In this document: piece by piece, positions 1 through 64,000 of the stretch
Layout: each line of letters opens with the position of its first letter
How positions within the stretch are numbered: the stretch's first letter is position 1
Assembly (NCBI GenBank): GCA_002708905.1
Contig: PAPM01000014.1
Location: forward strand, 1 to 64,000
Source of the DNA: Pseudomonadales bacterium
GTDB lineage: Bacteria > Pseudomonadota > Gammaproteobacteria > Pseudomonadales > Ketobacteraceae
Length of the DNA: 64,000 bases
Reading direction: 5' to 3'
The notes under the pieces: generated by a model
Databases searched by the model: none
What the model saw: the letters and a program-made list of their open reading frames with translations, nothing else
What the model was told of the DNA's origin: nothing
Made by a program: the position numbers and the translations under genes

Positions 1-3000
1 CGCCCCGTGATCCAATTTAAAGAAGCCCACCAGGTTCATCAATGAACGGGCCTGCTCCGCCATCGCTTCACCGGCGGCACTGGCCTGTTCCACCAACGCG
101 GCATTCTGTTGGGTCATTTCATCCATCTCACCCACAGCCTGGTTGATTTGAATAATGCTGGAACTCTGTTCGCTGGCCGCCGAGTTGATATCACCGATCA
201 TGGACGTCACTTCCCGCACGGCTTCCACAATTTCAGCCAGGGTTGTACCGGACTGGTTCACCAGCTCCGTACCCGCTTCCACTTTGTTCACCGAATCACG
301 GATCAGATCTTTGATTTCTTTGGCAGCACCAGCAGAACGCTGGGCCAGATTACGCACTTCACCAGCCACCACCGCGAACCCACGCCCCTGCTCACCGGCA
401 CGGGCTGCCTCTACCGCGGCATTCAGCGCCAACAGATTGGTTTGGAATGCAATCTCATCAATGACACCAATGATATCGGCAATGCGCTTGCTGGAACTGT
501 TGATTTCCTGCATGGCAACCACCGCATTCTTGACTACTTTGCCACCCGCTTCGGCTTTGCCCACTGCATTTTGCGAAAGTTGATTGGCATGCTGGGCATT
601 ATCACTGGTTTGCTGTACTGCTCCTGTCATCTCCTCCATGCTGGAAGCAGTTTCTTCCAGGGAAGACGCCTGCTCTTCAGTACGCTGACTAAGGTCTGCG
701 TTACCTTGCGCAATTTCGTTGGCACCGGTGGTCACTGACGATGAGGCTTCGATGATATTGGCAATCACTTCTTCCAGTTTGTCCACGGTGGCGTTGGCAT
801 CATCCTTTAAGCGCTTGAACAAGCCGTCGTATTCAGCATTGATTTTCTGGGTCAGATCGCCGGCAGCCAATGCTGACAACACCCGGGCGACATCATGCAT
901 ACCATCATTGGTGACTTTCATTAATTCGTTCAGCCCATTCGCCAGATTGGCGAAGAAGCCTTGCTTACCTGCCAGCGACAGGGTCTGACTGAAGTCCCCT
1001 TTGGCTGCGGCCTTAACAATGCTGTTGACTTCGTTTTCGACCATCACTTCCTGAGTACGGTCAAGCCATTCAACCACTGTACCCAGACGCTCGCCAGCGT
1101 CGGAAATAACCGGATTAGCCACCAGACGGAAGGTACGCCCGCCCACTTTGATCTGGGTGTCATAGGTATCTTTCAAATCCTTGATCAACCGTTGCTGATG
1201 GGCAGGGTTTTTATGGAACACATCCATGTTGGCCCCTATCAGTTTGCTGGCCTGGAAGTTCGGCAGGTCTTTGCGCAAATCGCTTTCCGCGGTGGACATC
1301 ATGTCCTTCAGTGCTTCATTCATGTACACAATCTGGTTGTTGGCGTCGGCGATCATGGTATTGGTGGAACCGTTATCCAACGCGATTCTCACCCGCTTAT
1401 TTTCACTGGCGATACGGATCTGTTCGTTCTCCTTCGCCAATTGATCCGTCAAATCCTCCCACTCGACGATGGTTCCGATACGATCACCTTCATCGTTAAA
1501 CAAGGGTGTGGCAATCAGCGAGAAGGTTAAGTCGCCCACCTTGATTCGGGTTCGGTATACATCCTTGAGTTTGTTCACCATATTGCGTTGGTGTGATGGA
1601 TCTTTGTGGAAAATATCCATATTCGCGCCCATCAAACGGGCCATGTCGAAATTGGGAACGTTCTTCTTCAATTCATCATGGCGACGTTCCAACATCTTCT
1701 TCACGGCATCATTGAGGAACACGATATTGGAATCCGCGTCGGCAATCATTACCGAGGTATCACAGGCCATCAAGGCGTCCGCCAGACGCTTGCTTTCAGC
1801 GGCCAGAATCCTGGCTTCATTGGCGGACTTCTCCATTTCCTGCGCCGCTTCTCGCTCGCGCTCCCGGGTTTCTTTCAGCGCCGTTTGCAAGGAGCTCACT
1901 CCGCCCAACAGCGTTGCAATTTCATCGGTACCCTGCACGGCAATAGTGTTGTCGAGCTGGCCACGCTGAATATTGGCCAAATGCGCGTTGGCACTGCTCA
2001 GGCCGCGCAACAGATTACGAATCACCAGCACCGTCAATACCAGCGCGACGACAAAGGCAATGACCATTTCTATAGCGGTAGTCCTTTGTTCTTTATTCAT
2101 GGCTTCAATGCGAGCCTGCAACAGGCGCTGCAAATGCGGTACCGCGTTCTGTTCCAGGGTGTAGCCGGCACTGACCAGGTCCGTACCGCGGGCAAACATC
2201 GCCCGGCTATCCAGATCCGAGCGGCCACTTTCAATTACCTGGGCAACCAACTCCGAGAACGTGCTGTTGGCCGCCTTCATTTTCGCGATATCACCATTCA
2301 GCGCACCGCCTATGGAATCACTGGCCTTTGCCGCAGAACGCAGAGCATCTTCCACTTTGTCCACCGCGATCGGCTTAAGTGCAATCAAATTACGCACGGC
2401 TGCATCAGGTGCCCGGCCATCGGCAATGGCTGCCGCGGCCGCACCGCGCATTCGCGCAGAATATTCAATGGCGCGAGGCAGAGTGAACGACATCAGCTGC
2501 ATCAGGTAGAAGCTGTCCACTTCAGGATCCAGGGTCAAATTGGACTGGTCGGAGAAAAATTCAATATAGGTGAGGATGTCTTCAATCATCCGGGAGTGGG
2601 CGGCGAAACCTTCAGCCGGCGCCATGGTCGTGGGAGATTGCTTCACCATTTGCCAGGTACTTTCGATATTGGCAAGCTGATTGCCCATCTCAATATCGTT
2701 TTTGTATTTCTGTTCCAGGGCCTTCAGGTTTTTCAGTGCCGCTTCGAAATTTTCTGCAGCAGCCAGCATGGGCCCTCTGGCTGCTTGCACGCCTTTAGCC
2801 ACCTGAATACCGTTGCCCCGGTGTAGCTGGGCAGATTGGATCAGCTCAAAGGACGGTTTGTAGAACTCGGTGCCATGGAGTTCTTTTTGCGAAAAATATT
2901 CCTGATCGCTCCATTCCGTAAACACAATGTTTGCGAAAATGGCAATCACCACTGTGAACAGCCCCACCACGATCGCCATCTTGGCCTTCATGCTCAAATA

Positions 3001-3015
3001 CGTCATCCAGTTCAT
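1..3015 (-). CDS. Methyl-accepting chemotaxis protein with tandem PAS domains (partial, 3' end outside window)
   Basis: An open frame runs from ATG at 3015 (GGGAG upstream) to the left edge, 1005 codons without a stop. It has an N-terminal membrane segment (residues about 13-32) and an extracytoplasmic helical sensor region. A second membrane segment (about 312-332) is followed by a HAMP-like linker, PAS 1 (about 412-515) and PAS 2 (about 538-660). A second HAMP-like segment leads to the methyl-accepting signalling domain, with the hairpin-tip core [20 protein letters not shown] near residue 850. The two PAS domains share GANMDxFHKxPxHQ and VEWxDxT, so they look like an internal duplication. 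The last visible residues suggest only a short tail is missing. The chemoreceptor assignment is certain; the ligand is not visible. Confidence 0.95.
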
Positions 3016-3235
3016 ATCCGTTCTACTCCCAGCTCCTTTTGAGGCCTGTTACTTGGCAGAAAAAATTCGTCAACTATTTAGTTATAGCATTCACTGCCGG
3101 CTTCGCTATGCATGAGGCGGAACCACAGCACAAACCTTTGGCACAATGGCTGCAATACAAGCAGCAGCCCGAACGTGGAATCACGTAAACCAATGCCACC
3201 CGACTTGCCAAACAGGCATAGGAGTGCCCCTACTC

Positions 3236-3622
3236 ATGACCGCTTCCCTATTAAAAAAGCCTTTACTGTTATTAGGTTACGAAGCCATTGATCATGATCA
3301 CCAGGAATTCATGGACCTGGTTGAACAAGCGCTGGCTGCAGAGAATGCGGCTTTTGCGACAATTTTCGATGCGCTGCTGATTCACACCCGGCAACACTTC
3401 GAGCGGGAAAATAATTTAATGGAAGATTCCAAATACCCCGCTATCGGCGAACACCGGGGGGAACACACACGGGTACTGGGGGAATTTGAGCAGTTTCGCA
3501 AACGGGTTCAGCGCGGCTTGATTCCGTTCGGAAGGGCGTTCATACAGGATCGGCTGGTACCCTGGTTTGAGTTGCACATTACGACCATGGATTCAGCCCT
3601 GGCAGTGCACTTGCGGAGCTGA
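3236..3622 (+). CDS. Bacteriohemerythrin-like oxygen-binding protein
   Basis: A 128-residue four-helix hemerythrin. All ligand positions of the diiron site are present: the HDHQEF histidine, H and E in HTRQHFEREN, both H of HRGEH, and H and D in WFELHITTMD. ATG 3236 is chosen because AGGAG lies about 9 bases before it; a longer in-frame start at 3146 has no ribosome site and would add a non-conserved 30-residue tail. Hemerythrins bind O2 reversibly in the cytoplasm and often accompany chemoreceptors. Its position beside the MCP fits oxygen sensing or delivery, which is inference. Confidence 0.9.
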   Translation: MTASLLKKPLLLLGYEAIDHDHQEFMDLVEQALAAENAAFATIFDALLIHTRQHFERENNLMEDSKYPAIGEHRGEHTRVLGEFEQFRKRVQRGLIPFGRAFIQDRLVPWFELHITTMDSALAVHLRS

Positions 3623-3632
3623 AGAAAGGTTT

Positions 3633-3669
3633 TCGGGAATCGGCGGAAGAACCGACCGCTGATTCCCGA
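3633..3669. terminator. Inverted repeat between convergent genes
   Basis: TCGGGAATC (3633-3641) pairs with GATTCCCGA (3661-3669), and the inner GCGG pairs with CCGC. The hairpin sits between the hemerythrin gene and the convergent 3685-4242 gene. There is no strong T run on either side, so it may be a weak bidirectional terminator or an RNA-stabilising hairpin. Confidence 0.5.
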
Positions 3670-3684
3670 ATGAGTCAGCAAGGC

Positions 3685-4242
3685 TTATACCGCGCCCCAA
3701 ACCTCGCGCTTGGCGTCGGTGGTGCAAGCCAGCGCATCATCCAGAGTCGCTGCCGGATACTTGGGTTTATAGGAAGCCAACTCGCCTGCCATGGTCACCA
3801 GCTTATCCGCCGGAGACTGACCTTTGAAATCACCCTTTTCCATGGCCAGCTCTTCCATGGCTTCGTTCCAGGGTACACCCTGCACCAACGGAATCAGCGT
3901 CAGCTCTGCGCCGCCCAGTTCGATTTTCATGGGGTCTTTCAGGTCGACGATGAACAGAATACCCTTCAGGCCAGGTTCAAAATCCGCGCCGTACTTGTCC
4001 ACCAATGTAGGAATGTCCGCAACCGCATCCAGACCGCCGATCAGCAAGGTCAATTTTTCACCAGCCACCAATACCGCACCGCGCATAACCAGTTCAGGAG
4101 GCATGGCGTGTCCTTTGTCATCCTTCTCGCCTTCCACCAGAATCAGGTCACCACGGTAACCCCAAACGCCTGAGTCGCTGGTTTCTTCCAGAAAGTTCTG
4201 GTTGAAAAACAACCCTTTATCTTTGTATTGCTGTAATAGCAT
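3685..4242 (-). CDS. Conserved-looking hypothetical protein, 185 residues
   Basis: ATG at 4242 follows AGGAG at a normal distance. The product is soluble and acidic, without a signal peptide or membrane segment. It begins with a glycine- and aspartate-rich stretch (SGVWGYRGDLILVEG), continues with beta-type hydrophobic runs (LTLLIGGLDAV, GILFIVDL), and ends with a helical C-terminus. I do not recognise a family. Codon use matches the neighbours, so it is probably a native gene. It is a single-gene unit, convergent with the hemerythrin and divergent from the ABM monooxygenase. Confidence 0.75.
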   Translation of the reverse strand: MLLQQYKDKGLFFNQNFLEETSDSGVWGYRGDLILVEGEKDDKGHAMPPELVMRGAVLVAGEKLTLLIGGLDAVADIPTLVDKYGADFEPGLKGILFIVDLKDPMKIELGGAELTLIPLVQGVPWNEAMEELAMEKGDFKGQSPADKLVTMAGELASYKPKYPAATLDDALACTTDAKREVWGAV

Positions 4243-4397
4243 GATCAGCTCCTACCCATGTTTGTGATATTACCTACAGGGCAATTCCCGTGCCCACAAG
4301 CCGGAGACCATAATTGTCATAAAAACAACAAGTTAAGAAAATTCGTCGTTGGCGCTTTTACCCCACTTGTCGCACTTGCGACAAACCACTTCTGCCA

Positions 4398-4427
4398 TTG
4401 ACCCGCAAGTCTGAAAACCGTTATGTT
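4398..4427 (+). promoter_or_regulatory. Possible sigma-70 promoter of the ABM monooxygenase gene
   Basis: TTGACC (4398-4403), an 18-base spacer and TATGTT (4422-4427) lie about 38 bases before the ATG at 4466. The match is moderate. No convincing Fur box was seen, although related monooxygenases can be iron regulated. Confidence 0.35.
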
Positions 4428-4465
4428 GCGTAGCCTTTCCCACAAAAAACCTAGGAGAAGTAGCC

Positions 4466-4768
4466 ATGTACATCGCCATGAACCGGTTCCGCATCGCCCC
4501 GGGCCGGGAAGAAGATTTCATCAATATCTGGAAAAACCGTGAAACTCATCTGGACGAAGTGCCCGGATTCAAGCAGTTCAACCTGCTGCAGGGCCCGACC
4601 GATGAGCAATGCACCCTGTTCAGCTCGCACTCGGTGTGGGAATCGGAGGAAGCCTTTGTTAACTGGACCAAGTCTGAAGCCTTCCGTAAGGCCCACGCCC
4701 AGGCCGGCGACTCCAAGGGGATCTATCTCGGCCCGCCCCAATTCGAGGGTTTCAAGGCGGTGCTGTAA
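4466..4768 (+). CDS. Antibiotic biosynthesis monooxygenase (ABM/HmoA-type) domain protein
   Basis: A 100-residue single ABM domain of ferredoxin-like fold. It starts MYIAMNRFRIAPGREEDF, has the central ETHLDEVPGF segment and VWESEEAFVNW, and ends in the SEAFRKAH helix region. These are hallmarks of the IsdG/HmoA-like family, some members of which degrade haem. The start is set by AGGAG 9 bases upstream. The haem substrate is inferred from family resemblance only; the IsdG catalytic triad cannot be checked with certainty by eye. Confidence 0.85.
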   Translation: MYIAMNRFRIAPGREEDFINIWKNRETHLDEVPGFKQFNLLQGPTDEQCTLFSSHSVWESEEAFVNWTKSEAFRKAHAQAGDSKGIYLGPPQFEGFKAVL

Positions 4769-4816
4769 AGGCGCCGCTTCACCTTGATCCACCCCGGGTA
4801 TGCCCTGGACTCAGCC

Positions 4817-5571
<755 letters not shown>

Positions 5572-5605
5572 ACCCGGCTTGGCCGAAAAAACACTGAGGT
5601 AAAAC

Positions 5606-5875
5606 ATGGCACGCGTTACCGTTGAAGACTGCCTGACACGAGTAGACAACCGATTCTCTTTGGTTCTGGTCGCGAGCAAACGCGCCCGTCAAATCGCCAC
5701 CGGCGGCAAAGACCCCTATGTTGAGTGGGAAAATGACAAACCCACCGTGGTTGCCCTGCGCGAAATCGCCGAAGGTTACGTGGACCAGTCCATTCTGAGT
5801 CGCAAACCAGAGCCCAAACAGTTCCGTGAAAGCTCTTTCCACAGCGCATTCAACAATCCCGGCTTGGAAGAATAA
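5606..5875 (+). CDS. rpoZ: RNA polymerase omega subunit
   Basis: An 89-residue protein starting [20 protein letters not shown], with the conserved [11 protein letters not shown] segment that contacts beta-prime. Omega helps assemble RNA polymerase and contributes to a ppGpp site. The gene is 53 bases after gmk and 73 bases before spoT. GAGG lies a few bases before the ATG. Confidence 0.98.
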
Positions 5876-5948
5876 TTCCCTTTCATTCTGCTGTTCTCAT
5901 TACCGCTCAATCCCATTACACTAAATCCTCTGAGGAGGGATTGAGCAG

Positions 5949-8066
5949 TTGCAAACCGTTGAAACACTTATAGAAAAGCTGGACTACCTGCCCGTTGAGC
6001 AGCGCGCAGACATTGAGCGCGCCTATTATTTTGCTGAACAGGCCCACGAAGGCCAGTACCGGCGCAGTGGTGACCCCTATATTGTGCATCCGCTCGCGGT
6101 CAGCAAAATCCTGGCGGACATGCACATGGACGCCCAAAGCGTGGAAGCCGCCCTCCTCCATGATGTCATCGAAGACACCCACGTTTCCAAAGACGACGTT
6201 ACCAATGCCTTCGGCGAGATCGTAGCCGACCTGGTGGACGGCGTCTCCAAGATCGGCGCCATCAAGTTTGAATCCAAGGCGGAAGCCCAGGCGGAGAATT
6301 TCCGTAAAATGGTCTTGGCCATGACCAAGGACATCCGGGTCATTCTGGTCAAGCTGGCTGACCGTCTGCACAACATGCGCACCCTGGGTGTGCTGCATCC
6401 CACCAAACGCCGCCGCATTGCGCTGGAAACCCTGGAAATCTACGCCCCCATTGCCAACCGGTTGGGGATGAACAATATCCGGGTGGAACTGGAAGACCTG
6501 AGCTTCTCCCACATGTACCCCATGCGCTCGACCCGCATCAAAAAGGCCATCAAAACCTCCCGCGGCCATCGCAAGGACATGGTGTCCCGCATCCAGGAGT
6601 CCATCGACAACCGGCTGGCACGGGACGGCTTGAGTGGCCGCGTGATCGGCCGGGAAAAGCATCTTTACAGCATCTACAGCAAGATGAAGACCCAGCGCAA
6701 ACCGTTCAATGAGATCATGGACGTGTACGGTTTCCGCATCATCGTCGATTCGGTGGATATGTGTTATCGGGTGTTGGGGGCAATTCACAACCTGTACAAA
6801 CCCATCCCCGGGCGCTTCAAAGATTATATCGCCATTCCCAAGGCCAACGGTTACCAATCCCTGCACACCACCCTGATCGGCATGAACGGTGTGCCCATTG
6901 AAATCCAGATCCGCACCGAAGAAATGGACGCCATGGCCAACAACGGGATTGCCGCCCATTGGCTCTACAAGTCCGACCCGGATCCCGCCGGTGGCGCCCA
7001 GAACCGGGCCAAGGAATGGTTGAGAGGGCTGCTGGAGATGCAACAGCGGGCCGGTGATTCCCAGGACTTTTTGGAAACGGTGAAGATCGATCTGTTCCCG
7101 GACGAAGTGTACGTCTTCACCCCCAAGGGCGACATTCTGGAACTGCCGGTGGGCGCCACCCCGGTGGATTTCGCCTATGCCGTACACACCGATGTGGGCA
7201 ACAGTTGTGTGGCGGCGCGCCTGGATCATCGCCTGGTGCCGCTCTCCACGCCGATTCAAAGCGGCCAGACCATCAAGATCATTACCGCACCCGGTGCCTG
7301 CCCCAACCCGGCCTGGCTCAGTTTTGTGACTACCGCCAAGGCCCGCGCCAACATCCGGCACTTCCTCAAGAACCAGCGTCGCTCTGAATCGGTGGCCCTG
7401 GGCCGACGCTTATTGGATAAGGCTTTATCCGGTTTCGACCTGGCACTGGAAGCCATCTCGGAAGAACGCATTACCACCGCACTCACTGAAGCCGGTTTCA
7501 AAACCCTGGATGATCTGCTGGAAGATATCGGCCTGGGCAACCAGATGGCACAAATTGCCGCACGCCGAATGTTGCCCCACGGCGAAGAAACCACCGATGC
7601 CAGTGGCGCCAGCAAACCCAAGCCGCTGGTCATTCGTGGCACCGAAGGTATGGTGATCGCGCTGGCAAAATGCTGTCGCCCGATTCCCGGCGATTCGGTA
7701 ATGGGCCACCTGAGTTCCGGTCGTGGCATGGTGATTCACCGGGATAACTGCAAGAACATCGCGGCCGAATTGAAAGACAACCCGGAGAAATGCCTGTCGG
7801 TGGAATGGGCCAAGGATTTCGAAGGGGAATATGCCGTGGATCTGCGGGTGCAGATGGAAAACGAGCGCGGTTCCCTGGCCAGCCTGGCATCATTGATATC
7901 CCAGGCCGACGCCAACATAGAGACCATCAACATAAAAGAAAAAGATGCCCACCTGTCGGTGGTGAGTTTGCGTATTTCCATTCGCGACCGAAAACATCTT
8001 GCCAAAACCATTCGCCGTATGCGGACCCTGAAAGCGGTCCACCGTATCGTGCGGGTGCGTAACTAA
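5949..8066 (+). CDS. spoT: Bifunctional (p)ppGpp synthase/hydrolase SpoT
   Basis: 705 residues. The hydrolase HD domain is intact (H47, H71-D72 in LLHDVIEDT). The synthetase domain follows (GREKHLYSIYSKMKTQ, the YGFRIIVD strand, and GRFKDYIAIPKANGYQSLH). Next comes the TGS domain (FTPKGDILELPVGATPVDFAY), the CCRPIPGD zinc-finger-like region and a C-terminal ACT domain. The start codon is TTG at 5949, chosen because GAGGAGGGA ends about 8 bases upstream and no in-frame ATG or GTG fits. A rare start may hold expression low. A full-length, apparently active enzyme of the stringent response. Confidence 0.97.
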   Translation: MQTVETLIEKLDYLPVEQRADIERAYYFAEQAHEGQYRRSGDPYIVHPLAVSKILADMHMDAQSVEAALLHDVIEDTHVSKDDVTNAFGEIVADLVDGVSKIGAIKFESKAEAQAENFRKMVLAMTKDIRVILVKLADRLHNMRTLGVLHPTKRRRIALETLEIYAPIANRLGMNNIRVELEDLSFSHMYPMRSTRIKKAIKTSRGHRKDMVSRIQESIDNRLARDGLSGRVIGREKHLYSIYSKMKTQRKPFNEIMDVYGFRIIVDSVDMCYRVLGAIHNLYKPIPGRFKDYIAIPKANGYQSLHTTLIGMNGVPIEIQIRTEEMDAMANNGIAAHWLYKSDPDPAGGAQNRAKEWLRGLLEMQQRAGDSQDFLETVKIDLFPDEVYVFTPKGDILELPVGATPVDFAYAVHTDVGNSCVAARLDHRLVPLSTPIQSGQTIKIITAPGACPNPAWLSFVTTAKARANIRHFLKNQRRSESVALGRRLLDKALSGFDLALEAISEERITTALTEAGFKTLDDLLEDIGLGNQMAQIAARRMLPHGEETTDASGASKPKPLVIRGTEGMVIALAKCCRPIPGDSVMGHLSSGRGMVIHRDNCKNIAAELKDNPEKCLSVEWAKDFEGEYAVDLRVQMENERGSLASLASLISQADANIETINIKEKDAHLSVVSLRISIRDRKHLAKTIRRMRTLKAVHRIVRVRN

Positions 8067-8084
8067 ATTATTTGGAGACCACTC

Positions 8085-8468
8085 ATGAGCAAACGTGAAA
8101 TCATTTCCACGGATAAGGCCCCTCAGGCCATCGGTACTTATTCACAAGCGGTGAAGTGTGGCAGCACGGTTTACCTGTCCGGCCAGATCCCTTTGGACCC
8201 GGCCACGATGGCATTGGTGGAAGGCGATATGGAAGCCAGCATCGTGCGGGTGTTCGAGAATCTGAAAGCCGTGTGCGAAGCCGCCGGTGGCTCCATGCAG
8301 GATATTGCCAAGCTGAATATTTTTCTGATCGACCTGAGTCATTTTGCGTTGGTAAATGAAGTAATGGCCCGCTATTTTGAGCAGCCTTATCCGGCTCGAG
8401 CTGCACTGGCGGTGGCTGCGTTACCAAAAGGTGCACAGGTTGAAATGGATGGGGTGATGGAGCTGTAA
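8085..8468 (+). CDS. ridA: RidA family enamine/imine deaminase
   Basis: A 127-residue YjgF/YER057c/UK114 protein: [23 protein letters not shown], the [13 protein letters not shown] helix and the C-terminal [21 protein letters not shown]. The conserved arginine of YPAR is the substrate carboxylate-binding residue of RidA. It hydrolyses reactive enamines/imines from PLP enzymes. It is 18 bases after spoT with TTGGAG before the start, the usual spoT-ridA pair. Confidence 0.95.
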
Positions 8469-8488
8469 ACCATTTAGTGTTTTTGACT

Positions 8489-8517
8489 CCGGATCATCAT
8501 TCCGCATCCGGGCGTTT
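8489..8517 (+). terminator. Probable terminator after ridA
   Basis: CCGGAT (8489-8494) pairs with ATCCGG (8506-8511) and is followed by GCGTTTTC. It lies 20 bases after ridA and would end the gmk-ridA transcript. Confidence 0.55.
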
Positions 8518-8521
8518 TCAA

Positions 8522-8615
8522 TCTAATTCTGCCTTCAAGGATCGCTACAAGCACATCCATGTGCGCTCGACAGCGGCCGTCCATGGCCGCTGACGTCCTT
8601 GAAGGCAGAATTAGA
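8522..8615. repeat. 94-bp palindromic MITE-like element
   Basis: Perfect 20-bp terminal inverted repeats (TCTAATTCTGCCTTCAAGGA at 8522-8541 and its complement at 8596-8615) enclose two further perfect hairpins: GCACAT-CC-ATGTGC (8551-8564) and CAGCGGCC/GGCCGCTG (8571-8592). No coding capacity. This nested cruciform is typical of non-autonomous miniature elements or REP-like repeats. Only one copy was noticed in the window, so family status is inferred. Confidence 0.7.
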
Positions 8616-8704
8616 CCGAAAACTTCTCTCCAACTCCATTACAATATCCAAAATTCGCAACCCAGCTTCGAATCCATACATTCGATATATATAAAGTGAA
8701 CGCC

Positions 8705-11431
8705 ATGTCTCCCAAAAAACCCCTGGTACTCGTCGACGGATCTTCCTACCTGTATCGCGCTTTTCATGCGATGTTCAAAGCTGACTTACGAAATTCAAAG
8801 GGCCAACCAACCGGAGCAATAAGAACCGTCACGAGCATGCTCCGGAAGCTCCAGAAGGATTACCCAGACAGCCCGATAGCAGTTGTGTTTGACGCCAAGG
8901 GTAAAACGTTCAGAGATGAATTATTCGCGGAATACAAAGCACAGCGCCCCCCAATGCCAGATGATCTGCGCAGCCAAGTAGAGCCCACCCATGAAATCAT
9001 TAAGGCTATGGGCATGCCACTTTTGATAATTGAGGGTGTTGAAGCGGATGACGTAATTGGAACTCTGGCCAGGCAAGCAACGGAGAAAGGCATTGAGGTA
9101 GTTGTTTCAACCGGTGACAAAGACATGGCTCAATTGGTTAACGACCACGTCACTCTGATAAACACAATGACTGAAACCACGCTTGATCGTGCTGGCGTAC
9201 TTGAGAAATTTGGCATACCGCCTGAGCTCATTATCGACTTTCTGGCACTGATGGGGGACAAGGTGGATAACATTCCGGGTGTGCCCGGGGTCGGAGAAAA
9301 AACTGCTTTGGGGCTACTCCAAGGTATAGGTGGATTGGCCGAACTCTATAACAATCTTGATGCTATACCAGAATTACCAATTCGCGGTGCCAAAACCCTG
9401 CCCAAGAAACTCGAAGAAAACAAAGAACAAGCCGAACTCTCCTACCAACTCGCCACAATCAAAACGGACGTAGAACTTGACTGTGAGCCAGACAGCATTG
9501 AGATGTCACCACCGAACACTGATCGACTCCGGGAACTCTATACAGAGTTTGAGTTCAATAGCTGGCTGCAAGAACTAGACAGCAGCTCAGACACTAACTC
9601 AGATAAGTCAGTATCTAATGTTGAAACCCACTACGACTGCATCACCACCGGAGACACTTTCAACGAGTGGCTTGAGCGGCTGAAAAAATCAGACGCCTTT
9701 GCCTTCGATACCGAAACCACCAGTCTCAACTATATGCAGGCCGAACTGGTGGGATTGTCTTTCAGCATTGAAGCCGGCAAGGCCGCCTACGTGCCGGTCA
9801 GCCACGATTATCCCGGGGCGCCGGACCAGCTGAACCGTGACTGGGTTTTACAACAACTTAAACCGCTGCTGGAAGCCGAGACACCAAAAAAAATCGGTCA
9901 GAACCTGAAGTATGATAAAAGTGTCCTGGCCCGTTACGACGTAGAAATAAACGGTATTGGTTATGACACCATGTTGGAATCCTATGTGTTGAATTCCACC
10001 GCATCCCGCCACGACATGGACAGCCTGGCATTAAAATATCTGGGCCATAAAAATATTTCTTTCGAAGACATTGCCGGCAAAGGTGCCAAGCAACTTACCT
10101 TCAATCAGATTGACCTGGCCCAGGCCAGCGACTATGCCGCAGAAGACGCGGACATCACCCTGCGCCTGCACCAAACCTTATGGCCGCAACTGGAAAACGA
10201 AGGCAATTTGCGCCAAGTTTTTGAAGACATTGAAATGCCGCTGCTGCCGGTACTGTCGCGCATCGAGCGCACCGGAGCTTTGGTGAACGCGTACATGCTG
10301 CGCCTGCACAGCCAGCAGCTGGCCAAGCGCATGGTGGAACTGGAAAAGGAAGCCCATGACATCGCCGGTGAACCATTCAACCTGGGCTCGCCCAAACAAC
10401 TGGGTGAGATCCTGTTCGAAAAGCTGGGTTTGCCGGTGATTCAGAAAACGCCGAAAGGTGCTCCCTCTACCGCTGAGCCGGTACTGCAGGAATTGGCGCT
10501 GGAATATGAGCTGCCAAAAGTCCTGATGGAATATCGCGGCCTAAGCAAATTGAAATCCACTTATACCGACAAACTGCCGGAACTGATCGATTCCAACACC
10601 GGTCGTATTCATACCTCCTATCATCAGGCGGTAGCCGCCACCGGTCGCCTGTCGTCGTCTGATCCGAATTTACAGAACATTCCGATACGCAATGAAGAAG
10701 GCCGTAAAATTCGTCAGGCTTTTATCGCCAGAGCAGGTTGCAAACTGTTGGCCGCGGACTATTCACAAATTGAACTGCGCATCATGGCGCATTTATCCGG
10801 CGACGACAGTTTGCTTAACGCATTTAATCAGGGGCTAGACATTCACAAAGCCACCGCGGCGGAAGTGATGGATGTCGCGTTGGATGACGTCACTCCGGAA
10901 ATGCGCCGCAAGGCTAAGGCGGTAAACTTTGGTTTGATTTACGGTATGTCTGCCTTTGGCCTGGCTAAACAATTGGGCATCGGCCGGAAGGAAGCTCAGG
11001 ACTACATCGATAAATATTTTCAGCGTTATCCCGGTGTACATCAGTACATGGAAACCATTCGGGAACAGGCGGCGAAACAGGGCTATGTGGAAACACTGTT
11101 TGGCCGACGCCTGCATTTACCTGAAATTAATTCCCGCAATGTGCCCCGCCGACAGGCGGCAGAACGCACGGCCATTAACGCCCCAATGCAGGGGACAGCC
11201 GCCGACATCATCAAGCGTGCCATGATCACGGTGGATGATTGGCTGGTTAAAAGCCAACTGGAGACCCGCATCATAATGCAGGTGCATGATGAATTAGTGT
11301 TCGAAGCTCCCGAAAAAGAATTGGACTACATCACAAAAGAAGTAACGCGATTGATGGAGGGCGCTGCAGATTTGAAAGTCCCCTTGCTAGTAGAGGTCGG
11401 GGTAGGTGATAATTGGGATCAAGCTCATTAG
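8705..11431 (+). CDS. polA: DNA polymerase I
   Basis: 908 residues. The 5'-nuclease domain opens with [16 protein letters not shown] and includes ADDVIGTLA and [11 protein letters not shown]. The 3'-5' exonuclease keeps D335/E337 in FDTETTSL, the NLKYD motif and [12 protein letters not shown], so proofreading looks intact. Polymerase motifs are DYSQIELRI (D685), the [15 protein letters not shown]-helix and QVHDELVFE (H861-D862-E863). ATG 8705 is preferred over GTG 8696 from the conserved N-terminus; both have weak ribosome sites. The first ~940 bases are clearly poorer in GC (sampled about 44%) than the rest (55-63%). Confidence 0.97.
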
Positions 11432-11556
11432 CTTAGGTGGGTTCCCCCAATGCCCGCTTAATTCCCTGATGAGCCTAAATAATAACCATAATAAATGCGG
11501 GTTTGGGTCTTGGTCACGTCGGACACTGAAACCGAAAAAAAATTTTCGAATTTAGT

Positions 11557-11585
11557 GAAACTTTTTCCGACCTTCATCGTCTTAA
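11557..11585 (+). promoter_or_regulatory. Sigma-E/AlgU-type promoter of the polA-engB intergenic RNA
   Basis: GAAACTT (11557-11563), 16 bases, then TCTTAA (11580-11585) closely fits the extracytoplasmic-stress sigma consensus GAACTT-N16/17-TCTRA. The predicted start is near 11591. No gene lies immediately downstream on this strand except the RNA ending at 11703. Confidence 0.6.
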
Positions 11586-11590
11586 TACAT

Positions 11591-11703
11591 GAAGCTAAGG
11601 CAGCAATCCCCAGCCGAGTAAAATCGGCTACAGCAAACCGGCTTTCCCCCAAGAGCCGGACCCTAGGCCGGTAGCTTGCCCCAAGGCTACCGGCTCTTTT
11701 TTT
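11591..11703 (+). ncRNA. Candidate small RNA at the Spot 42/ErsA position
   Basis: About 113 nt between polA and engB, exactly where Escherichia coli encodes Spot 42 and Pseudomonas encodes ErsA. Three stem-loops are visible: AGCCGA/TCGGCT (11612-11629), CCGGCT/AGCCGG with a C5 loop (11638-11659), and the terminator stem (11667-11694) with a CCCC loop, ending in T7. C-rich loops that could pair with Shine-Dalgarno sequences and a U-rich 3' tail suggest an Hfq-dependent regulator. The sigma-E-type promoter strengthens the ErsA comparison, since ErsA is AlgU controlled. Its 5' end is inferred. Confidence 0.65.
11667..11703 (+). terminator. Rho-independent terminator of the small RNA
   Basis: A nine-pair stem GCCGGTAGC (11667-11675) / GCTACCGGC (11686-11694) is followed by TC and seven T. 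It acts on the + strand only and touches the stop codon of engB on the other strand. Confidence 0.9.
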
Positions 11704-11704
11704 C

Positions 11705-12337
11705 CTAAATCTTATCCTGGTTAAACCCAAACCAATTTGCCAGCACCGATCGTGCTTGTTCAACGCCGCTTTTGTTATGTGACGAAAACAACTGCACGCT
11801 GATGTTGTCACCGTAATCCTGCACCGCTTTTTTTACTGCAAACAAGGCGTTATTGGCGGGCCCTTTTTTCAGTTTGTCGCTCTTGCTCAACAAGATGTGC
11901 ACCGGCATATCGTAGTGCTGGGACCACTCCAACATCATCACATCAAACTCTTTCAGTGGATGGCGCACATCCATCACCAGGAACAAGCCGGCCAGGCATT
12001 CCCGCTTCTCCAGATATTCACCCATATTGGCCTGCCATTCCTGTTTCATTTTCTCCGGCACTTTGGCATAACCGTAACCGGGCAGATCCACCAGTTTCCA
12101 CTGCTCGTTCAAACTGAAAAAGTTAATCAGCTGGGTGCGCCCCGGCGTTTTGCTGGTACGGGCCAGGCCGGAATGGTCCACCAGGGTATTCAATGCACTG
12201 GATTTGCCGGAGTTGGAACGACCGGCGAACGCGATCTCGATACCACTCTCTGGTGGGCATTGGGACAAGGTGGCGGCGCTGATCTCAAACCGGGTCTGAC
12301 GCAGCAGGGTGGTAAACGGGTCGTGGGGGTTATTCAT
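11705..12337 (-). CDS. engB: Ribosome biogenesis GTP-binding protein EngB/YsxC
   Basis: A 210-residue TRAFAC GTPase. The Walker [10 protein letters not shown] is at residues 39-47; switch I lies in [23 protein letters not shown] is the G3 region, and LSKSDKL is G4. The start at 12337 (MNNPHDPF) is chosen from the family N-terminus; a longer open frame to 12457 has no ribosome site and a non-conserved tail. It helps assemble the large ribosomal subunit. It is convergent with polA and its small RNA, as in Pseudomonas. Confidence 0.96.
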
Positions 12338-12524
12338 GGCAAATTCCGGGGCTCTGGGGCGTTGGCGGCATTTTCTCCAATATTCCCCAGTGCTGTAAAG
12401 GACATTACCCCTTGGCCGGACTTTGTTATATAATCCACCCAATTTTTTTGCACACACGCTATGAGAGAGGGGTTCCGTATTCGCGGAAGCCTTGCCAAAT
12501 CAAGGGTATATAAGGGGTTCGTCC

Positions 12525-12821
12525 ATGAAGAAACTGATGCTCGCTTCTGCAATGATCGCACTGGGCCTGTCTGTGAATGTACAGGCGGAAGCGCCCGCCA
12601 AGTACAACACCTACTGCATGGCCTGTCACGGTACCGGAGCCGCTGGTGCCCCCAAAACCGGCGACACAGCAGCCTGGGCACCCCGTATTGAAGCCGCCGG
12701 TGGCATTGATGGCCTGGTAGCCAGTTCCAAGAAAGGCAAGAACGCCATGCCTCCCATGGGTCTGTGCAGCGACTGCAGTGATGCGGAGCTGAAAGAGATC
12801 ATCGAATTCATGTCGAAGTAA
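12525..12821 (+). CDS. Cytochrome c5 family protein
   Basis: A 98-residue periplasmic monohaem cytochrome. It has a signal peptide (MKKLMLASAMIALGLSVNVQA), the haem motif CMACH (C31, C34, H35), a likely axial methionine in AMPPMG and the second cysteine pair CSDC typical of cytochrome c5. ATG 12525 follows AAGGGG. It pairs with the c4 gene 47 bases downstream, as in Pseudomonas. The likely role is periplasmic electron transfer to terminal oxidases. Confidence 0.93.
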   Translation: MKKLMLASAMIALGLSVNVQAEAPAKYNTYCMACHGTGAAGAPKTGDTAAWAPRIEAAGGIDGLVASSKKGKNAMPPMGLCSDCSDAELKEIIEFMSK

Positions 12822-12868
12822 ACTCGGCTCAACACACTGATTTTCAAGCATTAAATTAGGACTAAGAT

Positions 12869-13504
12869 ATGAAATTGGTAGCAAACGTGCTGATCGCTGC
12901 TGCTCTGGTTGCGGGCGCGAACATCGCAAGTGCCGCCGGCGATGCCGAAGCGGGTAAAAATAAAGCTGCTGTCTGTGGTGCCTGCCACGGCGCGGACGGT
13001 AACAGCGCCATTCCCAACTTCCCCAAGCTGGCCGGTCAAGGCGCTGCGTACACAGTTAAGCAATTGAAAGACATGAAGAGCGGAGCCCGCACCGTACCTG
13101 AAATGGCCGGTATCGTTCCTGGCCTGTCTGAGCAGGACATGGAAGACCTGGCGGCCTATTACGCAGCTCAAACCCCAACCAAAGGCGCGGCCGATCCAGC
13201 CCTGGTTGAACGTGGCCAGCAGCTGTTCCGCGCAGGTGATGCCGAGAAAGGTATCACCGCCTGTGCTGCATGCCATGGTGCTACCGGCAAGGGCATGCCC
13301 GAAGCCGTATTCCCGGCGCTGGCAGGCCAGCACGCGGCTTACCTGGAAACGCAATTAAAAGCATTCCGCGCTGCTGGTCGTGAAGACCATGAAGGCAAAC
13401 GCCGCGAAAACGACGGTGAAGCCAAAATGATGCGCGCCACAGCAGCCCGTCTCAGTGACGACGACATCAAGGCACTGGCCAGTTACATCAACGGCATGTA
13501 CTGA
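12869..13504 (+). CDS. Cytochrome c4, dihaem
   Basis: A 211-residue protein with a signal peptide ending around residue 22 and two homologous cytochrome domains, CGACH (C36-H40) and CAACH (C132-H136). Each has a downstream methionine for axial binding (for example in PEMAGIVPGL). Cytochrome c4 carries electrons to cbb3 or other terminal oxidases. It ends just before a strong bidirectional terminator. Confidence 0.95.
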   Translation: MKLVANVLIAAALVAGANIASAAGDAEAGKNKAAVCGACHGADGNSAIPNFPKLAGQGAAYTVKQLKDMKSGARTVPEMAGIVPGLSEQDMEDLAAYYAAQTPTKGAADPALVERGQQLFRAGDAEKGITACAACHGATGKGMPEAVFPALAGQHAAYLETQLKAFRAAGREDHEGKRRENDGEAKMMRATAARLSDDDIKALASYINGMY

Positions 13505-13512
13505 GTTCCAGA

Positions 13513-13569
13513 GCAATAAAAAACCCCGGCCTGGTTCATAATGGAAGTAGGTCCGGGGTTTTTTATTGC
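13513..13569. terminator. Bidirectional terminator between cytochrome c4 and the SHP/DHC operon
   Basis: Perfect 17-bp arms (13513-13529 and 13553-13569). Each has CCCCGG/CCGGGG next to A6/T6 runs, so it works for both convergent transcripts. Confidence 0.93.
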
Positions 13570-13587
13570 CTTGCGTTTGTCGGCCAC

Positions 13588-14154
13588 CTAATCGTCCCAC
13601 TCGGCAAAATTAGGCACTTTCACCGTATCATTATCAAAAACCGCCTGCTCCGCCTTGGTATGGCAGGCATTACAGTTGCTTAGCGAGCGCACATCAGGAT
13701 TGTCCGCCACCATGCTATCCGTTAGTTCATGGTGCTTGCGTTTGATATAGGACACCTCGGTAATACGAAGTGGAACCTCATCCATGGAGGCCACCGAGCG
13801 GGCAATCTTACGGGAGCGTTTGAAGTAAGACTTCTCGGCACTGTTGGTCAACACATAACCCGTAATCTCAGCCAGTGTGACATCATCCAACTCAGCGTTT
13901 TCACCAAAATGGTCTTCCAGTGCGGACGGCGCCAACAGCTTCTGCCAGGACGGCGCCGTCAGCAAACCCGGAGGATAGGCGAAGTGGCAGGCACCGCATT
14001 CTTCTGCGTAGTTATCATTGTCCACTGGTCGAACCTCTTTCATCCGATCCAGGGTAAACAACCATTCAGCAAAACTTTCTTCCGCCAGCGCCGTTCCGGC
14101 CACAAACGACAAGCAGAGGAACAGCAACGTTAATATGGGTTTTGGATTCTTCAT
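13588..14154 (-). CDS. Diheme cytochrome c (DHC)
   Basis: A 188-residue exported cytochrome: signal peptide cleaved after about residue 24, then two CxxCH motifs, CGACH (C53-H57) and CNACH (C161-H165). DHC proteins are the electron partner of SHP (sphaeroides haem protein). Here the gene sits directly after an SHP gene and a cytochrome b561 gene, the known shp-dhc-cytb grouping. RBS GGAG before the ATG at 14154. Confidence 0.9.
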   Translation of the reverse strand: MKNPKPILTLLFLCLSFVAGTALAEESFAEWLFTLDRMKEVRPVDNDNYAEECGACHFAYPPGLLTAPSWQKLLAPSALEDHFGENAELDDVTLAEITGYVLTNSAEKSYFKRSRKIARSVASMDEVPLRITEVSYIKRKHHELTDSMVADNPDVRSLSNCNACHTKAEQAVFDNDTVKVPNFAEWDD

Positions 14155-14172
14155 GGAAACTCACTCCGATTA

Positions 14173-14523
14173 CTGAGATTTAAGGAATGCCAGGATGTCG
14201 AGCTGTTCCTGCGCTGTGCATTCCCGGCCCCAGGTCCATTTGCAGTTACGTTTGAACCACTTCGCCACTTTTTTGGGATCCTCATAACGATCCGTGGTAA
14301 CAGACTTGGCCATTGGCTCAATGGGCTTCTTGGTTTTTATGTGTTGCCCGGCCTGAGTGAGGTCAGTACCGTGACAGGTAGTGCAAGAACGGGATTCCCC
14401 ATTAACCGGAACTTCCTGCAGCCACAGCACTTTGCCTTGCTCTGACGAGGCAACCTCCGCGTGGACATGTACCGGAGCCGCAAATACCAGCATGCTCAAT
14501 AATGCAATCAGGGATTGATTCAT
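14173..14523 (-). CDS. SHP-type oxygen-binding cytochrome c (DUF1924)
   Basis: About 117 residues, starting MNQSLIALLS (14523; GGAG at a normal distance). There is a signal peptide to about residue 22, a single haem motif CTTCH (47-51), and the diagnostic C-terminal half KSVTTDRYEDPKKVAKWFKR followed by NCKWTWGRECTAQEQLDI. The two extra cysteines form the disulphide of SHP. SHP is a high-spin cytochrome c with an asparagine ligand that binds O2 and NO. It is in one operon with cytochrome b561 and DHC. Confidence 0.9.
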
Positions 14524-14533
14524 CGCTTGTCTC

Positions 14534-15121
14534 CTACCAGGCAATCTTCACGGCGGCGCCCATGGCCACACCACCCAGGATACCCGGGCCGGAGTGACCG
14601 GCCTCAGGCGCTTCGGACACCGCAGCCACCATGGCGATGGTACCCAGCAGCCCCAGCATCATGTGCAGGTTATCCGGGTCGGTAAAACCGTCTGCAAAAT
14701 GGAAATCATCCCAGTGATAGATAAAGCCGGTGGTGGCAGCGCCCGCCGCCAACGCTGTGGCGGACACGGCGAAGTATTCATGGGCGCTGTCCTCTTCTTT
14801 AGGAGACACTGCCGCCAACGCCACCAAAGCCAGGGCCCCCAGCCCCATATATTGGTGCGCCTTGCTACCGGTCAACCAGGATTCCTCATATTGTTCGTTG
14901 TCCTTGGTAAAGCTGAGGCCACTGCCTGACGAGCTTATATCTGGCGTCATGTCATTGGACGCCAGCGTCCGGGAATACACCGGCGGCGTTGCTCCAAAAG
15001 AGGGATCGTTGGGCACACTGAGATCCAATGATCCTGCCGCGACCGGCCCTGTCGCCAGCAGCCCGCATAGAAAGCAATAAGGAAAGCAGCGTAGAGAAAA
15101 GGCACTTGGATTTATTTTCAT
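14534..15121 (-). CDS. Histidine-containing membrane protein of the SHP operon, unknown function
   Basis: 195 residues. A signal-like N-terminus is followed by a polar region and three or four hydrophobic segments, the first GLGALALVALAAV. Conserved-looking histidines stand near membrane borders (KAHQYMG, SAHEYFAV, YHWDDFHF, DNLHMMLG). It overlaps the upstream b561 gene by 4 bases and ends 10 bases before SHP, so it is translationally coupled. The histidine pattern could bind haem b or a metal, which is inference. I do not know a named family. Confidence 0.8.
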   Translation of the reverse strand: MKINPSAFSLRCFPYCFLCGLLATGPVAAGSLDLSVPNDPSFGATPPVYSRTLASNDMTPDISSSGSGLSFTKDNEQYEESWLTGSKAHQYMGLGALALVALAAVSPKEEDSAHEYFAVSATALAAGAATTGFIYHWDDFHFADGFTDPDNLHMMLGLLGTIAMVAAVSEAPEAGHSGPGILGGVAMGAAVKIAW

Positions 15122-15717
15122 AATTCAGACCCTTCGTGGGTTGGTGAGGTGGATGAAAGAGGAAGCGGTTTTTTGCCGGTGATCATGGCCAGCACCAGAT
15201 TTTCCTGATGCAGGCGACTGGAACTGATCACCCCAAGAACATGCAGGGCCACACACCCCAGCAGCAGATACACCGTGAACCGGTGGACACCGAGTACAAG
15301 GTATATGGCATCGTCAGAAAGCATTGGATTGAGCAACAGCAGCGGTCCCTCAAATTCCAGGCCGGCCGCAAGCAGCAAACCGGTGAGGGACATCACCAGC
15401 AGCAGGGTGAGCAATACAAACACCATGGCCGCCCCCATGGGGTTGTGTCCAAGGTAGTGATCGGGCTTCCCGGTTAGCAGGGACCTGGCGTAATTGAGAC
15501 TATGACGGGGCCCGTACCAGAAATTGGCAAACCGGGCGTGATGACTACCCAGCACGCCCCACAGCAGGCGCACCAGCAGCATGCCCGCCAATCCATAGCC
15601 AACGACCAGGTGACTCTCATTCTGCCCCCACTCAGCACTGAAATAGGCGCCAACGAACAGACCCACCGTGCTCCAGTGGAACACGCGTACCACCGGGTCC
15701 CACACCTTCACCAACAC
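15118..15717 (-). CDS. Cytochrome b561-type membrane protein (SHP partner)
   Basis: 199 residues with four membrane helices and paired histidines typical of the bacterial b561/Ni-Fe hydrogenase cytochrome b family (VFHWSTVG, ESHLVVGYG, GVHRFTVYL, VALHVLGV). It starts MLVKVWDPVVRVFHW, the common N-terminus of this family. It would pass quinol electrons to DHC and SHP in the periplasm. First gene of the four-gene operon running to 13588. Confidence 0.92.
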   Translation of the reverse strand: MLVKVWDPVVRVFHWSTVGLFVGAYFSAEWGQNESHLVVGYGLAGMLLVRLLWGVLGSHHARFANFWYGPRHSLNYARSLLTGKPDHYLGHNPMGAAMVFVLLTLLLVMSLTGLLLAAGLEFEGPLLLLNPMLSDDAIYLVLGVHRFTVYLLLGCVALHVLGVISSSRLHQENLVLAMITGKKPLPLSSTSPTHEGSEL

Positions 15718-15912
15718 AGCATTCCCTCTTCGGATACTTTGCGGGAAGTGTAAAGAAGCCAGCTTAAGGCAACCTTAAGACAGACTTTTTTGTGCACTGT
15801 GAAGCACTTAACGCTATGATTGGGTTCAGTTTCCATTCAGGTGGAACCCGTTAGCCTTGGAACAGTCAGAAACTTACGGCTACGTATAACGAATCAGGAT
15901 TTCAGGACGCTT

Positions 15913-16566
15913 ATGAACTACTCACACATCCTCAAGACAACACTGGTGGCCTCACTGGCCCTGTTTGCAACCCTGCTTCAGGCAGAGACCTTCCGCGAAG
16001 GCGTGGATTACGAACTGTTGCAACAGCCCGGCAAAGTCGAGGTTCCCGGCAAAATTGAAGTGCGTGAATTCTTTTCCTTCAGCTGTCCCCACTGCTTCCG
16101 TCTGGAAAGCTTCACCTCGGAGTGGAAACCCAAACAGGCCGAAGACGTCAACTTTGTGATGACGCCGGCGGCCATGCGTAAGGACTGGGAACCTCTGGCC
16201 CATGCCTATTATGTGGCGGAAGCCCTGGGCAAACTGGACCAGATCAAGCCGGATCTGTTCGACGCCATTCACGTCAAGAAGAAGCAGCTCTTTACTCAGT
16301 CTGAACTGGCCGGCTTCTTCAAGGGTTATGGCGTCAGCGAAGACGATTTCAACAAGCTGTATAACTCTTTCAGCGTGCGGGTGAAGGTGCGTCAGGCCAC
16401 GGCACTGGCCAAGACTTATCGCCTGCGTGGCGTACCTGCCCTGGTGGTGAATGCCAAATACCTGGTGAAGACCCAAAACGACAAAACCTTTGCCGATATG
16501 CTGGAAGTGGTGGATTTCCTGGTGGACAAGGAACGCGCAGCGTCCAAAGTAGCCAGCAGCGAATAG
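15913..16566 (+). CDS. dsbA: Thiol:disulfide interchange protein DsbA
   Basis: A 217-residue periplasmic oxidase: signal peptide to about residue 24, active site CPHC (58-61) in FFSFSCPHCF, and the cis-proline loop RGVPALVVN. ATG 15913 with AGGA upstream is preferred over a longer frame from 15820. It introduces disulphides into exported proteins. It lies between cytochrome c4 and an EEP phosphatase, as in Pseudomonas. Confidence 0.95.
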   Translation: MNYSHILKTTLVASLALFATLLQAETFREGVDYELLQQPGKVEVPGKIEVREFFSFSCPHCFRLESFTSEWKPKQAEDVNFVMTPAAMRKDWEPLAHAYYVAEALGKLDQIKPDLFDAIHVKKKQLFTQSELAGFFKGYGVSEDDFNKLYNSFSVRVKVRQATALAKTYRLRGVPALVVNAKYLVKTQNDKTFADMLEVVDFLVDKERAASKVASSE

Positions 16567-16569
16567 GAT

Positions 16570-16590
16570 AGAGGGGGATTTCCCCCCTCT
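16570..16590 (+). terminator. Hairpin after dsbA
   Basis: AGAGGGGG (16570-16577) pairs with CCCCCTCT (16583-16590), 3 bases after the dsbA stop; the following T-rich stretch is short (TTGTATT). Likely terminator. Confidence 0.6.
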
Positions 16591-16677
16591 TGTATTGCCC
16601 AATTGAGGCACCCATTCATAGAACAGCCACGCTTTAGCGCCTACAATGAAAAATCCAGGCACGTTGAGTGAGAACGC

Positions 16678-17520
16678 GTGAATTTCGATATCAGCACCCA
16701 CAACAAAACCAGCTTCCATTCTACGGAACAACCCAGTGTGTTGCGTTTGCTCAGCTACAACATACAGGCGGCCATCGGAACCAGCTCGTTCCATCATTAC
16801 CTGACCCGCAGCTGGCGCCATGTTCTGCCGGACTGGCGCGGATTACAGCGGCTGGATCGCATTGGGCATGTACTGGCCCACTATGATCTGGTCTGTTTGC
16901 AGGAAGTCGACGGCGGCAGTCTGCGCAGCGGATTTGTAAATCAGGTTGCCTATCTGGCGGAGCTGGGGCGTTTTGAGTATTGGTACCAGCAGCTGAATCG
17001 TAACTTCGGACGCCTGGGCCAGTTCAGCAATGGGGTTTTGTCCCGCTTTGTTCCCTACGAGATCGAAGACCACAAACTGCCCGGGCTGAAAGGCCGTGGT
17101 GCCATCGTCGCCAAATACGGCAATGACAAGCACACCCTGGTGCTGGTTGGCCTGCATCTGGCCCTGAGCGAACGGGCCCGCTTTCGCCAGCTGGACTATG
17201 TGCGGGAGCTGATCCAGCACTACGAACATGTGGTGGTGATGGGGGATATGAACTGCCGCAGCGAGCAAATCATTGATACCCCGTTGCGGGACACCCACCT
17301 CATGCAGGTGAGCGGTGACCACCATACCTACCCCAGCTGGAATCCCACCCGCAACATCGATCATATCCTGGTGTCACCCAGCCTGAAGATCAATCACGTC
17401 AAAGTGCTGGATTACGATTATTCCGATCACCGCCCCATCGCCATGGAGGTCTCCCTGCCCGAAGCACTGGCGGATGCGCTGGCTGAACAGTCCCTGATTC
17501 GCAGCACTTCACCCAATTAA
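16678..17520 (+). CDS. Endonuclease/exonuclease/phosphatase (EEP) family protein
   Basis: 280 residues with the EEP catalytic set: SYNIQ near the start, the metal-binding glutamate in CLQEVDG, MGDMNCR, and the C-terminal DHILVSP and YSDHRPI. No signal peptide, so cytoplasmic. The start is GTG at 16678. The homologous position in Pseudomonas (between dsbA and dgcP) carries the same family. Substrate (nucleic acid or phospholipid) cannot be told. Confidence 0.9.
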   Translation: MNFDISTHNKTSFHSTEQPSVLRLLSYNIQAAIGTSSFHHYLTRSWRHVLPDWRGLQRLDRIGHVLAHYDLVCLQEVDGGSLRSGFVNQVAYLAELGRFEYWYQQLNRNFGRLGQFSNGVLSRFVPYEIEDHKLPGLKGRGAIVAKYGNDKHTLVLVGLHLALSERARFRQLDYVRELIQHYEHVVVMGDMNCRSEQIIDTPLRDTHLMQVSGDHHTYPSWNPTRNIDHILVSPSLKINHVKVLDYDYSDHRPIAMEVSLPEALADALAEQSLIRSTSPN

Positions 17521-17614
17521 CGGAACCTGTGCTAAATTTTCCACCTCTGCACTGGGCGAATCCCACAACTTTTCTATACTCATTTATAGATGAAGCGGCA
17601 GAATCAAGCGCCCC

Positions 17615-19315
17615 ATGGCAGACAGTAATACCCTGAATTGGAAAGACAAGTATCTGACTGCGCTCGAAGAATTTGAGCAAAGCCAGAAAAAAGACCAGAA
17701 CCGACTGGATTTGCTGCGTCGCGGACTGGTGCGGGTGAGCCTGGCAGCCGACGGCCTCGATCCCATTCTGGATGAACAATTGGATGAAATCCGCACCGCG
17801 TTGCGGGGTGGGCGGGATATTCAGACCCTGGAGCCGGTGATCGCCCAACTGGAACGGACCATTATGGCGCTGGATGACCGGCGCAAAGATGAGCAAAACC
17901 AGATTCGGGATTTGATCGACTCCCAGCTGGAGCAATATCTGGAGCTGAGCCTGCCCCGGGCTGACAAGTCCACCATCAAAAAACTGCGCAAATCCCTGCC
18001 CCAGCTGCTCACCGGCAACGGCATGCAGTCTGATGTAATCAAAGGGCTCAACCAGACCCACCACCGTGTCACCAAGCACCTGCTGGAGAGGATTGAAGAA
18101 CTGGGTCAAGGCCAGAAAGGCGGGTTGTTATCCCGGCTGTTCGGCAATACACCGGCCGAGACCGTAGAGGAACACAGCCTTGATGCGGAGCCCGGAAACG
18201 ATCATGGTATTGACCTGGCGGACATGAGTCAGGCCATCCCAACCGCCCCGACCACACCCGCCGATCAGACCGACCCACAACTGCCCAACCGCCTGAGCCG
18301 AATTCTCTGCAATCTACTGGAGCAACTGGAAGTCCCTGCTGACTTTACCACCCGCAAGGAAAAACTGGTGGACAATATAAAGTCCGCCTTCAGTCTCAAC
18401 AGACTGCCGGATTTTCTGGATGAAACCACCCAGCTGGTGGCTTCCACCCGGATGGTGGCACAAAAAGAATTTGAAGGTTTCCTGGTTGCGCTGCATCAAC
18501 GGCTGAACGACATTCAGGACTTTCTGATCACCGCACGGGAAGGTGAAGAACGCTGCCTGCAGAATCAGGAAAAACTCGATCTGGATGTGCGCCAGGAACT
18601 GGCAGACATGCAGGAAAATGTGGCGGCCAGCAATGATCTCGGCAAACTGAAACTGGATATCGAAAGCATGGTGAACCGTATTGTTTCTGCGGTCGACCTG
18701 TTTCAGACAGAAGAGCGCAAACGGCGGGAAGACGTCTACCAACACATTGAAACACTGGGCAAACGCATGGCAACCATGGAAGATGAAGCCATGCAATTGA
18801 AAAGCACGCTCGAAGCCCAACGCATGGAAGCGCTACGGGATACCCTTACCGAACTTCCCAACCGCGGGGCCTACGATGATTATATTGAAGCGGAGTTTTC
18901 CCGCTGGCGCCGTCACGGGCGCCCGTTGTCATTAGCCATCATCGATATTGATCACTTCAAAACGGTCAACGACACCTTGGGACATCTGCGCGGTGACAAA
19001 GTGTTGAAGCTGGTGGCGAGGGAAATTTCACGCAAGGTACGCAATGAAGATTTTGTCTCCCGCTATGGTGGTGAGGAATTCACGGTGATTATGCCGGAGA
19101 CCGATCTGCATGCCGCCCATGCGGCGATGGAAAAAGTCCGCGCCGCCATCGAGGCCTGCCCTTTCAATTTTAATCAAAAGCGGATACCTATCACCGCCTC
19201 CTTCGGAATAGCCGCATTTGCTGAAGGGGATGAAATCGTAAACTGTTTTGAACGCGCCGATAAAGCACTGTATAAAGCCAAGGAAAATGGTCGTAACCGG
19301 ATAGAGCTGGGATAA
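17615..19315 (+). CDS. dgcP: Diguanylate cyclase, DgcP-like
   Basis: 566 residues. A long alpha-helical, coiled-coil-rich N-terminal region (about 1-400) is followed by a GGDEF domain with active GGEEF (485-489). The product-inhibition I-site RNED (476-479) stands five residues before it. It should make c-di-GMP and be feedback controlled. No membrane segments. Domain build and synteny with dsbA and the EEP gene match DgcP of Pseudomonas, which is localised at cell poles. The symbol is given on that basis. Confidence 0.88.
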   Translation: MADSNTLNWKDKYLTALEEFEQSQKKDQNRLDLLRRGLVRVSLAADGLDPILDEQLDEIRTALRGGRDIQTLEPVIAQLERTIMALDDRRKDEQNQIRDLIDSQLEQYLELSLPRADKSTIKKLRKSLPQLLTGNGMQSDVIKGLNQTHHRVTKHLLERIEELGQGQKGGLLSRLFGNTPAETVEEHSLDAEPGNDHGIDLADMSQAIPTAPTTPADQTDPQLPNRLSRILCNLLEQLEVPADFTTRKEKLVDNIKSAFSLNRLPDFLDETTQLVASTRMVAQKEFEGFLVALHQRLNDIQDFLITAREGEERCLQNQEKLDLDVRQELADMQENVAASNDLGKLKLDIESMVNRIVSAVDLFQTEERKRREDVYQHIETLGKRMATMEDEAMQLKSTLEAQRMEALRDTLTELPNRGAYDDYIEAEFSRWRRHGRPLSLAIIDIDHFKTVNDTLGHLRGDKVLKLVAREISRKVRNEDFVSRYGGEEFTVIMPETDLHAAHAAMEKVRAAIEACPFNFNQKRIPITASFGIAAFAEGDEIVNCFERADKALYKAKENGRNRIELG

Positions 19316-19518
19316 ATCCGGCCATCTTTTACAAGCCCCGTACCCACCCTGCAACAACCTCGAAAAACACACACTCCTATACGGCCAAACCGGCCCCGCT
19401 TTTGGCCGGCAATGCCTATCTTAGCCCCATCTTACATGGTCTAATTTTTTCAGATCAGCTGACCCATCCAATTCTGGGCAACGTCAATAACAATAATAAT
19501 CGCTCCTGGATTTAGCAT

Positions 19519-20853
19519 ATGGCCCTTGCAAATCGCTCCATTTCTTTAACCTTATTGGACAAGGTCAACGTCTGTTTAGAGGACTTCGGCGACCACGTCA
19601 TGCATCTGGTGTTCGATGTCCAAGGCAAGGTGGATATCAAACGTCTGCAACAGGCCATCCAACTCAGTTTGACGCAACACCCCATCATGTCCATGTACTT
19701 GGAAATGTCCGGGCTGCAACCACGCTGGGTGTTCCACAACAAACAAACACTCTCCCAATTGACCTTGTGCGAATTGGTTTCCGGGGTTCCCCCGCAATCT
19801 GCCATTGACGAATTCATGCTCAAAACATTCGATTATCAGCGTGTGCCCATGGTGAACGTCAGAGTCATTCGTCATAACACGGATACTATCTGTATTAAGG
19901 TAAGTTGTGTCCCCATCGATGGGAGGGGGTTTCTGATTTATGTGGAAGATCTGCTGGCGATCTACGAAGAGTTACGCTTGAATCCAGCATACCGGCCCCA
20001 TCCCGGGACTCTGGAACAACGCAGCACTAAAGCGCTTGTATCCTATTTCAAAATCCCGGATGTCTTTGCACTCTTGTATTACGGCCTGCGACATCAGATC
20101 ACCGACAACCGAACCGCTGGCAACTGGCAAGTACCCTGCAATACCAGTAGTGAACTTAAACCAACCTATTACTGTTATCAGTGTGCGCCAGGCACCTTGG
20201 CCACGCTCAACCTGTTTCGCAAACAGCATCAGTTAAGTTTCAACGATGTCCTACTCGGAGCCTACTACCTGGCGCTGTACGAATGGATTCAACCGCAAAG
20301 CGATGGTCCATTTTGCGTATTGAACACCTACGACCTGCGCCGGTATGAAGCGGACAATGCTCCAGATCGCGTGGCCAATTATTCCAGTTTTATAAACTCC
20401 AACATTGTGTTGCAGCCAAACGCCAGCTTGCTGCAGGCTGCTCTGGCCGTAAGGGATGCCGTCGGTCAACGCAAGCATCATTTCCCCGGCATAACCGAGG
20501 GGCCTTTAATCTGGCCGCTGCTGACCTTTCTGCCGTTCAAGCTGGGCAGTGCCATTGTCAAATTTCTGTTGAAGCACCGCGGTGAAAAAATACCGGTGTT
20601 TACCAATGTGGGCGTCATACCGATTTCGCGCATGCTGGTTAACGGCAAGCCCATCCGCAATGTACGCCCCTATGCACCTCTGGAATTCCCACCCAAACTA
20701 ACGGTAACTCTCGCCACTTCCGGTGACATTATCAGTTTCAGTGTGGGTTACAGCGAAAATCATTTTCCCACCGACAGAATACAACAGCTTTTCAAGCGCA
20801 TGGAACAACTGATTCGCGCCACCTGCACAAATCCAGCAACGGAGGTGGCCTAA
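19519..20853 (+). CDS. Condensation-domain / PapA-like acyltransferase with degenerate active site
   Basis: 444 residues of the CoA-dependent acyltransferase fold. It starts with the family pattern ISLTLLDKVNVCLEDFGDHV and LQQAIQLSLTQHPIM, and has a C-terminal half with GAYYLALYEW and NYSSFINSNI. The catalytic HHxxxDG motif reads SCVPIDG (129-135): both histidines are lost while D134-G135 remain. It may therefore not catalyse ester or amide formation by the usual route, or may act as a carrier or binding protein. First gene of a five-gene operon; the next gene starts 4 bases after its stop, with GGAGGT inside its end. Confidence 0.75.
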   Translation: MALANRSISLTLLDKVNVCLEDFGDHVMHLVFDVQGKVDIKRLQQAIQLSLTQHPIMSMYLEMSGLQPRWVFHNKQTLSQLTLCELVSGVPPQSAIDEFMLKTFDYQRVPMVNVRVIRHNTDTICIKVSCVPIDGRGFLIYVEDLLAIYEELRLNPAYRPHPGTLEQRSTKALVSYFKIPDVFALLYYGLRHQITDNRTAGNWQVPCNTSSELKPTYYCYQCAPGTLATLNLFRKQHQLSFNDVLLGAYYLALYEWIQPQSDGPFCVLNTYDLRRYEADNAPDRVANYSSFINSNIVLQPNASLLQAALAVRDAVGQRKHHFPGITEGPLIWPLLTFLPFKLGSAIVKFLLKHRGEKIPVFTNVGVIPISRMLVNGKPIRNVRPYAPLEFPPKLTVTLATSGDIISFSVGYSENHFPTDRIQQLFKRMEQLIRATCTNPATEVA

Positions 20854-20856
20854 CCC

Positions 20857-23166
20857 GTGCTTACTCATCTGGTGGCCAAGCGCTGGTATTATTTCCTGGG
20901 CACACTGACGCTGCTAATTCTCTTATCGGGCCAACTGTTGCATATGGCGTTCAATGGCAACGTCAACGTCATGTTCGATGAGGACGACCCCTACTATCAA
21001 CGGCTGCAACAACTCAACCAGGATTTCATTGAATCCCATTATCTGGTGGTATTGATCAAACCCGGTAACGAAACCATTTATAACAATGAAGCTTTACGTA
21101 TCATCCGGGAACTATCAGATGCAATGGAGCGGCTGCCTCATGTGGTGCGGGTGGATGCACTCACCAACTTCCCCCATCTGCAAGTGGAAGGGGATTCCCT
21201 CTCTGTGGTTAATCTGATACCTGATCAGGCCACCCTGACTCAGGATCAGATTGCCGATATTCAACGGTACGCCCGCCAGGAACAACAACTTCAGGGTCGC
21301 CTGGTGTCACCCAACGAACGGGCCACCGCTTTATTTGCCAGTGTCGCACTACCGGATGAGCACCTGACATCGATCCTGGAATTGAGTCGCCAGGCGCTCC
21401 TGTTGAAGCAGGATTTTGAACGTCGCTATCCCGACGCGGAACTACACCTGAATGGGGATATCGCCATTGAGAACGCCATGTTGCAGGTGACCATGGACGA
21501 TATCCTGCGGGTAAATCCTCTGGTATTCGCCACCATTTTCATCCTGCTGGGCATCTTTCTGCGATCCATCATGGCCATTGTCGCCACCGGGGCGGTGGTC
21601 ATTGCGGCCACCGGATTGTCCAGCAGTATTCACGTGCTGCTGGGTTTTGAGATGAATCCCATCACCATGATGGCACCGGCCATCATTATGATTCTCGCGG
21701 TCGCCGACAGCGTTCACGTGCTGACACTCTATCGAATTTCATGTGGCGAAGGTCAAACACCAACACAGGCTATGACCAACAGCCTGCGCAGGAATCTGGG
21801 GCCGGTATTCTGGACCAGCGTCACCACGGCCGTTGGCTTTCTCGGCATGAACTTTGGTGACTCACCACCGTTTCGCACCATGGGTAATATGGCGGCGATT
21901 GGTGTTCTGTTTGCGTTTGTCTGCACGTTCACCGTGCTGCCTGCCGCTGCCCTGGTGTTTCCCGCTCGCTTCCAGGGTTCCGCTTTCAGCATGGTGAAAC
22001 AGATGGAACGTCTCTCCGACTGGGTCATCGACTCCAGCCGCACTTTGCTGCTACTGGTGCTGGCCATCTCTGTGCTGCTGATGTTCTGCATTCCCAATAT
22101 GAAGCTGAATGATGACATTTCCGAATACTTCGATGACTCACTTCCCATCCATCAATCCATCCAGTTTGCGCGCCACAACACCAATGGCGTTCAATATATT
22201 CTGTACTCCCTGGATTCCGGGCAAAGCAACGGCGTTTACCAACCAGCATTTCTGCAATCGGTAGATGAGTTTGCCGAATGGCTTCGTAAACAACCGGATG
22301 TCAGCGGCGTTTCCAGTTATGTGGACACCCTCAAGAAGATTCATCAAACCATGAATGGCGACCATCCTGACTACTACGCCATTCCACAGGACGCCGCCCT
22401 GATCTCCCAATATCATCTGTTGTATGAAATGTCCCTGCCCCAAGGCATGGACCTGACCCGAGACATTACGGAGGATCACTCGGCAATCAAATTAACGGTC
22501 AACGTAAAGGATAGCGATAACCAGGCCTTGATGGCACTGGAACAGCGTATCGACCGTCGGCTTGCCAAACATCATCCGGAGTTACGCAGCCTTGGCAGTA
22601 GCCAGTTACTCATGTTCGCCCATATGGGAACCAACATTATCCGCAGCATGGTGGATGGTTCACTGTTTACCCTGGCCTTCATCACCCTGTTCATGATTGC
22701 GGGCCTGCGCTCACTGAAGTTTGGCTTGCTCAGCATCATCCCCAATGTTTTCCCACCCGTCGTAATCTACGGCACCTGGGCTATCACGGTAGGACATGTA
22801 AACCATGCCGCCGCCATGACCTTTAGCATCTGTCTGGGCCTGGTGGTGGATGACACTATTCATTTCATCAGTAAATACCTGAACGCACGTCGCAATGGGA
22901 GGTCACCTGCCGAATCCGTACGTGACAGTTTTATCCAATCCGGCACCGCCATTGTCATTACCTCTATTATTTTGGTGTGCGGCGTACTGCTGCTGTCGCT
23001 CTCCAACTTTACGGTCAACGACACCATGAGCCTGATGTTGGCGGGCATTATTACCACCGCATTGATCTTCGATCTCTTTTTCCTGCCCAGCCTCTTGTTG
23101 TGGGCAGACCGTTTTCAAATGAATCCAAAACCACTCCCTGATCGTCAGCAGGAGCATTTACCATGA
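20857..23166 (+). CDS. MMPL/RND superfamily lipid exporter
   Basis: 769 residues, about 12 membrane helices in two MMPL-type halves. Each half has a large periplasmic loop after the first helix and a cluster of helices (FATIFILLGIFLRSIMAIVA and MTFSICLGLVVDDTIHFISK regions). The D-D pair in VVDDTIH and the FILAVADSVHV-like region resemble proton-relay residues of the family. GTG start at 20857 with GGAGGT 10 bases before it. MMPL proteins export lipids such as mycolates or hopanoids; the surrounding lipid genes support lipid cargo. Overlaps the next gene by 4 bases (ATGA). Confidence 0.9.
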   Translation: MLTHLVAKRWYYFLGTLTLLILLSGQLLHMAFNGNVNVMFDEDDPYYQRLQQLNQDFIESHYLVVLIKPGNETIYNNEALRIIRELSDAMERLPHVVRVDALTNFPHLQVEGDSLSVVNLIPDQATLTQDQIADIQRYARQEQQLQGRLVSPNERATALFASVALPDEHLTSILELSRQALLLKQDFERRYPDAELHLNGDIAIENAMLQVTMDDILRVNPLVFATIFILLGIFLRSIMAIVATGAVVIAATGLSSSIHVLLGFEMNPITMMAPAIIMILAVADSVHVLTLYRISCGEGQTPTQAMTNSLRRNLGPVFWTSVTTAVGFLGMNFGDSPPFRTMGNMAAIGVLFAFVCTFTVLPAAALVFPARFQGSAFSMVKQMERLSDWVIDSSRTLLLLVLAISVLLMFCIPNMKLNDDISEYFDDSLPIHQSIQFARHNTNGVQYILYSLDSGQSNGVYQPAFLQSVDEFAEWLRKQPDVSGVSSYVDTLKKIHQTMNGDHPDYYAIPQDAALISQYHLLYEMSLPQGMDLTRDITEDHSAIKLTVNVKDSDNQALMALEQRIDRRLAKHHPELRSLGSSQLLMFAHMGTNIIRSMVDGSLFTLAFITLFMIAGLRSLKFGLLSIIPNVFPPVVIYGTWAITVGHVNHAAAMTFSICLGLVVDDTIHFISKYLNARRNGRSPAESVRDSFIQSGTAIVITSIILVCGVLLLSLSNFTVNDTMSLMLAGIITTALIFDLFFLPSLLLWADRFQMNPKPLPDRQQEHLP

Positions 23167-24197
23167 CCATGACACGTTTTGAGAGCATAGGGGTTTATCT
23201 ACCGGAAAAGGAAGTCACCACCCGGGAACTAATCAGCAGCATGGACACCGAACCGATGTTCGACCTGGAGAAACTTACCGGTGTGAAGAGCCGTCGCTGG
23301 CGCGCAGAACATGAGGATTGCCACAGCCTGGCATTGGCAGCCATCGAACGCTGCCTGGTGAACTCCCGTTATGAGGCGGATGAGATCGACATTATCATTT
23401 GCACTTCCATCACCCGCTTTAAGGATGGGCTGAAATTCGTATTGGAACCCTGTCTCAGCAGCTTTCTGAAAAAGCGCCTGGGTATGCGCCCGGACGCCCT
23501 CAACTTCGATATCACCAACGCCTGCGCTGGTATGTTCACCGGCGTTCATGTGCTGGATCAGATGATCAAGAGCGGCGCGGTTCGTAACGGCTTGATTGTC
23601 AGTGGTGAATGCATTACACCCATTTCGGAAACCGCCTTAAAAGAAATCAACAATCCGGTAGACGAACAGTTTGCCTCATTAACCGTGGGCGATTCCGGGG
23701 CCGCTGTGCTAATGGACGCCTCACCCACTGAAGACGAAGGTCTTGAGTTAATGGAGCTGCTCACCCTGGCCCAGTTTTCCGATTTCTGTTACGGCATGCC
23801 CAGCGATAAAAACCCGGGCGTGGCCATGTACACCAAAGCCATGGAGATTCACGCCACCGTTATTCAACGCCTGCCGCAAACCCTCGGGCACTTTGCCGAT
23901 AAGTATCAGGTTAGCGGTTCCGACTTTGAACACGTTATTCCCCATCAAACCTCCGAACGCGCCATCCGCTCCGCACTTGCCTTGTGCAGTGAGACATTTG
24001 GCGATATTCCCAATATTTGTGTCGCGCTGGACCGCTTTGGCAATACATCATCTACCTCACACTTCGTGGTACTGAGTGATTACCTTAAGCAGGGAATCAT
24101 CGAGCCCGGACAACGGGTGCTCATGCTGGTACTCGCATCCGGCATCGTATTGGGTATCGCCTCAGTAAAAATCGGCCAACTAGCAGGAGCGCATTGA
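23163..24197 (+). CDS. OleA-like thiolase / 3-oxoacyl-ACP synthase III family
   Basis: 344 residues of the thiolase fold with a complete triad: C121 in TNACAGMFTG, H261 in VIPHQTS and N294 in FGNTSSTS. The N-terminal TRFESIGVYLPEKEVTTRELI resembles OleA and long-chain KAS III enzymes. OleA joins two acyl-CoAs head to head, giving a 2-alkyl-3-keto acid. The OleA reading is supported by an OleD-like reductase three genes on. A FabH-like single condensation on a malonyl unit remains possible. RBS AGGAG lies 8 bases before the ATG, inside the exporter gene. Confidence 0.85.
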   Translation: MTMTRFESIGVYLPEKEVTTRELISSMDTEPMFDLEKLTGVKSRRWRAEHEDCHSLALAAIERCLVNSRYEADEIDIIICTSITRFKDGLKFVLEPCLSSFLKKRLGMRPDALNFDITNACAGMFTGVHVLDQMIKSGAVRNGLIVSGECITPISETALKEINNPVDEQFASLTVGDSGAAVLMDASPTEDEGLELMELLTLAQFSDFCYGMPSDKNPGVAMYTKAMEIHATVIQRLPQTLGHFADKYQVSGSDFEHVIPHQTSERAIRSALALCSETFGDIPNICVALDRFGNTSSTSHFVVLSDYLKQGIIEPGQRVLMLVLASGIVLGIASVKIGQLAGAH

Positions 24198-24198
24198 T

Positions 24199-25095
24199 AT
24201 GGGCAGCATAATAAAAAGTACCTCCATCGTCACCGGTAACGGATTCAGTGCCATCACCAATGCCACCCAGGCAGGCCGTGACTGCCTGGAACAAGCCGGG
24301 CTTGATGCCAACGACATCGGTTTATTGATCAACGCCGGCGTATATCGGGACAACAACATCATGGAACCGAGCATCGCCAGCCTGATTCAGAAAGAGCTCA
24401 ATATGGGGCTGGATTTTCGTGCGGATGCACCCCACCAAGCCACCTTCTCCTTCGATGTGGTAAACGGGGCCTGCGGCTTTCTCAATGCGGTTGCCATAGC
24501 CGACTCGTTCCTGCGTAACGCTACTGCCCGGTATGCCTTGATTGTCTGTGGCGACGCGCACCCCTCACAAACCGACCATCCGGAATTCCCCTACGTGGCT
24601 GTGGGCGCAGCCGCATTGCTCAGCTTATCGGAAGACAGCAGCAAAGGCTTCCAACGGTTTTCTTACCTGAGCAACGATTACGACCAGCTCTCTCATATCG
24701 GAGCATACGGTGACCTGGAACAATTTGGTGATCAGGGTCGAGGGCGGGGACAATTCTATTTCAACAATCAATATATAGAGGCATTCCGACATTTGAATGT
24801 AGAGTTGATCAATCGCTCTCTGGCCGAATGGGATCAACCTACTATTGATTTCCTGTTGGGCTCCGATCTTGAGACAGGCTACTGCCACAGCATATGTGAC
24901 ACCAGCAACTTGCGAAGACAAACTACCCGGGTCATGGAACTGCACAGCCACTTTAACGGCGACCCGCATACCGCTGCTCACATTGCTGCCTTTCATCAAC
25001 TACAACAGGAAGTTCCCAATCCCGCCGGGCTTTCATTACTGTTTAGTGCGGTGGGTTCCGGTGATGCCAGTGCTTGTGCTCTGTATCGCACCTGA
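24199..25095 (+). CDS. Second KAS III-like protein, incomplete catalytic set
   Basis: 298 residues, shorter than its neighbour. The nucleophile region VNGACGFLNAV keeps C92. I cannot find a typical HQxN histidine motif, and the C-terminal GNxSAA motif reads NGDPHTAAH, so the asparagine is replaced. It may be a non-condensing partner of the OleA-like enzyme, or an acyltransferase using only Cys and another His (for example in TGYCHSIC). It starts 1 base after the previous stop, with AGGAG upstream, so the two proteins are probably made in equal amounts and may pair. Confidence 0.8.
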   Translation: MGSIIKSTSIVTGNGFSAITNATQAGRDCLEQAGLDANDIGLLINAGVYRDNNIMEPSIASLIQKELNMGLDFRADAPHQATFSFDVVNGACGFLNAVAIADSFLRNATARYALIVCGDAHPSQTDHPEFPYVAVGAAALLSLSEDSSKGFQRFSYLSNDYDQLSHIGAYGDLEQFGDQGRGRGQFYFNNQYIEAFRHLNVELINRSLAEWDQPTIDFLLGSDLETGYCHSICDTSNLRRQTTRVMELHSHFNGDPHTAAHIAAFHQLQQEVPNPAGLSLLFSAVGSGDASACALYRT

Positions 25096-25106
25096 GGGGA
25101 ACACTT

Positions 25107-26126
25107 ATGAAAGGCAAAGCGCTGGTCACCGGTGGGGGTGGTTTTCTGGGCCGTTACATCGCAGAGCAACTACAACAGAGAGGGTATCAGGTTAGCATTT
25201 TCTGCCGCGGCGACTATCCTGAGATCGAACAGTTGGGCATCAAAGTAATACGCGGTGATGTCACCAACGCTGACCGGTTGGATCAGGCCGTACGAGGGCA
25301 GGACCTGATATTTCATGTGGCGGCCAAAGTGGGTTATTGGGGAGACTACCAGGATTACTACGACGTGAATGTGCAAGGCACCGCCAATGTGATTCGCAGT
25401 TGCCTGCAACAGGGTATAAAAAAGCTGGTCTATACCAGTTCACCCAGCGTAACCATGAACAACATCGACATTCACAACGGTGATGAGAGTCTGCCCTACC
25501 CTGAGCACTATCATTCCCACTACTCCGCCACCAAAGCCATCGCCGAACGCAGAGTGTTGGCGGCACATGATCCAGATGGCCTACACACCGTCGCCATTCG
25601 CCCTCACCTGATCCTGGGGCCACGGGACAATCACCTGCTACCCAGAATTCTGCAGAAAGCCCAGAGTGGCCGCTTAAAGCAGATTGGACCGGGCCGCAAC
25701 AAGGTCAGCGTGACTTACGTCGAGAATGCGGCCCATGCCCATATACTGGCTGCTGAATCCCCGAACACGGGTGGTAACGCCTACTTTATTAACGAGCCGG
25801 AACCGCTGATGCTCTGGCCCTGGTTGAAAGGGGTTCTGGTCGAACTGGGTGCGCAGCCCCCCAAACGCGCGGTGCCCTTTACGCTGGCGTTTGGAGCCGG
25901 GTGGGTATTGGAAACTTTATATCGTTTATTGAAACTGAAACAGGAGCCTCTGGTTACTCGGTTCATCGCATCTGAATTGTTTCGTAATCACTATTTCTCC
26001 ATTGAAAAGGCGCGCCGGGATTTTGGATATGAACCGCTGTATAGCTTTGAGGAGGCCGAGGGCAAGACGTTGGGATATGTGCGGAAGCAGATGAAAATAA
26101 GGTGCCTAGCGGGCAAAGCTGACTGA
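25107..26126 (+). CDS. OleD-like NAD(P)-dependent 3-keto-acid reductase (extended SDR)
   Basis: 339 residues. Rossmann motif GGGGFLGRYI (about 9-18), the HVAAKVGYWGDYQDYYDVNV segment found in OleD and 3-beta-HSD-type enzymes, and catalytic Y139-x3-K143 in HYSATKA. The C-terminal EPLYSFEEAEGKT is also usual for this family. OleD reduces 2-alkyl-3-ketoalkanoic acids to 3-hydroxy acids. ATG 25107 is chosen because GAGGGGA stands just before it. Last gene of the operon; no OleB hydrolase or OleC ligase is present here. Confidence 0.85.
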   Translation: MKGKALVTGGGGFLGRYIAEQLQQRGYQVSIFCRGDYPEIEQLGIKVIRGDVTNADRLDQAVRGQDLIFHVAAKVGYWGDYQDYYDVNVQGTANVIRSCLQQGIKKLVYTSSPSVTMNNIDIHNGDESLPYPEHYHSHYSATKAIAERRVLAAHDPDGLHTVAIRPHLILGPRDNHLLPRILQKAQSGRLKQIGPGRNKVSVTYVENAAHAHILAAESPNTGGNAYFINEPEPLMLWPWLKGVLVELGAQPPKRAVPFTLAFGAGWVLETLYRLLKLKQEPLVTRFIASELFRNHYFSIEKARRDFGYEPLYSFEEAEGKTLGYVRKQMKIRCLAGKAD

Positions 26127-26226
26127 ATCCAGCTGCAATGTGATCACTATGAGCTATATTATGTGTTACGGGCGTGCGAACCCTGCACCAGATAGACTCA
26201 TTGAAAGTAGCTTAAGAGCGAACCGG

Positions 26227-26412
26227 ATGAAAATCTTAAAATACTTTGTCGGATCCTTAATTATAAGCTTTGCCATTTTGCTCCTGGTGGCCATGGTGAT
26301 GATCAGTATTCAAGTTCCATTGCCAGAAGCTGTGTCGCGTTACCTGCTGTTGATTTGGCTCGTTCTGGCGGTTGTCCTGTTTCCACTCGCCAAGAGAATC
26401 GTCCGTGCTTAG
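26227..26412 (+). CDS. Small two-helix membrane protein
   Basis: About 61 residues from ATG 26227: a positively charged start (MKILKYF) and two hydrophobic helices (VGSLIISFAILLLVAMVMIS and YLLLIWLVLAVVLFPLA) with a basic end. The ribosome site is weak and a longer in-frame start exists at 26140. I recognise no family. It follows the lipid operon by about 100 bases and could belong to it. Confidence 0.5.
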   Translation: MKILKYFVGSLIISFAILLLVAMVMISIQVPLPEAVSRYLLLIWLVLAVVLFPLAKRIVRA

Positions 26413-26611
26413 GTTGCTCCAGCGGCTGCCTGTCTTTATTTATCGTGTTGGGACAACCGATCTATCCATTCCGAATCCCTGCATGCGCTGCTGTAAGCTG
26501 TATACATAAGCAGTAGACAAGTACTGCACAAAAGCAGACCATGAATCTGCATATACCGAAGATTCAGTTCACTGAGTGGTTAAAAAAATAGGGTCGTTCT
26601 ATTTAATGTTT

Positions 26612-26983
26612 ATGAAATATATTAGAGCATTGATCTTTGGCGTTGTGTGCGTTCCATTCGTTGCAAATTCTTCTGATCTTCAATCGGAGGATAAAGCCCA
26701 AATCGAGCATCTGTTATCATTCATATCATCATCGCCCTGCAAGTTTATGAGAAACGGGAGCTGGTATGAGGCGAGCGAAGCAGCAGACCATATACGTAAA
26801 AAATACAATTATGTACTTAGCAAAGGGCTCATAGAGTCAGCGGAAGATTTTATCAAGTATTCCGCAACAAAAAGCAGCATATCTGGTAAAAAATATCGTG
26901 TCCAATGCAGTAACAGCCCTGAAATTGACAGCTCGGAGTGGCTGCTGACAGAACTGGGGGCTTTTAGAGCAACCAATAAGTAG
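26612..26983 (+). CDS. DUF5329 family secreted protein
   Basis: About 123 residues: signal peptide (MKYIRALIFGVVCVPFVANS) and then the DUF5329 pattern of IEHLLSFI, CKFMRNGSWYEASEAADHIR and a central SAEDFIKYSATKSSISGKKYRVQC, ending near EWLLTEL. Two cysteines may form a disulphide. The function of DUF5329 is unknown. Low GC compared with flanking genes. The start is uncertain (26606 and 26612 both possible, weak ribosome site). Confidence 0.7.
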   Translation: MKYIRALIFGVVCVPFVANSSDLQSEDKAQIEHLLSFISSSPCKFMRNGSWYEASEAADHIRKKYNYVLSKGLIESAEDFIKYSATKSSISGKKYRVQCSNSPEIDSSEWLLTELGAFRATNK

Positions 26984-27149
26984 TCGCTAAGGCAGGACTT
27001 AACAACCATAATCAGCACACTGTTTTGTTAACTCAAATGCAGCCACCATGCCGATCCGATACCACAGATGGACAGGGCAATTCTTCCACATCTACCCGAT
27101 ACTGAGCTGCGCTATTGTTTGTTAGGAAAAGGCTTATTTTGCTGTGTAT

Positions 27150-27833
27150 CTAACATGTTTTACGCCTCAGCTTTTCGGCCAGAATAAAAGCGAGTTCCTT
27201 GGCTTGAGACTCGGCCATTTGCAATGATTTCTTATGTCTGTGATCTGCAAATTCCTGATACTCTGAGGCTATCTCGTAGATTTCTGTCACACCCAAGTAT
27301 TTGCTCAAAGTGCGCAAATGCGGCACCAAATGACTGGATTCTTCGTTTACTCCACCTTTTTCAAAACCAAACTCACCACTTGAAGTAATAATCAATAATG
27401 TCTTGCCAGACAGTATTGGAGCTAAAGGCTTATCGCCACGCGCCAAATCAAAATCAAAGGTTTTGTTGATACGTATGATCTGATCAAACCAAGCCTTTAA
27501 CTGCGCTGGCATTCCATAGTTATACATCGGCGATGAAATGACGATGAAATCGGCTTTTTCGACCTCCGCAATCAGTTGATCTGACTCCCGCAAAAGCTGC
27601 TGTTGCTGAGAGGTTCTTTCCGATTCCGGAGTAAATACTGCGCCTATCCAATCCTGAGTAATAAACCGGGGCGCATTTACGCCGACATCACGGTAAATGT
27701 ACTCATCTATACCAGCTTCATCTTTAAACCGTAAAATAAACTGTTTTGCCAGCCTTTTTGAGATGGAGCCGTGTTCCGTATGGGCATTTGAAATTGCTCT
27801 AACACTGGAATCTACGTGTAATACAACGCTCAT
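27150..27833 (-). CDS. azoR: FMN-dependent NADH-azoreductase / quinone reductase (AzoR family)
   Basis: 227 residues with a flavodoxin-like fold: LHVDSSVRAISNAHT near the start (phosphate loop), SPMYNYGMPAQLKAWFDQII (FMN ring contacts) and TSSGEFGFEKGG. This is the AcpD/AzoR family that reduces quinones and azo dyes with NADH. It is divergently transcribed from a LysR regulator, a common arrangement that predicts control by it. Confidence 0.92.
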   Translation of the reverse strand: MSVVLHVDSSVRAISNAHTEHGSISKRLAKQFILRFKDEAGIDEYIYRDVGVNAPRFITQDWIGAVFTPESERTSQQQQLLRESDQLIAEVEKADFIVISSPMYNYGMPAQLKAWFDQIIRINKTFDFDLARGDKPLAPILSGKTLLIITSSGEFGFEKGGVNEESSHLVPHLRTLSKYLGVTEIYEIASEYQEFADHRHKKSLQMAESQAKELAFILAEKLRRKTC

Positions 27834-27914
27834 TTTTCGTCCCTCTTCCCGTTAGGTCTGACCGCTATTTTTCTGCTTTAAGGGAGCAATCACAAACGAG
27901 TAAAAAGCATTTAC

Positions 27915-27933
27915 AGATGAATAAACTTCATCT
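27915..27933. promoter_or_regulatory. LysR-type operator between azoR and its regulator
   Basis: AGATGAA-TAAAC-TTCATCT: perfect 7-bp arms with an ATGAA-N5-TTCAT core that obeys the T-N11-A rule for LysR-type sites. It is centred 43 bases before the lysR ATG and about 90 before azoR. Confidence 0.7.
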
Positions 27934-27966
27934 ATTGTCAATTTCACAGCTTATAGAGAATACGTC

Positions 27967-28812
27967 ATGCAAGTTTCTTTACCCGCGCTCAAGGCGTTCG
28001 AATCAGCTGCCAGGCTAGGGAGTTTTAAGGCAGCGGCCACCGAATTATCCATTTCACCAACTGCTGTTTCTCATCACATCAATAAACTGGAGCAACGTTT
28101 AAGCGTTACCTTATTCGTGCGCACAGCAAGAAAGGTGGTGCTCACTGAACTCGGTCAAGAGCTGGCAGCCGCTACCAGCCAAGGCTTCCAAACTATCGAA
28201 TCGGCGCTCGAAAAAATATCCGCAAAGGAGAAACAAATTGATGTTGCAACCACGTCGTCGTTTGCCGCTTTGGTTCTGATTCCCGCTCTTCAGGAGTTCT
28301 ATGCTAAATTCCCTGAGAGCAAAGTGAACATCACGAGCGGTGATGGCATTGAACCAAACAACTTTACATTACCCATTCGACTCGGAGAGATTGACAAGCA
28401 ATCAAGCGCTGACGTAATCAAACTTGAAGAGTTTAATCTATTTTGCACAGCTCATACTGCCACACAGTTTAACCAGACAGATCGGATGACTATTTACACC
28501 ACCGAGTGGAAAAACAGTGCCTTACCTAAGGTGCCATTGGATGCATGGCTGAAACTCAATGGTTTACAAAATAGGGATATTAGCGTTAGGTATTTTGATC
28601 AAGAGTTGTTTGGCATCCAGCAATCTCTGGTTGAAAACGCCTATGTATTCTGTTCAAACACGCTTACGCAAAACTATTTAACCGCAGGCATCTTAACCGA
28701 GCTGAACACCCAAGCCATCAGTTCCCAGCTCTGTTACTACATTGCAAATAAGGAAAAACACCTTTCCAGACATAACTTTATGTTTATAGAGTGGTTGGAG
28801 AAACTACTCTAA
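27967..28812 (+). CDS. LysR family transcriptional regulator of azoR
   Basis: 281 residues. The N-terminal winged helix-turn-helix is clear (LKAFESAARLGSFKAAATEL, then SPTAVSHHINKLEQRL and LFVRTARKVVLTELG), followed by a periplasmic-binding-like effector domain beginning VATTSSFAALVLIPALQEFY. GcvA-like N-terminus. It probably senses a quinone or electrophile and controls azoR through the palindrome at 27915-27933, which is inferred from position. Confidence 0.9.
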   Translation: MQVSLPALKAFESAARLGSFKAAATELSISPTAVSHHINKLEQRLSVTLFVRTARKVVLTELGQELAAATSQGFQTIESALEKISAKEKQIDVATTSSFAALVLIPALQEFYAKFPESKVNITSGDGIEPNNFTLPIRLGEIDKQSSADVIKLEEFNLFCTAHTATQFNQTDRMTIYTTEWKNSALPKVPLDAWLKLNGLQNRDISVRYFDQELFGIQQSLVENAYVFCSNTLTQNYLTAGILTELNTQAISSQLCYYIANKEKHLSRHNFMFIEWLEKLL

Positions 28813-28885
28813 GACAGGTAAAGCAACGCTTTGCCTCACTGACGGAGGCTCACCAATCCATCATAATGTCATCTGAGAGTCAAGT

Positions 28886-29083
28886 ATGGAATTCCAAACA
28901 ATACCCATCATCAGAATATTCGACGAAGAAAGGGCCAGGGAGTTTTACCTGGGATTTTTGGGGATGACAGTGGACTGGGAGCATCGCTTTGATCCCGAAG
29001 CGCCTATTTATATGCAGGTTTCCAAAGGCAATATGGTGTTTCATCTTAGCGAGCATTCCGGTGACTGTACGCCGGGCAGCTAA
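28886..29083 (+). pseudogene. Truncated glyoxalase/bleomycin-resistance family gene
   Basis: 65 residues covering only the first half of a glyoxalase-superfamily protein of the usual ~115-120: PIIRIFDEERAREFYLGFLGMTVDWEHRF, then YMQVSKGNMVFHLSEHSGD. The frame stops at TAA right after CTPGS. The second beta-alpha-beta half, which carries the remaining metal ligand, is absent, and nothing similar was found in the following 70 bases in any frame. Probably a remnant. Confidence 0.65.
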
Positions 29084-29148
29084 CTATTTGCCGGTGCGCC
29101 TCTTCTGTACCTGCATCTGCAGAGACACAGAAAAGACACACCGGTTGT

Positions 29149-29706
29149 TCACGGCATTCTGAAGTAAGACGATACCCCCTTACTCAAAAACGCCATTTGG
29201 TCCACCAGAATGCGATGGTTCGCCAACAAAGCGAATTCAAACACATTCGGCTTGTAGGGAATCGCCAGCAGCGGCATACCGGCCTCTTCCGGTGTGCGAC
29301 AGGCTTTGGCCTGATTGCAGGGCTTGCAGGCAGTTACCACGTTTTCCCATACATCCAGACCACCTCTTGCTCGGGGAAATACATGGTCTCGGCTCAGATC
29401 CCTGGCCGCAAACCGCTTGCCACAGTACAGGCACAGGTAGCGATCACGCCTGAACAGAAACCGATTATCCAAAGCCGGTGAAAAGTCCGCAACTTTGGCG
29501 GCTTTTTTGGTGGCCACGATGGGTGGCACCGCCAGCTGACTGGTGTGACCAGTTCGATCCTGACCACCGGTCAAGACAATGCTGCGTTCCCCCAGCGTCC
29601 ATACCACCTGATTCTTCACCATCAAGGTGGCGGCCTTTTCCGGGGTGACCCAGCGGATCGGCGAGCCGCAGACACCCAACCTCAATATCAAATTTTTAGT
29701 GGTCAT
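29149..29706 (-). CDS. HNH endonuclease family protein
   Basis: 185 residues from ATG 29706 (GAGGAA before it). The HNH core is intact: CLYCGKRFAARDLSRDHVFPRARGG has the first CxxC and the DH pair, followed by WENVVTACKPCNQAKACRTPEEAGM with the N and second CxxC. This architecture occurs in stand-alone host-encoded HNH proteins common in Proteobacteria. No phage or restriction genes are adjacent. Function unknown. Confidence 0.88.
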   Translation of the reverse strand: MTTKNLILRLGVCGSPIRWVTPEKAATLMVKNQVVWTLGERSIVLTGGQDRTGHTSQLAVPPIVATKKAAKVADFSPALDNRFLFRRDRYLCLYCGKRFAARDLSRDHVFPRARGGLDVWENVVTACKPCNQAKACRTPEEAGMPLLAIPYKPNVFEFALLANHRILVDQMAFLSKGVSSYFRMP

Positions 29707-29787
29707 CCCGCTTTCCTCTTTATTAAAGTTTGCTAAGCCGTTCATCCCTGCTAAGCGGGTTCGCCTTCGACCTTTTTATCGAAGTAA

Positions 29788-29820
29788 CAAAAAACCCCGG
29801 CAGGGAATCCAACCGGGGTT
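29788..29820 (-). terminator. Terminator of the minus-strand unit downstream of rtcR
   Basis: AACCCCGG (29793-29800) pairs with CCGGGGTT (29813-29820). On the minus strand it is followed by a run of at least six T. It lies before the HNH gene, so it closes a separate minus-strand transcript coming from about 30064. Confidence 0.85.
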
Positions 29821-29884
29821 TCTGATTCTGATCAGCGTTCACCTGGTTGGCAGCATGCCTCCCAGGTAATCTCCTGAAAGGCCG

Positions 29885-30022
29885 TTACAAATCGAGCTGT
29901 TCCTGTTTGGCTGTTATGGACGGGCAATACCCGCTACCGCCAGAAACCCACAGGCAGGCCGGCACCCGGCGCTTCCCGCCCTGGTGAAGATCAATCATGT
30001 TGATTAATGAGGTGACGCTCAT
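29885..30022 (-). CDS. Possible 45-residue small protein in the sigma-54 unit
   Basis: ATG at 30022 has GGAG 6 bases before it. The frame begins MSVTSLINMIDLHQGGKRR and ends at TAA 29885. It is soluble, with a basic middle and two cysteines. No similarity is recognised. The ribosome site is the main support; codon evidence is too short to judge. Confidence 0.35.
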   Translation of the reverse strand: MSVTSLINMIDLHQGGKRRVPACLWVSGGSGYCPSITAKQEQLDL

Positions 30023-30074
30023 GCCGCACTCCGATGCAGATAAAGACGCAGTATTAAAAGGTTGCTGCCAGCAA

Positions 30075-30090
30075 GGCTAATTTCGTGCCA
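30075..30090 (-). promoter_or_regulatory. Sigma-54 (-24/-12) promoter facing away from rtcR
   Basis: On the minus strand TGGCACG-AAAT-TAGCC: a perfect -24 box and a -12 box with one mismatch to TTGC, with GG and GC exactly 12 bases apart. The predicted start is about 30064. Confidence 0.7.
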
Positions 30091-30188
30091 GTTTGGTGGT
30101 TCAGTCAATAAAACGCCGGTTTTTCCGGTTCAGCGGCATAAATCCTGGTGTCAGCGGTTTTTTGCATGACAATAGCCTCAAGCCATAA

Positions 30189-30222
30189 ATATCTAGAAAG
30201 ATACGTTATATCTAGAAAGATA
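30189..30222 (-). promoter_or_regulatory. Tandem upstream activator sites overlapping the rtcR stop codon
   Basis: ATATCTAGAAAGATA occurs twice (30189-30203, 30208-30222), 19 bases apart. Each is a perfect inverted repeat TATCT-N4-AGATA. The pair is about 100 bases upstream of the sigma-54 promoter at 30075-30090, the normal distance for an enhancer-binding protein. The copy at 30208-30222 encodes the last codons and stop of rtcR. Confidence 0.6.
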
Positions 30223-31831
30223 GACTAAACCGTTTTACCGCCTCAAAGCTTAATCCGTACTTTTTCAGATACACCCCCAAGCGGTGGCTGTCATTACTGG
30301 AGGATTTCTGCAATCGGGACACTTCATAGAGTTTGCGCCCCGCTTCAGCGGCAGACTGGCAGCCAATACAAACCCGGATTACGGCCTCCAGCTGAACCCG
30401 TTCTATGTAGTCCAGGGAACGCACAACCTCCGTTCCCAGGTAGCGCTCCAACATGGAATCGGCTTCCTGGGCATCCAACTCCAGCCCCCAGCGATTGCGC
30501 AAGGTATCGATTTCATTACGTACCACCTCGGTAGTAATTCGCCCACCATCGCAGAGTGTGGCCATGCGGGTGACACTGGCATTCAGATCACGGAAATTAC
30601 CCGTCCACACCGCACCCGGACTTAAGGCAAATTCCAGGTAGGCCTTGCGCGCCTCACGACTGAAGGCGACATGACTGCCCTGCTCACCGGCGTATTGCGC
30701 CAACTCGTAATCCAGGTTGGGCTCCAGATCCTCCTTGCGTTCTTTCAAGCCTGGCAACTGATACACCCACAAATTGATGCGGGCCAGCAGGTCTTCCCGA
30801 AACACACCCTTGCGCACATCGATGCGCAGATCTCTATTGGTGCCGGCAATCAACTGGAACTCAGACTGCACCGGCTTATCCGAACCCAGCGGCAGGAATT
30901 GTTTTTCCTCAATGGCCCGCAACAACATCGCCTGCTCGTCCGCCCCCAGCTCACCGATTTCATCCAGAAACAGCACACCGCCATCGGCGCTTTTCAGCAA
31001 ACCATCGCGGGCACTGGCCGCACCGGTGTAAGCCCCTTTGCTGTGGCCGAACAGGGCGGACATGGCATTGTCACCGCGCAAGGTGGCACAGTTGATTTCG
31101 ATAAAGGCACCATCCACCTGGCGGCGCAGCTTTTTCAATTCATAAATGCGGCGCGCCAGCTGCGATTTACCCGCCCCGGTGGGCCCTGTGATCAACATGG
31201 GCGCCCGGGATTGAATCGCCACCCGCTCGATCTGTGCAATCATGGTGTTGAAGGCTTTGTTGCGAGTTTGAATCCCGGCCTTTAGATAATCCGTGCCCTC
31301 CAAATGCTCCTGCTTGAAGCGAGAAGCAATCTCGTCATAGCGGGACAGATCCAGGTCGATCACCTGAATCGGATACTCTTCAGCTTCCGTCTGTCGGGGC
31401 GAGCCTTGCAACAGCTTGCCGGGAAACAAGCGCGCTTCCGTCACCAGGAACACACAGATCTGCTGAATGTGAGAACCAGTGGTGATATGAAAGTAATAGT
31501 CGTCGCGGGAATTGAATTTTTGTTTCTTCAAAAAACCGGACAGGGTCAGGTACACCTGCGCCAGATCCCAGGGCGCATCAAAGGTCACCGGCAAGCATTC
31601 GACCTTGGTCTCCGGCGACAGCATTTCAATATCTGCCCGTACATCTTTTACCAGGCCTTCTTCACTTTCGTTATACAGCAGGCAGAAATGATGGATGGGC
31701 AATTCGGATTGTTGAAACAGGGCTACGCTGGGACGCCATTTCTCCCAGCGCTGCTCCCAACGCCCACGGCGCCGACTGGCCCGATCCATCACACTGCCCA
31801 AAATACCGAATACCACGTTCTTTTTCTTCAC
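30212..31831 (-). CDS. rtcR: RtcR, CARF-domain sigma-54 activator of RNA repair
   Basis: 539 residues. An N-terminal CARF sensor domain (about 1-185; starts KKKNVVFGILGSVMD, has DYYFHITTGSHIQQI) precedes an AAA+ domain with Walker A GPTGAGKS (216-223), GAYTGA sigma-54 contact loop (266-271) and Walker B GGVLFLDE (284-291). A C-terminal helix-turn-helix region follows. In Salmonella the CARF domain of RtcR senses damaged tRNA pieces with cyclic phosphate ends and then activates the rtc operon. It is divergent from rtcB with a sigma-54 promoter between them. The ATG is followed by three lysines. Confidence 0.96.
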   Translation of the reverse strand: MKKKNVVFGILGSVMDRASRRRGRWEQRWEKWRPSVALFQQSELPIHHFCLLYNESEEGLVKDVRADIEMLSPETKVECLPVTFDAPWDLAQVYLTLSGFLKKQKFNSRDDYYFHITTGSHIQQICVFLVTEARLFPGKLLQGSPRQTEAEEYPIQVIDLDLSRYDEIASRFKQEHLEGTDYLKAGIQTRNKAFNTMIAQIERVAIQSRAPMLITGPTGAGKSQLARRIYELKKLRRQVDGAFIEINCATLRGDNAMSALFGHSKGAYTGAASARDGLLKSADGGVLFLDEIGELGADEQAMLLRAIEEKQFLPLGSDKPVQSEFQLIAGTNRDLRIDVRKGVFREDLLARINLWVYQLPGLKERKEDLEPNLDYELAQYAGEQGSHVAFSREARKAYLEFALSPGAVWTGNFRDLNASVTRMATLCDGGRITTEVVRNEIDTLRNRWGLELDAQEADSMLERYLGTEVVRSLDYIERVQLEAVIRVCIGCQSAAEAGRKLYEVSRLQKSSSNDSHRLGVYLKKYGLSFEAVKRFSLSF

Positions 31832-31841
31832 CCGAGAAATC

Positions 31842-31879
31842 CTATCTGTTTTGATATGTCATATATCTATATAAATATA
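31842..31879 (+). promoter_or_regulatory. Candidate RtcR upstream activator sites for rtcB
   Basis: CTATCTGTTTTGATAT (31842-31857) and TATCTATATAAATAT (31864-31878) start 21 bases apart. They match the tandem sites at the end of rtcR at 13 of 16 and 12 of 15 positions by hand alignment. They end about 112 bases before the rtcB -24 box and also overlap the rtcR promoter region, allowing autoregulation. Confidence 0.55.
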
Positions 31880-31989
31880 CCGCCAACTGAGCGCTTTCGA
31901 TAGTCAAGAGTTTCTACCACACAAGCTGCCACAAATTAATCCAATAAAATCATGAATTTATGAGGTAACACCAATCTAAGAACAGAATC

Positions 31990-32005
31990 TGGCACAGTCC
32001 TCGCT
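31990..32005 (+). promoter_or_regulatory. Sigma-54 promoter of rtcB
   Basis: TGGCAC-AGTCC-TCGCT: perfect -24 box, -12 box with one mismatch, GG and GC 12 bases apart. The predicted start is near 32016, giving a ~68-base leader before rtcB. Confidence 0.8.
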
Positions 32006-32083
32006 AATACTCAGTCAAACACGCACAGCCAAACACGAACAAGCAAAAGCATGAAGAAAAACGCGCCTTTACGAGGAAAGACC

Positions 32084-33307
32084 ATGAACACGAACCACGA
32101 AGTGATGCATGACGAAGGGGTCCCGATCAAGTCCTGGACCCGTGGCGTTCCCTTTGAAGAGGAAGCCAAAAAGCAGCTGAAAAACATCGCTTCCATGCCG
32201 TTCATTCATAAGTGGGTAGCAGTAATGCCCGACGTACACTTAGGGAAAGGCGCGACGGTTGGTAGCGTTATTCCCACCGTAGGCGCGGTTATTCCCGCTG
32301 CAGTGGGCGTAGACATCGGATGCGGCATGATGGCAGTAAAAACCAGCCTGACCGCAGAGCAACTGCCGGATAATTTGTTTGCATTGCGTAGCGCGATTGA
32401 ACAAGCCGTTCCCCACGGACGCTCGGCAAAATTGCGTGGCCGTCGTGACAAAGGGGCGTGGAATGATCCACCCGCTGATGTCACCGCAGGCTGGTCGCAG
32501 CTGGATACCACCTTCAGCATGCTGCAGGACAAGCACCCGGTGCTGAAGAACACCAACAACATTAACCATCTGGGAACATTGGGAACCGGTAATCATTTTA
32601 TCGAGATCTGCCTGGATGAACATAATGCGGTATGGGTGATGTTGCACAGCGGGTCCCGTGGTGTGGGTAACCGTATAGGCACGCACTTTATCGAGCTGGC
32701 CAAAAAAGAAATGGAACGCTGGCATATCCAGTTGCCCGATAAAGACCTGGCGTACCTGCCGGAAGGCACAGAGCACTTCAATGACTATGTTGAAGCGGTG
32801 GATTGGGCGCAGAACTTCGCACAGATCAATCGCGAAGTGATGATGAACCGGGTGTTACAGGCATTGCAAACCACATTGAAACTGCCCTTTGAAGCCAGAA
32901 TGGAAGCGGTGAACTGTCACCACAACTATGTGTCCAGGGAGCACCATTACGACAAAAACGTCATCGTAACCCGTAAAGGTGCTGTGCGCGCACAGGCTGG
33001 CGAAATGGGGATCATTCCCGGCAGCATGGGTGCCCGCTCCTTTATTGTACGGGGATTGGGAAATGCAGAAAGCTTTTGCAGCTGCAGCCATGGTGCCGGA
33101 CGAGTGATGTCCCGTACGGAAGCAAAAAAGCGTGTCAGTCTGGCAGATCACATTGCCGCGACTGAAGGTGTGGAATGCCGGAAAGATACAGACGTAATCG
33201 ACGAGTCCCCTGCGGCTTACAAACCTATCGATCAGGTTATGGAAGCACAGAAGGATCTGGTTGAGATCGTCTACACCCTGAAGCAGGTTGTCTGCGTAAA
33301 AGGGTAA
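32084..33307 (+). CDS. rtcB: RNA ligase RtcB
   Basis: 407 residues. GTP- and Mn-dependent ligase joining 2',3'-cyclic phosphate (or 3'-phosphate) ends to 5'-OH ends. Family landmarks: MPDVHLGKGATVGSVIP, the metal cysteine in VGVDIGCGM, GNHFIE, HSGSRGVG, VNCHHNYV and the guanylylated histidine in CSHGAGRVMSR. ATG 32084 (GAGGAAAG 6 bases before) is chosen over an ATG at 32051. Length equals the Escherichia coli enzyme. No RtcA cyclase or Ro60/Rsr gene follows; instead a tRNA-like RNA and a slipin. Confidence 0.97.
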   Translation: MNTNHEVMHDEGVPIKSWTRGVPFEEEAKKQLKNIASMPFIHKWVAVMPDVHLGKGATVGSVIPTVGAVIPAAVGVDIGCGMMAVKTSLTAEQLPDNLFALRSAIEQAVPHGRSAKLRGRRDKGAWNDPPADVTAGWSQLDTTFSMLQDKHPVLKNTNNINHLGTLGTGNHFIEICLDEHNAVWVMLHSGSRGVGNRIGTHFIELAKKEMERWHIQLPDKDLAYLPEGTEHFNDYVEAVDWAQNFAQINREVMMNRVLQALQTTLKLPFEARMEAVNCHHNYVSREHHYDKNVIVTRKGAVRAQAGEMGIIPGSMGARSFIVRGLGNAESFCSCSHGAGRVMSRTEAKKRVSLADHIAATEGVECRKDTDVIDESPAAYKPIDQVMEAQKDLVEIVYTLKQVVCVKG

Positions 33308-33310
33308 ACC

Positions 33311-33414
33311 GAGTTTAAGTGTTGGTTTGAATGCAGCGGAGCGGGTTCTGGACACCCGCCCGGCACGAGGTGTGTCACTGATCGTGTACCCCATTCGAGT
33401 TCAGCTTAAACCTC
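33311..33414 (+). ncRNA. Structured RNA segment after rtcB
   Basis: GAGTTTAAG (33311-33319) can pair with CTTAAACCTC (33405-33414, one bulge). This long-range stem encloses a perfect hairpin GCGGGT/ACCCGC (33341-33359). It ends exactly where the tRNA-like fold starts, so it could present or process that RNA. Confidence 0.4.
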
Positions 33415-33486
33415 AGCATGTAGCTCAGTTGGTAGAGCAATCGACTCATAATCGATCTGGCACGGGTTCAATTCCCGTCATGTTAA
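33414..33486 (+). tRNA. tRNA-like RNA with anticodon CAU between rtcB and slipin
   Basis: A complete cloverleaf can be drawn: D-arm GCTC/GAGC with GG in the loop, anticodon stem ATCGA/TCGAT with loop CTCATAA (CAU), T-arm ACGGG/CCCGT with loop TTCAATT, and discriminator A73. The acceptor stem (33414-33420 with 33479-33485) has a C1-A72 mismatch and a G3-U70 wobble. C1-A72 is an initiator-tRNA feature, but the three G-C anticodon-stem pairs of initiators are absent. CCA is not encoded (CCGG). Its place inside an RNA-repair operon suggests a decoy, sensor ligand or repair substrate rather than a housekeeping tRNA. Confidence 0.6.
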
Positions 33487-33535
33487 CCGGAAAAGGCTAA
33501 CGCCTCGGGGTTCGAATCCCCTCCATAGTAACACC
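33481..33535 (+). ncRNA. Second T-arm/acceptor minihelix
   Basis: GGGG-TTCGAAT-CCCC (a consensus T-arm) lies just after the first tRNA-like fold. TGTTA (33481-33485) can pair with TAACA (33529-33533) as an alternative acceptor helix, and GTTAACC can pair with GGCTAAC as a small hairpin. No D- or anticodon arm is present. It looks like a tRNA remnant or a deliberate minihelix module. Confidence 0.45.
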
Positions 33536-33742
33536 GGAGTCCATGCTGTTGGGGGAGCGGTTCGCCGTCCTCTGCAGGCTGATACCGGCAGACAGCGTTG
33601 CGGGTTTGTTGTGCGCGCACCGACTTGAATGTTGAACGCGTGGTTGCGGCAGGAGCCGATTGTGACAGGGACGTCACCCACCACACCGACCACAGGAAAG
33701 CTGAGTGCCCGGATAACACAAACAACGCTTCATGCCGGTGTC

Positions 33743-33763
33743 AGGTGGGCTCCACCTATTTTA
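33743..33763 (+). terminator. Attenuator-like hairpin before the slipin gene
   Basis: AGGTGG-GCT-CCACCT (33743-33757) is followed by ATTTTA. It could end or shield the tRNA-like RNA while letting some transcription enter the slipin gene. The T run is short. Confidence 0.45.
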
Positions 33764-33765
33764 AT

Positions 33766-33799
33766 GAATAAATAAAAAGTTAAACGAATAAATAAAAAG
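33766..33799 (+). repeat. Direct repeat before the slipin ribosome site
   Basis: GAATAAATAAAAAG occurs at 33766-33779 and 33786-33799, and the second copy runs into AAGGA. An A/T-rich unstructured region may aid translation. The rest of the 503-base rtcB-slipin gap, apart from the RNA folds listed, shows only further G/C-rich hairpins and no open frame of note. Confidence 0.6.
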
Positions 33800-33810
33800 G
33801 AAATACGGTC

Positions 33811-34977
33811 ATGTTTTGGAAAACCATTCAGATCGCCGATAACGAACGTGGCTTGCTGTACCGCCGTGATCGTTTCAGCGGTGTACTGCAACCCGGTCGC
33901 CACCGTTTAAGTAAATTCGGTGGCGAAATCCGGGTGGAGAAATACGATGCCAGCGCCGTCGTGTTTGAACACATTCGCGCGCGCTTTCTGTTGAACCAAC
34001 ACGCAGTGTTGCTGAACGAGCACCTGCAGGGTGTCGACATGGGTGACGAACAACTGGGTCTGGTGTATCGCAACAACCACCTGGTGGATGTGATTGCCCC
34101 CGGCGTGTTTTACGCCTACTGGAAAGGCATTGAGGATGTGCGGGTAGACGTGCTGAACCTGCAAGCCGGCGCTGCCGTCGGCGATCAGTTACTGGGTGTT
34201 TTGGGCCGTGGAGCCAATGTTGCGCTGCGTCAAAAAGCCCAGTCCCTGATGTTGTACGTGGAAGTGCCAGAAGCCCAGGTGGGCTTGATGTTTCTGAACG
34301 GCAAGTTCGAACGGGAACTGAGACCCGGCCGCTACGGTTTCTGGCAGCTGAACCGACACATTCAGGTGGTCAACGTAGATCTGCGCGTGCAAGCAGCGGA
34401 AGTCAGCGGCCAGGAAATCCTGACCAAGGACCGGGTGAGTCTGCGCATCAACCTGAGCGCCAACTATCAGGTGGTCGACGCCCAGAAAGCCGCATTGAAG
34501 GTGAAGGACTTCACCAACTTTGTGTACCGTGAACTGCAGTTCGGTTTGCGGGAAGTGGTGGGTGAAAAAACCCTGGATGACTTACTGGCGGACAAGGATG
34601 CGTTGAACAGCACCATCTTCAACAGCGCCCTGGAAAAGCTGTCTGCCTATGGCATCCGGTTGTTGAGCGTGGGTATCAAGGACATCATTCTGCCCGGCGA
34701 AATGAAAGCGATCCTGAATCAGGTGGTCCAGGCCCAGAAGGAATCCGAAGCCAACCTGATCAAACGCCGTGAGGAAACCCAGGCTATGCGTTCACTGCAC
34801 AACACCGCCAGAATGATGGACAACAACCCTGTGTTGTTGCGCCTGAAAGAACTGGAATCACTGGAACGGGTGGTGAGCCGTATTGGTCAAATCAACGTTT
34901 ACGGTGGTCTGGATGCAGTAATGAAGGATCTGGTAAAACTGAAAGATGTGAAACAGGAGGGTAATTTGTCCGGTTAA
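33811..34977 (+). CDS. Slipin family (SPFH/band 7) protein of the RNA-repair operon
   Basis: 388 residues. The central SPFH/band-7 domain runs through VNVDLRVQAAEVSGQEILT, LTKDRVSLRINLSANYQV and the helical AILNQVVQAQKESEANLIKRREETQAMRSL region. The N-terminal part contains two repeated copies of a short beta module (ADNERGLLYRRDRFSGVLQPGR and EAQVGLMFLNGKFERELRPGR). No clear membrane segment. Slipins are known neighbours of RtcB in many bacteria; the mechanism is not established. AAGGA stands before the ATG. Confidence 0.9.
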   Translation: MFWKTIQIADNERGLLYRRDRFSGVLQPGRHRLSKFGGEIRVEKYDASAVVFEHIRARFLLNQHAVLLNEHLQGVDMGDEQLGLVYRNNHLVDVIAPGVFYAYWKGIEDVRVDVLNLQAGAAVGDQLLGVLGRGANVALRQKAQSLMLYVEVPEAQVGLMFLNGKFERELRPGRYGFWQLNRHIQVVNVDLRVQAAEVSGQEILTKDRVSLRINLSANYQVVDAQKAALKVKDFTNFVYRELQFGLREVVGEKTLDDLLADKDALNSTIFNSALEKLSAYGIRLLSVGIKDIILPGEMKAILNQVVQAQKESEANLIKRREETQAMRSLHNTARMMDNNPVLLRLKELESLERVVSRIGQINVYGGLDAVMKDLVKLKDVKQEGNLSG

Positions 34978-34978
34978 A

Positions 34979-35008
34979 GGAAACCACCGTAGTGGTGGTT
35001 TCCGTTTT
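34979..35008 (+). terminator. Terminator of the rtcB-slipin operon
   Basis: GGAAACCACC (34979-34988) / GGTGGTTTCC (34994-35003), then GTTTT. It begins 2 bases after the slipin stop. Confidence 0.9.
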
Positions 35009-35031
35009 ATTCTCTTTCTTGATGTAATTCT

Positions 35032-35397
35032 TTAATTCAATAATTTCCGCAGACGATCCAGCAACACTTCTTCATCCAACGGTTTGGTAATCAAATCGGT
35101 CACGCCAGAGGCCAGGATCTCTTCGTCTTCACCTTTGATCGCATGCGCCGTCAGGGCAATGATGGGCAGATGCTGAAAACGCTCCTGAGCCCGCAGGCGG
35201 CGGGTGGCTTCCTTACCATCAATACCCGGCAGGGAAATATCCATCAACACCACATCAAACTCTTCCTGCTCCATCCTGGCCAGACAATCTTCAGCACAGT
35301 TAACGCCGGTCACCAGATACTCTTCATCTTCCAGGATCCAGGTCACCAGCTTCATATTGTCCGGGTTGTCTTCAACCACCAAAATCTTGTTGCCCAT
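35032..35397 (-). CDS. Single-domain response regulator (CheY-like)
   Basis: 121 residues, receiver domain only: acidic pocket E9-D10, phosphorylation site D53 in LMDISLPG, T83 in ALTAHA and K105 in ITKPLDEE. ATG 35397 follows AGAAGG; a TTG six bases earlier is less likely. No output domain, so it acts through protein contacts. It resembles the DivK-like or hybrid-kinase-associated type. No kinase gene is adjacent. Confidence 0.92.
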   Translation of the reverse strand: MGNKILVVEDNPDNMKLVTWILEDEEYLVTGVNCAEDCLARMEQEEFDVVLMDISLPGIDGKEATRRLRAQERFQHLPIIALTAHAIKGEDEEILASGVTDLITKPLDEEVLLDRLRKLLN

Positions 35398-35539
35398 AGC
35401 CAAGCCTTCTTTGCATACTCCACTGCTTAAGTGTAGCTGCTTTTAAAGAGTACAAAAGCACGCCTTTTTCAAATATAACACATTGAATATTAATAGATTT
35501 AAGACGTTACAAAGTTGACTAGGAAGAAATCACCGGGGG

Positions 35540-37648
35540 CTAGACCTCTCCATACTGCGCAGCATTTCCCAACCAGCGGCTGATGAGGCGTTCCCCCCGC
35601 ACCGGGTCTTTCTCCAGCAGCACTTCGGCCAGTTGCTTGCTGTCCTCCAGCAGGGCCTCATCCCGCAGCAGATCGGCAATGCGAAAGTTCATTTCACCGG
35701 TCTGGCGGGTACCCAATACTTCGCCGGGGCCCCGCAAATGCAGGTCTTTCTCGGCAATAACGAAGCCATCATTGGTTTGGCGCATGATATCCAGCCGTTC
35801 GCGGCCCAGTTTCGACAACGGCTTTTGATACATCAACAAACAGAAGCTTTCGGTGGAGCCCCGCCCCACTCGCCCCCGCAACTGATGCAGTTGGGCCAAG
35901 CCCAAGCGCTCCGGGTTTTCAATAATCATGACGCTGGCGTTGGGCACATTGACGCCCACCTCGATCACGGTGGTGGCCACCAGCACCTGTAACTGACCCT
36001 TTTTGAACTGGTCCATAATGTCGGCTTTTTCCGCCGGTTTAAGCCGCCCATGCACCAGGCCAATACTGACGTCCGGCAGGAACAGCTTCAATTGCTCTGC
36101 GGTCTCCTCCGCGGCCTGACACTGCAGTACCTCGGACTCTTCAATCAAGGTACAGACCCAATACACCTGGCGGCCTTCACGGCAGGCATGGCGCACCCGA
36201 TCCACCACTTCATGACGTCGGCTGCTTTCCACCACCACGGTTTTTACCGGCGTGCGCCCCGGGGGCAGCTCATCAATAATAGAGGTATCCAGATCCGCAT
36301 AGGCACTCATGGCCAGAGTGCGGGGAATGGGCGTGGCGGTCATGATCAACTGGTGTGGAGCGATACCACTGGACTCACCCTTTTGTTTCAGAGCCAGACG
36401 CTGGTGCACACCAAAGCGATGCTGTTCATCAATGATCACCAAAGCCAGGTTCCGGTAACGGACTTCTTCCTGGAACAGGGCATGGGTTCCCACCACCATG
36501 TGAGCGGTACCACTTTCTATCAAACCCAGTTGTTCGTTGCGTTTTTTGCCCTTGAGCTTGCCGGACAGCCAGGCCACCCGCAGACCCAAAGGCTCAAACC
36601 ATTCAATAAACGCGTGGTAATGCTGCTCCGCCAGAATCTCCGTGGGGGCCATCATTGCCACCTGATAGCCCGCATCGATGGCGAGCAACGCCGCCCGGGC
36701 CGCCACCAGGGTCTTCCCCGCTCCCACATCCCCCTGCACCAGACGCAACATGGGATGGGCCTGCATCAGATCCTGGCAGATCTCAGCATGAACCCGCTGC
36801 TGGGCGTTGGTGGGCTGAAACGGCAGTCCGGCCACCAATTGTTGTTCCAACACCGATTCGGCAGCAAGCGGTACGGCGCTTTGCTCTTTCACCCGCTGGC
36901 GCAGTTTCAACAAACTGAGGTGGTGGGCCGTGAGTTCCTCTAACGCCAGGCGTTGTTGCGCGCGATGGGAGCCGTCCAGCAACGTCTGCACCGGCGCATC
37001 CCCAGGTGGGCGATGCACATACTGCAACGCTTCGGTCAGGGACGGCCACTGCGCGGCGTGCATTACCTCCGCCGGCAACAACTCCGCTACCTTCTGGGAT
37101 TTGCCCAACAGCTTCAACACCTGATCGCTCAGTTTACGTAATGTGGTCTGCTGGATGCCTTCGGTAGCGGGATAAACTGCCGTCAACGCAGCCTCCACCG
37201 GTGCCTCGGCGGATTCCATAATGCGGTATTCCGGATGCGCCATTTCTTTTCCAAGACCGGTAAGACGCACCTCACCGTAACAACGCACAATGGCGCCCGG
37301 TTGAAAATGATTTTTCTGACTGGTGGAAAAGTGAAAAAAGCGCAAATGAATTTGGCCGGTGCCGTCCTCAATGCGGCAGATCAAACTGCGCCGTTTGCGA
37401 ATCACCACATCCGCCATCAACACCCGCCCCTGAATCAATACCTCGTTGCCGTCCTGAGTGGCACCGATAGGTACCAGTTTGGTTCGATCCTGATAGCGAA
37501 ACGGCAGATGGAACAGCACATCCTGCAGGGAATGAATGCCCAGCTTGGCCAGTTTTTCCGCCTGGGCAGCGCCCACACCCTTCAATTCCGTCACCGGCGT
37601 AGTGGCGAAAAAATCCGGCGTGCTGCGAAGACTTAGGGACTCAGGCAT
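35540..37648 (-). CDS. recG: ATP-dependent DNA helicase RecG
   Basis: 702 residues from ATG 37648. A wedge/OB domain near the N-terminus (VLIQGRVLMADVVIRKR) is followed by helicase motif I GDVGAGKT, motif Ia APTEILAEQH, DEQHRFGV (motif II), MTATPIPRTLA and the C-terminal QLRGRVGRG motif VI. It drives branch migration and fork reversal. Tail to head with oxyR, spacing about 30 bases, as in Pseudomonas. An in-frame TTG at 37660 is an alternative start. Confidence 0.97.
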   Translation of the reverse strand: MPESLSLRSTPDFFATTPVTELKGVGAAQAEKLAKLGIHSLQDVLFHLPFRYQDRTKLVPIGATQDGNEVLIQGRVLMADVVIRKRRSLICRIEDGTGQIHLRFFHFSTSQKNHFQPGAIVRCYGEVRLTGLGKEMAHPEYRIMESAEAPVEAALTAVYPATEGIQQTTLRKLSDQVLKLLGKSQKVAELLPAEVMHAAQWPSLTEALQYVHRPPGDAPVQTLLDGSHRAQQRLALEELTAHHLSLLKLRQRVKEQSAVPLAAESVLEQQLVAGLPFQPTNAQQRVHAEICQDLMQAHPMLRLVQGDVGAGKTLVAARAALLAIDAGYQVAMMAPTEILAEQHYHAFIEWFEPLGLRVAWLSGKLKGKKRNEQLGLIESGTAHMVVGTHALFQEEVRYRNLALVIIDEQHRFGVHQRLALKQKGESSGIAPHQLIMTATPIPRTLAMSAYADLDTSIIDELPPGRTPVKTVVVESSRRHEVVDRVRHACREGRQVYWVCTLIEESEVLQCQAAEETAEQLKLFLPDVSIGLVHGRLKPAEKADIMDQFKKGQLQVLVATTVIEVGVNVPNASVMIIENPERLGLAQLHQLRGRVGRGSTESFCLLMYQKPLSKLGRERLDIMRQTNDGFVIAEKDLHLRGPGEVLGTRQTGEMNFRIADLLRDEALLEDSKQLAEVLLEKDPVRGERLISRWLGNAAQYGEV

Positions 37649-37678
37649 GGGCAGGCTCAAACTTAGAGAACCTGAACA

Positions 37679-38590
37679 TCAGAGATTCGCCGCACCCTGC
37701 AGGGAACAGCTGGTGATGGCCTGCACCAACGCCTCAATGGCCTTGGGCCGGGAGAAGCGCTTGCGTGAAACCAGAGAAACCCGGCGATAAGGCGTTTTAC
37801 CGGCAAAGGGCCGCTCAACAATAGTGTCGCTGTCATAGATGTGTTTGTCGGAAGACGAACTGGGCAGAATGGTGATCCCCAAACCGGAGGCCACCATGTG
37901 GCGCAGGGTTTCCAGAGAGGTACCCTGGGGCAGACTGGTTTCATCACTGTGTTTGAGAATGCCTGGGCAGGCATTCAACACCTGATCACGGAAGCAATGA
38001 CCCTCCCCCAGCATCAGGATGTTTTCTTTCTCCAACTGTTTGCGGGTGACCTTCTCCTGCTTGGCCAACGGATGATCCGCTGGAATCAGCACTTCAAACG
38101 GCTCGTCATAGAGATCCTGAATGTCTACATCGGGCTCTTCAAACGGCAGGGAGATGATAATCGCATCCAACTCACCGTTGCGCAGCTTCTGGCGCAATAC
38201 CCCAGTATAGTTTTCCTCCAGAATCAGCGGCATTTCCGGCGCAATGGGTTTGATGTTGCGAATCAGGTGTGGGAACAGATAAGGCCCTACGGTAAAAATT
38301 GCACCGATGCGCAACGGCAGGTTGATCTGGCCTTTGCCTTCCTGGGCGATCTGCTTCACCAGCTCCGCCTCTTCCAGCACCTTGCGGGCCTGGGCCACAA
38401 TCCGCTCACCGGCCATGGTCACCCGCACGTCGGAACGATTGCGCTCAAAGATGGTCACATCCAGTTCATCTTCCAGCTTTTTAATGGCCACACTGAGGGT
38501 GGGCTGGCTGACAAAACAGCGCTCAGCGGCCCGGCGGAAATGCCGCTCCTGCGCCAGGGTGACGATGTATCTCAATTCGGTAAGCGTCAT
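37679..38590 (-). CDS. oxyR: Hydrogen peroxide sensor OxyR
   Basis: 303 residues, LysR family. HTH in FRRAAERCFVSQPTLSVAIKKLEDEL. Redox cysteines C199 and C208 in GHCFRDQVLNACPG stand at the same positions as in Escherichia coli OxyR, so peroxide sensing by disulphide formation is expected. Upstream of recG in the same direction. Confidence 0.97.
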   Translation of the reverse strand: MTLTELRYIVTLAQERHFRRAAERCFVSQPTLSVAIKKLEDELDVTIFERNRSDVRVTMAGERIVAQARKVLEEAELVKQIAQEGKGQINLPLRIGAIFTVGPYLFPHLIRNIKPIAPEMPLILEENYTGVLRQKLRNGELDAIIISLPFEEPDVDIQDLYDEPFEVLIPADHPLAKQEKVTRKQLEKENILMLGEGHCFRDQVLNACPGILKHSDETSLPQGTSLETLRHMVASGLGITILPSSSSDKHIYDSDTIVERPFAGKTPYRRVSLVSRKRFSRPKAIEALVQAITSCSLQGAANL

Positions 38591-38698
38591 GGAGTATCCA
38601 TATCAGGTGGCTGGTCATAGTGCTGGTTACACGATAGCATATGGCGATTGCAATCAGAAGAATTTAATACTTTAACTATCAGGGAATGCGTGCGGACT

Positions 38699-39520
38699 AT
38701 GGCGAGAATATTATTGGCGGGATGTGGATCAATCGGTACCCAGCTGGGGCTGGCGCTACAGGCCGACGGGCATGAGGTCTTTGGTCTGCGCCGATCCGAC
38801 ATTGCCCTGCCTTTTCCCACTCTGCAGGCCGATATGAGCCAGCCCCTTCCCGCAGGGCTGTTACCGGCAAGGTTGGACTACATTGTTCACACCGGCACTC
38901 CCTCCGAGCGCAGCGATGCGGGTTACATGGCGGGCTACCCGGCGGCAGTACAGAATCTGTTGAATGCGCTTGCTGAGCGTCGGCTGAAGCGGTTCTTTTT
39001 TATCTCCAGCACCGCGGTCTACGCCCAGGATGACGGCAGCTGGGTGGACGAGACCAGCCCCACCGAGCCCCAGCGCTTTAACGGTATCCGGGTATTGGAA
39101 GCCGAGCGGATAATCAACCAGTCCAATCAGCCCGGCACCAGCATTCGCTTTGGCGGCATTTACGGGCCCGGCCGCACCTGGCTGCTGCGTCGGGTGCAGG
39201 CGGGAGCAGAAGTGCAGGCACAACCACCGAAGTACACCAACCGCATTCACCAGGATGACTGTGTGGGCGTGATCAAGCATTTGCTGGAATTGAATGAGCA
39301 GGGAACGCCGCTGGCAGACTGCTATGTGGCGGTGGATGACGATCCGGCGGACGAAGCCACTGTGTGCAGCTGGTTGGCCTTGCAGTTGAAAGCCCCACCA
39401 CCTGTCCTAATCAATACAGATTCACACGCATCGCAAAATAAGCGCTGCAGCAATCAACGTTTACATGATTGCGGCTATCAGTTCCGATTTCCTTCATTTC
39501 GCGAAGGCTATCTGTCATGA
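38699..39520 (+). CDS. NAD(P)-binding epimerase-like protein (YeeZ type SDR)
   Basis: 273 residues from ATG 38699. Rossmann start ARILLAGCGSIGTQLGLAL, then FFFISSTAVYAQDDGSWVDE and a late RFGGIYGPGRTWLLRRV. It belongs to the atypical SDR group that includes YeeZ. The expected tyrosine-lysine pair is not obvious (GIRVLEAE at that position). Divergent from oxyR; a role in oxidative stress is possible but not shown. Confidence 0.85.
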   Translation: MARILLAGCGSIGTQLGLALQADGHEVFGLRRSDIALPFPTLQADMSQPLPAGLLPARLDYIVHTGTPSERSDAGYMAGYPAAVQNLLNALAERRLKRFFFISSTAVYAQDDGSWVDETSPTEPQRFNGIRVLEAERIINQSNQPGTSIRFGGIYGPGRTWLLRRVQAGAEVQAQPPKYTNRIHQDDCVGVIKHLLELNEQGTPLADCYVAVDDDPADEATVCSWLALQLKAPPPVLINTDSHASQNKRCSNQRLHDCGYQFRFPSFREGYLS

Positions 39521-39607
39521 AGGTCAATTTGGCATTCTGCAATCTATTTGAATACACTGGGCAACCACTGGCCGCCTATTGGCTATGAAGAATTAAGGAA
39601 TCAACAC

Positions 39608-40228
39608 ATGTCGAAAACGATGCTTAATAGAATGTTTGCCGGACGATTAGGGTTGATGTTCGTGCTGTTGGGCGGCCTGCTGACCCTGAGCGGCTGCGGC
39701 GTTAACAACATTCCCACGCTGGATGAACAGGTCAAAGCCAATTGGGCCCAGGTGGAAAACCAGTACCAGCGCCGCGCTGACCTGGTTCCCAATCTGGTTT
39801 CCACCGTGAAAGGCTATGCCGCCCATGAACAGGAAACCCTGCAGGCGGTGGTGGAAGCGCGCGCCAAGGTGGGCTCCATGCAGGTGGACAGCAGCATTCT
39901 CAACAATCCCGAGCAGCTTAAACAGTTTGAAGCGGCACAAAGCCAACTGAGCAGTGCCTTGAGTCGTTTGATGGTGGTGGTGGAACGCTATCCGGATCTG
40001 AAAGCCAATCAGAACTTCCTGGCGCTACAATCACAGCTGGAAGGCACTGAGAACCGGATTTCTGTGGCGCGGCGGGATTTCATCCAATCGGTCAGCGCCT
40101 ACAACACCGAGATTCGCACCTTCCCCGGTCGCATTTGGCACAGCCTGCTGTACAGCGACATGCCGATCCGGGAAACCTATGAAGCCACCACCAGCGGTGC
40201 CGAAGAAGCACCCAAGGTCGAGTTCTGA
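39608..40228 (+). CDS. LemA family lipoprotein
   Basis: 206 residues from ATG 39608 (AAGGA upstream). Lipoprotein signal with LSGC, followed by the LemA core: VKANWAQVENQYQRRADLVPNLV, KGYAAHEQETLQAVVEARA and YPDLKANQNFLALQSQLEGTENRI. LemA proteins are coiled-coil membrane-linked proteins of uncertain role. First of three coupled genes with two TPM proteins. Confidence 0.93.
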   Translation: MSKTMLNRMFAGRLGLMFVLLGGLLTLSGCGVNNIPTLDEQVKANWAQVENQYQRRADLVPNLVSTVKGYAAHEQETLQAVVEARAKVGSMQVDSSILNNPEQLKQFEAAQSQLSSALSRLMVVVERYPDLKANQNFLALQSQLEGTENRISVARRDFIQSVSAYNTEIRTFPGRIWHSLLYSDMPIRETYEATTSGAEEAPKVEF

Positions 40229-40932
40229 TGGTGCGGCTGTTTTCCGTTCTGGCACTGGGCCTGCTGCTAAGTTTCACTACAGTGGCGGCACCCAGCTTTC
40301 CCAGTCTCAGCGGGCGGGTTGTGGACAAGGCCGGCATGCTGGGCAGTTCTGCAGAACAGCGCATCAGTCAGCAGCTGCAAGCCCATGAAAATGCCACCGG
40401 CAACCAGGTGGTAGTGGTCACGTTACCCGATCTGCAGGGTTACGACATTGCCACCTACGGCTATCAGTTGGGTCGCCACTGGGGCATCGGCCAGAAAGGT
40501 AAAAACAACGGCGTACTGTTAATTGTCGCCAAAAAGGAACGCAGCATGCGCATCGACGTGGGCTATGGCCTGGAAGGCATCCTCACCGACGCCATCAGCG
40601 CCAATATCATTCAAACCATCATTCGACCTGCCTTTAAACGGGGTCAATTTGAGCAGGGGATCGAAGCCGGTACCACTGCCATCATTCAGGCTCTGGGCGG
40701 ACAATACGCCATGCGCAAATCGTCTTCCAAATCCAGATACAGCAACTGGATCATCATTCCCATCATACTGTTCCTGATCTTTCGGGGATTTGGTGGCGGC
40801 CGGGGCTTCGGCGGCGGGCGGCGCGGTGGTTATTACTATGGCGGCGGTGGCGGTTACAGTGGCCGTTCAGGTGGTGGTTTCTCCGGCGGTGGCGGCAGTT
40901 TTGGAGGCGGCGGCGCCTCGGGGGGATGGTAA
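40228..40932 (+). CDS. TPM domain protein with glycine-rich tail (YgcG family)
   Basis: 234 residues: signal peptide (to about residue 21), TPM domain (GRVVDKAGMLGSSAEQRISQQL, NGVLLIVAKKERSMRIDVGYGLEG), one membrane helix (about 171-186) and a tail of about 45 residues that is nearly all Gly, Tyr, Ser and Arg. Start overlaps the LemA stop (TGATG). LemA and TPM genes are often paired. Confidence 0.93.
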   Translation: MVRLFSVLALGLLLSFTTVAAPSFPSLSGRVVDKAGMLGSSAEQRISQQLQAHENATGNQVVVVTLPDLQGYDIATYGYQLGRHWGIGQKGKNNGVLLIVAKKERSMRIDVGYGLEGILTDAISANIIQTIIRPAFKRGQFEQGIEAGTTAIIQALGGQYAMRKSSSKSRYSNWIIIPIILFLIFRGFGGGRGFGGGRRGGYYYGGGGGYSGRSGGGFSGGGGSFGGGGASGGW

Positions 40933-41549
40933 TGACTCTGTTTACTGAAACTGAACTGAAACAGGTGGCTGACGCCATTGAAAAGGTGGAACAACATACC
41001 GATGCCGAGCTGGTCACCGTGCTGGCCAGACAAGCGGATAACTACCTGTATATTCCCACCTTATGGGCCGCCGTTATCGCCCTGTTGATTCCACTGCTGC
41101 TGAAACTCACCCCATTCTGGCTGAGCGGCGATGAGTTACTGATGCTGCAGTGGTTCAACTTTATAGCCCTGGCCCTGTTGTTTCGCGTACCCGGTATCAT
41201 GATGAGCCTGGTGCCGAAGTCGGTAAAACACTGGCGCGCATCCAACCTGGCCCGACGCCAATTTCTGGAGAACAACCTGCACCACACCAAGGGTGAAACC
41301 GGCGTCTTGATCTTTATTGCGGAAGCAGAACACTATGTGGAGATCATTGCCGACCGGGGCATTAGTCAGCATGTCAGCGATGAGCAATGGCAGGGCATCG
41401 TCAATGACCTGGTGGGCAGCATTAAACGCAAACAAACCCTGCCGGGCATGTTAAGGTGCATTGAGGCCTGCGGTGAAAAGCTGAAGCAGCATGCACCGGC
41501 GACGGAAAGCAAAAACGAGTTGCCGAATCATTTGGTGGTGCTGCGCTGA
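40932..41549 (+). CDS. Second TPM domain membrane protein
   Basis: 205 residues. It starts at the last base of the previous gene's stop (TAATG). It has an N-terminal TPM-like part, two membrane helices (IPTLWAAVIALLIPLLLKL, WFNFIALALLFRVPG) and a C-terminal TPM continuation (GVLIFIAEAEHYVEIIADRGISQHV). Membrane insertion within the TPM domain is usual for this subgroup. Confidence 0.9.
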   Translation: MTLFTETELKQVADAIEKVEQHTDAELVTVLARQADNYLYIPTLWAAVIALLIPLLLKLTPFWLSGDELLMLQWFNFIALALLFRVPGIMMSLVPKSVKHWRASNLARRQFLENNLHHTKGETGVLIFIAEAEHYVEIIADRGISQHVSDEQWQGIVNDLVGSIKRKQTLPGMLRCIEACGEKLKQHAPATESKNELPNHLVVLR

Positions 41550-41586
41550 ATACCAGAACGTGCAATTCACCACTCCACAGAGCATC

Positions 41587-42207
41587 TTAGTCATCCCAGT
41601 CTCCGGACCCTCGTCTAAGGTCAGAAGGCAAATCAGGATTGGAGATAGCCTCAAACAGTCGGTCGAAATATCGATTTACAATATCAAAATCTGCCTTCGA
41701 CAAAACCTCAAGCGAGATTACTGTCACAAACTTGCTCAGCATCTGCACGTAACGAGAAATCGCAACAGCACGACCGCAATATTCATCAAGCTCTGCTTTT
41801 TCCTCTTCATATAAATTACGCCTTAACACAGGATTTCTACACACCTCTTCAAGCGAAACGTCCTGGCCTAACTCTCCCAGCATCTGCCCTATGCGAAAAT
41901 ACGCCGCATAATGCATGGTATAGTTAATGCGCAAATCAGCTAGCATAAATCTCTTCAGGTCTGAATAACCCGCATCCTGAACTGCCCGACGCCAGATAGA
42001 ACGACATTCCTCACAATCAAATATCGTCAACGATTTGCTGTCAATTCGCGCTTGCTCCAGCTCCCCGGACACCTCTGCGATATTTTCATACGCTCGAATA
42101 TAGCGCTCCACATCCTCCTCGGTTAGCGCCAAAGGATTGGTGTCGCATGCCCCCAGACAGAGCAAGGAGCTTACGAAAAGCAGAACGCCACAAAGATTCT
42201 TTAGCAT
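41587..42207 (-). CDS. Lipoprotein of unknown function, possible immunity-type protein
   Basis: 206 residues from ATG 42207. Lipobox LGAC at about residues 18-21, then a helical acidic domain with a CEEC pair and further cysteines (VCRNP, EYCGRA). No family recognised. Third minus-strand small exported protein after the HET-C effector, with GC lower than the core genes. Periplasmic location would suit protection from a periplasm-acting toxin, which is inference. Confidence 0.65.
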   Translation of the reverse strand: MLKNLCGVLLFVSSLLCLGACDTNPLALTEEDVERYIRAYENIAEVSGELEQARIDSKSLTIFDCEECRSIWRRAVQDAGYSDLKRFMLADLRINYTMHYAAYFRIGQMLGELGQDVSLEEVCRNPVLRRNLYEEEKAELDEYCGRAVAISRYVQMLSKFVTVISLEVLSKADFDIVNRYFDRLFEAISNPDLPSDLRRGSGDWDD

Positions 42208-42217
42208 GAATGAATTT

Positions 42218-42619
42218 TTATCCACAGGTAGCCGCAATTCTTTTCTCGAGCCCATTTCGCTCCTGGGACATCTTTTTCAGAGCTTCGTATTGCTTTGTAT
42301 TGCCTTCGCGTTTGGCCGCCACCATATCCTGAAAGATCGTATAGGCCATATAACTTTCATAGAACATCTCCTTTTCCGGAACCGTTTTCACGAATTCTGC
42401 AGCACAATCACAAAGCTTTTTATCCGCGTCCGTTTTGACTCCTTGCATACAGCCAATTGAGTACATTTCTGACTGCTTGGCCAATTGACCCGAGTTCTTA
42501 GCCGATTCAAACTTTTTCGCATTCACTGAATCGGCATAAAACTCGCTTTGTGTGGGATAGTTTGCTGCCATGACAGGTAGCGATATTGTGTAAATGAGTA
42601 ATAATAAAGTCCTTTTCAT
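42218..42619 (-). CDS. Small secreted protein of unknown function
   Basis: 133 residues with a clear signal peptide (MKRTLLLLIYTISLPVMA) and AGGAAG before the ATG. The mature part is helical with four cysteines (IGCMQG, LCDCAAE, ATCG). Ends 11 bases before the next gene starts. Likely co-transcribed with the flanking lipoproteins. Confidence 0.7.
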   Translation of the reverse strand: MKRTLLLLIYTISLPVMAANYPTQSEFYADSVNAKKFESAKNSGQLAKQSEMYSIGCMQGVKTDADKKLCDCAAEFVKTVPEKEMFYESYMAYTIFQDMVAAKREGNTKQYEALKKMSQERNGLEKRIAATCG

Positions 42620-42678
42620 TTTTAACTTCCTTTCGATTCAATTTACCCTAAACAGGGCCAATTTCACTCAAATGAAAA

Positions 42679-43362
42679 CTATTGATATTCCACAGCCACA
42701 TATCTAATCAAATTTTCATTTTTCCTATTAATCTCTGTCTTGAACCTAAGATGGCCCCCTCCACCGTAGTTCCATCCACCTTCAGATGAAAAGAAGTAAC
42801 GAACTTTACGAGCTGGATCACCGCATTCCTTTACAATACTGTATCCACGATCGCTGATCCCAAAATCATCATATTCATAAACAGAACGCTCAATAAGACT
42901 TTGAATAGAACTAGCGCTATCCAGTGGAATCCCTTCAAACAGGAAGACATCTTTTTTGGTGGCGAGCTCATGACGTAGATCATCTAAATCACGAGGATCC
43001 AAGTCCGAATGCAAATATACTTTCAGAATACTCATGCGATCATCCAGGCTTTCTTTCTCTGTTATCTTATCAACCAAGACGACTCCAGAAGCTTCCCAAA
43101 CATAGTAGCCTCGGTTAAAGTAGTCGTATTCACCCAACACACCAACCAATTCACGGACACTCATTCCCAAAAAAAATTGCTTGCCGTTAGACAAAAACTC
43201 GCACCCATTCATTTCTATCTGACTCTCTTGTCTTTTGAATTTTTCTACCATCTGAGCCACTTCCGGTGTCGACAGTGCTTTCACCTCTGACGATTTAACG
43301 TCATGTCCCTTTAGGTCACAGCCAAATAGAATCAGCATCGCAAACCACCACGTTCGTTTCAT
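42679..43362 (-). CDS. Lipoprotein of unknown function, candidate immunity protein
   Basis: 227 residues with a lipobox (ILFGCD) at about residues 12-17. The mature domain is mixed alpha/beta and includes MSVRELVGVLGEYDYFNRGYY, a DDLRHELATKK helix and a tyrosine-rich YEYDDFGIS segment. The gene nearest to the HET-C effector (190-base gap), same strand, which is the usual place for a cognate immunity gene. Confidence 0.65.
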   Translation of the reverse strand: MKRTWWFAMLILFGCDLKGHDVKSSEVKALSTPEVAQMVEKFKRQESQIEMNGCEFLSNGKQFFLGMSVRELVGVLGEYDYFNRGYYVWEASGVVLVDKITEKESLDDRMSILKVYLHSDLDPRDLDDLRHELATKKDVFLFEGIPLDSASSIQSLIERSVYEYDDFGISDRGYSIVKECGDPARKVRYFFSSEGGWNYGGGGHLRFKTEINRKNENLIRYVAVEYQ

Positions 43363-43552
43363 AAAGTTCCTCTAGCACCACCTATAGGCGATATTAACTC
43401 TAACTTTGATCAGGCAAATCTCTAACTTGATCCGGGCAAATCAGGCCGAGTCTTGGGTACAATGATTCAATATTCATATCTACTGCCACCAACGCAATCA
43501 AACTTGTGAAGAAAAAGTGCATCACTGTAATTCGTTCTCGAACTCCATTTTA

Positions 43553-46360
43553 CTAACCACTACGTGGAGGAATTTTGAGTATCTGATCCGGGTATATCGT
43601 ATCGGACTGCAATCCATTCAATCTTTTCAGCGCTTCGACCGTTGTGCCATGCTTTTTGGATATCCCCCATAATGTATCACCCTTCACTACCCTGTGGTGC
43701 TCAACTTGTGGCAATGCTTCAGTCGACTCGCCCCCACCAGCAGCAGGGCCTCCAGTGCTACAATATGCAGGTTTCGGAAACTTGGCATCCCATTTCGATT
43801 TAACGGACTTGGCCCGAGCCAGTTGCCCCCTGCTCTTTTCGATATTTGCAATTATTCGATTTTTTAACGCATCAACATCATTCCTGGCTTCTTCATCCGA
43901 TGTAAAGAACGCCACTACTTTACCCACCGCCGCATCACCACTCAAGTAGCCATGAATACTTGCTAACGTTTCATCAATTTCTTCAATGGAGTGCAAGACG
44001 CGATCCACCACAATACTTGGGGTGCTGGCAGCACAGACTTTACCCCGATTAGCTTCAGCCCACTCCACTACAATACTATCCTGCCAATCGGATTCCGAGG
44101 GATGTCGCACGATCCGGTCCAATATAGGTAAAACCCTGCTTTCAACACTACCATTGCCGTTCCACACTTCCAGCATTTCTCGACCAACCTGCCGCACGGC
44201 TTCCACGGCCAATAATCCAGCCAGCTCGTGCACAGGGTGGGTAGGATCATCCTTGGCCACCTGGGTGTGGGATGGGTCAACTCCTATCTGAAATGTTCCC
44301 GCCTCCATGGCAGCAAGATCTTTATCTAATGCTACCTGGGCATCATTAAGGGATGCCGCCAGCCCCCGGATCATAAAGTACTGGGAAAAGTTAAGGATCT
44401 GTTTGATGTGCTCGGTAATCCAGTGAAAGCTTTTTTCGATAGCATCAGGAATTACTTGGTCCTTGATATACACAAAGACATCACGGGTACTCAACATAAC
44501 ATCGAAAGCATCGACGAACGTGGAGTCATTGCTGCCAGTGTTACCCACCTCATCCTGCTGGGCTCGATCCACATCCGCCAGCAATTCCCGGATCAGGATA
44601 TCCGAAAAGGTACGCTCTCCCGGCTTAGCTTTTTCCCAAGGTGTGATCTCAATACTGAAAAGATGTTCATTCAGGATAGGCAATACGCTGGCTGCCGTAT
44701 CCACCACCCCGAAGGTACCGGTCACAATGGGAATATAGCTGGCAAGCTGGTGACCTTTAACGCGGGTCCGGTCACTAAGTAACACATAGGATTCGTCGAG
44801 CCCTTTCCCCTCAAACAAATCCTTATAGTGATAACGGAAACCCGTAGGCTCTGCCACTTCATCAACCCAGGGAAATACCAGAGGTTCCACGGATTTGATC
44901 AGCGACACCTCGGCGAAATTTGTATGGGCAAAATAGTCTTCAAGGGTGTGCATCGCAGCACCAAAATCGATCTGCGCGCGCGGATTGTTCAGCCCGTCGC
45001 GAACACCAGCAAGTTTTAGTTGCTCAACAATATACTGATAGGATGTGGGATATCGATCACCCTCAATAGAATAGCTCTGATCGTGGCGAATATAATTTTT
45101 TAATCCGTAATGTCGATTAACATCGTGCAGCGGATGATCATCAGCTACACAACCAACAAATTTGCGGTAAAGCTCCTTATCTTGTCTACTCTTTCCTTCT
45201 GCGTCCTGCCCTACACCTTTCGGGTTATCGATGTGTTCTTCCGGTCGATACACACCCAACACGTCCGGGGTTATATGGATGTAGTCCCGTCTGAGTGTAT
45301 TGATGTGCCCTTGATAGTCATCAAGCTCCCGCTTGTTCTTGTCCTCATGGTGCAGAAATTCCTTGGCCGCCGCCAACTCAATCACCGTGGTAATGACTTC
45401 CACGGAGAGCGTGACCGGCCGTACCTGTTTGGTCCGATTGGTTATGAAGTTCATCAGTCGGTATTGGGACAGGTTGTCGTTGGTTTCGACCACTGCAGCT
45501 GACATAGGGCGAACAATCATGGGGTCTACCGCTTGGGAAAAGTCTCGGAGCCAGTTGCCCAAATACATAGTTCCTATGACCTTATCTAATTCCGGATCAC
45601 TCGCTATCACCCTTTTTAGCAAGGCCTCCATAGCCTGTTCTGTCACATCCTGATGTCCAAAAAGACCATGTGTTTTTAACTTTCCAGCCTTGAAAAACTC
45701 CAGATTTCCCACCCGATCTTCCGTTTGCTGACGCAGCTCACCCACATGTTGTTTCAGGGATTCGTTCACCTCAGAAAAATCCCAGACTATCTGTTGCGAA
45801 CTGCCATCAATGGTCACATCCGCAAAATATTGACTGCTCTGCTCCAACGGGTTGAGGGTATACATATCATAGGCGTAGCGGGCACCTTCATCGCCCTGGG
45901 CATCAGGCTCAGTGGTTTTGGCATAATGATTTCGCAGCAGGTAATCCAGATAGTGACCATACTCTTCGATCAACATGGTCATCAGCTCTCCGCGCATGGC
46001 GTTATCTTCCAACGCAGCCAGAGCCACATCTTCCAGCACGGTAATGATCTGGGTATCAGTGTTGAAGCTGGCTTTTGCGCCAGAAGGAACAAAGGGCTTA
46101 ACCTCGATTTTCGGCCTGAGAATATCGGCATTTGCCTGGGCATCAGCATACAGGTCGGCGTAAGCCTGAGACGGGATATCGGTGCCAAAGATGTCAATGT
46201 ACACCGCCATAAACACAGCCAGGCTGTCTTTGGTTGCGATTTTATGCAACTGGTCCGCTGCAAAATCACTGACCAGTTGAATATCCCGAGTCAAGACCAA
46301 CGTGTTGACGTTGTCGAATGCCACCAACAACGTTTTTGGTGCGCTGTTTTGTGTGCCCAT
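43553..46360 (-). CDS. HET-C domain type VI effector with C-terminal LysM
   Basis: 935 residues. The N-terminal region has an EEYGHYLD motif (132-139) resembling metal-binding EExGHxxD. The HET-C domain (about 225-560) has the diagnostic YLGNWLRDFSQ (267-276), DDHPLHDV and HTLEDYFAHTNFAE (471-484), which hold likely zinc ligands. A helical region follows. A LysM domain (about 887-931, VVKGDTLWGISKKHG) ends the protein. HET-C proteins are T6SS toxins in Pseudomonas relatives. It is downstream of vgrG in one operon, so VgrG delivery is likely. RBS GAGG upstream. Confidence 0.85.
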   Translation of the reverse strand: MGTQNSAPKTLLVAFDNVNTLVLTRDIQLVSDFAADQLHKIATKDSLAVFMAVYIDIFGTDIPSQAYADLYADAQANADILRPKIEVKPFVPSGAKASFNTDTQIITVLEDVALAALEDNAMRGELMTMLIEEYGHYLDYLLRNHYAKTTEPDAQGDEGARYAYDMYTLNPLEQSSQYFADVTIDGSSQQIVWDFSEVNESLKQHVGELRQQTEDRVGNLEFFKAGKLKTHGLFGHQDVTEQAMEALLKRVIASDPELDKVIGTMYLGNWLRDFSQAVDPMIVRPMSAAVVETNDNLSQYRLMNFITNRTKQVRPVTLSVEVITTVIELAAAKEFLHHEDKNKRELDDYQGHINTLRRDYIHITPDVLGVYRPEEHIDNPKGVGQDAEGKSRQDKELYRKFVGCVADDHPLHDVNRHYGLKNYIRHDQSYSIEGDRYPTSYQYIVEQLKLAGVRDGLNNPRAQIDFGAAMHTLEDYFAHTNFAEVSLIKSVEPLVFPWVDEVAEPTGFRYHYKDLFEGKGLDESYVLLSDRTRVKGHQLASYIPIVTGTFGVVDTAASVLPILNEHLFSIEITPWEKAKPGERTFSDILIRELLADVDRAQQDEVGNTGSNDSTFVDAFDVMLSTRDVFVYIKDQVIPDAIEKSFHWITEHIKQILNFSQYFMIRGLAASLNDAQVALDKDLAAMEAGTFQIGVDPSHTQVAKDDPTHPVHELAGLLAVEAVRQVGREMLEVWNGNGSVESRVLPILDRIVRHPSESDWQDSIVVEWAEANRGKVCAASTPSIVVDRVLHSIEEIDETLASIHGYLSGDAAVGKVVAFFTSDEEARNDVDALKNRIIANIEKSRGQLARAKSVKSKWDAKFPKPAYCSTGGPAAGGGESTEALPQVEHHRVVKGDTLWGISKKHGTTVEALKRLNGLQSDTIYPDQILKIPPRSG

Positions 46361-46388
46361 GGAATGATCCTCGTAAATAGGCCGGGGA

Positions 46389-47045
46389 CTAGCAGCCGTA
46401 CGCTTTTTCTACGGCGCGGTATAGGCTGTTGCCCAGCTGCCCGGTGATGGGTAAACCGTTGGCTTGCTCAAATGATTCGATACCGGCTTTGGTTTTCTTG
46501 CCGTAGATTCCATCGGCAACGCCGCAATCATGGCCCAAGCTGTTTAAGCGGGCCTGAATTCCGGAAACGGTATCCACCGGGTCCAGAAAACCCGGTTTAA
46601 TCAGGAAACGGTGGCTGGGTTCTTCGGAGCCAGGATTGGCGTAGACATCCAACGTCATTTCTTCAGGGCCGGGTGGATCAATGGTCAGCTCCACAATCCC
46701 GCTCTGACTACTGACGCGTTGCTGGGGCGTTCCACCCAGATTCATGACCACCGGTACCTTGGCCAGTTTTCTGCCAGCGGCATCGGTCAATCGAAACACC
46801 AATTTCTGCGGCTCCGGGGTTCTCACCACAAAGCGATGATTTGCGCCCGTTCGCACATAAGCGGTTTTTTGTTTGGGTTCAGGTACAAAAACCTCATCAC
46901 CTTCAAACAGAATATTCGGATTCGGGCGTTTTTTGCGAAATTGGATGTTTTCCGGATGATGATAAATATCGCGCCAATTGGCGATCTTGTATTGCTTGGC
47001 GATACGAGCCAGGTTTTCTCCGGGTTTTACAATATGGTTCGCCAT
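46389..47045 (-). CDS. LysM / peptidoglycan-binding protein between VgrG and effector
   Basis: 218 residues. N-terminal LysM-like module (HIVKPGENLARIAKQYKI ... NILFEGDEVFVP), a central beta domain and a C-terminal peptidoglycan-binding domain 1 (IQARLNSLGHDCGVADGIYGKKTKAGIESFEQ). No signal peptide, as expected for a T6SS accessory or chaperone-like protein loaded from the cytoplasm. Separated by 15 bases from vgrG and 28 from the effector. Confidence 0.85.
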   Translation of the reverse strand: MANHIVKPGENLARIAKQYKIANWRDIYHHPENIQFRKKRPNPNILFEGDEVFVPEPKQKTAYVRTGANHRFVVRTPEPQKLVFRLTDAAGRKLAKVPVVMNLGGTPQQRVSSQSGIVELTIDPPGPEEMTLDVYANPGSEEPSHRFLIKPGFLDPVDTVSGIQARLNSLGHDCGVADGIYGKKTKAGIESFEQANGLPITGQLGNSLYRAVEKAYGC

Positions 47046-47060
47046 AGGCTGTTATCACTC

Positions 47061-49352
47061 CTATTCCCAGGGATCACTTTCCGGGAAACTGACCTGGCAA
47101 TCCCCGGGGGGCATGCCCTGAATACGGGCGATACCCTGGGCATCGGTGGTGCCGGTATATTCCTTGCCATTCTTATCGGTCACCACGTATTTGGAATTCG
47201 CCAGTGGTTCACCGGCATCGGTTTCCAGTTTGATACTCACCCAGCTGTTTTCGGCTTCCAATTCTGCTGCAGTGACAGTTGTGGCCCGCCCAGACACCGC
47301 CACCCGCTGTAAAGGCTGCTCCAGATTGGCATTCCCCCCCAGCACCGACTGGGTACTTACCACCTTTTGCACCACTGGTGGTGTGTTGGGCATGGCCGGG
47401 CTGCTGGCGTTACCAGGCTTGTCACCCGGGTCTGCAGGTTTTGGCTTTTGCGGCGGCGTAATCACCGCCGGTTTGCCGGGGGTCGCCGCGCCACCGGTAT
47501 TGATGCGTACCATTGGCCCTTTGATGGTAACGCCACTGGGGTCCAGCTTGACCAGGCCACCACCGGCTTTCAGAGTCAGCTCCACCCCGGCCTGAATTAC
47601 TAGCGACATCCCTGCCTTCAGCACAATATCCTGGCCCGCCTGCTCAACATGGGAACCGGATATTTTTAGCTGCGCGGCCTGCCCCACATTCTGTGACAGG
47701 TTCGTGCCGACCTTGAGATTGTGGTTCTGCTTGATGGTGGTGTGCTGGTCGGCACCGACCTCCTGATTGAGGTTATTACCGACTGTGGTGTGTTGCTCGT
47801 TGCCCACCCATTCCTTCCAGTCATTACGTACATATAGATCCAAATCTTTTTCTGCGTGCAGGTAGATCTGCTCCTGGCCTTTTTTATCCTCCAGACGTAG
47901 CTCGTTAAAACCACCACCACCGGGGCTGCTGTAACTTTTGAACGTGGTTATGGTTTTGTTGGCGGGCAGATCATAGGGCGAGGCATTGATACCGTTGTAG
48001 ACCGTGCCCGTCACCAAGGGACGATCCGGATTGCCCTCCAGAAAGGACACAATGACTTCCTGGCCGATACGAGGAATGACCATGGCTCCCCACTGGTTGC
48101 CTGCCATTCCCTGACTGACCCGTAACCAACAGCTGCTGGTCTCGTTGTATTGCCCTTCCCGATCCCAGTGGAACTGCACTTTTACCCGGCCGTATTGGTC
48201 GGTGTAGATTTCCTCTCCGGCCGGACCGGTAACAAACGCCGTTTGCGTACCTTCTACGCGAGGTGGTGGGGTCTCCGCCATGGGTCGAAAGGGTAAATCC
48301 GACGGCATGGCCTGGAACACCACACTGAAGCGGCTGCCCTCATTGCTGGCACCTTCACCCAGGGATTGCGGTTGCCGCCCCTGCACGTGCACCGACATTA
48401 AAATGGATTCTGCATTCAGATCCTGACGGGGATGATCCTTGACCGAGAACCTGCAGCCCGGCCACAGCCGGGGGCAATCGGCTTCACCCTCCACGCGTTG
48501 ACGCCGGGCCTGATGGGCTTCCAGCTGCAGTCTGGCGTAGCGGGCACCCTGGGATGGTTCATTAAAATTGCCGCGGTAATGGTATTGCTCCAGCCCTGTG
48601 TATTCACCACTTTGTTCACTTTTATCCAGCCGCAGCTTGGTCTTTTCGAAAAAATAGTCCCGCAATGACACCTTGCCCGGCTGAATGCTCGCGCGGGCGT
48701 GCAGCTCGTAGATGGATTCCTGATCCGACACCATGCCGGTGCGCTCTTTAAACCGCACAGCGGTTTCACCATCGATGGGCTTGAAACGGCCGTTGTGATC
48801 GCTGATCACCAGCACATGACGATCGAACTGGTGCTCGAAGAAATAGTAGATGCCCTCTTCTTCCATCAAGCGACTGATAAAATGGTAATCCGTTTCTCCA
48901 TATTGGGTGCAGTATTCCCGCGCCGGGTAAGGGGAGGATAAATCCAGGCTCACATCCTCGCCCTGGATACCCGCCTCCTTCAGCACCTGCCTGATGATGT
49001 CGGGCACACTTTTCTGCTGAAAAATACGCAGATTGCTGCGATAGAGCAGAAACTCCAGTTTGGGTACCAGGGTGACGGTGTAAAGGGTGAACTGGTTACC
49101 GGTTTCCCCCTGGCGGATCTGCTGGATTTCACCGTGCAGATACTGTGGATAACGTTCATCGAACAGGGTTAAGAGGCCATTCTTGCCAACCAGCGTTTCC
49201 AGCGCCAGGGCGTTATTTTCGCAGGCCAGCTCCACTTCACAGTGAAACAGGTCGGAAACCGCCGCTTTTATGTCGAATCCCACCACGCGCAGGGTCTCCG
49301 ACAAGCTGGGAATTTGGAATAAAAAGCGAGTCACATTGGCAGGTACGGTCAT
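47061..49352 (-). CDS. vgrG: Type VI secretion spike protein VgrG with C-terminal extension
   Basis: 763 residues. A gp27-like base (starts TRFLFQIPSLSETLRVVGFDI; QYGETDYHFISRLMEEEGIYYFFEH) is followed by the gp5-like region (GEEIYTDQYGRVKVQFHWDREG, PRIGQEVIVSFLEGNPDRPLV). Next are beta-prism repeats (HTTVGNNLNQEVG and similar) and, after a proline-rich linker, a C-terminal ~110-residue beta-sandwich-like extension (WVSIKLETDAGEPLANSKYVV). The extension probably docks cargo. No tss structural genes are in the window, so this is an orphan island. Confidence 0.95.
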   Translation of the reverse strand: MTVPANVTRFLFQIPSLSETLRVVGFDIKAAVSDLFHCEVELACENNALALETLVGKNGLLTLFDERYPQYLHGEIQQIRQGETGNQFTLYTVTLVPKLEFLLYRSNLRIFQQKSVPDIIRQVLKEAGIQGEDVSLDLSSPYPAREYCTQYGETDYHFISRLMEEEGIYYFFEHQFDRHVLVISDHNGRFKPIDGETAVRFKERTGMVSDQESIYELHARASIQPGKVSLRDYFFEKTKLRLDKSEQSGEYTGLEQYHYRGNFNEPSQGARYARLQLEAHQARRQRVEGEADCPRLWPGCRFSVKDHPRQDLNAESILMSVHVQGRQPQSLGEGASNEGSRFSVVFQAMPSDLPFRPMAETPPPRVEGTQTAFVTGPAGEEIYTDQYGRVKVQFHWDREGQYNETSSCWLRVSQGMAGNQWGAMVIPRIGQEVIVSFLEGNPDRPLVTGTVYNGINASPYDLPANKTITTFKSYSSPGGGGFNELRLEDKKGQEQIYLHAEKDLDLYVRNDWKEWVGNEQHTTVGNNLNQEVGADQHTTIKQNHNLKVGTNLSQNVGQAAQLKISGSHVEQAGQDIVLKAGMSLVIQAGVELTLKAGGGLVKLDPSGVTIKGPMVRINTGGAATPGKPAVITPPQKPKPADPGDKPGNASSPAMPNTPPVVQKVVSTQSVLGGNANLEQPLQRVAVSGRATTVTAAELEAENSWVSIKLETDAGEPLANSKYVVTDKNGKEYTGTTDAQGIARIQGMPPGDCQVSFPESDPWE

Positions 49353-49443
49353 GGGGTCAGCACTTGGGTTTTGTTAGCCTAGCGTCATACGGAATATCCG
49401 CGCTCTAGATAAAGACAGCGCCCTAACAAAGATCGAGGCCCAA

Positions 49444-50184
49444 ATGACCGATTACCGTGATGAAGCCATCGCCCCCGAAACCAGCATTGAGGAATTCCGC
49501 AAGATCGTGGAAAGCCGGCGTTCTGTGCGCCGTTTTACCGATGCCCCGGTGCCGGAGGAAGTGGTAGAGGACTGCCTGGACCTGGCCATGCTGGCGCCCA
49601 ACTCGTCCAATCTGCAACCCTGGGAGTTCTATGTAGTACGGGACCCCGCCGTGCGTGCCAAACTGGCGGAAGCCTGCCTGGGCCAAAACGCCGCCACCAC
49701 GGCCCAGGTGTTGATTCCCATCATTGCCCGACCGGACACCTGGAAGCAGAACAGTCTGCGGAACCTGGAGTTCTGGCCGGAGGAAACGATGCCCAGCATC
49801 ATCAAACGGTATTATTCCAAGATCGCCCTGTTCCATTACAACCCAGGGCCGCTGGGATCGTTGGGGTTGGCGAAGAAGGCCCTGGGACTGGTGCTGGGGT
49901 TGAAACGAGCCATCCCCCGTGGGCCCTACGGCATCAACGAAATGAGAACCTGGGCGGTGAAATCTACCGCCCTGGCGGCGGAAAACATGATGCTGGCGTT
50001 CCGCGCCCATGGTTACGACACCTGCCCCATGGAGGGCTTTGACGAGCGCAGGGTGCGCAAGATCCTGAACCTGCCCTCTGATGCTATCGTCACCATGATT
50101 TTAGGTGTAGGCAAGCGAGCCGAAAACGGCATTTATCACCGCCGCTACCGTTTTCCCCGGGAGGAGTTCATTCATCGGATCTAG
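49444..50184 (+). CDS. Nitroreductase family protein
   Basis: 246 residues. FMN-binding ESRRSVRRFTDAPVPEEVV and LAPNSSNLQPWEFYVV start the domain; ALAAENMMLAFRAHGYDTCPMEGFD is the second flavin contact. Typical oxygen-insensitive nitroreductase fold. Longer central insert than the shortest members. Divergent from vgrG. Confidence 0.92.
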   Translation: MTDYRDEAIAPETSIEEFRKIVESRRSVRRFTDAPVPEEVVEDCLDLAMLAPNSSNLQPWEFYVVRDPAVRAKLAEACLGQNAATTAQVLIPIIARPDTWKQNSLRNLEFWPEETMPSIIKRYYSKIALFHYNPGPLGSLGLAKKALGLVLGLKRAIPRGPYGINEMRTWAVKSTALAAENMMLAFRAHGYDTCPMEGFDERRVRKILNLPSDAIVTMILGVGKRAENGIYHRRYRFPREEFIHRI

Positions 50185-50206
50185 GAATGCTTTCTGGAAC
50201 GAAAAA

Positions 50207-50226
50207 GGCCGCGCTTACGCGCGGCC
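50207..50226. terminator. Terminator between nitroreductase and GMC oxidoreductase genes
   Basis: GGCCGCGC-TTAC-GCGCGGCC. On the minus strand it is followed by five T, so it chiefly ends the GMC gene; on the + strand the downstream T content is weaker. Confidence 0.85.
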
Positions 50227-50251
50227 CTGTTGTTTTAACTCTATTGTTGTT

Positions 50252-51853
50252 TTAGCAATGCTGGGTAACACGACCGGTGGAAATCAGTTCCTCCATAATG
50301 CGTTCAGCGTTCGCCGCAATGGTCAATGAGGGGTTGGCGCAAGCGGTTGAACCGGGCATCAGTGCACCATCTACTACGAAAAGATCGCTCAAGCCTTCAA
50401 GCTCACCCTGGTAGTCACAGGCCTGCCCCATCACCGCACCGCCCAGTGGATGCCAGATGGCAGACTGCAGGTAATCGCCGGGAATAATGCCGTTTTCCAC
50501 ATAAGGCAGTTTCGCCAGGCTGTACAGGTGAGCTTGCTCATCAGGAAGATTCGCCGCTTTCGGCCAGTTGGCATAAGGACGATCGTTGGCGGAATCCCAA
50601 GTCATTTCACCCAGCTGTGTCGGCACGCTCATGGCGGCTTGCAACTGCAGGGAAATATAGTCCGGCTGACCGGCATTAATGTTCGCTGGGGAATGCATAA
50701 AGCCCACTGGTTTTATTGGGTTAGCTCGATCGTGCGCTGCGATACAGGGCGGACCACCCTGGATAGGCCCAATGGTGGTTGGATCATACACCATACGCCC
50801 CATCAGCTCGTCACCATTGCCGCCCCAGTGTTTACCCACCTGACTGTTACTGAAAGGCAGATCGCCCAGGGCATTGGCTTTCAGTAAGATTTTTGAAGTA
50901 TTGATGGAACCCGCTGCCATAAAGACATATTTACACTTGATGATGTTGCGTTTGATGATCTCGCCGTGAATGTCTAACACGTCGCAAACTACACGATATT
51001 GATTACGACCGTTCCCCTTCTTCTCAATCGTGTTGACGTTGTGCAACGTCATGACTGTTACGTTACCGGTATCAACCGCTTGTGCGATATAGTTTTTATC
51101 CAGTGTGTTTTTGGCACCACTGTTACAGCCGTAAACGTACTCACCAATAGACGCAGCCGGAGCCAACTCACCTTCAATCTCACGCCGGATAGTATTCCAG
51201 TCAAAGCCCACATGACTGCGGGTTACGGTCATGCCTACCGCTTCTGCGGCAGCAATAAATGCTTTGTGACCGCCGTAATTAAAGTTATTAAGAATATCTT
51301 CAGGAATCGAACCGCCGCTCACCAAATCCAACACCCTGGGATAATAAGTGCTGTCGAATGCGTGGTAATCCAGATAGGGAAAGACCTGTTCAAACACATC
51401 CTGCTGCGGTTGCAGCAACACACCACCATACACCAATGACCCGCCACCCAGGCCGGCACCGCATTGCGAAATTGTGGTATCGCCGCGGACCCGCTCAATC
51501 AAACCGGTGTAACGTTCAATAGGAATTTGCCCGGTATTGGCATCCACTGTATCCAGCCATGTGGTACGGGGATCACCTATATAGCTACTGGCTACCGTTG
51601 GAAACGTTTCAGGCCCTTTGTAGGACCAGTTTTGACCACGCTCAACCAGGATGGTATCGATACCGGCCTCACCTAATCTGAGCGATGCCACCGAACCACC
51701 AAAACCGGAGCCGATCACCACTGCGGTGGTTTTCATTTTATAAGTGGGGATACCATCTTTCGCGTGCAGGAATTGGCTATTCAATCCTGCGCCAGCCGCC
51801 GCACCCAGTATAGCGCTCGACTTAATAAACTTACGACGATTTAATTTTTTCAT
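50252..51853 (-). CDS. Tat-exported GMC oxidoreductase, cholesterol-oxidase-like
   Basis: 533 residues. Twin-arginine signal NRRKFIKSSAILGAAAGAG (about 5-23), FAD-binding VIGSGFGGSVASLRL (G48, G50, G53), ERGQNW after the second strand, and the C-terminal WHPLGGAVMG and NPSLTIAANAE that hold the catalytic histidine and asparagine of class I cholesterol oxidases. It would oxidise a 3-hydroxysteroid or other bulky alcohol in the periplasm or outside the cell. Substrate is inferred from the family. Confidence 0.88.
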   Translation of the reverse strand: MKKLNRRKFIKSSAILGAAAGAGLNSQFLHAKDGIPTYKMKTTAVVIGSGFGGSVASLRLGEAGIDTILVERGQNWSYKGPETFPTVASSYIGDPRTTWLDTVDANTGQIPIERYTGLIERVRGDTTISQCGAGLGGGSLVYGGVLLQPQQDVFEQVFPYLDYHAFDSTYYPRVLDLVSGGSIPEDILNNFNYGGHKAFIAAAEAVGMTVTRSHVGFDWNTIRREIEGELAPAASIGEYVYGCNSGAKNTLDKNYIAQAVDTGNVTVMTLHNVNTIEKKGNGRNQYRVVCDVLDIHGEIIKRNIIKCKYVFMAAGSINTSKILLKANALGDLPFSNSQVGKHWGGNGDELMGRMVYDPTTIGPIQGGPPCIAAHDRANPIKPVGFMHSPANINAGQPDYISLQLQAAMSVPTQLGEMTWDSANDRPYANWPKAANLPDEQAHLYSLAKLPYVENGIIPGDYLQSAIWHPLGGAVMGQACDYQGELEGLSDLFVVDGALMPGSTACANPSLTIAANAERIMEELISTGRVTQHC

Positions 51854-52357
51854 AAGTTAACCCAATTTTGTAAGCAACGATAATGCACAAAAACGTTACC
51901 AATTTTCGGAGGTACACAGACTTAACATACTGAGTGAACTTCCCTGCTCAGCCTCAACTCCAAAAATACAAAAACAACAGTGTTATTCTTATACCAGTCA
52001 AAAATTGCAACACGCCGATGAGCTTTTGTTTTATAAATTAACAACGTGGCTTGCCTTGAAGCTTCCAACAAAAAGCAGACATAACCGGTCGTAAATTCAG
52101 CATAGCAGCCAGAAAAAATATTTTATTAAACCTGCCGGCAGCAGGTTATTCCGTTAACAATAAATCAGTCGTTTTAACCAGCTCTATCTCTCCCCTAAAA
52201 TCCTGGAATATCGGCAAAACCTCCCACACAACGCTGTACAAAAAGGCTGAACAATTTGTCTGAAATGCACTCCGGTTACTTTGTCAAAAATTGTATCCAC
52301 AGATGCGGGTCAATTGCGCAGGAAACCATGCATAAATGCCCCTTGCCAAAATAAACC
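51854..52357. other. Non-coding gap upstream of the GMC and tetR genes
   Basis: About 500 bases of A/T-rich sequence with no credible gene. The one clear structure is a perfect palindrome AACCTGC-CGGCA-GCAGGTT (52129-52147), which could be an operator for the divergent genes or a hairpin. No repeats or tRNA were seen. Confidence 0.5.
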
Positions 52358-52370
52358 AACCGGTCTAGTA
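52358..52370. promoter_or_regulatory. Candidate TetR operator before tetR
   Basis: AACCGGTCTAGTA lies just before the tetR ATG (52379) and shares GGTCTA with the palindrome at 52977-52988. Confidence 0.5.
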
Positions 52371-52378
52371 TCTGACCC

Positions 52379-52954
52379 ATGAGCAGCAAGGGCCAACAGA
52401 CACAGGAAAAGATTCTTTCCGCCACCCTGGATTTGATCGAACGGCAGGGCTTTCACAGCACCGGCCTGCAACAGATCATCAAAGCCAGCGGCGCGCCGAA
52501 AGGCTCACTCTATTTCCATTTCCCCGAGGGTAAGGACCAGATCGTGTCCTGCGCCCTGCAGCAGGGTTCTGAATTCATCAATGCCATGATCAACCATGCC
52601 TTTACCCTGGCCGATAACCCGTCCCAAAGTGTCGGCTGGCTGTTCGATGGATTGGCCCGCCGCCTGCTGGATTCAAACTATGAAAAAGGCTGCCCGGTGG
52701 CGACCACCGCCCTGGAGGCCGGTGACGCCCACCCTCAGGTACGGGATGCCTGTGCCCAGGCCTATGATCTGTGGCAAGACAGCATCGCCAGGGGGCTGTG
52801 TCAGAAAGGCATACCCGAGGAGCAGGCGGTTTATGAGGCGCCCCTGATTCTGTCCATACTGGAAGGGGCGCTGATGATGGCCAAGGTCCGGCGTTCACGG
52901 CAGCCCCTTGATCAGGCCAGGGATGCCCTGCTGGCCCGCTTTCCATCGGGGTAA
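52379..52954 (+). CDS. TetR family transcriptional regulator (YxaF/LmrA type)
   Basis: 191 residues. HTH in RQGFHSTGLQQIIKASGAPKGSLYFHFPEGKDQI, the YxaF/LmrA subgroup pattern, followed by a helical ligand domain with conserved YEKGCPVATTALE, whose cysteine could be redox or ligand related. Operator-like GGTCTA boxes flank the gene, so it likely represses itself and the next gene. Confidence 0.92.
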   Translation: MSSKGQQTQEKILSATLDLIERQGFHSTGLQQIIKASGAPKGSLYFHFPEGKDQIVSCALQQGSEFINAMINHAFTLADNPSQSVGWLFDGLARRLLDSNYEKGCPVATTALEAGDAHPQVRDACAQAYDLWQDSIARGLCQKGIPEEQAVYEAPLILSILEGALMMAKVRRSRQPLDQARDALLARFPSG

Positions 52955-52976
52955 AAAATTTTGCTTCGGCAATATA

Positions 52977-52988
52977 TAGACTGGTCTA
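52977..52988. promoter_or_regulatory. TetR operator palindrome upstream of the SDR gene
   Basis: TAGAC-TG-GTCTA, perfect 5-bp arms, 35 bases before the SDR ATG. Similar to NemR-type boxes. Confidence 0.6.
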
Positions 52989-53022
52989 TTACCGAATATA
53001 CTCAGAGACAAGGAGATCAACA

Positions 53023-54045
53023 ATGAAAACAGAAGAAGCCAACACCATCCTAGTCACCGGCGCCAACGGTCTGATCGGCCGCTGGCTGGTGCCGGTTCTG
53101 CTGGACCGCGGCTATCAGGTAATCGCCGCCATGCGGCAAAGCCGGCACCGGGCGGAGGAATTCCAGGTCTGGGTACAACAACATACCCGCATGCCGTTTC
53201 AAGCCGAACGCCTGCAAATCTGCGAGTTCTCACTGGAACAAGTGGAAAGCCTGTTTCAGAGCCTGCCTGAACATGAGATTGTGGCGGTCTATCATTTGGC
53301 GGCAGCCTACCACTGGGGGCTGGATAAACAGTATGCCCACCGCGTGAACGTGGAAGCCAGCGAGCGCCTGATGGAGCAGGTAGCCACCCTTCCCAATCTG
53401 AAACGTTTTATCTGGATTGGCGGCTACCGCGTGGCCCAAGCGCCCAACCTCAGTCCGCAAAAACTCTACCAGACTCTGGGCGGCTATGAAGCCTCCAAAC
53501 TGCTTGCCCATCAGCATATGAAGCATAAAGCCGCCCAACTGAACTTGCCCTGGACGGCGTTGCATCCCTCCGCCGTGATCGGCGACAGCCAAACCGGGGA
53601 AACCATTCAACTGGTGGGCATCGGCGAGCTGATAAAACAGCTGCAGCAAAAGAAGCTACCGGTGCTGCCCGGTAACTCAAACACATTGGTGCCGCTGGTC
53701 CATGTGGATTTTGTGGCAGAGTTTGCCGCCCGCATACTGGAACATGAAGAAGCCATCCATCAGGAATACTGGCTATTGGATGACAATACCCCTGCCCTGC
53801 CCGCATTAATCGAGCGAATAGCCTCTCATCTGTCCCTCAAACCACCCAGGCTGCACATGCCGGTCTGGATACTGAAACGCCTGCCCGCCTTTATGCTGCC
53901 GGGTTCCAAGGAGTCACTTTCCTTTATTGCGGAGGACCGCTACAACATTGAATCCACCCTTCATCAAGCTCGAAAGATGGGAATCGACCACCTGTTGCCG
54001 ATCAACAACCTGGAAGCCTGGGTAGACCAGATAGCCGCTATGTAA
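53023..54045 (+). CDS. NAD-dependent epimerase/dehydratase family protein
   Basis: 340 residues, extended SDR: ILVTGANGLIGRWLVPVL (cofactor site), VYHLAAAYHWGLD, and GGYEASKLLAHQHM with the YxxxK pair. AGGAGA precedes the ATG. Under the TetR palindrome, so probably induced by the compound that the TetR protein senses. Substrate unknown. Confidence 0.88.
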   Translation: MKTEEANTILVTGANGLIGRWLVPVLLDRGYQVIAAMRQSRHRAEEFQVWVQQHTRMPFQAERLQICEFSLEQVESLFQSLPEHEIVAVYHLAAAYHWGLDKQYAHRVNVEASERLMEQVATLPNLKRFIWIGGYRVAQAPNLSPQKLYQTLGGYEASKLLAHQHMKHKAAQLNLPWTALHPSAVIGDSQTGETIQLVGIGELIKQLQQKKLPVLPGNSNTLVPLVHVDFVAEFAARILEHEEAIHQEYWLLDDNTPALPALIERIASHLSLKPPRLHMPVWILKRLPAFMLPGSKESLSFIAEDRYNIESTLHQARKMGIDHLLPINNLEAWVDQIAAM

Positions 54046-54198
54046 CCCTATAAATTCATACGCTTAAAGGTGCGTTGACACCTGCGCTCAACACCCCCTG
54101 CTGCCTTCTCGACCAACGTCTAATACCAAACCCCACTACGCTGGTTTAAAACGTTTAGTGTACAACGACAACAAAACAAGCATTCGGAGGGTTCGTAT

Positions 54199-54465
54199 AT
54201 GGCGTTCAAGAGCAAGGAAGACGCCGCCGCATACTGGTCTGCCAACGTTAAGCTGATGCTGACGTTATTGGCAGTGTGGTTTGTGGTGTCTTTTGGGTTT
54301 GGTGTGATTCTGGTTGATGTGTTGAATCAAATTAAAATCGGCGGTTACAAGCTTGGTTTCTGGTTTGCGCAACAAGGTTCCATCTACACCTTTGTGGTGT
54401 TGATCTTCGTCTATGCGAAGAAGATGGGCCAGTTGGATCGCAAATTTGGCGTGGAAGAGAAGTGA
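54199..54465 (+). CDS. DUF4212 small subunit of a sodium/solute symporter
   Basis: 88 residues with two membrane helices (LMLTLLAVWFVVSFGFGVIL; IYTFVVLIFVYAKKM) and the start SKEDAAAYWSANVKLML typical of DUF4212. GGAGGG before the ATG. DUF4212 proteins always accompany the large symporter encoded 11 bases downstream. Confidence 0.95.
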   Translation: MAFKSKEDAAAYWSANVKLMLTLLAVWFVVSFGFGVILVDVLNQIKIGGYKLGFWFAQQGSIYTFVVLIFVYAKKMGQLDRKFGVEEK

Positions 54466-54476
54466 GGTAACACACC

Positions 54477-56207
54477 ATGGATTTGCAGACCTTAACCTAT
54501 ATTGTGGTGGGCTTCACTTTTGCCCTGTACATCGGTATCGCCATTTGGGCCCGAGCCGGATCAACCAAAGATTTCTACGTGGCCGGTGGTGGGGTGCATC
54601 CCATCTCCAACGGCATGGCCACGGCAGCAGACTGGATGTCCGCCGCTTCCTTTATCTCCATGGCCGGTATGATTGCCTTCATGGGTTACGGCGGTTCCGT
54701 ATTCCTGATGGGCTGGACCGGTGGCTTCGTGCTGTTGGCCATGCTGTTGGCGCCCTACCTGCGTAAGTTCGGCAAGTTCACCGTGCCGGAGTTCATCGGT
54801 GATCGCTATTACTCCAAAGCGGCCCGCATCGTCGCCGTGGTGTGTCTGATCATTGCGTCGGTGACTTACGTAATCGGCCAGATGAAAGGGATCGGGGTAG
54901 CATTCTCCCGTTTCCTGCAGGTGGATTACGGCACTGGATTGTTGGTGGGCATGGGCATCGTATTCGTTTACGCGGTATTAGGTGGGATGAAAGGGATTAC
55001 CTATACCCAGATCGCACAATACTGCGTACTGATTTTTGCCTACACCATTCCCGCCATCTTTATTTCACTTAACCTCACCGGTAATCCAATTCCACAACTG
55101 GGCCTGGGCTCCACCATGTCGGGGACGGATACCTTCCTGCTCGACCGGCTGGATCAAGTGGTGACCGAGTTGGGGTTCCATGAGTACACGACGCAATCGA
55201 GGCTTAGTCAGCTCAATATGTTCGTGTACACCATGTCCCTGATGATCGGTACTGCGGGTCTGCCGCACGTTATCATCCGCTTCTTCACCGTACCCAAAGT
55301 AGCGGACGCCCGTAGTTCTGCAGGCTGGGCACTGGTGTTCATCACCATCCTGTACACTACAGCTCCAGCAGTGGCTGCCATGGCGCGCATGAACTTCATG
55401 AACACCATTGAGCCGACAGCAGGCAATTACATGACCTATGATGAACGCCCCAACTGGTTCAAAAACTGGGAAACCACAGGCTTGCTGGAATTCCAGGATA
55501 AGAACGGTGACGGCAAGATTCAGTACAGCGCCAACGCTGAAACCAATGAAATGGTGAAAGTGGACCGCGACATTATGGTACTGGCCAACCCTGAAATCGC
55601 CCGTCTGCCGAACTGGGTGATTGCCCTGGTGGCGGCCGGTGGCCTCGCGGCCGCACTGTCCACCGCCGCCGGTCTGTTGCTGGCGATCTCCTCCGCCATC
55701 TCCCATGATCTGTTAAAAGGGGTGTTCATGCCGGACATAGATGAGAAGAATGAGTTAATGGCCAGTCGTATTGCCATGGCCGGCGCCATCGGTGTAGCGG
55801 GGTATCTGGGCTTCAATCCGCCGGACTTCGCCGCCGGGACGGTGGCACTGGCCTTCGGTTTGGCCGCCTCCTCGATCTTCCCGGCGCTGATGATGGGTAT
55901 CTTCAACAAGCGTATCAACAAGGAAGGAGCCATTGCCGGTATGATCGCGGGCATCAGCGTCACCCTGCTGTATGTGTTCCAGCATCAGGGCGTCATGTTC
56001 GTGGCCAGCACCGCCTTCCTCGGCGATATGAAACCCAACTGGTTCTTCGGTATCGAACCCAATGCCTTCGGCGCCATCGGAGCCATTGTGAACTTTGCAG
56101 TCGCCTTCCTGGTATCCCGAGTGACTCAGGAACCCCCGGAGCACGTGCAGGAAATGGTGGAAAGCATTCGTATGCCAGCCGGTGCCGGTGAAGCTCAAGC
56201 CCATTAA
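54477..56207 (+). CDS. Sodium:solute symporter family protein (ActP/VC2705-like)
   Basis: 576 residues, about 13 membrane helices of the SSS/LeuT-like fold. Signature segments: FYVAGGGVHPISNGMATAADWMSAASF and the GLAAALSTAAGLLLAISSAISHD sodium-site helix. A polar insert (about 310-375) holds DKNGDGKIQ, an EF-hand-like stretch. Paired with DUF4212, this subgroup is usually annotated as an acetate or monocarboxylate symporter. Confidence 0.93.
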   Translation: MDLQTLTYIVVGFTFALYIGIAIWARAGSTKDFYVAGGGVHPISNGMATAADWMSAASFISMAGMIAFMGYGGSVFLMGWTGGFVLLAMLLAPYLRKFGKFTVPEFIGDRYYSKAARIVAVVCLIIASVTYVIGQMKGIGVAFSRFLQVDYGTGLLVGMGIVFVYAVLGGMKGITYTQIAQYCVLIFAYTIPAIFISLNLTGNPIPQLGLGSTMSGTDTFLLDRLDQVVTELGFHEYTTQSRLSQLNMFVYTMSLMIGTAGLPHVIIRFFTVPKVADARSSAGWALVFITILYTTAPAVAAMARMNFMNTIEPTAGNYMTYDERPNWFKNWETTGLLEFQDKNGDGKIQYSANAETNEMVKVDRDIMVLANPEIARLPNWVIALVAAGGLAAALSTAAGLLLAISSAISHDLLKGVFMPDIDEKNELMASRIAMAGAIGVAGYLGFNPPDFAAGTVALAFGLAASSIFPALMMGIFNKRINKEGAIAGMIAGISVTLLYVFQHQGVMFVASTAFLGDMKPNWFFGIEPNAFGAIGAIVNFAVAFLVSRVTQEPPEHVQEMVESIRMPAGAGEAQAH

Positions 56208-56230
56208 TCGCAACATCAAAATCGATCAAG

Positions 56231-56295
56231 GGCCCGGACACAATCCGGGCCACACCCGAAGCCTCCAACACCACAAGTACTGGGGGCTTTTTTTT
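56231..56295 (+). terminator. Double hairpin terminator after the symporter
   Basis: GGCCCGGA/TCCGGGCC (56231-56251) is followed by GCCTCCA (56261-56267) / TGGGGGC (56281-56287) and eight T. Confidence 0.85.
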
Positions 56296-56347
56296 AGGTG
56301 TTATCGGGTTATATTGGAAACACAAAAACAAGGACATCGAGCCATTC

Positions 56348-56842
56348 ATGTTTAAAAACAAACACATTATTGTAGCCATGATTGTGGCCCCTATTCTCGC
56401 CGTCATCGCCTATCTGGCCACGGATTCACTGGTGGGAGAGAAGCCCCACAAAGCCGAAGCCGGCAAATCCTATTCCCTGGTGGCATTGCCCAACTGTCGT
56501 TACCCCAGCGGTCATTGCACGCTGAAGAATGCGGAATTCAGTATTGACCTGAAAGTGGGACAGGCCGGCGTAAACAGGATGACCCTGAGCCTGGAGTCCA
56601 AGCATCCTCTGCAGGGTGTGAAAGCCGCCCTGGTGGCCACCGAGCAGGAAAGTGGCGAACCGGCCGACCTGGTTGCCACAGACGATACGGCCCTGCACTG
56701 GACCGTTGACTTGAGCGGTGATCACAGTGAACTGAGCAGGCTAAGACTGGTGGTCGCAGCGGCAGATTCCTTTTACTACGGTGAAACCGGGCTGGCGTTC
56801 ATCGATTACCAAACCAGTTTTGGTGAGGATTTCCGACATTAG
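56348..56842 (+). CDS. Membrane-anchored hypothetical protein
   Basis: 164 residues. One N-terminal membrane helix (HIIVAMIVAPILAVIAYLA), then a periplasmic beta-rich domain with two cysteines (LPNCRYPSGHCTLKNAEF) and a conserved-looking YYGETGLAFIDYQTSF end. No family assigned with confidence. It follows the symporter terminator, so it has its own promoter. Confidence 0.75.
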   Translation: MFKNKHIIVAMIVAPILAVIAYLATDSLVGEKPHKAEAGKSYSLVALPNCRYPSGHCTLKNAEFSIDLKVGQAGVNRMTLSLESKHPLQGVKAALVATEQESGEPADLVATDDTALHWTVDLSGDHSELSRLRLVVAAADSFYYGETGLAFIDYQTSFGEDFRH

Positions 56843-57080
56843 TCCCGTTTGTATCTTGCGGTTTACCTGTTTGTTTTCTTTTAACGGAAGAAAGAAGTGT
56901 CGAATTTTTTTTCACTAAACTGTCACATATCCGGGCGCGCACTTTCTAATTGGTTGTAATTTAAACGGTTTCAGAAAGCGGCCCGTTATATGCAATTTCA
57001 TTCCTATGCCGAAACTTTTTATTCGGCCAATTGAATACATTTTGTTTTTTAGTGTTTATCCAATTGGGGGGTGAGTTGTT

Positions 57081-57206
57081 ATGACTCCATTGTTCAAAAT
57101 GTTCTTGATGTGCTCCGCCGCGCTATTGGCAGCCATCAATGTGGCAGATGCCTTTATCGTTGACCAGACGCAGGAAACATTGGCGTCTTTGGAACTGGTT
57201 GAATAA
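57081..57206 (+). CDS. Small 41-residue signal-peptide-like protein
   Basis: ATG 57081 follows a strong GGGGGGTGAG. The first part (MTPLFKMFLMCSAALLAAIN) is a hydrophobic export or membrane segment, followed by a short acidic tail ending LELVE. Too short for database-style recognition by eye. Flanked by A/T-rich sequence; the 240 bases before it contain no gene. Confidence 0.45.
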   Translation: MTPLFKMFLMCSAALLAAINVADAFIVDQTQETLASLELVE

Positions 57207-57246
57207 GCGCTAACGCCATAGCAACTGCGACAAGCCATTCCTACTT

Positions 57247-58821
57247 TCAGAAGTGCGCCTGATAGCTGAGCTCAAACAGATAGGCGCGCACTTCTGTTTT
57301 TATATTCACACCAGCGTAGGGGTTATAGATAAGCTGGTTGTAGTCATTGGCATTGGTACTGGTGTTGTCCGCTGCACTGTTTTCTGAAACCAGCATGCCA
57401 ACCCCCACTTCCAATAACGTATTCTGTTTCGGTACGTAAGAAAATCCGGCACCCACCAGATAGGCTGCACCAAACGGTGCCATGTAATCCACTTTATCTC
57501 GGGGAATGGAATTACCGCGGTCTTCATAACCAAAGCGCAAGGCCAGTCGGTCATTGTATTGATGCTCCATGCCCAGCGCCCAACTCCAAACACTTTGATA
57601 ACCTCTGGGAAAAGACAACGACGTATTGCTCACCTGCTCCGGCGCCAGAAAACTCAGCACCGGAAGAAAATCCGGCGGCGTTTCAAATTCCAGTTTGAAC
57701 TCATCCCACTTCGCCGTATCCGTCCATTTGATATCCGTGTTCAGCTTCCAGTTCGATGTCACATCCACACTGATGCCCATTGCAAAATGTTGCGGCACCG
57801 TAAACTCCAGTGAGGCCTCGCCTTCCTCCACAGCAACCCCTTTCGGCAGTGCCAACAAGCCGGTCGCCACGTCACCGATCACCGTACTGTTCAAGCCACC
57901 AAAAAATCCAAGCCAGTCCTCACCATAGGTAATTTTGTAATCCCCTGACAGTTTTTTACTGGCACCACTCTGGTAAACCATACCTACGCTCAACCAATCG
58001 TAGGGTTCCCACAGCAGCCCGAGGTTAAAGGAAGGATTCAAATAGTTTTCCACCTCGACCTGAATATTGCCGATGTCTGTAAAAGGTCCCAGATCACCCT
58101 GGCATAGATCCACCACATCGGAAATCTCCGGAAACTGACACAACAAGCCGGTGAAGCTGTCCACCCCCACCAGGATGGCATTGGGCAAGCGGAAATCCAG
58201 ATCGATGCCGACTCCGGTATAGTTGAAGTGAAGCCCCATCCCAAATGTCAGATCTTCACTAATGGGAAAAGCGATGGTCGGTGAAAAATACGTGAGATGG
58301 GTCAGCCCCAGTTGATTGCCCTGATAACGCAATGGACCATTTTCTTGCCGCGTATAACCTACGATCATGGGTGCAAAAACAGAACTGCCAATGACAAACC
58401 TGCCGGAATTCATCTCCACAGCGGCCCCTCCCAAGGGCGCAGCCAAGACAGGAATTTCCGTCATGCCAAAGAAGGGCAACATCACTGACACGTCAGAGGT
58501 GGAAGTCTCGCCTTCGGCAACCGGATCGGCATCGTAGTCATAGCCGAACTGATCCATCAATTGCTTATACCGTTCTGAGCGTTCCACATTACCGCTGATG
58601 GCGAATTGGCCGGCAATCACTTTCAGTTGATATTGGCGGCCTTTAATCTTGTACAAACCCGCCGGGTTGAAATGAATGGAATCTATCCCCGGCGTATCGG
58701 CCGTTACCGCATTGGCCAGCGACAGCGCTTTGGCACTGCCCACTGTCAGGTTCTGCGCCAGTTGGGCTTGCGCCAACGCCGACGTACACAACAGAATGCA
58801 TCCCAATATTCGTGTTTTCAT
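57247..58821 (-). CDS. FadL/OMPP1/TodX-type outer membrane transporter
   Basis: 524 residues from ATG 58821. The signal peptide ends around AQAQ. The mature start NLTVGSAKALSLANAVTADTPGIDSIHFNPAGL has the FadL NPA motif, and alternating beta strands end in a terminal aromatic residue (SYQAHF). FadL proteins take up long-chain fatty acids and hydrocarbons. An extra acidic loop with two cysteines (near residues 240-250) is unusual. Co-oriented with the lipoprotein hydrolase at 58859-60565, 37 bases apart. Confidence 0.92.
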   Translation of the reverse strand: MKTRILGCILLCTSALAQAQLAQNLTVGSAKALSLANAVTADTPGIDSIHFNPAGLYKIKGRQYQLKVIAGQFAISGNVERSERYKQLMDQFGYDYDADPVAEGETSTSDVSVMLPFFGMTEIPVLAAPLGGAAVEMNSGRFVIGSSVFAPMIVGYTRQENGPLRYQGNQLGLTHLTYFSPTIAFPISEDLTFGMGLHFNYTGVGIDLDFRLPNAILVGVDSFTGLLCQFPEISDVVDLCQGDLGPFTDIGNIQVEVENYLNPSFNLGLLWEPYDWLSVGMVYQSGASKKLSGDYKITYGEDWLGFFGGLNSTVIGDVATGLLALPKGVAVEEGEASLEFTVPQHFAMGISVDVTSNWKLNTDIKWTDTAKWDEFKLEFETPPDFLPVLSFLAPEQVSNTSLSFPRGYQSVWSWALGMEHQYNDRLALRFGYEDRGNSIPRDKVDYMAPFGAAYLVGAGFSYVPKQNTLLEVGVGMLVSENSAADNTSTNANDYNQLIYNPYAGVNIKTEVRAYLFELSYQAHF

Positions 58822-58858
58822 AGTCTTTTTATTATTGTACAATTTTAATATTTAGCGA

Positions 58859-60565
58859 TTAACGCAACGCGCCGGGCTTGGGCAACCAGACTTCGCCCTG
58901 AACACTGGCCTTTGCAAACCAGCCCTCTGGATTCCAAAAATACTGTCCGCTGAATCCCTGCAGCACCAGGCCCACCGTATCGCCTGCTTGCAGCTGGTGA
59001 CTGATGGGGGGCAACGTCTGGCGATATACACCATCACCGGTTAGCGGTAAAAATTGTTCACTGACGACCTTCACCTGAAAGCTGTCCATCTGACGCACGC
59101 CGATACCGATAAGCAATACCCCATCCCGGTCGCTGTCAGTGGTAGTCATGTGCAGATTGATTTTGGGAACCCCGATCAAATGGTCCGCTTGCCCTACCAC
59201 GGTAAGCGGCACAAAGGCCTGCCGCAGAAAGCCGCCGCGCATGCTCTGCTCTTCAATGGGATCAGGCTCACGATCAAAGCGAAAAGCACTGGCCAGATAA
59301 TCCAGCGGTGACATAATCACTTCGAACATACCGGACTGCACCAGATTCACCTCTGACGAGGGCAACCAAAAATCCTCAACACCCTGCGGCAGATCTTCCA
59401 ACACATAACCCTGATCATCCGTAGTGGCTGCACACAGGCGGGGAATATCCGATGCCACATCGGCATGCTGTTTCAACTTTTCATCGAACCAGCGTACGAT
59501 GGCATCCTGCAATGCAAAACTCTGCCCATCACAGGTAATACTGGGTTGCGTGTTATAGAGGGGCATACCGGTCCAGGACTGCACCGGCCAAATGGCTTTA
59601 TGACCATCGAGAATAGCGAGCAAACGGGTGTCATGTTGACTTCTGCGAGCACACTGCCAATTATCATAGCCCTGGCTCACATCAAACAGGGCATCACTGA
59701 AACCCTGAATAAACAATGCGTCTGCCTGCACGGTTTTACCCTGATCACAATAAAAACTGGGACTGCGGATGGCCATGTCCTGACGTACTGTTTCATTCAG
59801 ATAACCGCCGAACATGTCGAGATAGGCATCTTCGAACATCATATCAAAATCGAAAAAGCTATTGATGTTGCCGAAGCTGAACAACAAGAACGCCCAATGG
59901 CTTTTTACCAAACCATTGGGAGCAAAGGCCGAGGGAAGATCATACCAGGTGGTGATGGGCACGATGGCATCAATGCGCGCGTCCATCATGCTGCCGAGGA
60001 TAGTGGCACCACCGCCATAACTTTCCCCCAGCATGCCGATATAAGGTTTGGCGTCAGCATTGCGGTGCAAACGGGGCAGGAAATCATCGATCCAGTTAAT
60101 CACGCTGCTGACATCCCGCACTTCATGTTCCGGGTCCATCAAGTGCACTTGCCCGTCACTGGAACCAAATCCACGGGAATCGTAAGACACCACCCAGTAG
60201 CCATGCCGCCAGGCTTCCACCGCCGCTTCCCCGGAGAGGATCAACTGGCCATATACACTCACCGGTCCATCCGCCCGAAAGGCCCCGAAACCATGGGCAT
60301 GGATAATCACTGGCGCCGTCTCGCCTTCCGTCAAGGCCGGCTGGAATACGGTGGCGGTCAGTTCCAGGCCGTCATGGGTAGGGATGATTACATCAAAGTA
60401 GGTGGCTTCGGTGGGTTGTTGACCCAGCCCCTGGTAATGGGGCTTTACATCCATGCTGCTGCAACCAGCCAGCAACAATATCACCACCAAAGTGATGGCG
60501 ATTTTTTTAAATCCCGGATACCACAGCATTCCCGGTAAACCCCGTCTCGTTCTTATCGGAGTCAT
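58859..60565 (-). CDS. CocE/NonD-type alpha/beta hydrolase lipoprotein
   Basis: 568 residues. Lipoprotein signal with LAGC (C35); MTPIRT start at 60565, or ATG 60529 giving a tighter signal. Hydrolase core: HAHGFGAFRADG, SYDSRGFGSSDG, nucleophile S182 in GESYGG, and a C-terminal beta-sandwich of the Xaa-Pro peptidase family. Family members cleave esters or peptides. Being next to a FadL channel, it may process an ester before uptake, which is inference. Confidence 0.88.
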   Translation of the reverse strand: MTPIRTRRGLPGMLWYPGFKKIAITLVVILLLAGCSSMDVKPHYQGLGQQPTEATYFDVIIPTHDGLELTATVFQPALTEGETAPVIIHAHGFGAFRADGPVSVYGQLILSGEAAVEAWRHGYWVVSYDSRGFGSSDGQVHLMDPEHEVRDVSSVINWIDDFLPRLHRNADAKPYIGMLGESYGGGATILGSMMDARIDAIVPITTWYDLPSAFAPNGLVKSHWAFLLFSFGNINSFFDFDMMFEDAYLDMFGGYLNETVRQDMAIRSPSFYCDQGKTVQADALFIQGFSDALFDVSQGYDNWQCARRSQHDTRLLAILDGHKAIWPVQSWTGMPLYNTQPSITCDGQSFALQDAIVRWFDEKLKQHADVASDIPRLCAATTDDQGYVLEDLPQGVEDFWLPSSEVNLVQSGMFEVIMSPLDYLASAFRFDREPDPIEEQSMRGGFLRQAFVPLTVVGQADHLIGVPKINLHMTTTDSDRDGVLLIGIGVRQMDSFQVKVVSEQFLPLTGDGVYRQTLPPISHQLQAGDTVGLVLQGFSGQYFWNPEGWFAKASVQGEVWLPKPGALR

Positions 60566-60658
60566 GCTATTGGGTTGACCGGGGTGCTGCCTAGTCCAAA
60601 TGAATGAGATTCAGTGAGTTTTTGTGACCAGCTAGTTTTACTGGCAGTGCTATGACAT

Positions 60659-61420
60659 TTAGGTTTTCAGACGATAGCCGGTTTTAAAGATCCACCACAC
60701 CCCTGCCAAGCACAAAACAAGAAAGAGAGCAGTCATCCCCAGGCTCACCGCCACATTCACATCCGCCACGCCGTAGAAACTCCAACGGAAACCACTGATC
60801 AGGTATACCACCGGATTGAACAAGGTGATGGTTTGCCAGATTGGCGGCAGCATATTGATGGAATAAAAGCTGCCACCCAGAAAAGCCAGCGGCGTCACCA
60901 CCATCAACGGAATCAATTGCAGTTTTTCAAAGCCATCGGCCCAGATACCGATAATAAAACCAAACAGGCTGAAGGTGATGGAGGTGAGGATCAGGAAGCT
61001 TAACATCCAGATCGGATGCTGAATGTGGTAATCCACAAAAAAGCGCGCCGTCACCAGGATCAACAGGCCCACAATCAAGGACTTGGTAGCGGCCGCTCCC
61101 ACATAGCCCATTAAAATTTCCACGAAGGAAATCGGTGCCGATAGCACTTCATAAATGGTACCGGCAAAGCGGGGAAAATAAATTCCAAACGATGCATTGG
61201 AAATGCTTTGCGTGAGCAAGGTAAACATCACCAGGCCGGGGATAATAAACGCGCCGTACTCGACTCCATCAATGGCCACCATACGGGAACCAATAGCCGA
61301 ACCGAACACAATAAAATACAACGACGTGGACAACACCGGCGAGGCAATGCTCTGCATCAGGGTGCGCCAGGTGCGGGCCATCTCAAATTTATAGATGGCG
61401 CGGACTGCGTAAAAATTCAT
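60659..61420 (-). CDS. ABC-2 type permease (YadH-like)
   Basis: 253 residues, six membrane helices: start [28 protein letters not shown], and [20 protein letters not shown]. The start overlaps the stop of the ATPase gene (ATGA). YadGH-type exporters with unknown cargo. Confidence 0.93.
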
Positions 61421-62355
61421 GCCGTGGCCTCCCGACTGCCTCGTACCAGATTCACAAAAATCTCCTCCAGGGAACTTTCACTGGAATGCAAATCACGAAA
61501 ATCGATGCCGTTTTTGTTCAGCTCCCGCAACACCTGGGCAATCCCGGTCTCTTCGCTTTGCACATCGAAAGTGAAGGTTAACGCGCTGCCGTCTTCTGAC
61601 AGGCTCAACGGATAGTTTTCCAGTGCTGCAGGAATGGCCTTTAATGGTTGCTGCAGATACAGTGTCAATTGCTTCTTGCCCAATTTCTGCATCAGGGATT
61701 TTTTCTCATCCACCACCACGATTTCACCTTTGTTGATGACACCGATGCGATCCGCCATCTCTTCGGCTTCTTCAATGTAGTGAGTGGTGAGGATAATGGT
61801 CACGCCCTGCTCCCGCAGCTCCCGCACCATATTCCACATGTCCCGCCGCAGCTCCACATCCACACCCGCCGTCGGTTCATCGAGGAACAGAATCCTGGGC
61901 TCATGGGACAGCGCCTTGGCGATCAGTACCCGCCGCTTCATGCCACCGGATAATTCCATAATTCGATTATTGCGCTTGTCCCACAGGGACAAGTCTTTCA
62001 GCACTTTCTCTATGTAAGCGTCATTGCGTGGCTTGCCGAATAAACCGCGGCTGAACGACACCGTGCTCCAGACACTTTCAAATGAATCCGTGGACAATTC
62101 CTGGGGCACCAGGCCAATGATGGAACGGGCCGCCCGATATTCGGTTACCACGTCATGGCCATCCGCCAGCACCTGGCCTTCACTGGGATTAACAATGCCG
62201 CAGATGATGCTGATCAGAGTGGTCTTGCCGGCGCCGTTGGGCCCCAGCAACGCAAATATTTCACCGCGATGAATATCCAGGTTGATATTTTTCAGAGCCT
62301 GGAAGCCACCTTCGTATACTTTGGATAAATTCCGAACGGAAATAACCGGTTGCAC
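61417..62355 (-). CDS. ABC transporter ATP-binding protein (YadG-like)
   Basis: 312 residues. Walker [10 protein letters not shown] (38-46), Q-loop VPQELS, signature LSGGMKRR (135-142), Walker B ILFLDEP (D159-E160) and H-loop [10 protein letters not shown]. The C-terminal ~80 residues form a regulatory extension ending in [13 protein letters not shown] start at 62355 with AAGGA before it. Confidence 0.95.
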
Positions 62356-62478
62356 GCTGAATTCCTTTTTGCCTGTTCAAAACATGTTGATCGTTCAAAA
62401 CGCAAGGACAGAAAGACTAACAGAGCGCTGCTCAGTTCGACAGGTGCATTAATGCCAATAGCGTACAGCCGGGGAGAA

Positions 62479-62512
62479 GAAAAAATGCGCCGGCCAAAAG
62501 CGCAACCGGCGC
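62479..62512 (-). terminator. Terminator of the MpaB-family gene
   Basis: GCGCCGG (62487-62493) / CCGGCGC (62506-62512). On the minus strand it runs into six T. Confidence 0.85.
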
Positions 62513-62539
62513 GAAGGTTTAGAGTAGGCTAATAAGGGC

Positions 62540-63475
62540 TTACAACTGATAGGCTTCCGGATGCTCTTTCGCATCCCGTACGACGCGCCAGATGGAAGGC
62601 AGATACTGCTTCTCTTCCGGCAACATGGGATAAAAAGTACGAACGGTCCAGGCGAATGACTTGAACATCATCTGATCCAGCTTGTTGTAACGCAGGCCAA
62701 TGCGCTCACGGAACTGCTCGGGCAAGGTGCCGACAATCACCTTGTGCTGGGTATATCCCCACACCAGGGCAATGGCTTTCCACAGCGGCATAGGCATCCT
62801 GGAGTTGGGGGGACGTGGATAATGCTTGTAGATGAACAGCGGGTCCAGCAAATCATCCAGCACCGGGCCTTTAATCAACACGTTGTCCAGGATGTGATGG
62901 TATCGCTCCCAGTATTCCGCTTCCGTCTGCGGCAGGCTGCGATCTATGATGCCCAGCATGGTGCCCAGGGCTTTCCACTCTTCGAACAACATGGCACGCT
63001 CTTTCGGCGTCAACCTGTGATTGCTGAAGAAGCGATACAAACGCAATAATGCATCGTAGCCGGTCATATGTACAAAGGCGTAGGCTTCGGGATCCAGCGC
63101 GTGGTACTTCTTGCCGCTGGTGTCGGTGCCTTTGATGGAGCGATGCAGCTCCCGCAGGCGCACCCCCATATCAATGGCGTCCTGGGGTTTGGAGTACACC
63201 ACCGGCCACAACAATTTAAGGGAATCCTTGGCACGACCCCAGGGATTCAGCTTGTACTTCTTGTCAACGCTCACCGCCCGATCCACCATGGGGTGTGCCG
63301 ACTGCAGGATAAACGCCTGGGGCAGAATGAACTGATACAAATAGGTACCGAAATCCCGCCACATCAGGGAGTCAGGCCCAAGCTTCTTAATCGCGTTTTC
63401 CGCGTCCAGATTACTGGCTTTAACGGATTTGATTTCAACCACGCTATCGGCGGTGATCGAATGGGAGGTAGACAT
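62540..63475 (-). CDS. Oxygenase MpaB family protein (DUF2236)
   Basis: 311 residues from ATG 63475 (AGGAG upstream). DUF2236 landmarks: MWRDFGTYLYQFILPQAFILQSAHPMVDRAV near the start (haem-proximal region), LRELHRSIKGTD, and a central YAFVHMTGYDALLRLY. The family includes latex-clearing-protein-like haem oxygenases and the fungal MpaB. No signal peptide. The substrate is unknown. Confidence 0.9.
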   Translation of the reverse strand: MSTSHSITADSVVEIKSVKASNLDAENAIKKLGPDSLMWRDFGTYLYQFILPQAFILQSAHPMVDRAVSVDKKYKLNPWGRAKDSLKLLWPVVYSKPQDAIDMGVRLRELHRSIKGTDTSGKKYHALDPEAYAFVHMTGYDALLRLYRFFSNHRLTPKERAMLFEEWKALGTMLGIIDRSLPQTEAEYWERYHHILDNVLIKGPVLDDLLDPLFIYKHYPRPPNSRMPMPLWKAIALVWGYTQHKVIVGTLPEQFRERIGLRYNKLDQMMFKSFAWTVRTFYPMLPEEKQYLPSIWRVVRDAKEHPEAYQL

Positions 63476-63715
63476 GGTGAATGCTCCTGTATATCTATCC
63501 ACTACCACGAGACAACGATCACAATATGTCTCAATGTGGAAAAACGCAAGAGCCTGTTACACATTTTCTAAACTAAGTAGACAAAGTCAGCCGGAAGTTA
63601 CAGCCACAACCGAAAATTAAGTCAAATGACTTACTTTGATGATATAGTAACGACCAAACAATAACCGCCTAATAAATCGACAGCATTAGCATTCAAGATC
63701 GTTTGAGGAACCTTC

Positions 63716-64000
63716 ATGACTGAGCCCAATTCCAGCCACTGGACCCGCCAGGATGTACGCTTTACCAGCGCCGACACCTTTTGTGTCGCCTGGTTATACC
63801 TCCCCGTTGCACAAACCGGCCCCCGCCCCGCCGTTGTCCTGGGACATGGCCTGGGGGCCATCAAGGAAATGGGACTGCAGCCCTATGCAGAAGCATTCGC
63901 CGACGCCGGTTACGTGGTACTGGTATTCGACTATCGCCATTTTGGGGAAAGCGGTGGCGAGCCCCGCCAGCTGCTGGACATCCAGCATCAGCTGCAGGAT
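63716..64000 (+). CDS. Alpha/beta hydrolase (partial, 3' end outside window)
   Basis: 95 codons visible from ATG 63716 (TTGAGGAA upstream). VVLGHGLGAIKEMGLQPYAEAFADAG forms the oxyanion-hole strand and helix, and VVLVFDYRHFGESGGEPRQ the next conserved block, as in the dienelactone hydrolase / YcjY-like group. The nucleophile elbow lies beyond the edge. Confidence 0.85.
   Translation, partial: MTEPNSSHWTRQDVRFTSADTFCVAWLYLPVAQTGPRPAVVLGHGLGAIKEMGLQPYAEAFADAGYVVLVFDYRHFGESGGEPRQLLDIQHQLQD

Follow-up and report, generated by a model that had tools for sequence, protein, structure and literature searches.

A predicted second RtcR/sigma-54 promoter in the rtcR-HNH gap of a Ketobacteraceae genome precedes a candidate leader-peptide attenuator that recurs before HNH and tRNA genes

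Introduction

In E. coli and Salmonella, the target of RtcR is rtcBA or rsr-yrlBA-rtcBA, as far as the accounts in PMC9650030 and PMC7790460 extend. Here, we analyse a 64,000-nt stretch of a Pseudomonadales bacterium contig (PAPM01000014.1; hereafter, the window), which shares with these operons an activator of the RtcR family, a sigma-54 promoter and an upstream enhancer. Unlike the arrangement described in those accounts, the window contains a second predicted promoter, located at the opposite end of rtcR and directed towards a gene for an HNH protein. Genes of the same kinds are found in tRNA array units (PMC5966550) and in the TrcR regulon of Anabaena, where an HNH gene, a slipin gene, rtcB and a 26-gene tRNA operon are jointly repressed by TrcR (PMC10272220). 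In that regulon, translation-blocking antibiotics induce the tRNA operon, and a translation inhibitor induces most of these TrcR-repressed genes (PMC10272220). TrcR is a ribbon-helix-helix repressor, unlike the regulator in the window, and PMC10272220 makes no mention of attenuation.

Known attenuators offer a second comparison. At gathering score, Rfam identifies only a tRNA. The best sub-threshold match is His_leader (RF00514), which aligns over its full length at 29786-29909 with 25.9 bits (E 0.043); its curated cut-off of 49 bits is not reached, and no Rfam family covers the element at curated cut-off. Like attenuators of the trp/his type, the element described below combines a short leader that appears to be translated, alternative hairpins and an intrinsic terminator ahead of the putatively regulated gene. 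Unlike them, its ORF stops directly beside the first pairing segment and has no run of codons for a single amino acid, and it precedes HNH, tRNA or slipin genes rather than genes of amino-acid biosynthesis. Bacillus subtilis vmlR, in the part of its regulation covered by PMC9226507, likewise has a leader ORF and attenuation before a translation-inhibition gene; within that scope, there is no known sequence relation to our element, the genes differ, and the sigma-54/RtcR promoter is a feature of the window. An initial annotation of the gap between rtcR and the HNH gene knew of no described equivalent, and we too found none in Rfam or in a non-exhaustive search of the literature.

Results

In the window, rtcR (30212-31831, minus strand) encodes a sigma-54 activator with an RtcR (CARF) domain, scoring above the cut-off of NF038308. 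The RNA ligase gene rtcB (32051-33307, plus strand) is oriented divergently from it, with a control region at 31864-32005 (plus strand) that comprises a degenerate dyad, TATCTATATAAATA (31864-31877), and a sigma-54 promoter, TGGCACAGTCCTCGCT (31990-32005). On the other side of rtcR, beyond the gap, lies the HNH gene (29149-29706, minus strand), which is the proposed regulated gene. Its 185-aa product carries a Cas9/IscB-type HNH domain, preceded by an N-terminal part that has no clear match.

All of the gap features listed by the initial annotation (palindromes, sigma-54 promoter, 45-codon ORF with ribosome-binding site, hairpin and terminator) are present on the minus strand where it had placed them. 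Two tandem putative RtcR enhancer dyads, TATC-N6-GATA, form an upstream activating sequence (UAS; TATCTTTCTAGATATAACGTATCTTTCTAGATA, 30190-30222) that overlaps the rtcR stop codon. They are followed by a sigma-54 -24/-12 promoter, TGGCACGAAATTAGCC (30075-30090), with a predicted start at about 30064; by the leader ORF (29885-30022), which begins with ATG behind the Shine-Dalgarno (SD) sequence CGGAG at about 30029-30033; by a hairpin (about 29841-29867); and by an intrinsic terminator (29789-29820) that would form the 3′ end of the leader transcript. Between terminator and HNH gene lies a 29-nt block, TTGTTACTTCGATAAAAAGGTCGAAGGCG (29762-29790, minus strand), which is identical in three species. 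These are the window's own organism (G000, 5.4 Mb), a relative of the same genus (G014) and a further relative that also has the order rtcR-gap-HNH (G007). In both relatives, the promoter, SD and ATG, ORF end, hairpin and terminator are kept; the rest of the gap is strongly diverged.

The pair of dyads in this gap is the only one in the window's genome. At many gammaproteobacterial rtcR loci, a dyad of this kind lies 27-47 bp upstream of rtcR, adjoining the sigma-54 promoter of rtcB, so TATC-N6-GATA is likely to be the RtcR enhancer; the one in the gap is of the same kind as that at the rtcB promoter. The -24/-12 element has its GG and GC at exact spacing, which is kept in the three species, the relatives having TGGCACGAATTTCGCC (G014) and TGGCACATAATTCGCT (G007). 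The combined pattern dyad-N85..115-TGGCA-N8-GC has one match in G000 (the gap), one in G014 (the same gap) and two in G007 (the rtcB promoter and the same gap); its reversed control gives zero matches in these three genomes. That the gap holds a second RtcR/sigma-54 promoter, besides that of rtcB, is thus a well-supported prediction. The initial annotation had proposed such a unit, reading away from rtcR, and had looked to relatives for conservation of palindromes and promoter; both are indeed kept beside rtcR in G014 and G007, and the paired dyad is unique in the window's genome.

Several features of the gap go beyond that annotation: the conserved 29-nt block, a pairing segment beside the ORF stop codon, a set of alternative pairings, and copies of the whole element elsewhere. 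On the minus strand, segment a (GCCTTTCAGG, 29873-29882) starts 2 nt past the stop codon and can pair with segment b (CCTGGGAGGC, 29857-29866); b can pair instead with segment c (TGCCAACCAGG, 29842-29852); and c can pair instead with segment d (CCCCGGTTGG, 29809-29818). Segment d doubles as the 5′ arm of the terminator, in which case it pairs with the terminator 3′ arm rather than with c, as it would in an antiterminator. The order, spacing and ends of the four segments are kept in the three species, with spacing nearly constant.

We scanned 391 genomes of the order with a covariance model built from six copies of the element. All eight top-scoring matches lie at rtc/HNH loci, including two (G004 and G029) that were outside the model. 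The same order of a, b, c, d and terminator is found upstream of HNH in G001 and G002, on the rtcB operon side. Overall, the element lies upstream of HNH in G001, G002 and G004, where the HNH protein is about 50% identical, and upstream of tRNA genes plus HNH in G162 (seven tRNA genes and HNH), G029 and G236. The match in G236, where HNH lies further down behind a tRNA array, is one of the weaker ones, as are those in G147 and G750 (element, then tRNA-Met, then slipin) and in G686 (element before tRNA-Cys, Pro and His). A class-wide scan adds G388, with five tRNA genes downstream. These weaker matches overlap in score with plain terminators, so that the neighbouring genes and the stop-codon test described below carry the weight there, and the neighbour criterion was applied after the matches had been seen. 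Matches of about 30-45 bits that had no tRNA, HNH or slipin neighbours were discounted, as they resemble generic GC-rich terminators; G508 was also left out: it shows the stop-codon feature, yet neither tRNA nor HNH genes lie near its match. Copies with compensatory changes thus recur in several other families, where they precede HNH genes, tRNA arrays or slipin genes, and the RNA element as such is a well-supported prediction.

Several of the element copies outside the Ketobacter trio are preceded by sigma-70-like promoters, judged by consensus alone, and an enhancer dyad with a sigma-54 site was absent upstream of the copies outside the trio. The RtcR-driven form is found in three genomes of one family only. 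The RtcR promoter in front of the element therefore appears to be a local arrangement of Ketobacter-type genomes.

In the three genomes with the order rtcR-gap-HNH, the leader is a frame of 45, 57 or 62 codons with start codon, SD sequence CGGAG and a common end position, and the peptides end in KQEQLDL, KQEQLDV and SQKRLDFQ. Between its ends the peptide is poorly conserved: over 45 aligned codons, 25 of the codon changes between window and G014 are nonsynonymous and 6 are synonymous, with no excess at third positions, whereas the neighbouring RtcR, RtcB and HNH proteins are 90-93% identical in the same pair. This suggests that the act of translation matters more than the peptide made. The peptide matches no protein family, and in other lineages unrelated-looking peptides with widely differing C-termini end at the same position of the RNA. 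In each of the 12 elements compared, an upstream frame that is open for 30 codons or more has its end at -21 to -12 relative to segment b, whereas at other offsets this holds for at most 6 of 12, and usually for 0-2; as the interval was chosen after the elements had been seen, it is the difference between offsets that should be given weight.

The a:b, b:c and c:d pairings are mutually exclusive. Segment a pairs with b better than shuffled versions of a do in 11 of 12 elements (p < 0.015), and the combined p is about 1e-17 if relatedness is ignored. Six pairs in the hairpin and terminator have changes on both sides, and none of 500 shuffles did as well. Pairing of c with d is weak in G029, in G004 and in the second element of G236, and set against real terminator arms its p for single elements is mostly 0.05-0.17. 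Direct support for the antiterminator comes from columns 19 and 20. In most rows they are complementary to d although b:c leaves them unpaired, and they covary with d: the pair is AU in most rows, UA in G147 and G750, and GC in one (column 20). The two genomes with UA are close relatives, and their AU to UA changes count as one event. When transcripts ended after d are folded, a:b together with c:d forms in 11 of 11 elements if all segments are free. If 15 nt from the stop codon are masked, so that a is covered, b:c forms in 7 of the 11; in the remaining 4, c:d rather than b:c stays the minimum-energy fold. Seven elements were also compared with dinucleotide shuffles of their own, and for none of them did more than 1 shuffle in 1000 show all three pairings. 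The predicted antiterminator and terminator pairings thus exclude each other and covary, as in a leader-peptide attenuator.

Discussion

We consider it probable that the gap comprises an RtcR/sigma-54 promoter and a leader-peptide attenuator of the downstream HNH gene. As the element precedes HNH or tRNA genes elsewhere, mostly behind sigma-70-like promoters, its most plausible role is that of an attenuator leader for whichever gene follows it. The operation of the switch, its sign and the role of HNH we infer from the arrangement of the parts. RNA damage sensed by RtcR would start a transcript at about 30064 through the two dyads and the -24/-12 promoter, and ribosomes would translate the short leader ORF, whose stop codon abuts segment a. 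When the leader is fully translated, the ribosome would cover a, b would pair with c, and d would be free for the 3′ arm of the terminator, stopping transcription before HNH. When translation of the leader is slow or fails, for example because tRNAs are broken or ribosomes are blocked, a would pair with b and c with d, the terminator would not form, and HNH would be transcribed. Expression of HNH would then depend on two conditions at once, active RtcR and poor translation. More tentatively, and with somewhat less than even confidence, we propose that attenuators of this class sense translation and, when it fails, switch on reserve tRNAs together with a Cas9-type HNH nuclease; placed under RtcR in Ketobacter-type genomes, such an attenuator would act as an AND gate for RNA-end damage and failing translation.

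The initial annotation had taken the transcript itself, or a micro-protein, to be the output, and on present evidence it is probably neither. If the transcript were a free-standing small RNA induced by RtcR, its 276 nt would end at the terminator and act in trans, and HNH would have a promoter of its own. The terminator is strong and the hairpin conserved, and the perfectly conserved 29-nt block just upstream of HNH could hold a separate control site or a promoter for HNH. It is nonetheless hard to see why a plain terminator would show covariation between c and d, or why, in other families, HNH or tRNA genes should follow the element directly and an apparently translated ORF should end next to it. 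Moreover, a scan of 29000-34000 did not find a sigma-70 consensus promoter. We therefore regard this reading as unlikely.

Ribosome arrest at a stop codon, of the TnaC type, is known. It is conceivable that the switch has the opposite sign, with the ribosome arrested at the stop codon, either by the leader peptide or through defective release, so that it covers a and causes termination. The position of the stop codon exactly beside a and the conservation of some C-terminal residues would fit; the C-termini differ widely between lineages, though, and termination under translation stress would silence the tRNA genes that elsewhere lie behind the element. We rate this slightly below the small RNA. 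Finally, it is very improbable that the product is a functional micro-protein of 45-62 residues induced by RtcR: the SD sequence, the start and end positions shared by the three species and the short conserved C-terminus speak for it, but the divergence between the ends and the unrelated-looking peptides in other lineages argue against it.

We also considered whether HNH could be an IscB-like RNA-guided protein that uses the RNA of the gap for guidance. The IscB model scores 40.4 bits against a cut-off of 175, and residues 83-140 alone match. As only the HNH domain is matched and copies of the element stand before tRNA genes too, this idea was rejected.

If the attenuator reading is right, the RtcR regulon would reach further than the rtcB operon, and bacteria may couple RNA repair to tRNA supply through a leader that reads translation and controls tRNA, HNH and slipin genes. 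The covariance model can be used to find such operons. Within the order, rtcB is repeatedly grouped with tRNA genes, slipin and, in some genomes, HNH. Loci L138, L139 and L167 have rtc- or HNH-linked arrays of 4 to 12 tRNA genes, with HNH and slipin interspersed. Such arrays are possibly spare tRNAs for times of translation stress.

Some smaller features of the window deserve mention. A tRNA-Met(CAT)-type gene directly follows rtcB, and then comes what appears to be the 3′ half of a second tRNA, with T-arm GGGGTTCGAATCCCC (33414-33540); both are kept in G014 and G007. No rtcA ORF is present between rtcB and slipin (33308-33810), unlike in G001 and G029, where an RtcA-like ORF follows rtcB. The leader ORF (29898-29914, minus strand) and the 5′ leader of rtcB (32025-32041, plus strand) share a 17-nt repeat, in sense orientation and with a single mismatch, which is not kept in G014. 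A DNA search against plasmids gave no match. The 29-nt block (29762-29790), which occurs once in the genome, contains a stem, CTTCGA/TCGAAG, with loop TAAAAAGG. At other loci (L136, L137 and L139), about 200-300 nt before the element and ahead of the leader ORF, there is a second terminator-like hairpin, which is perhaps part of a tandem attenuator; at L136 and L139, it is preceded by a stem of the type GGAAGGC...GCCTTCC.
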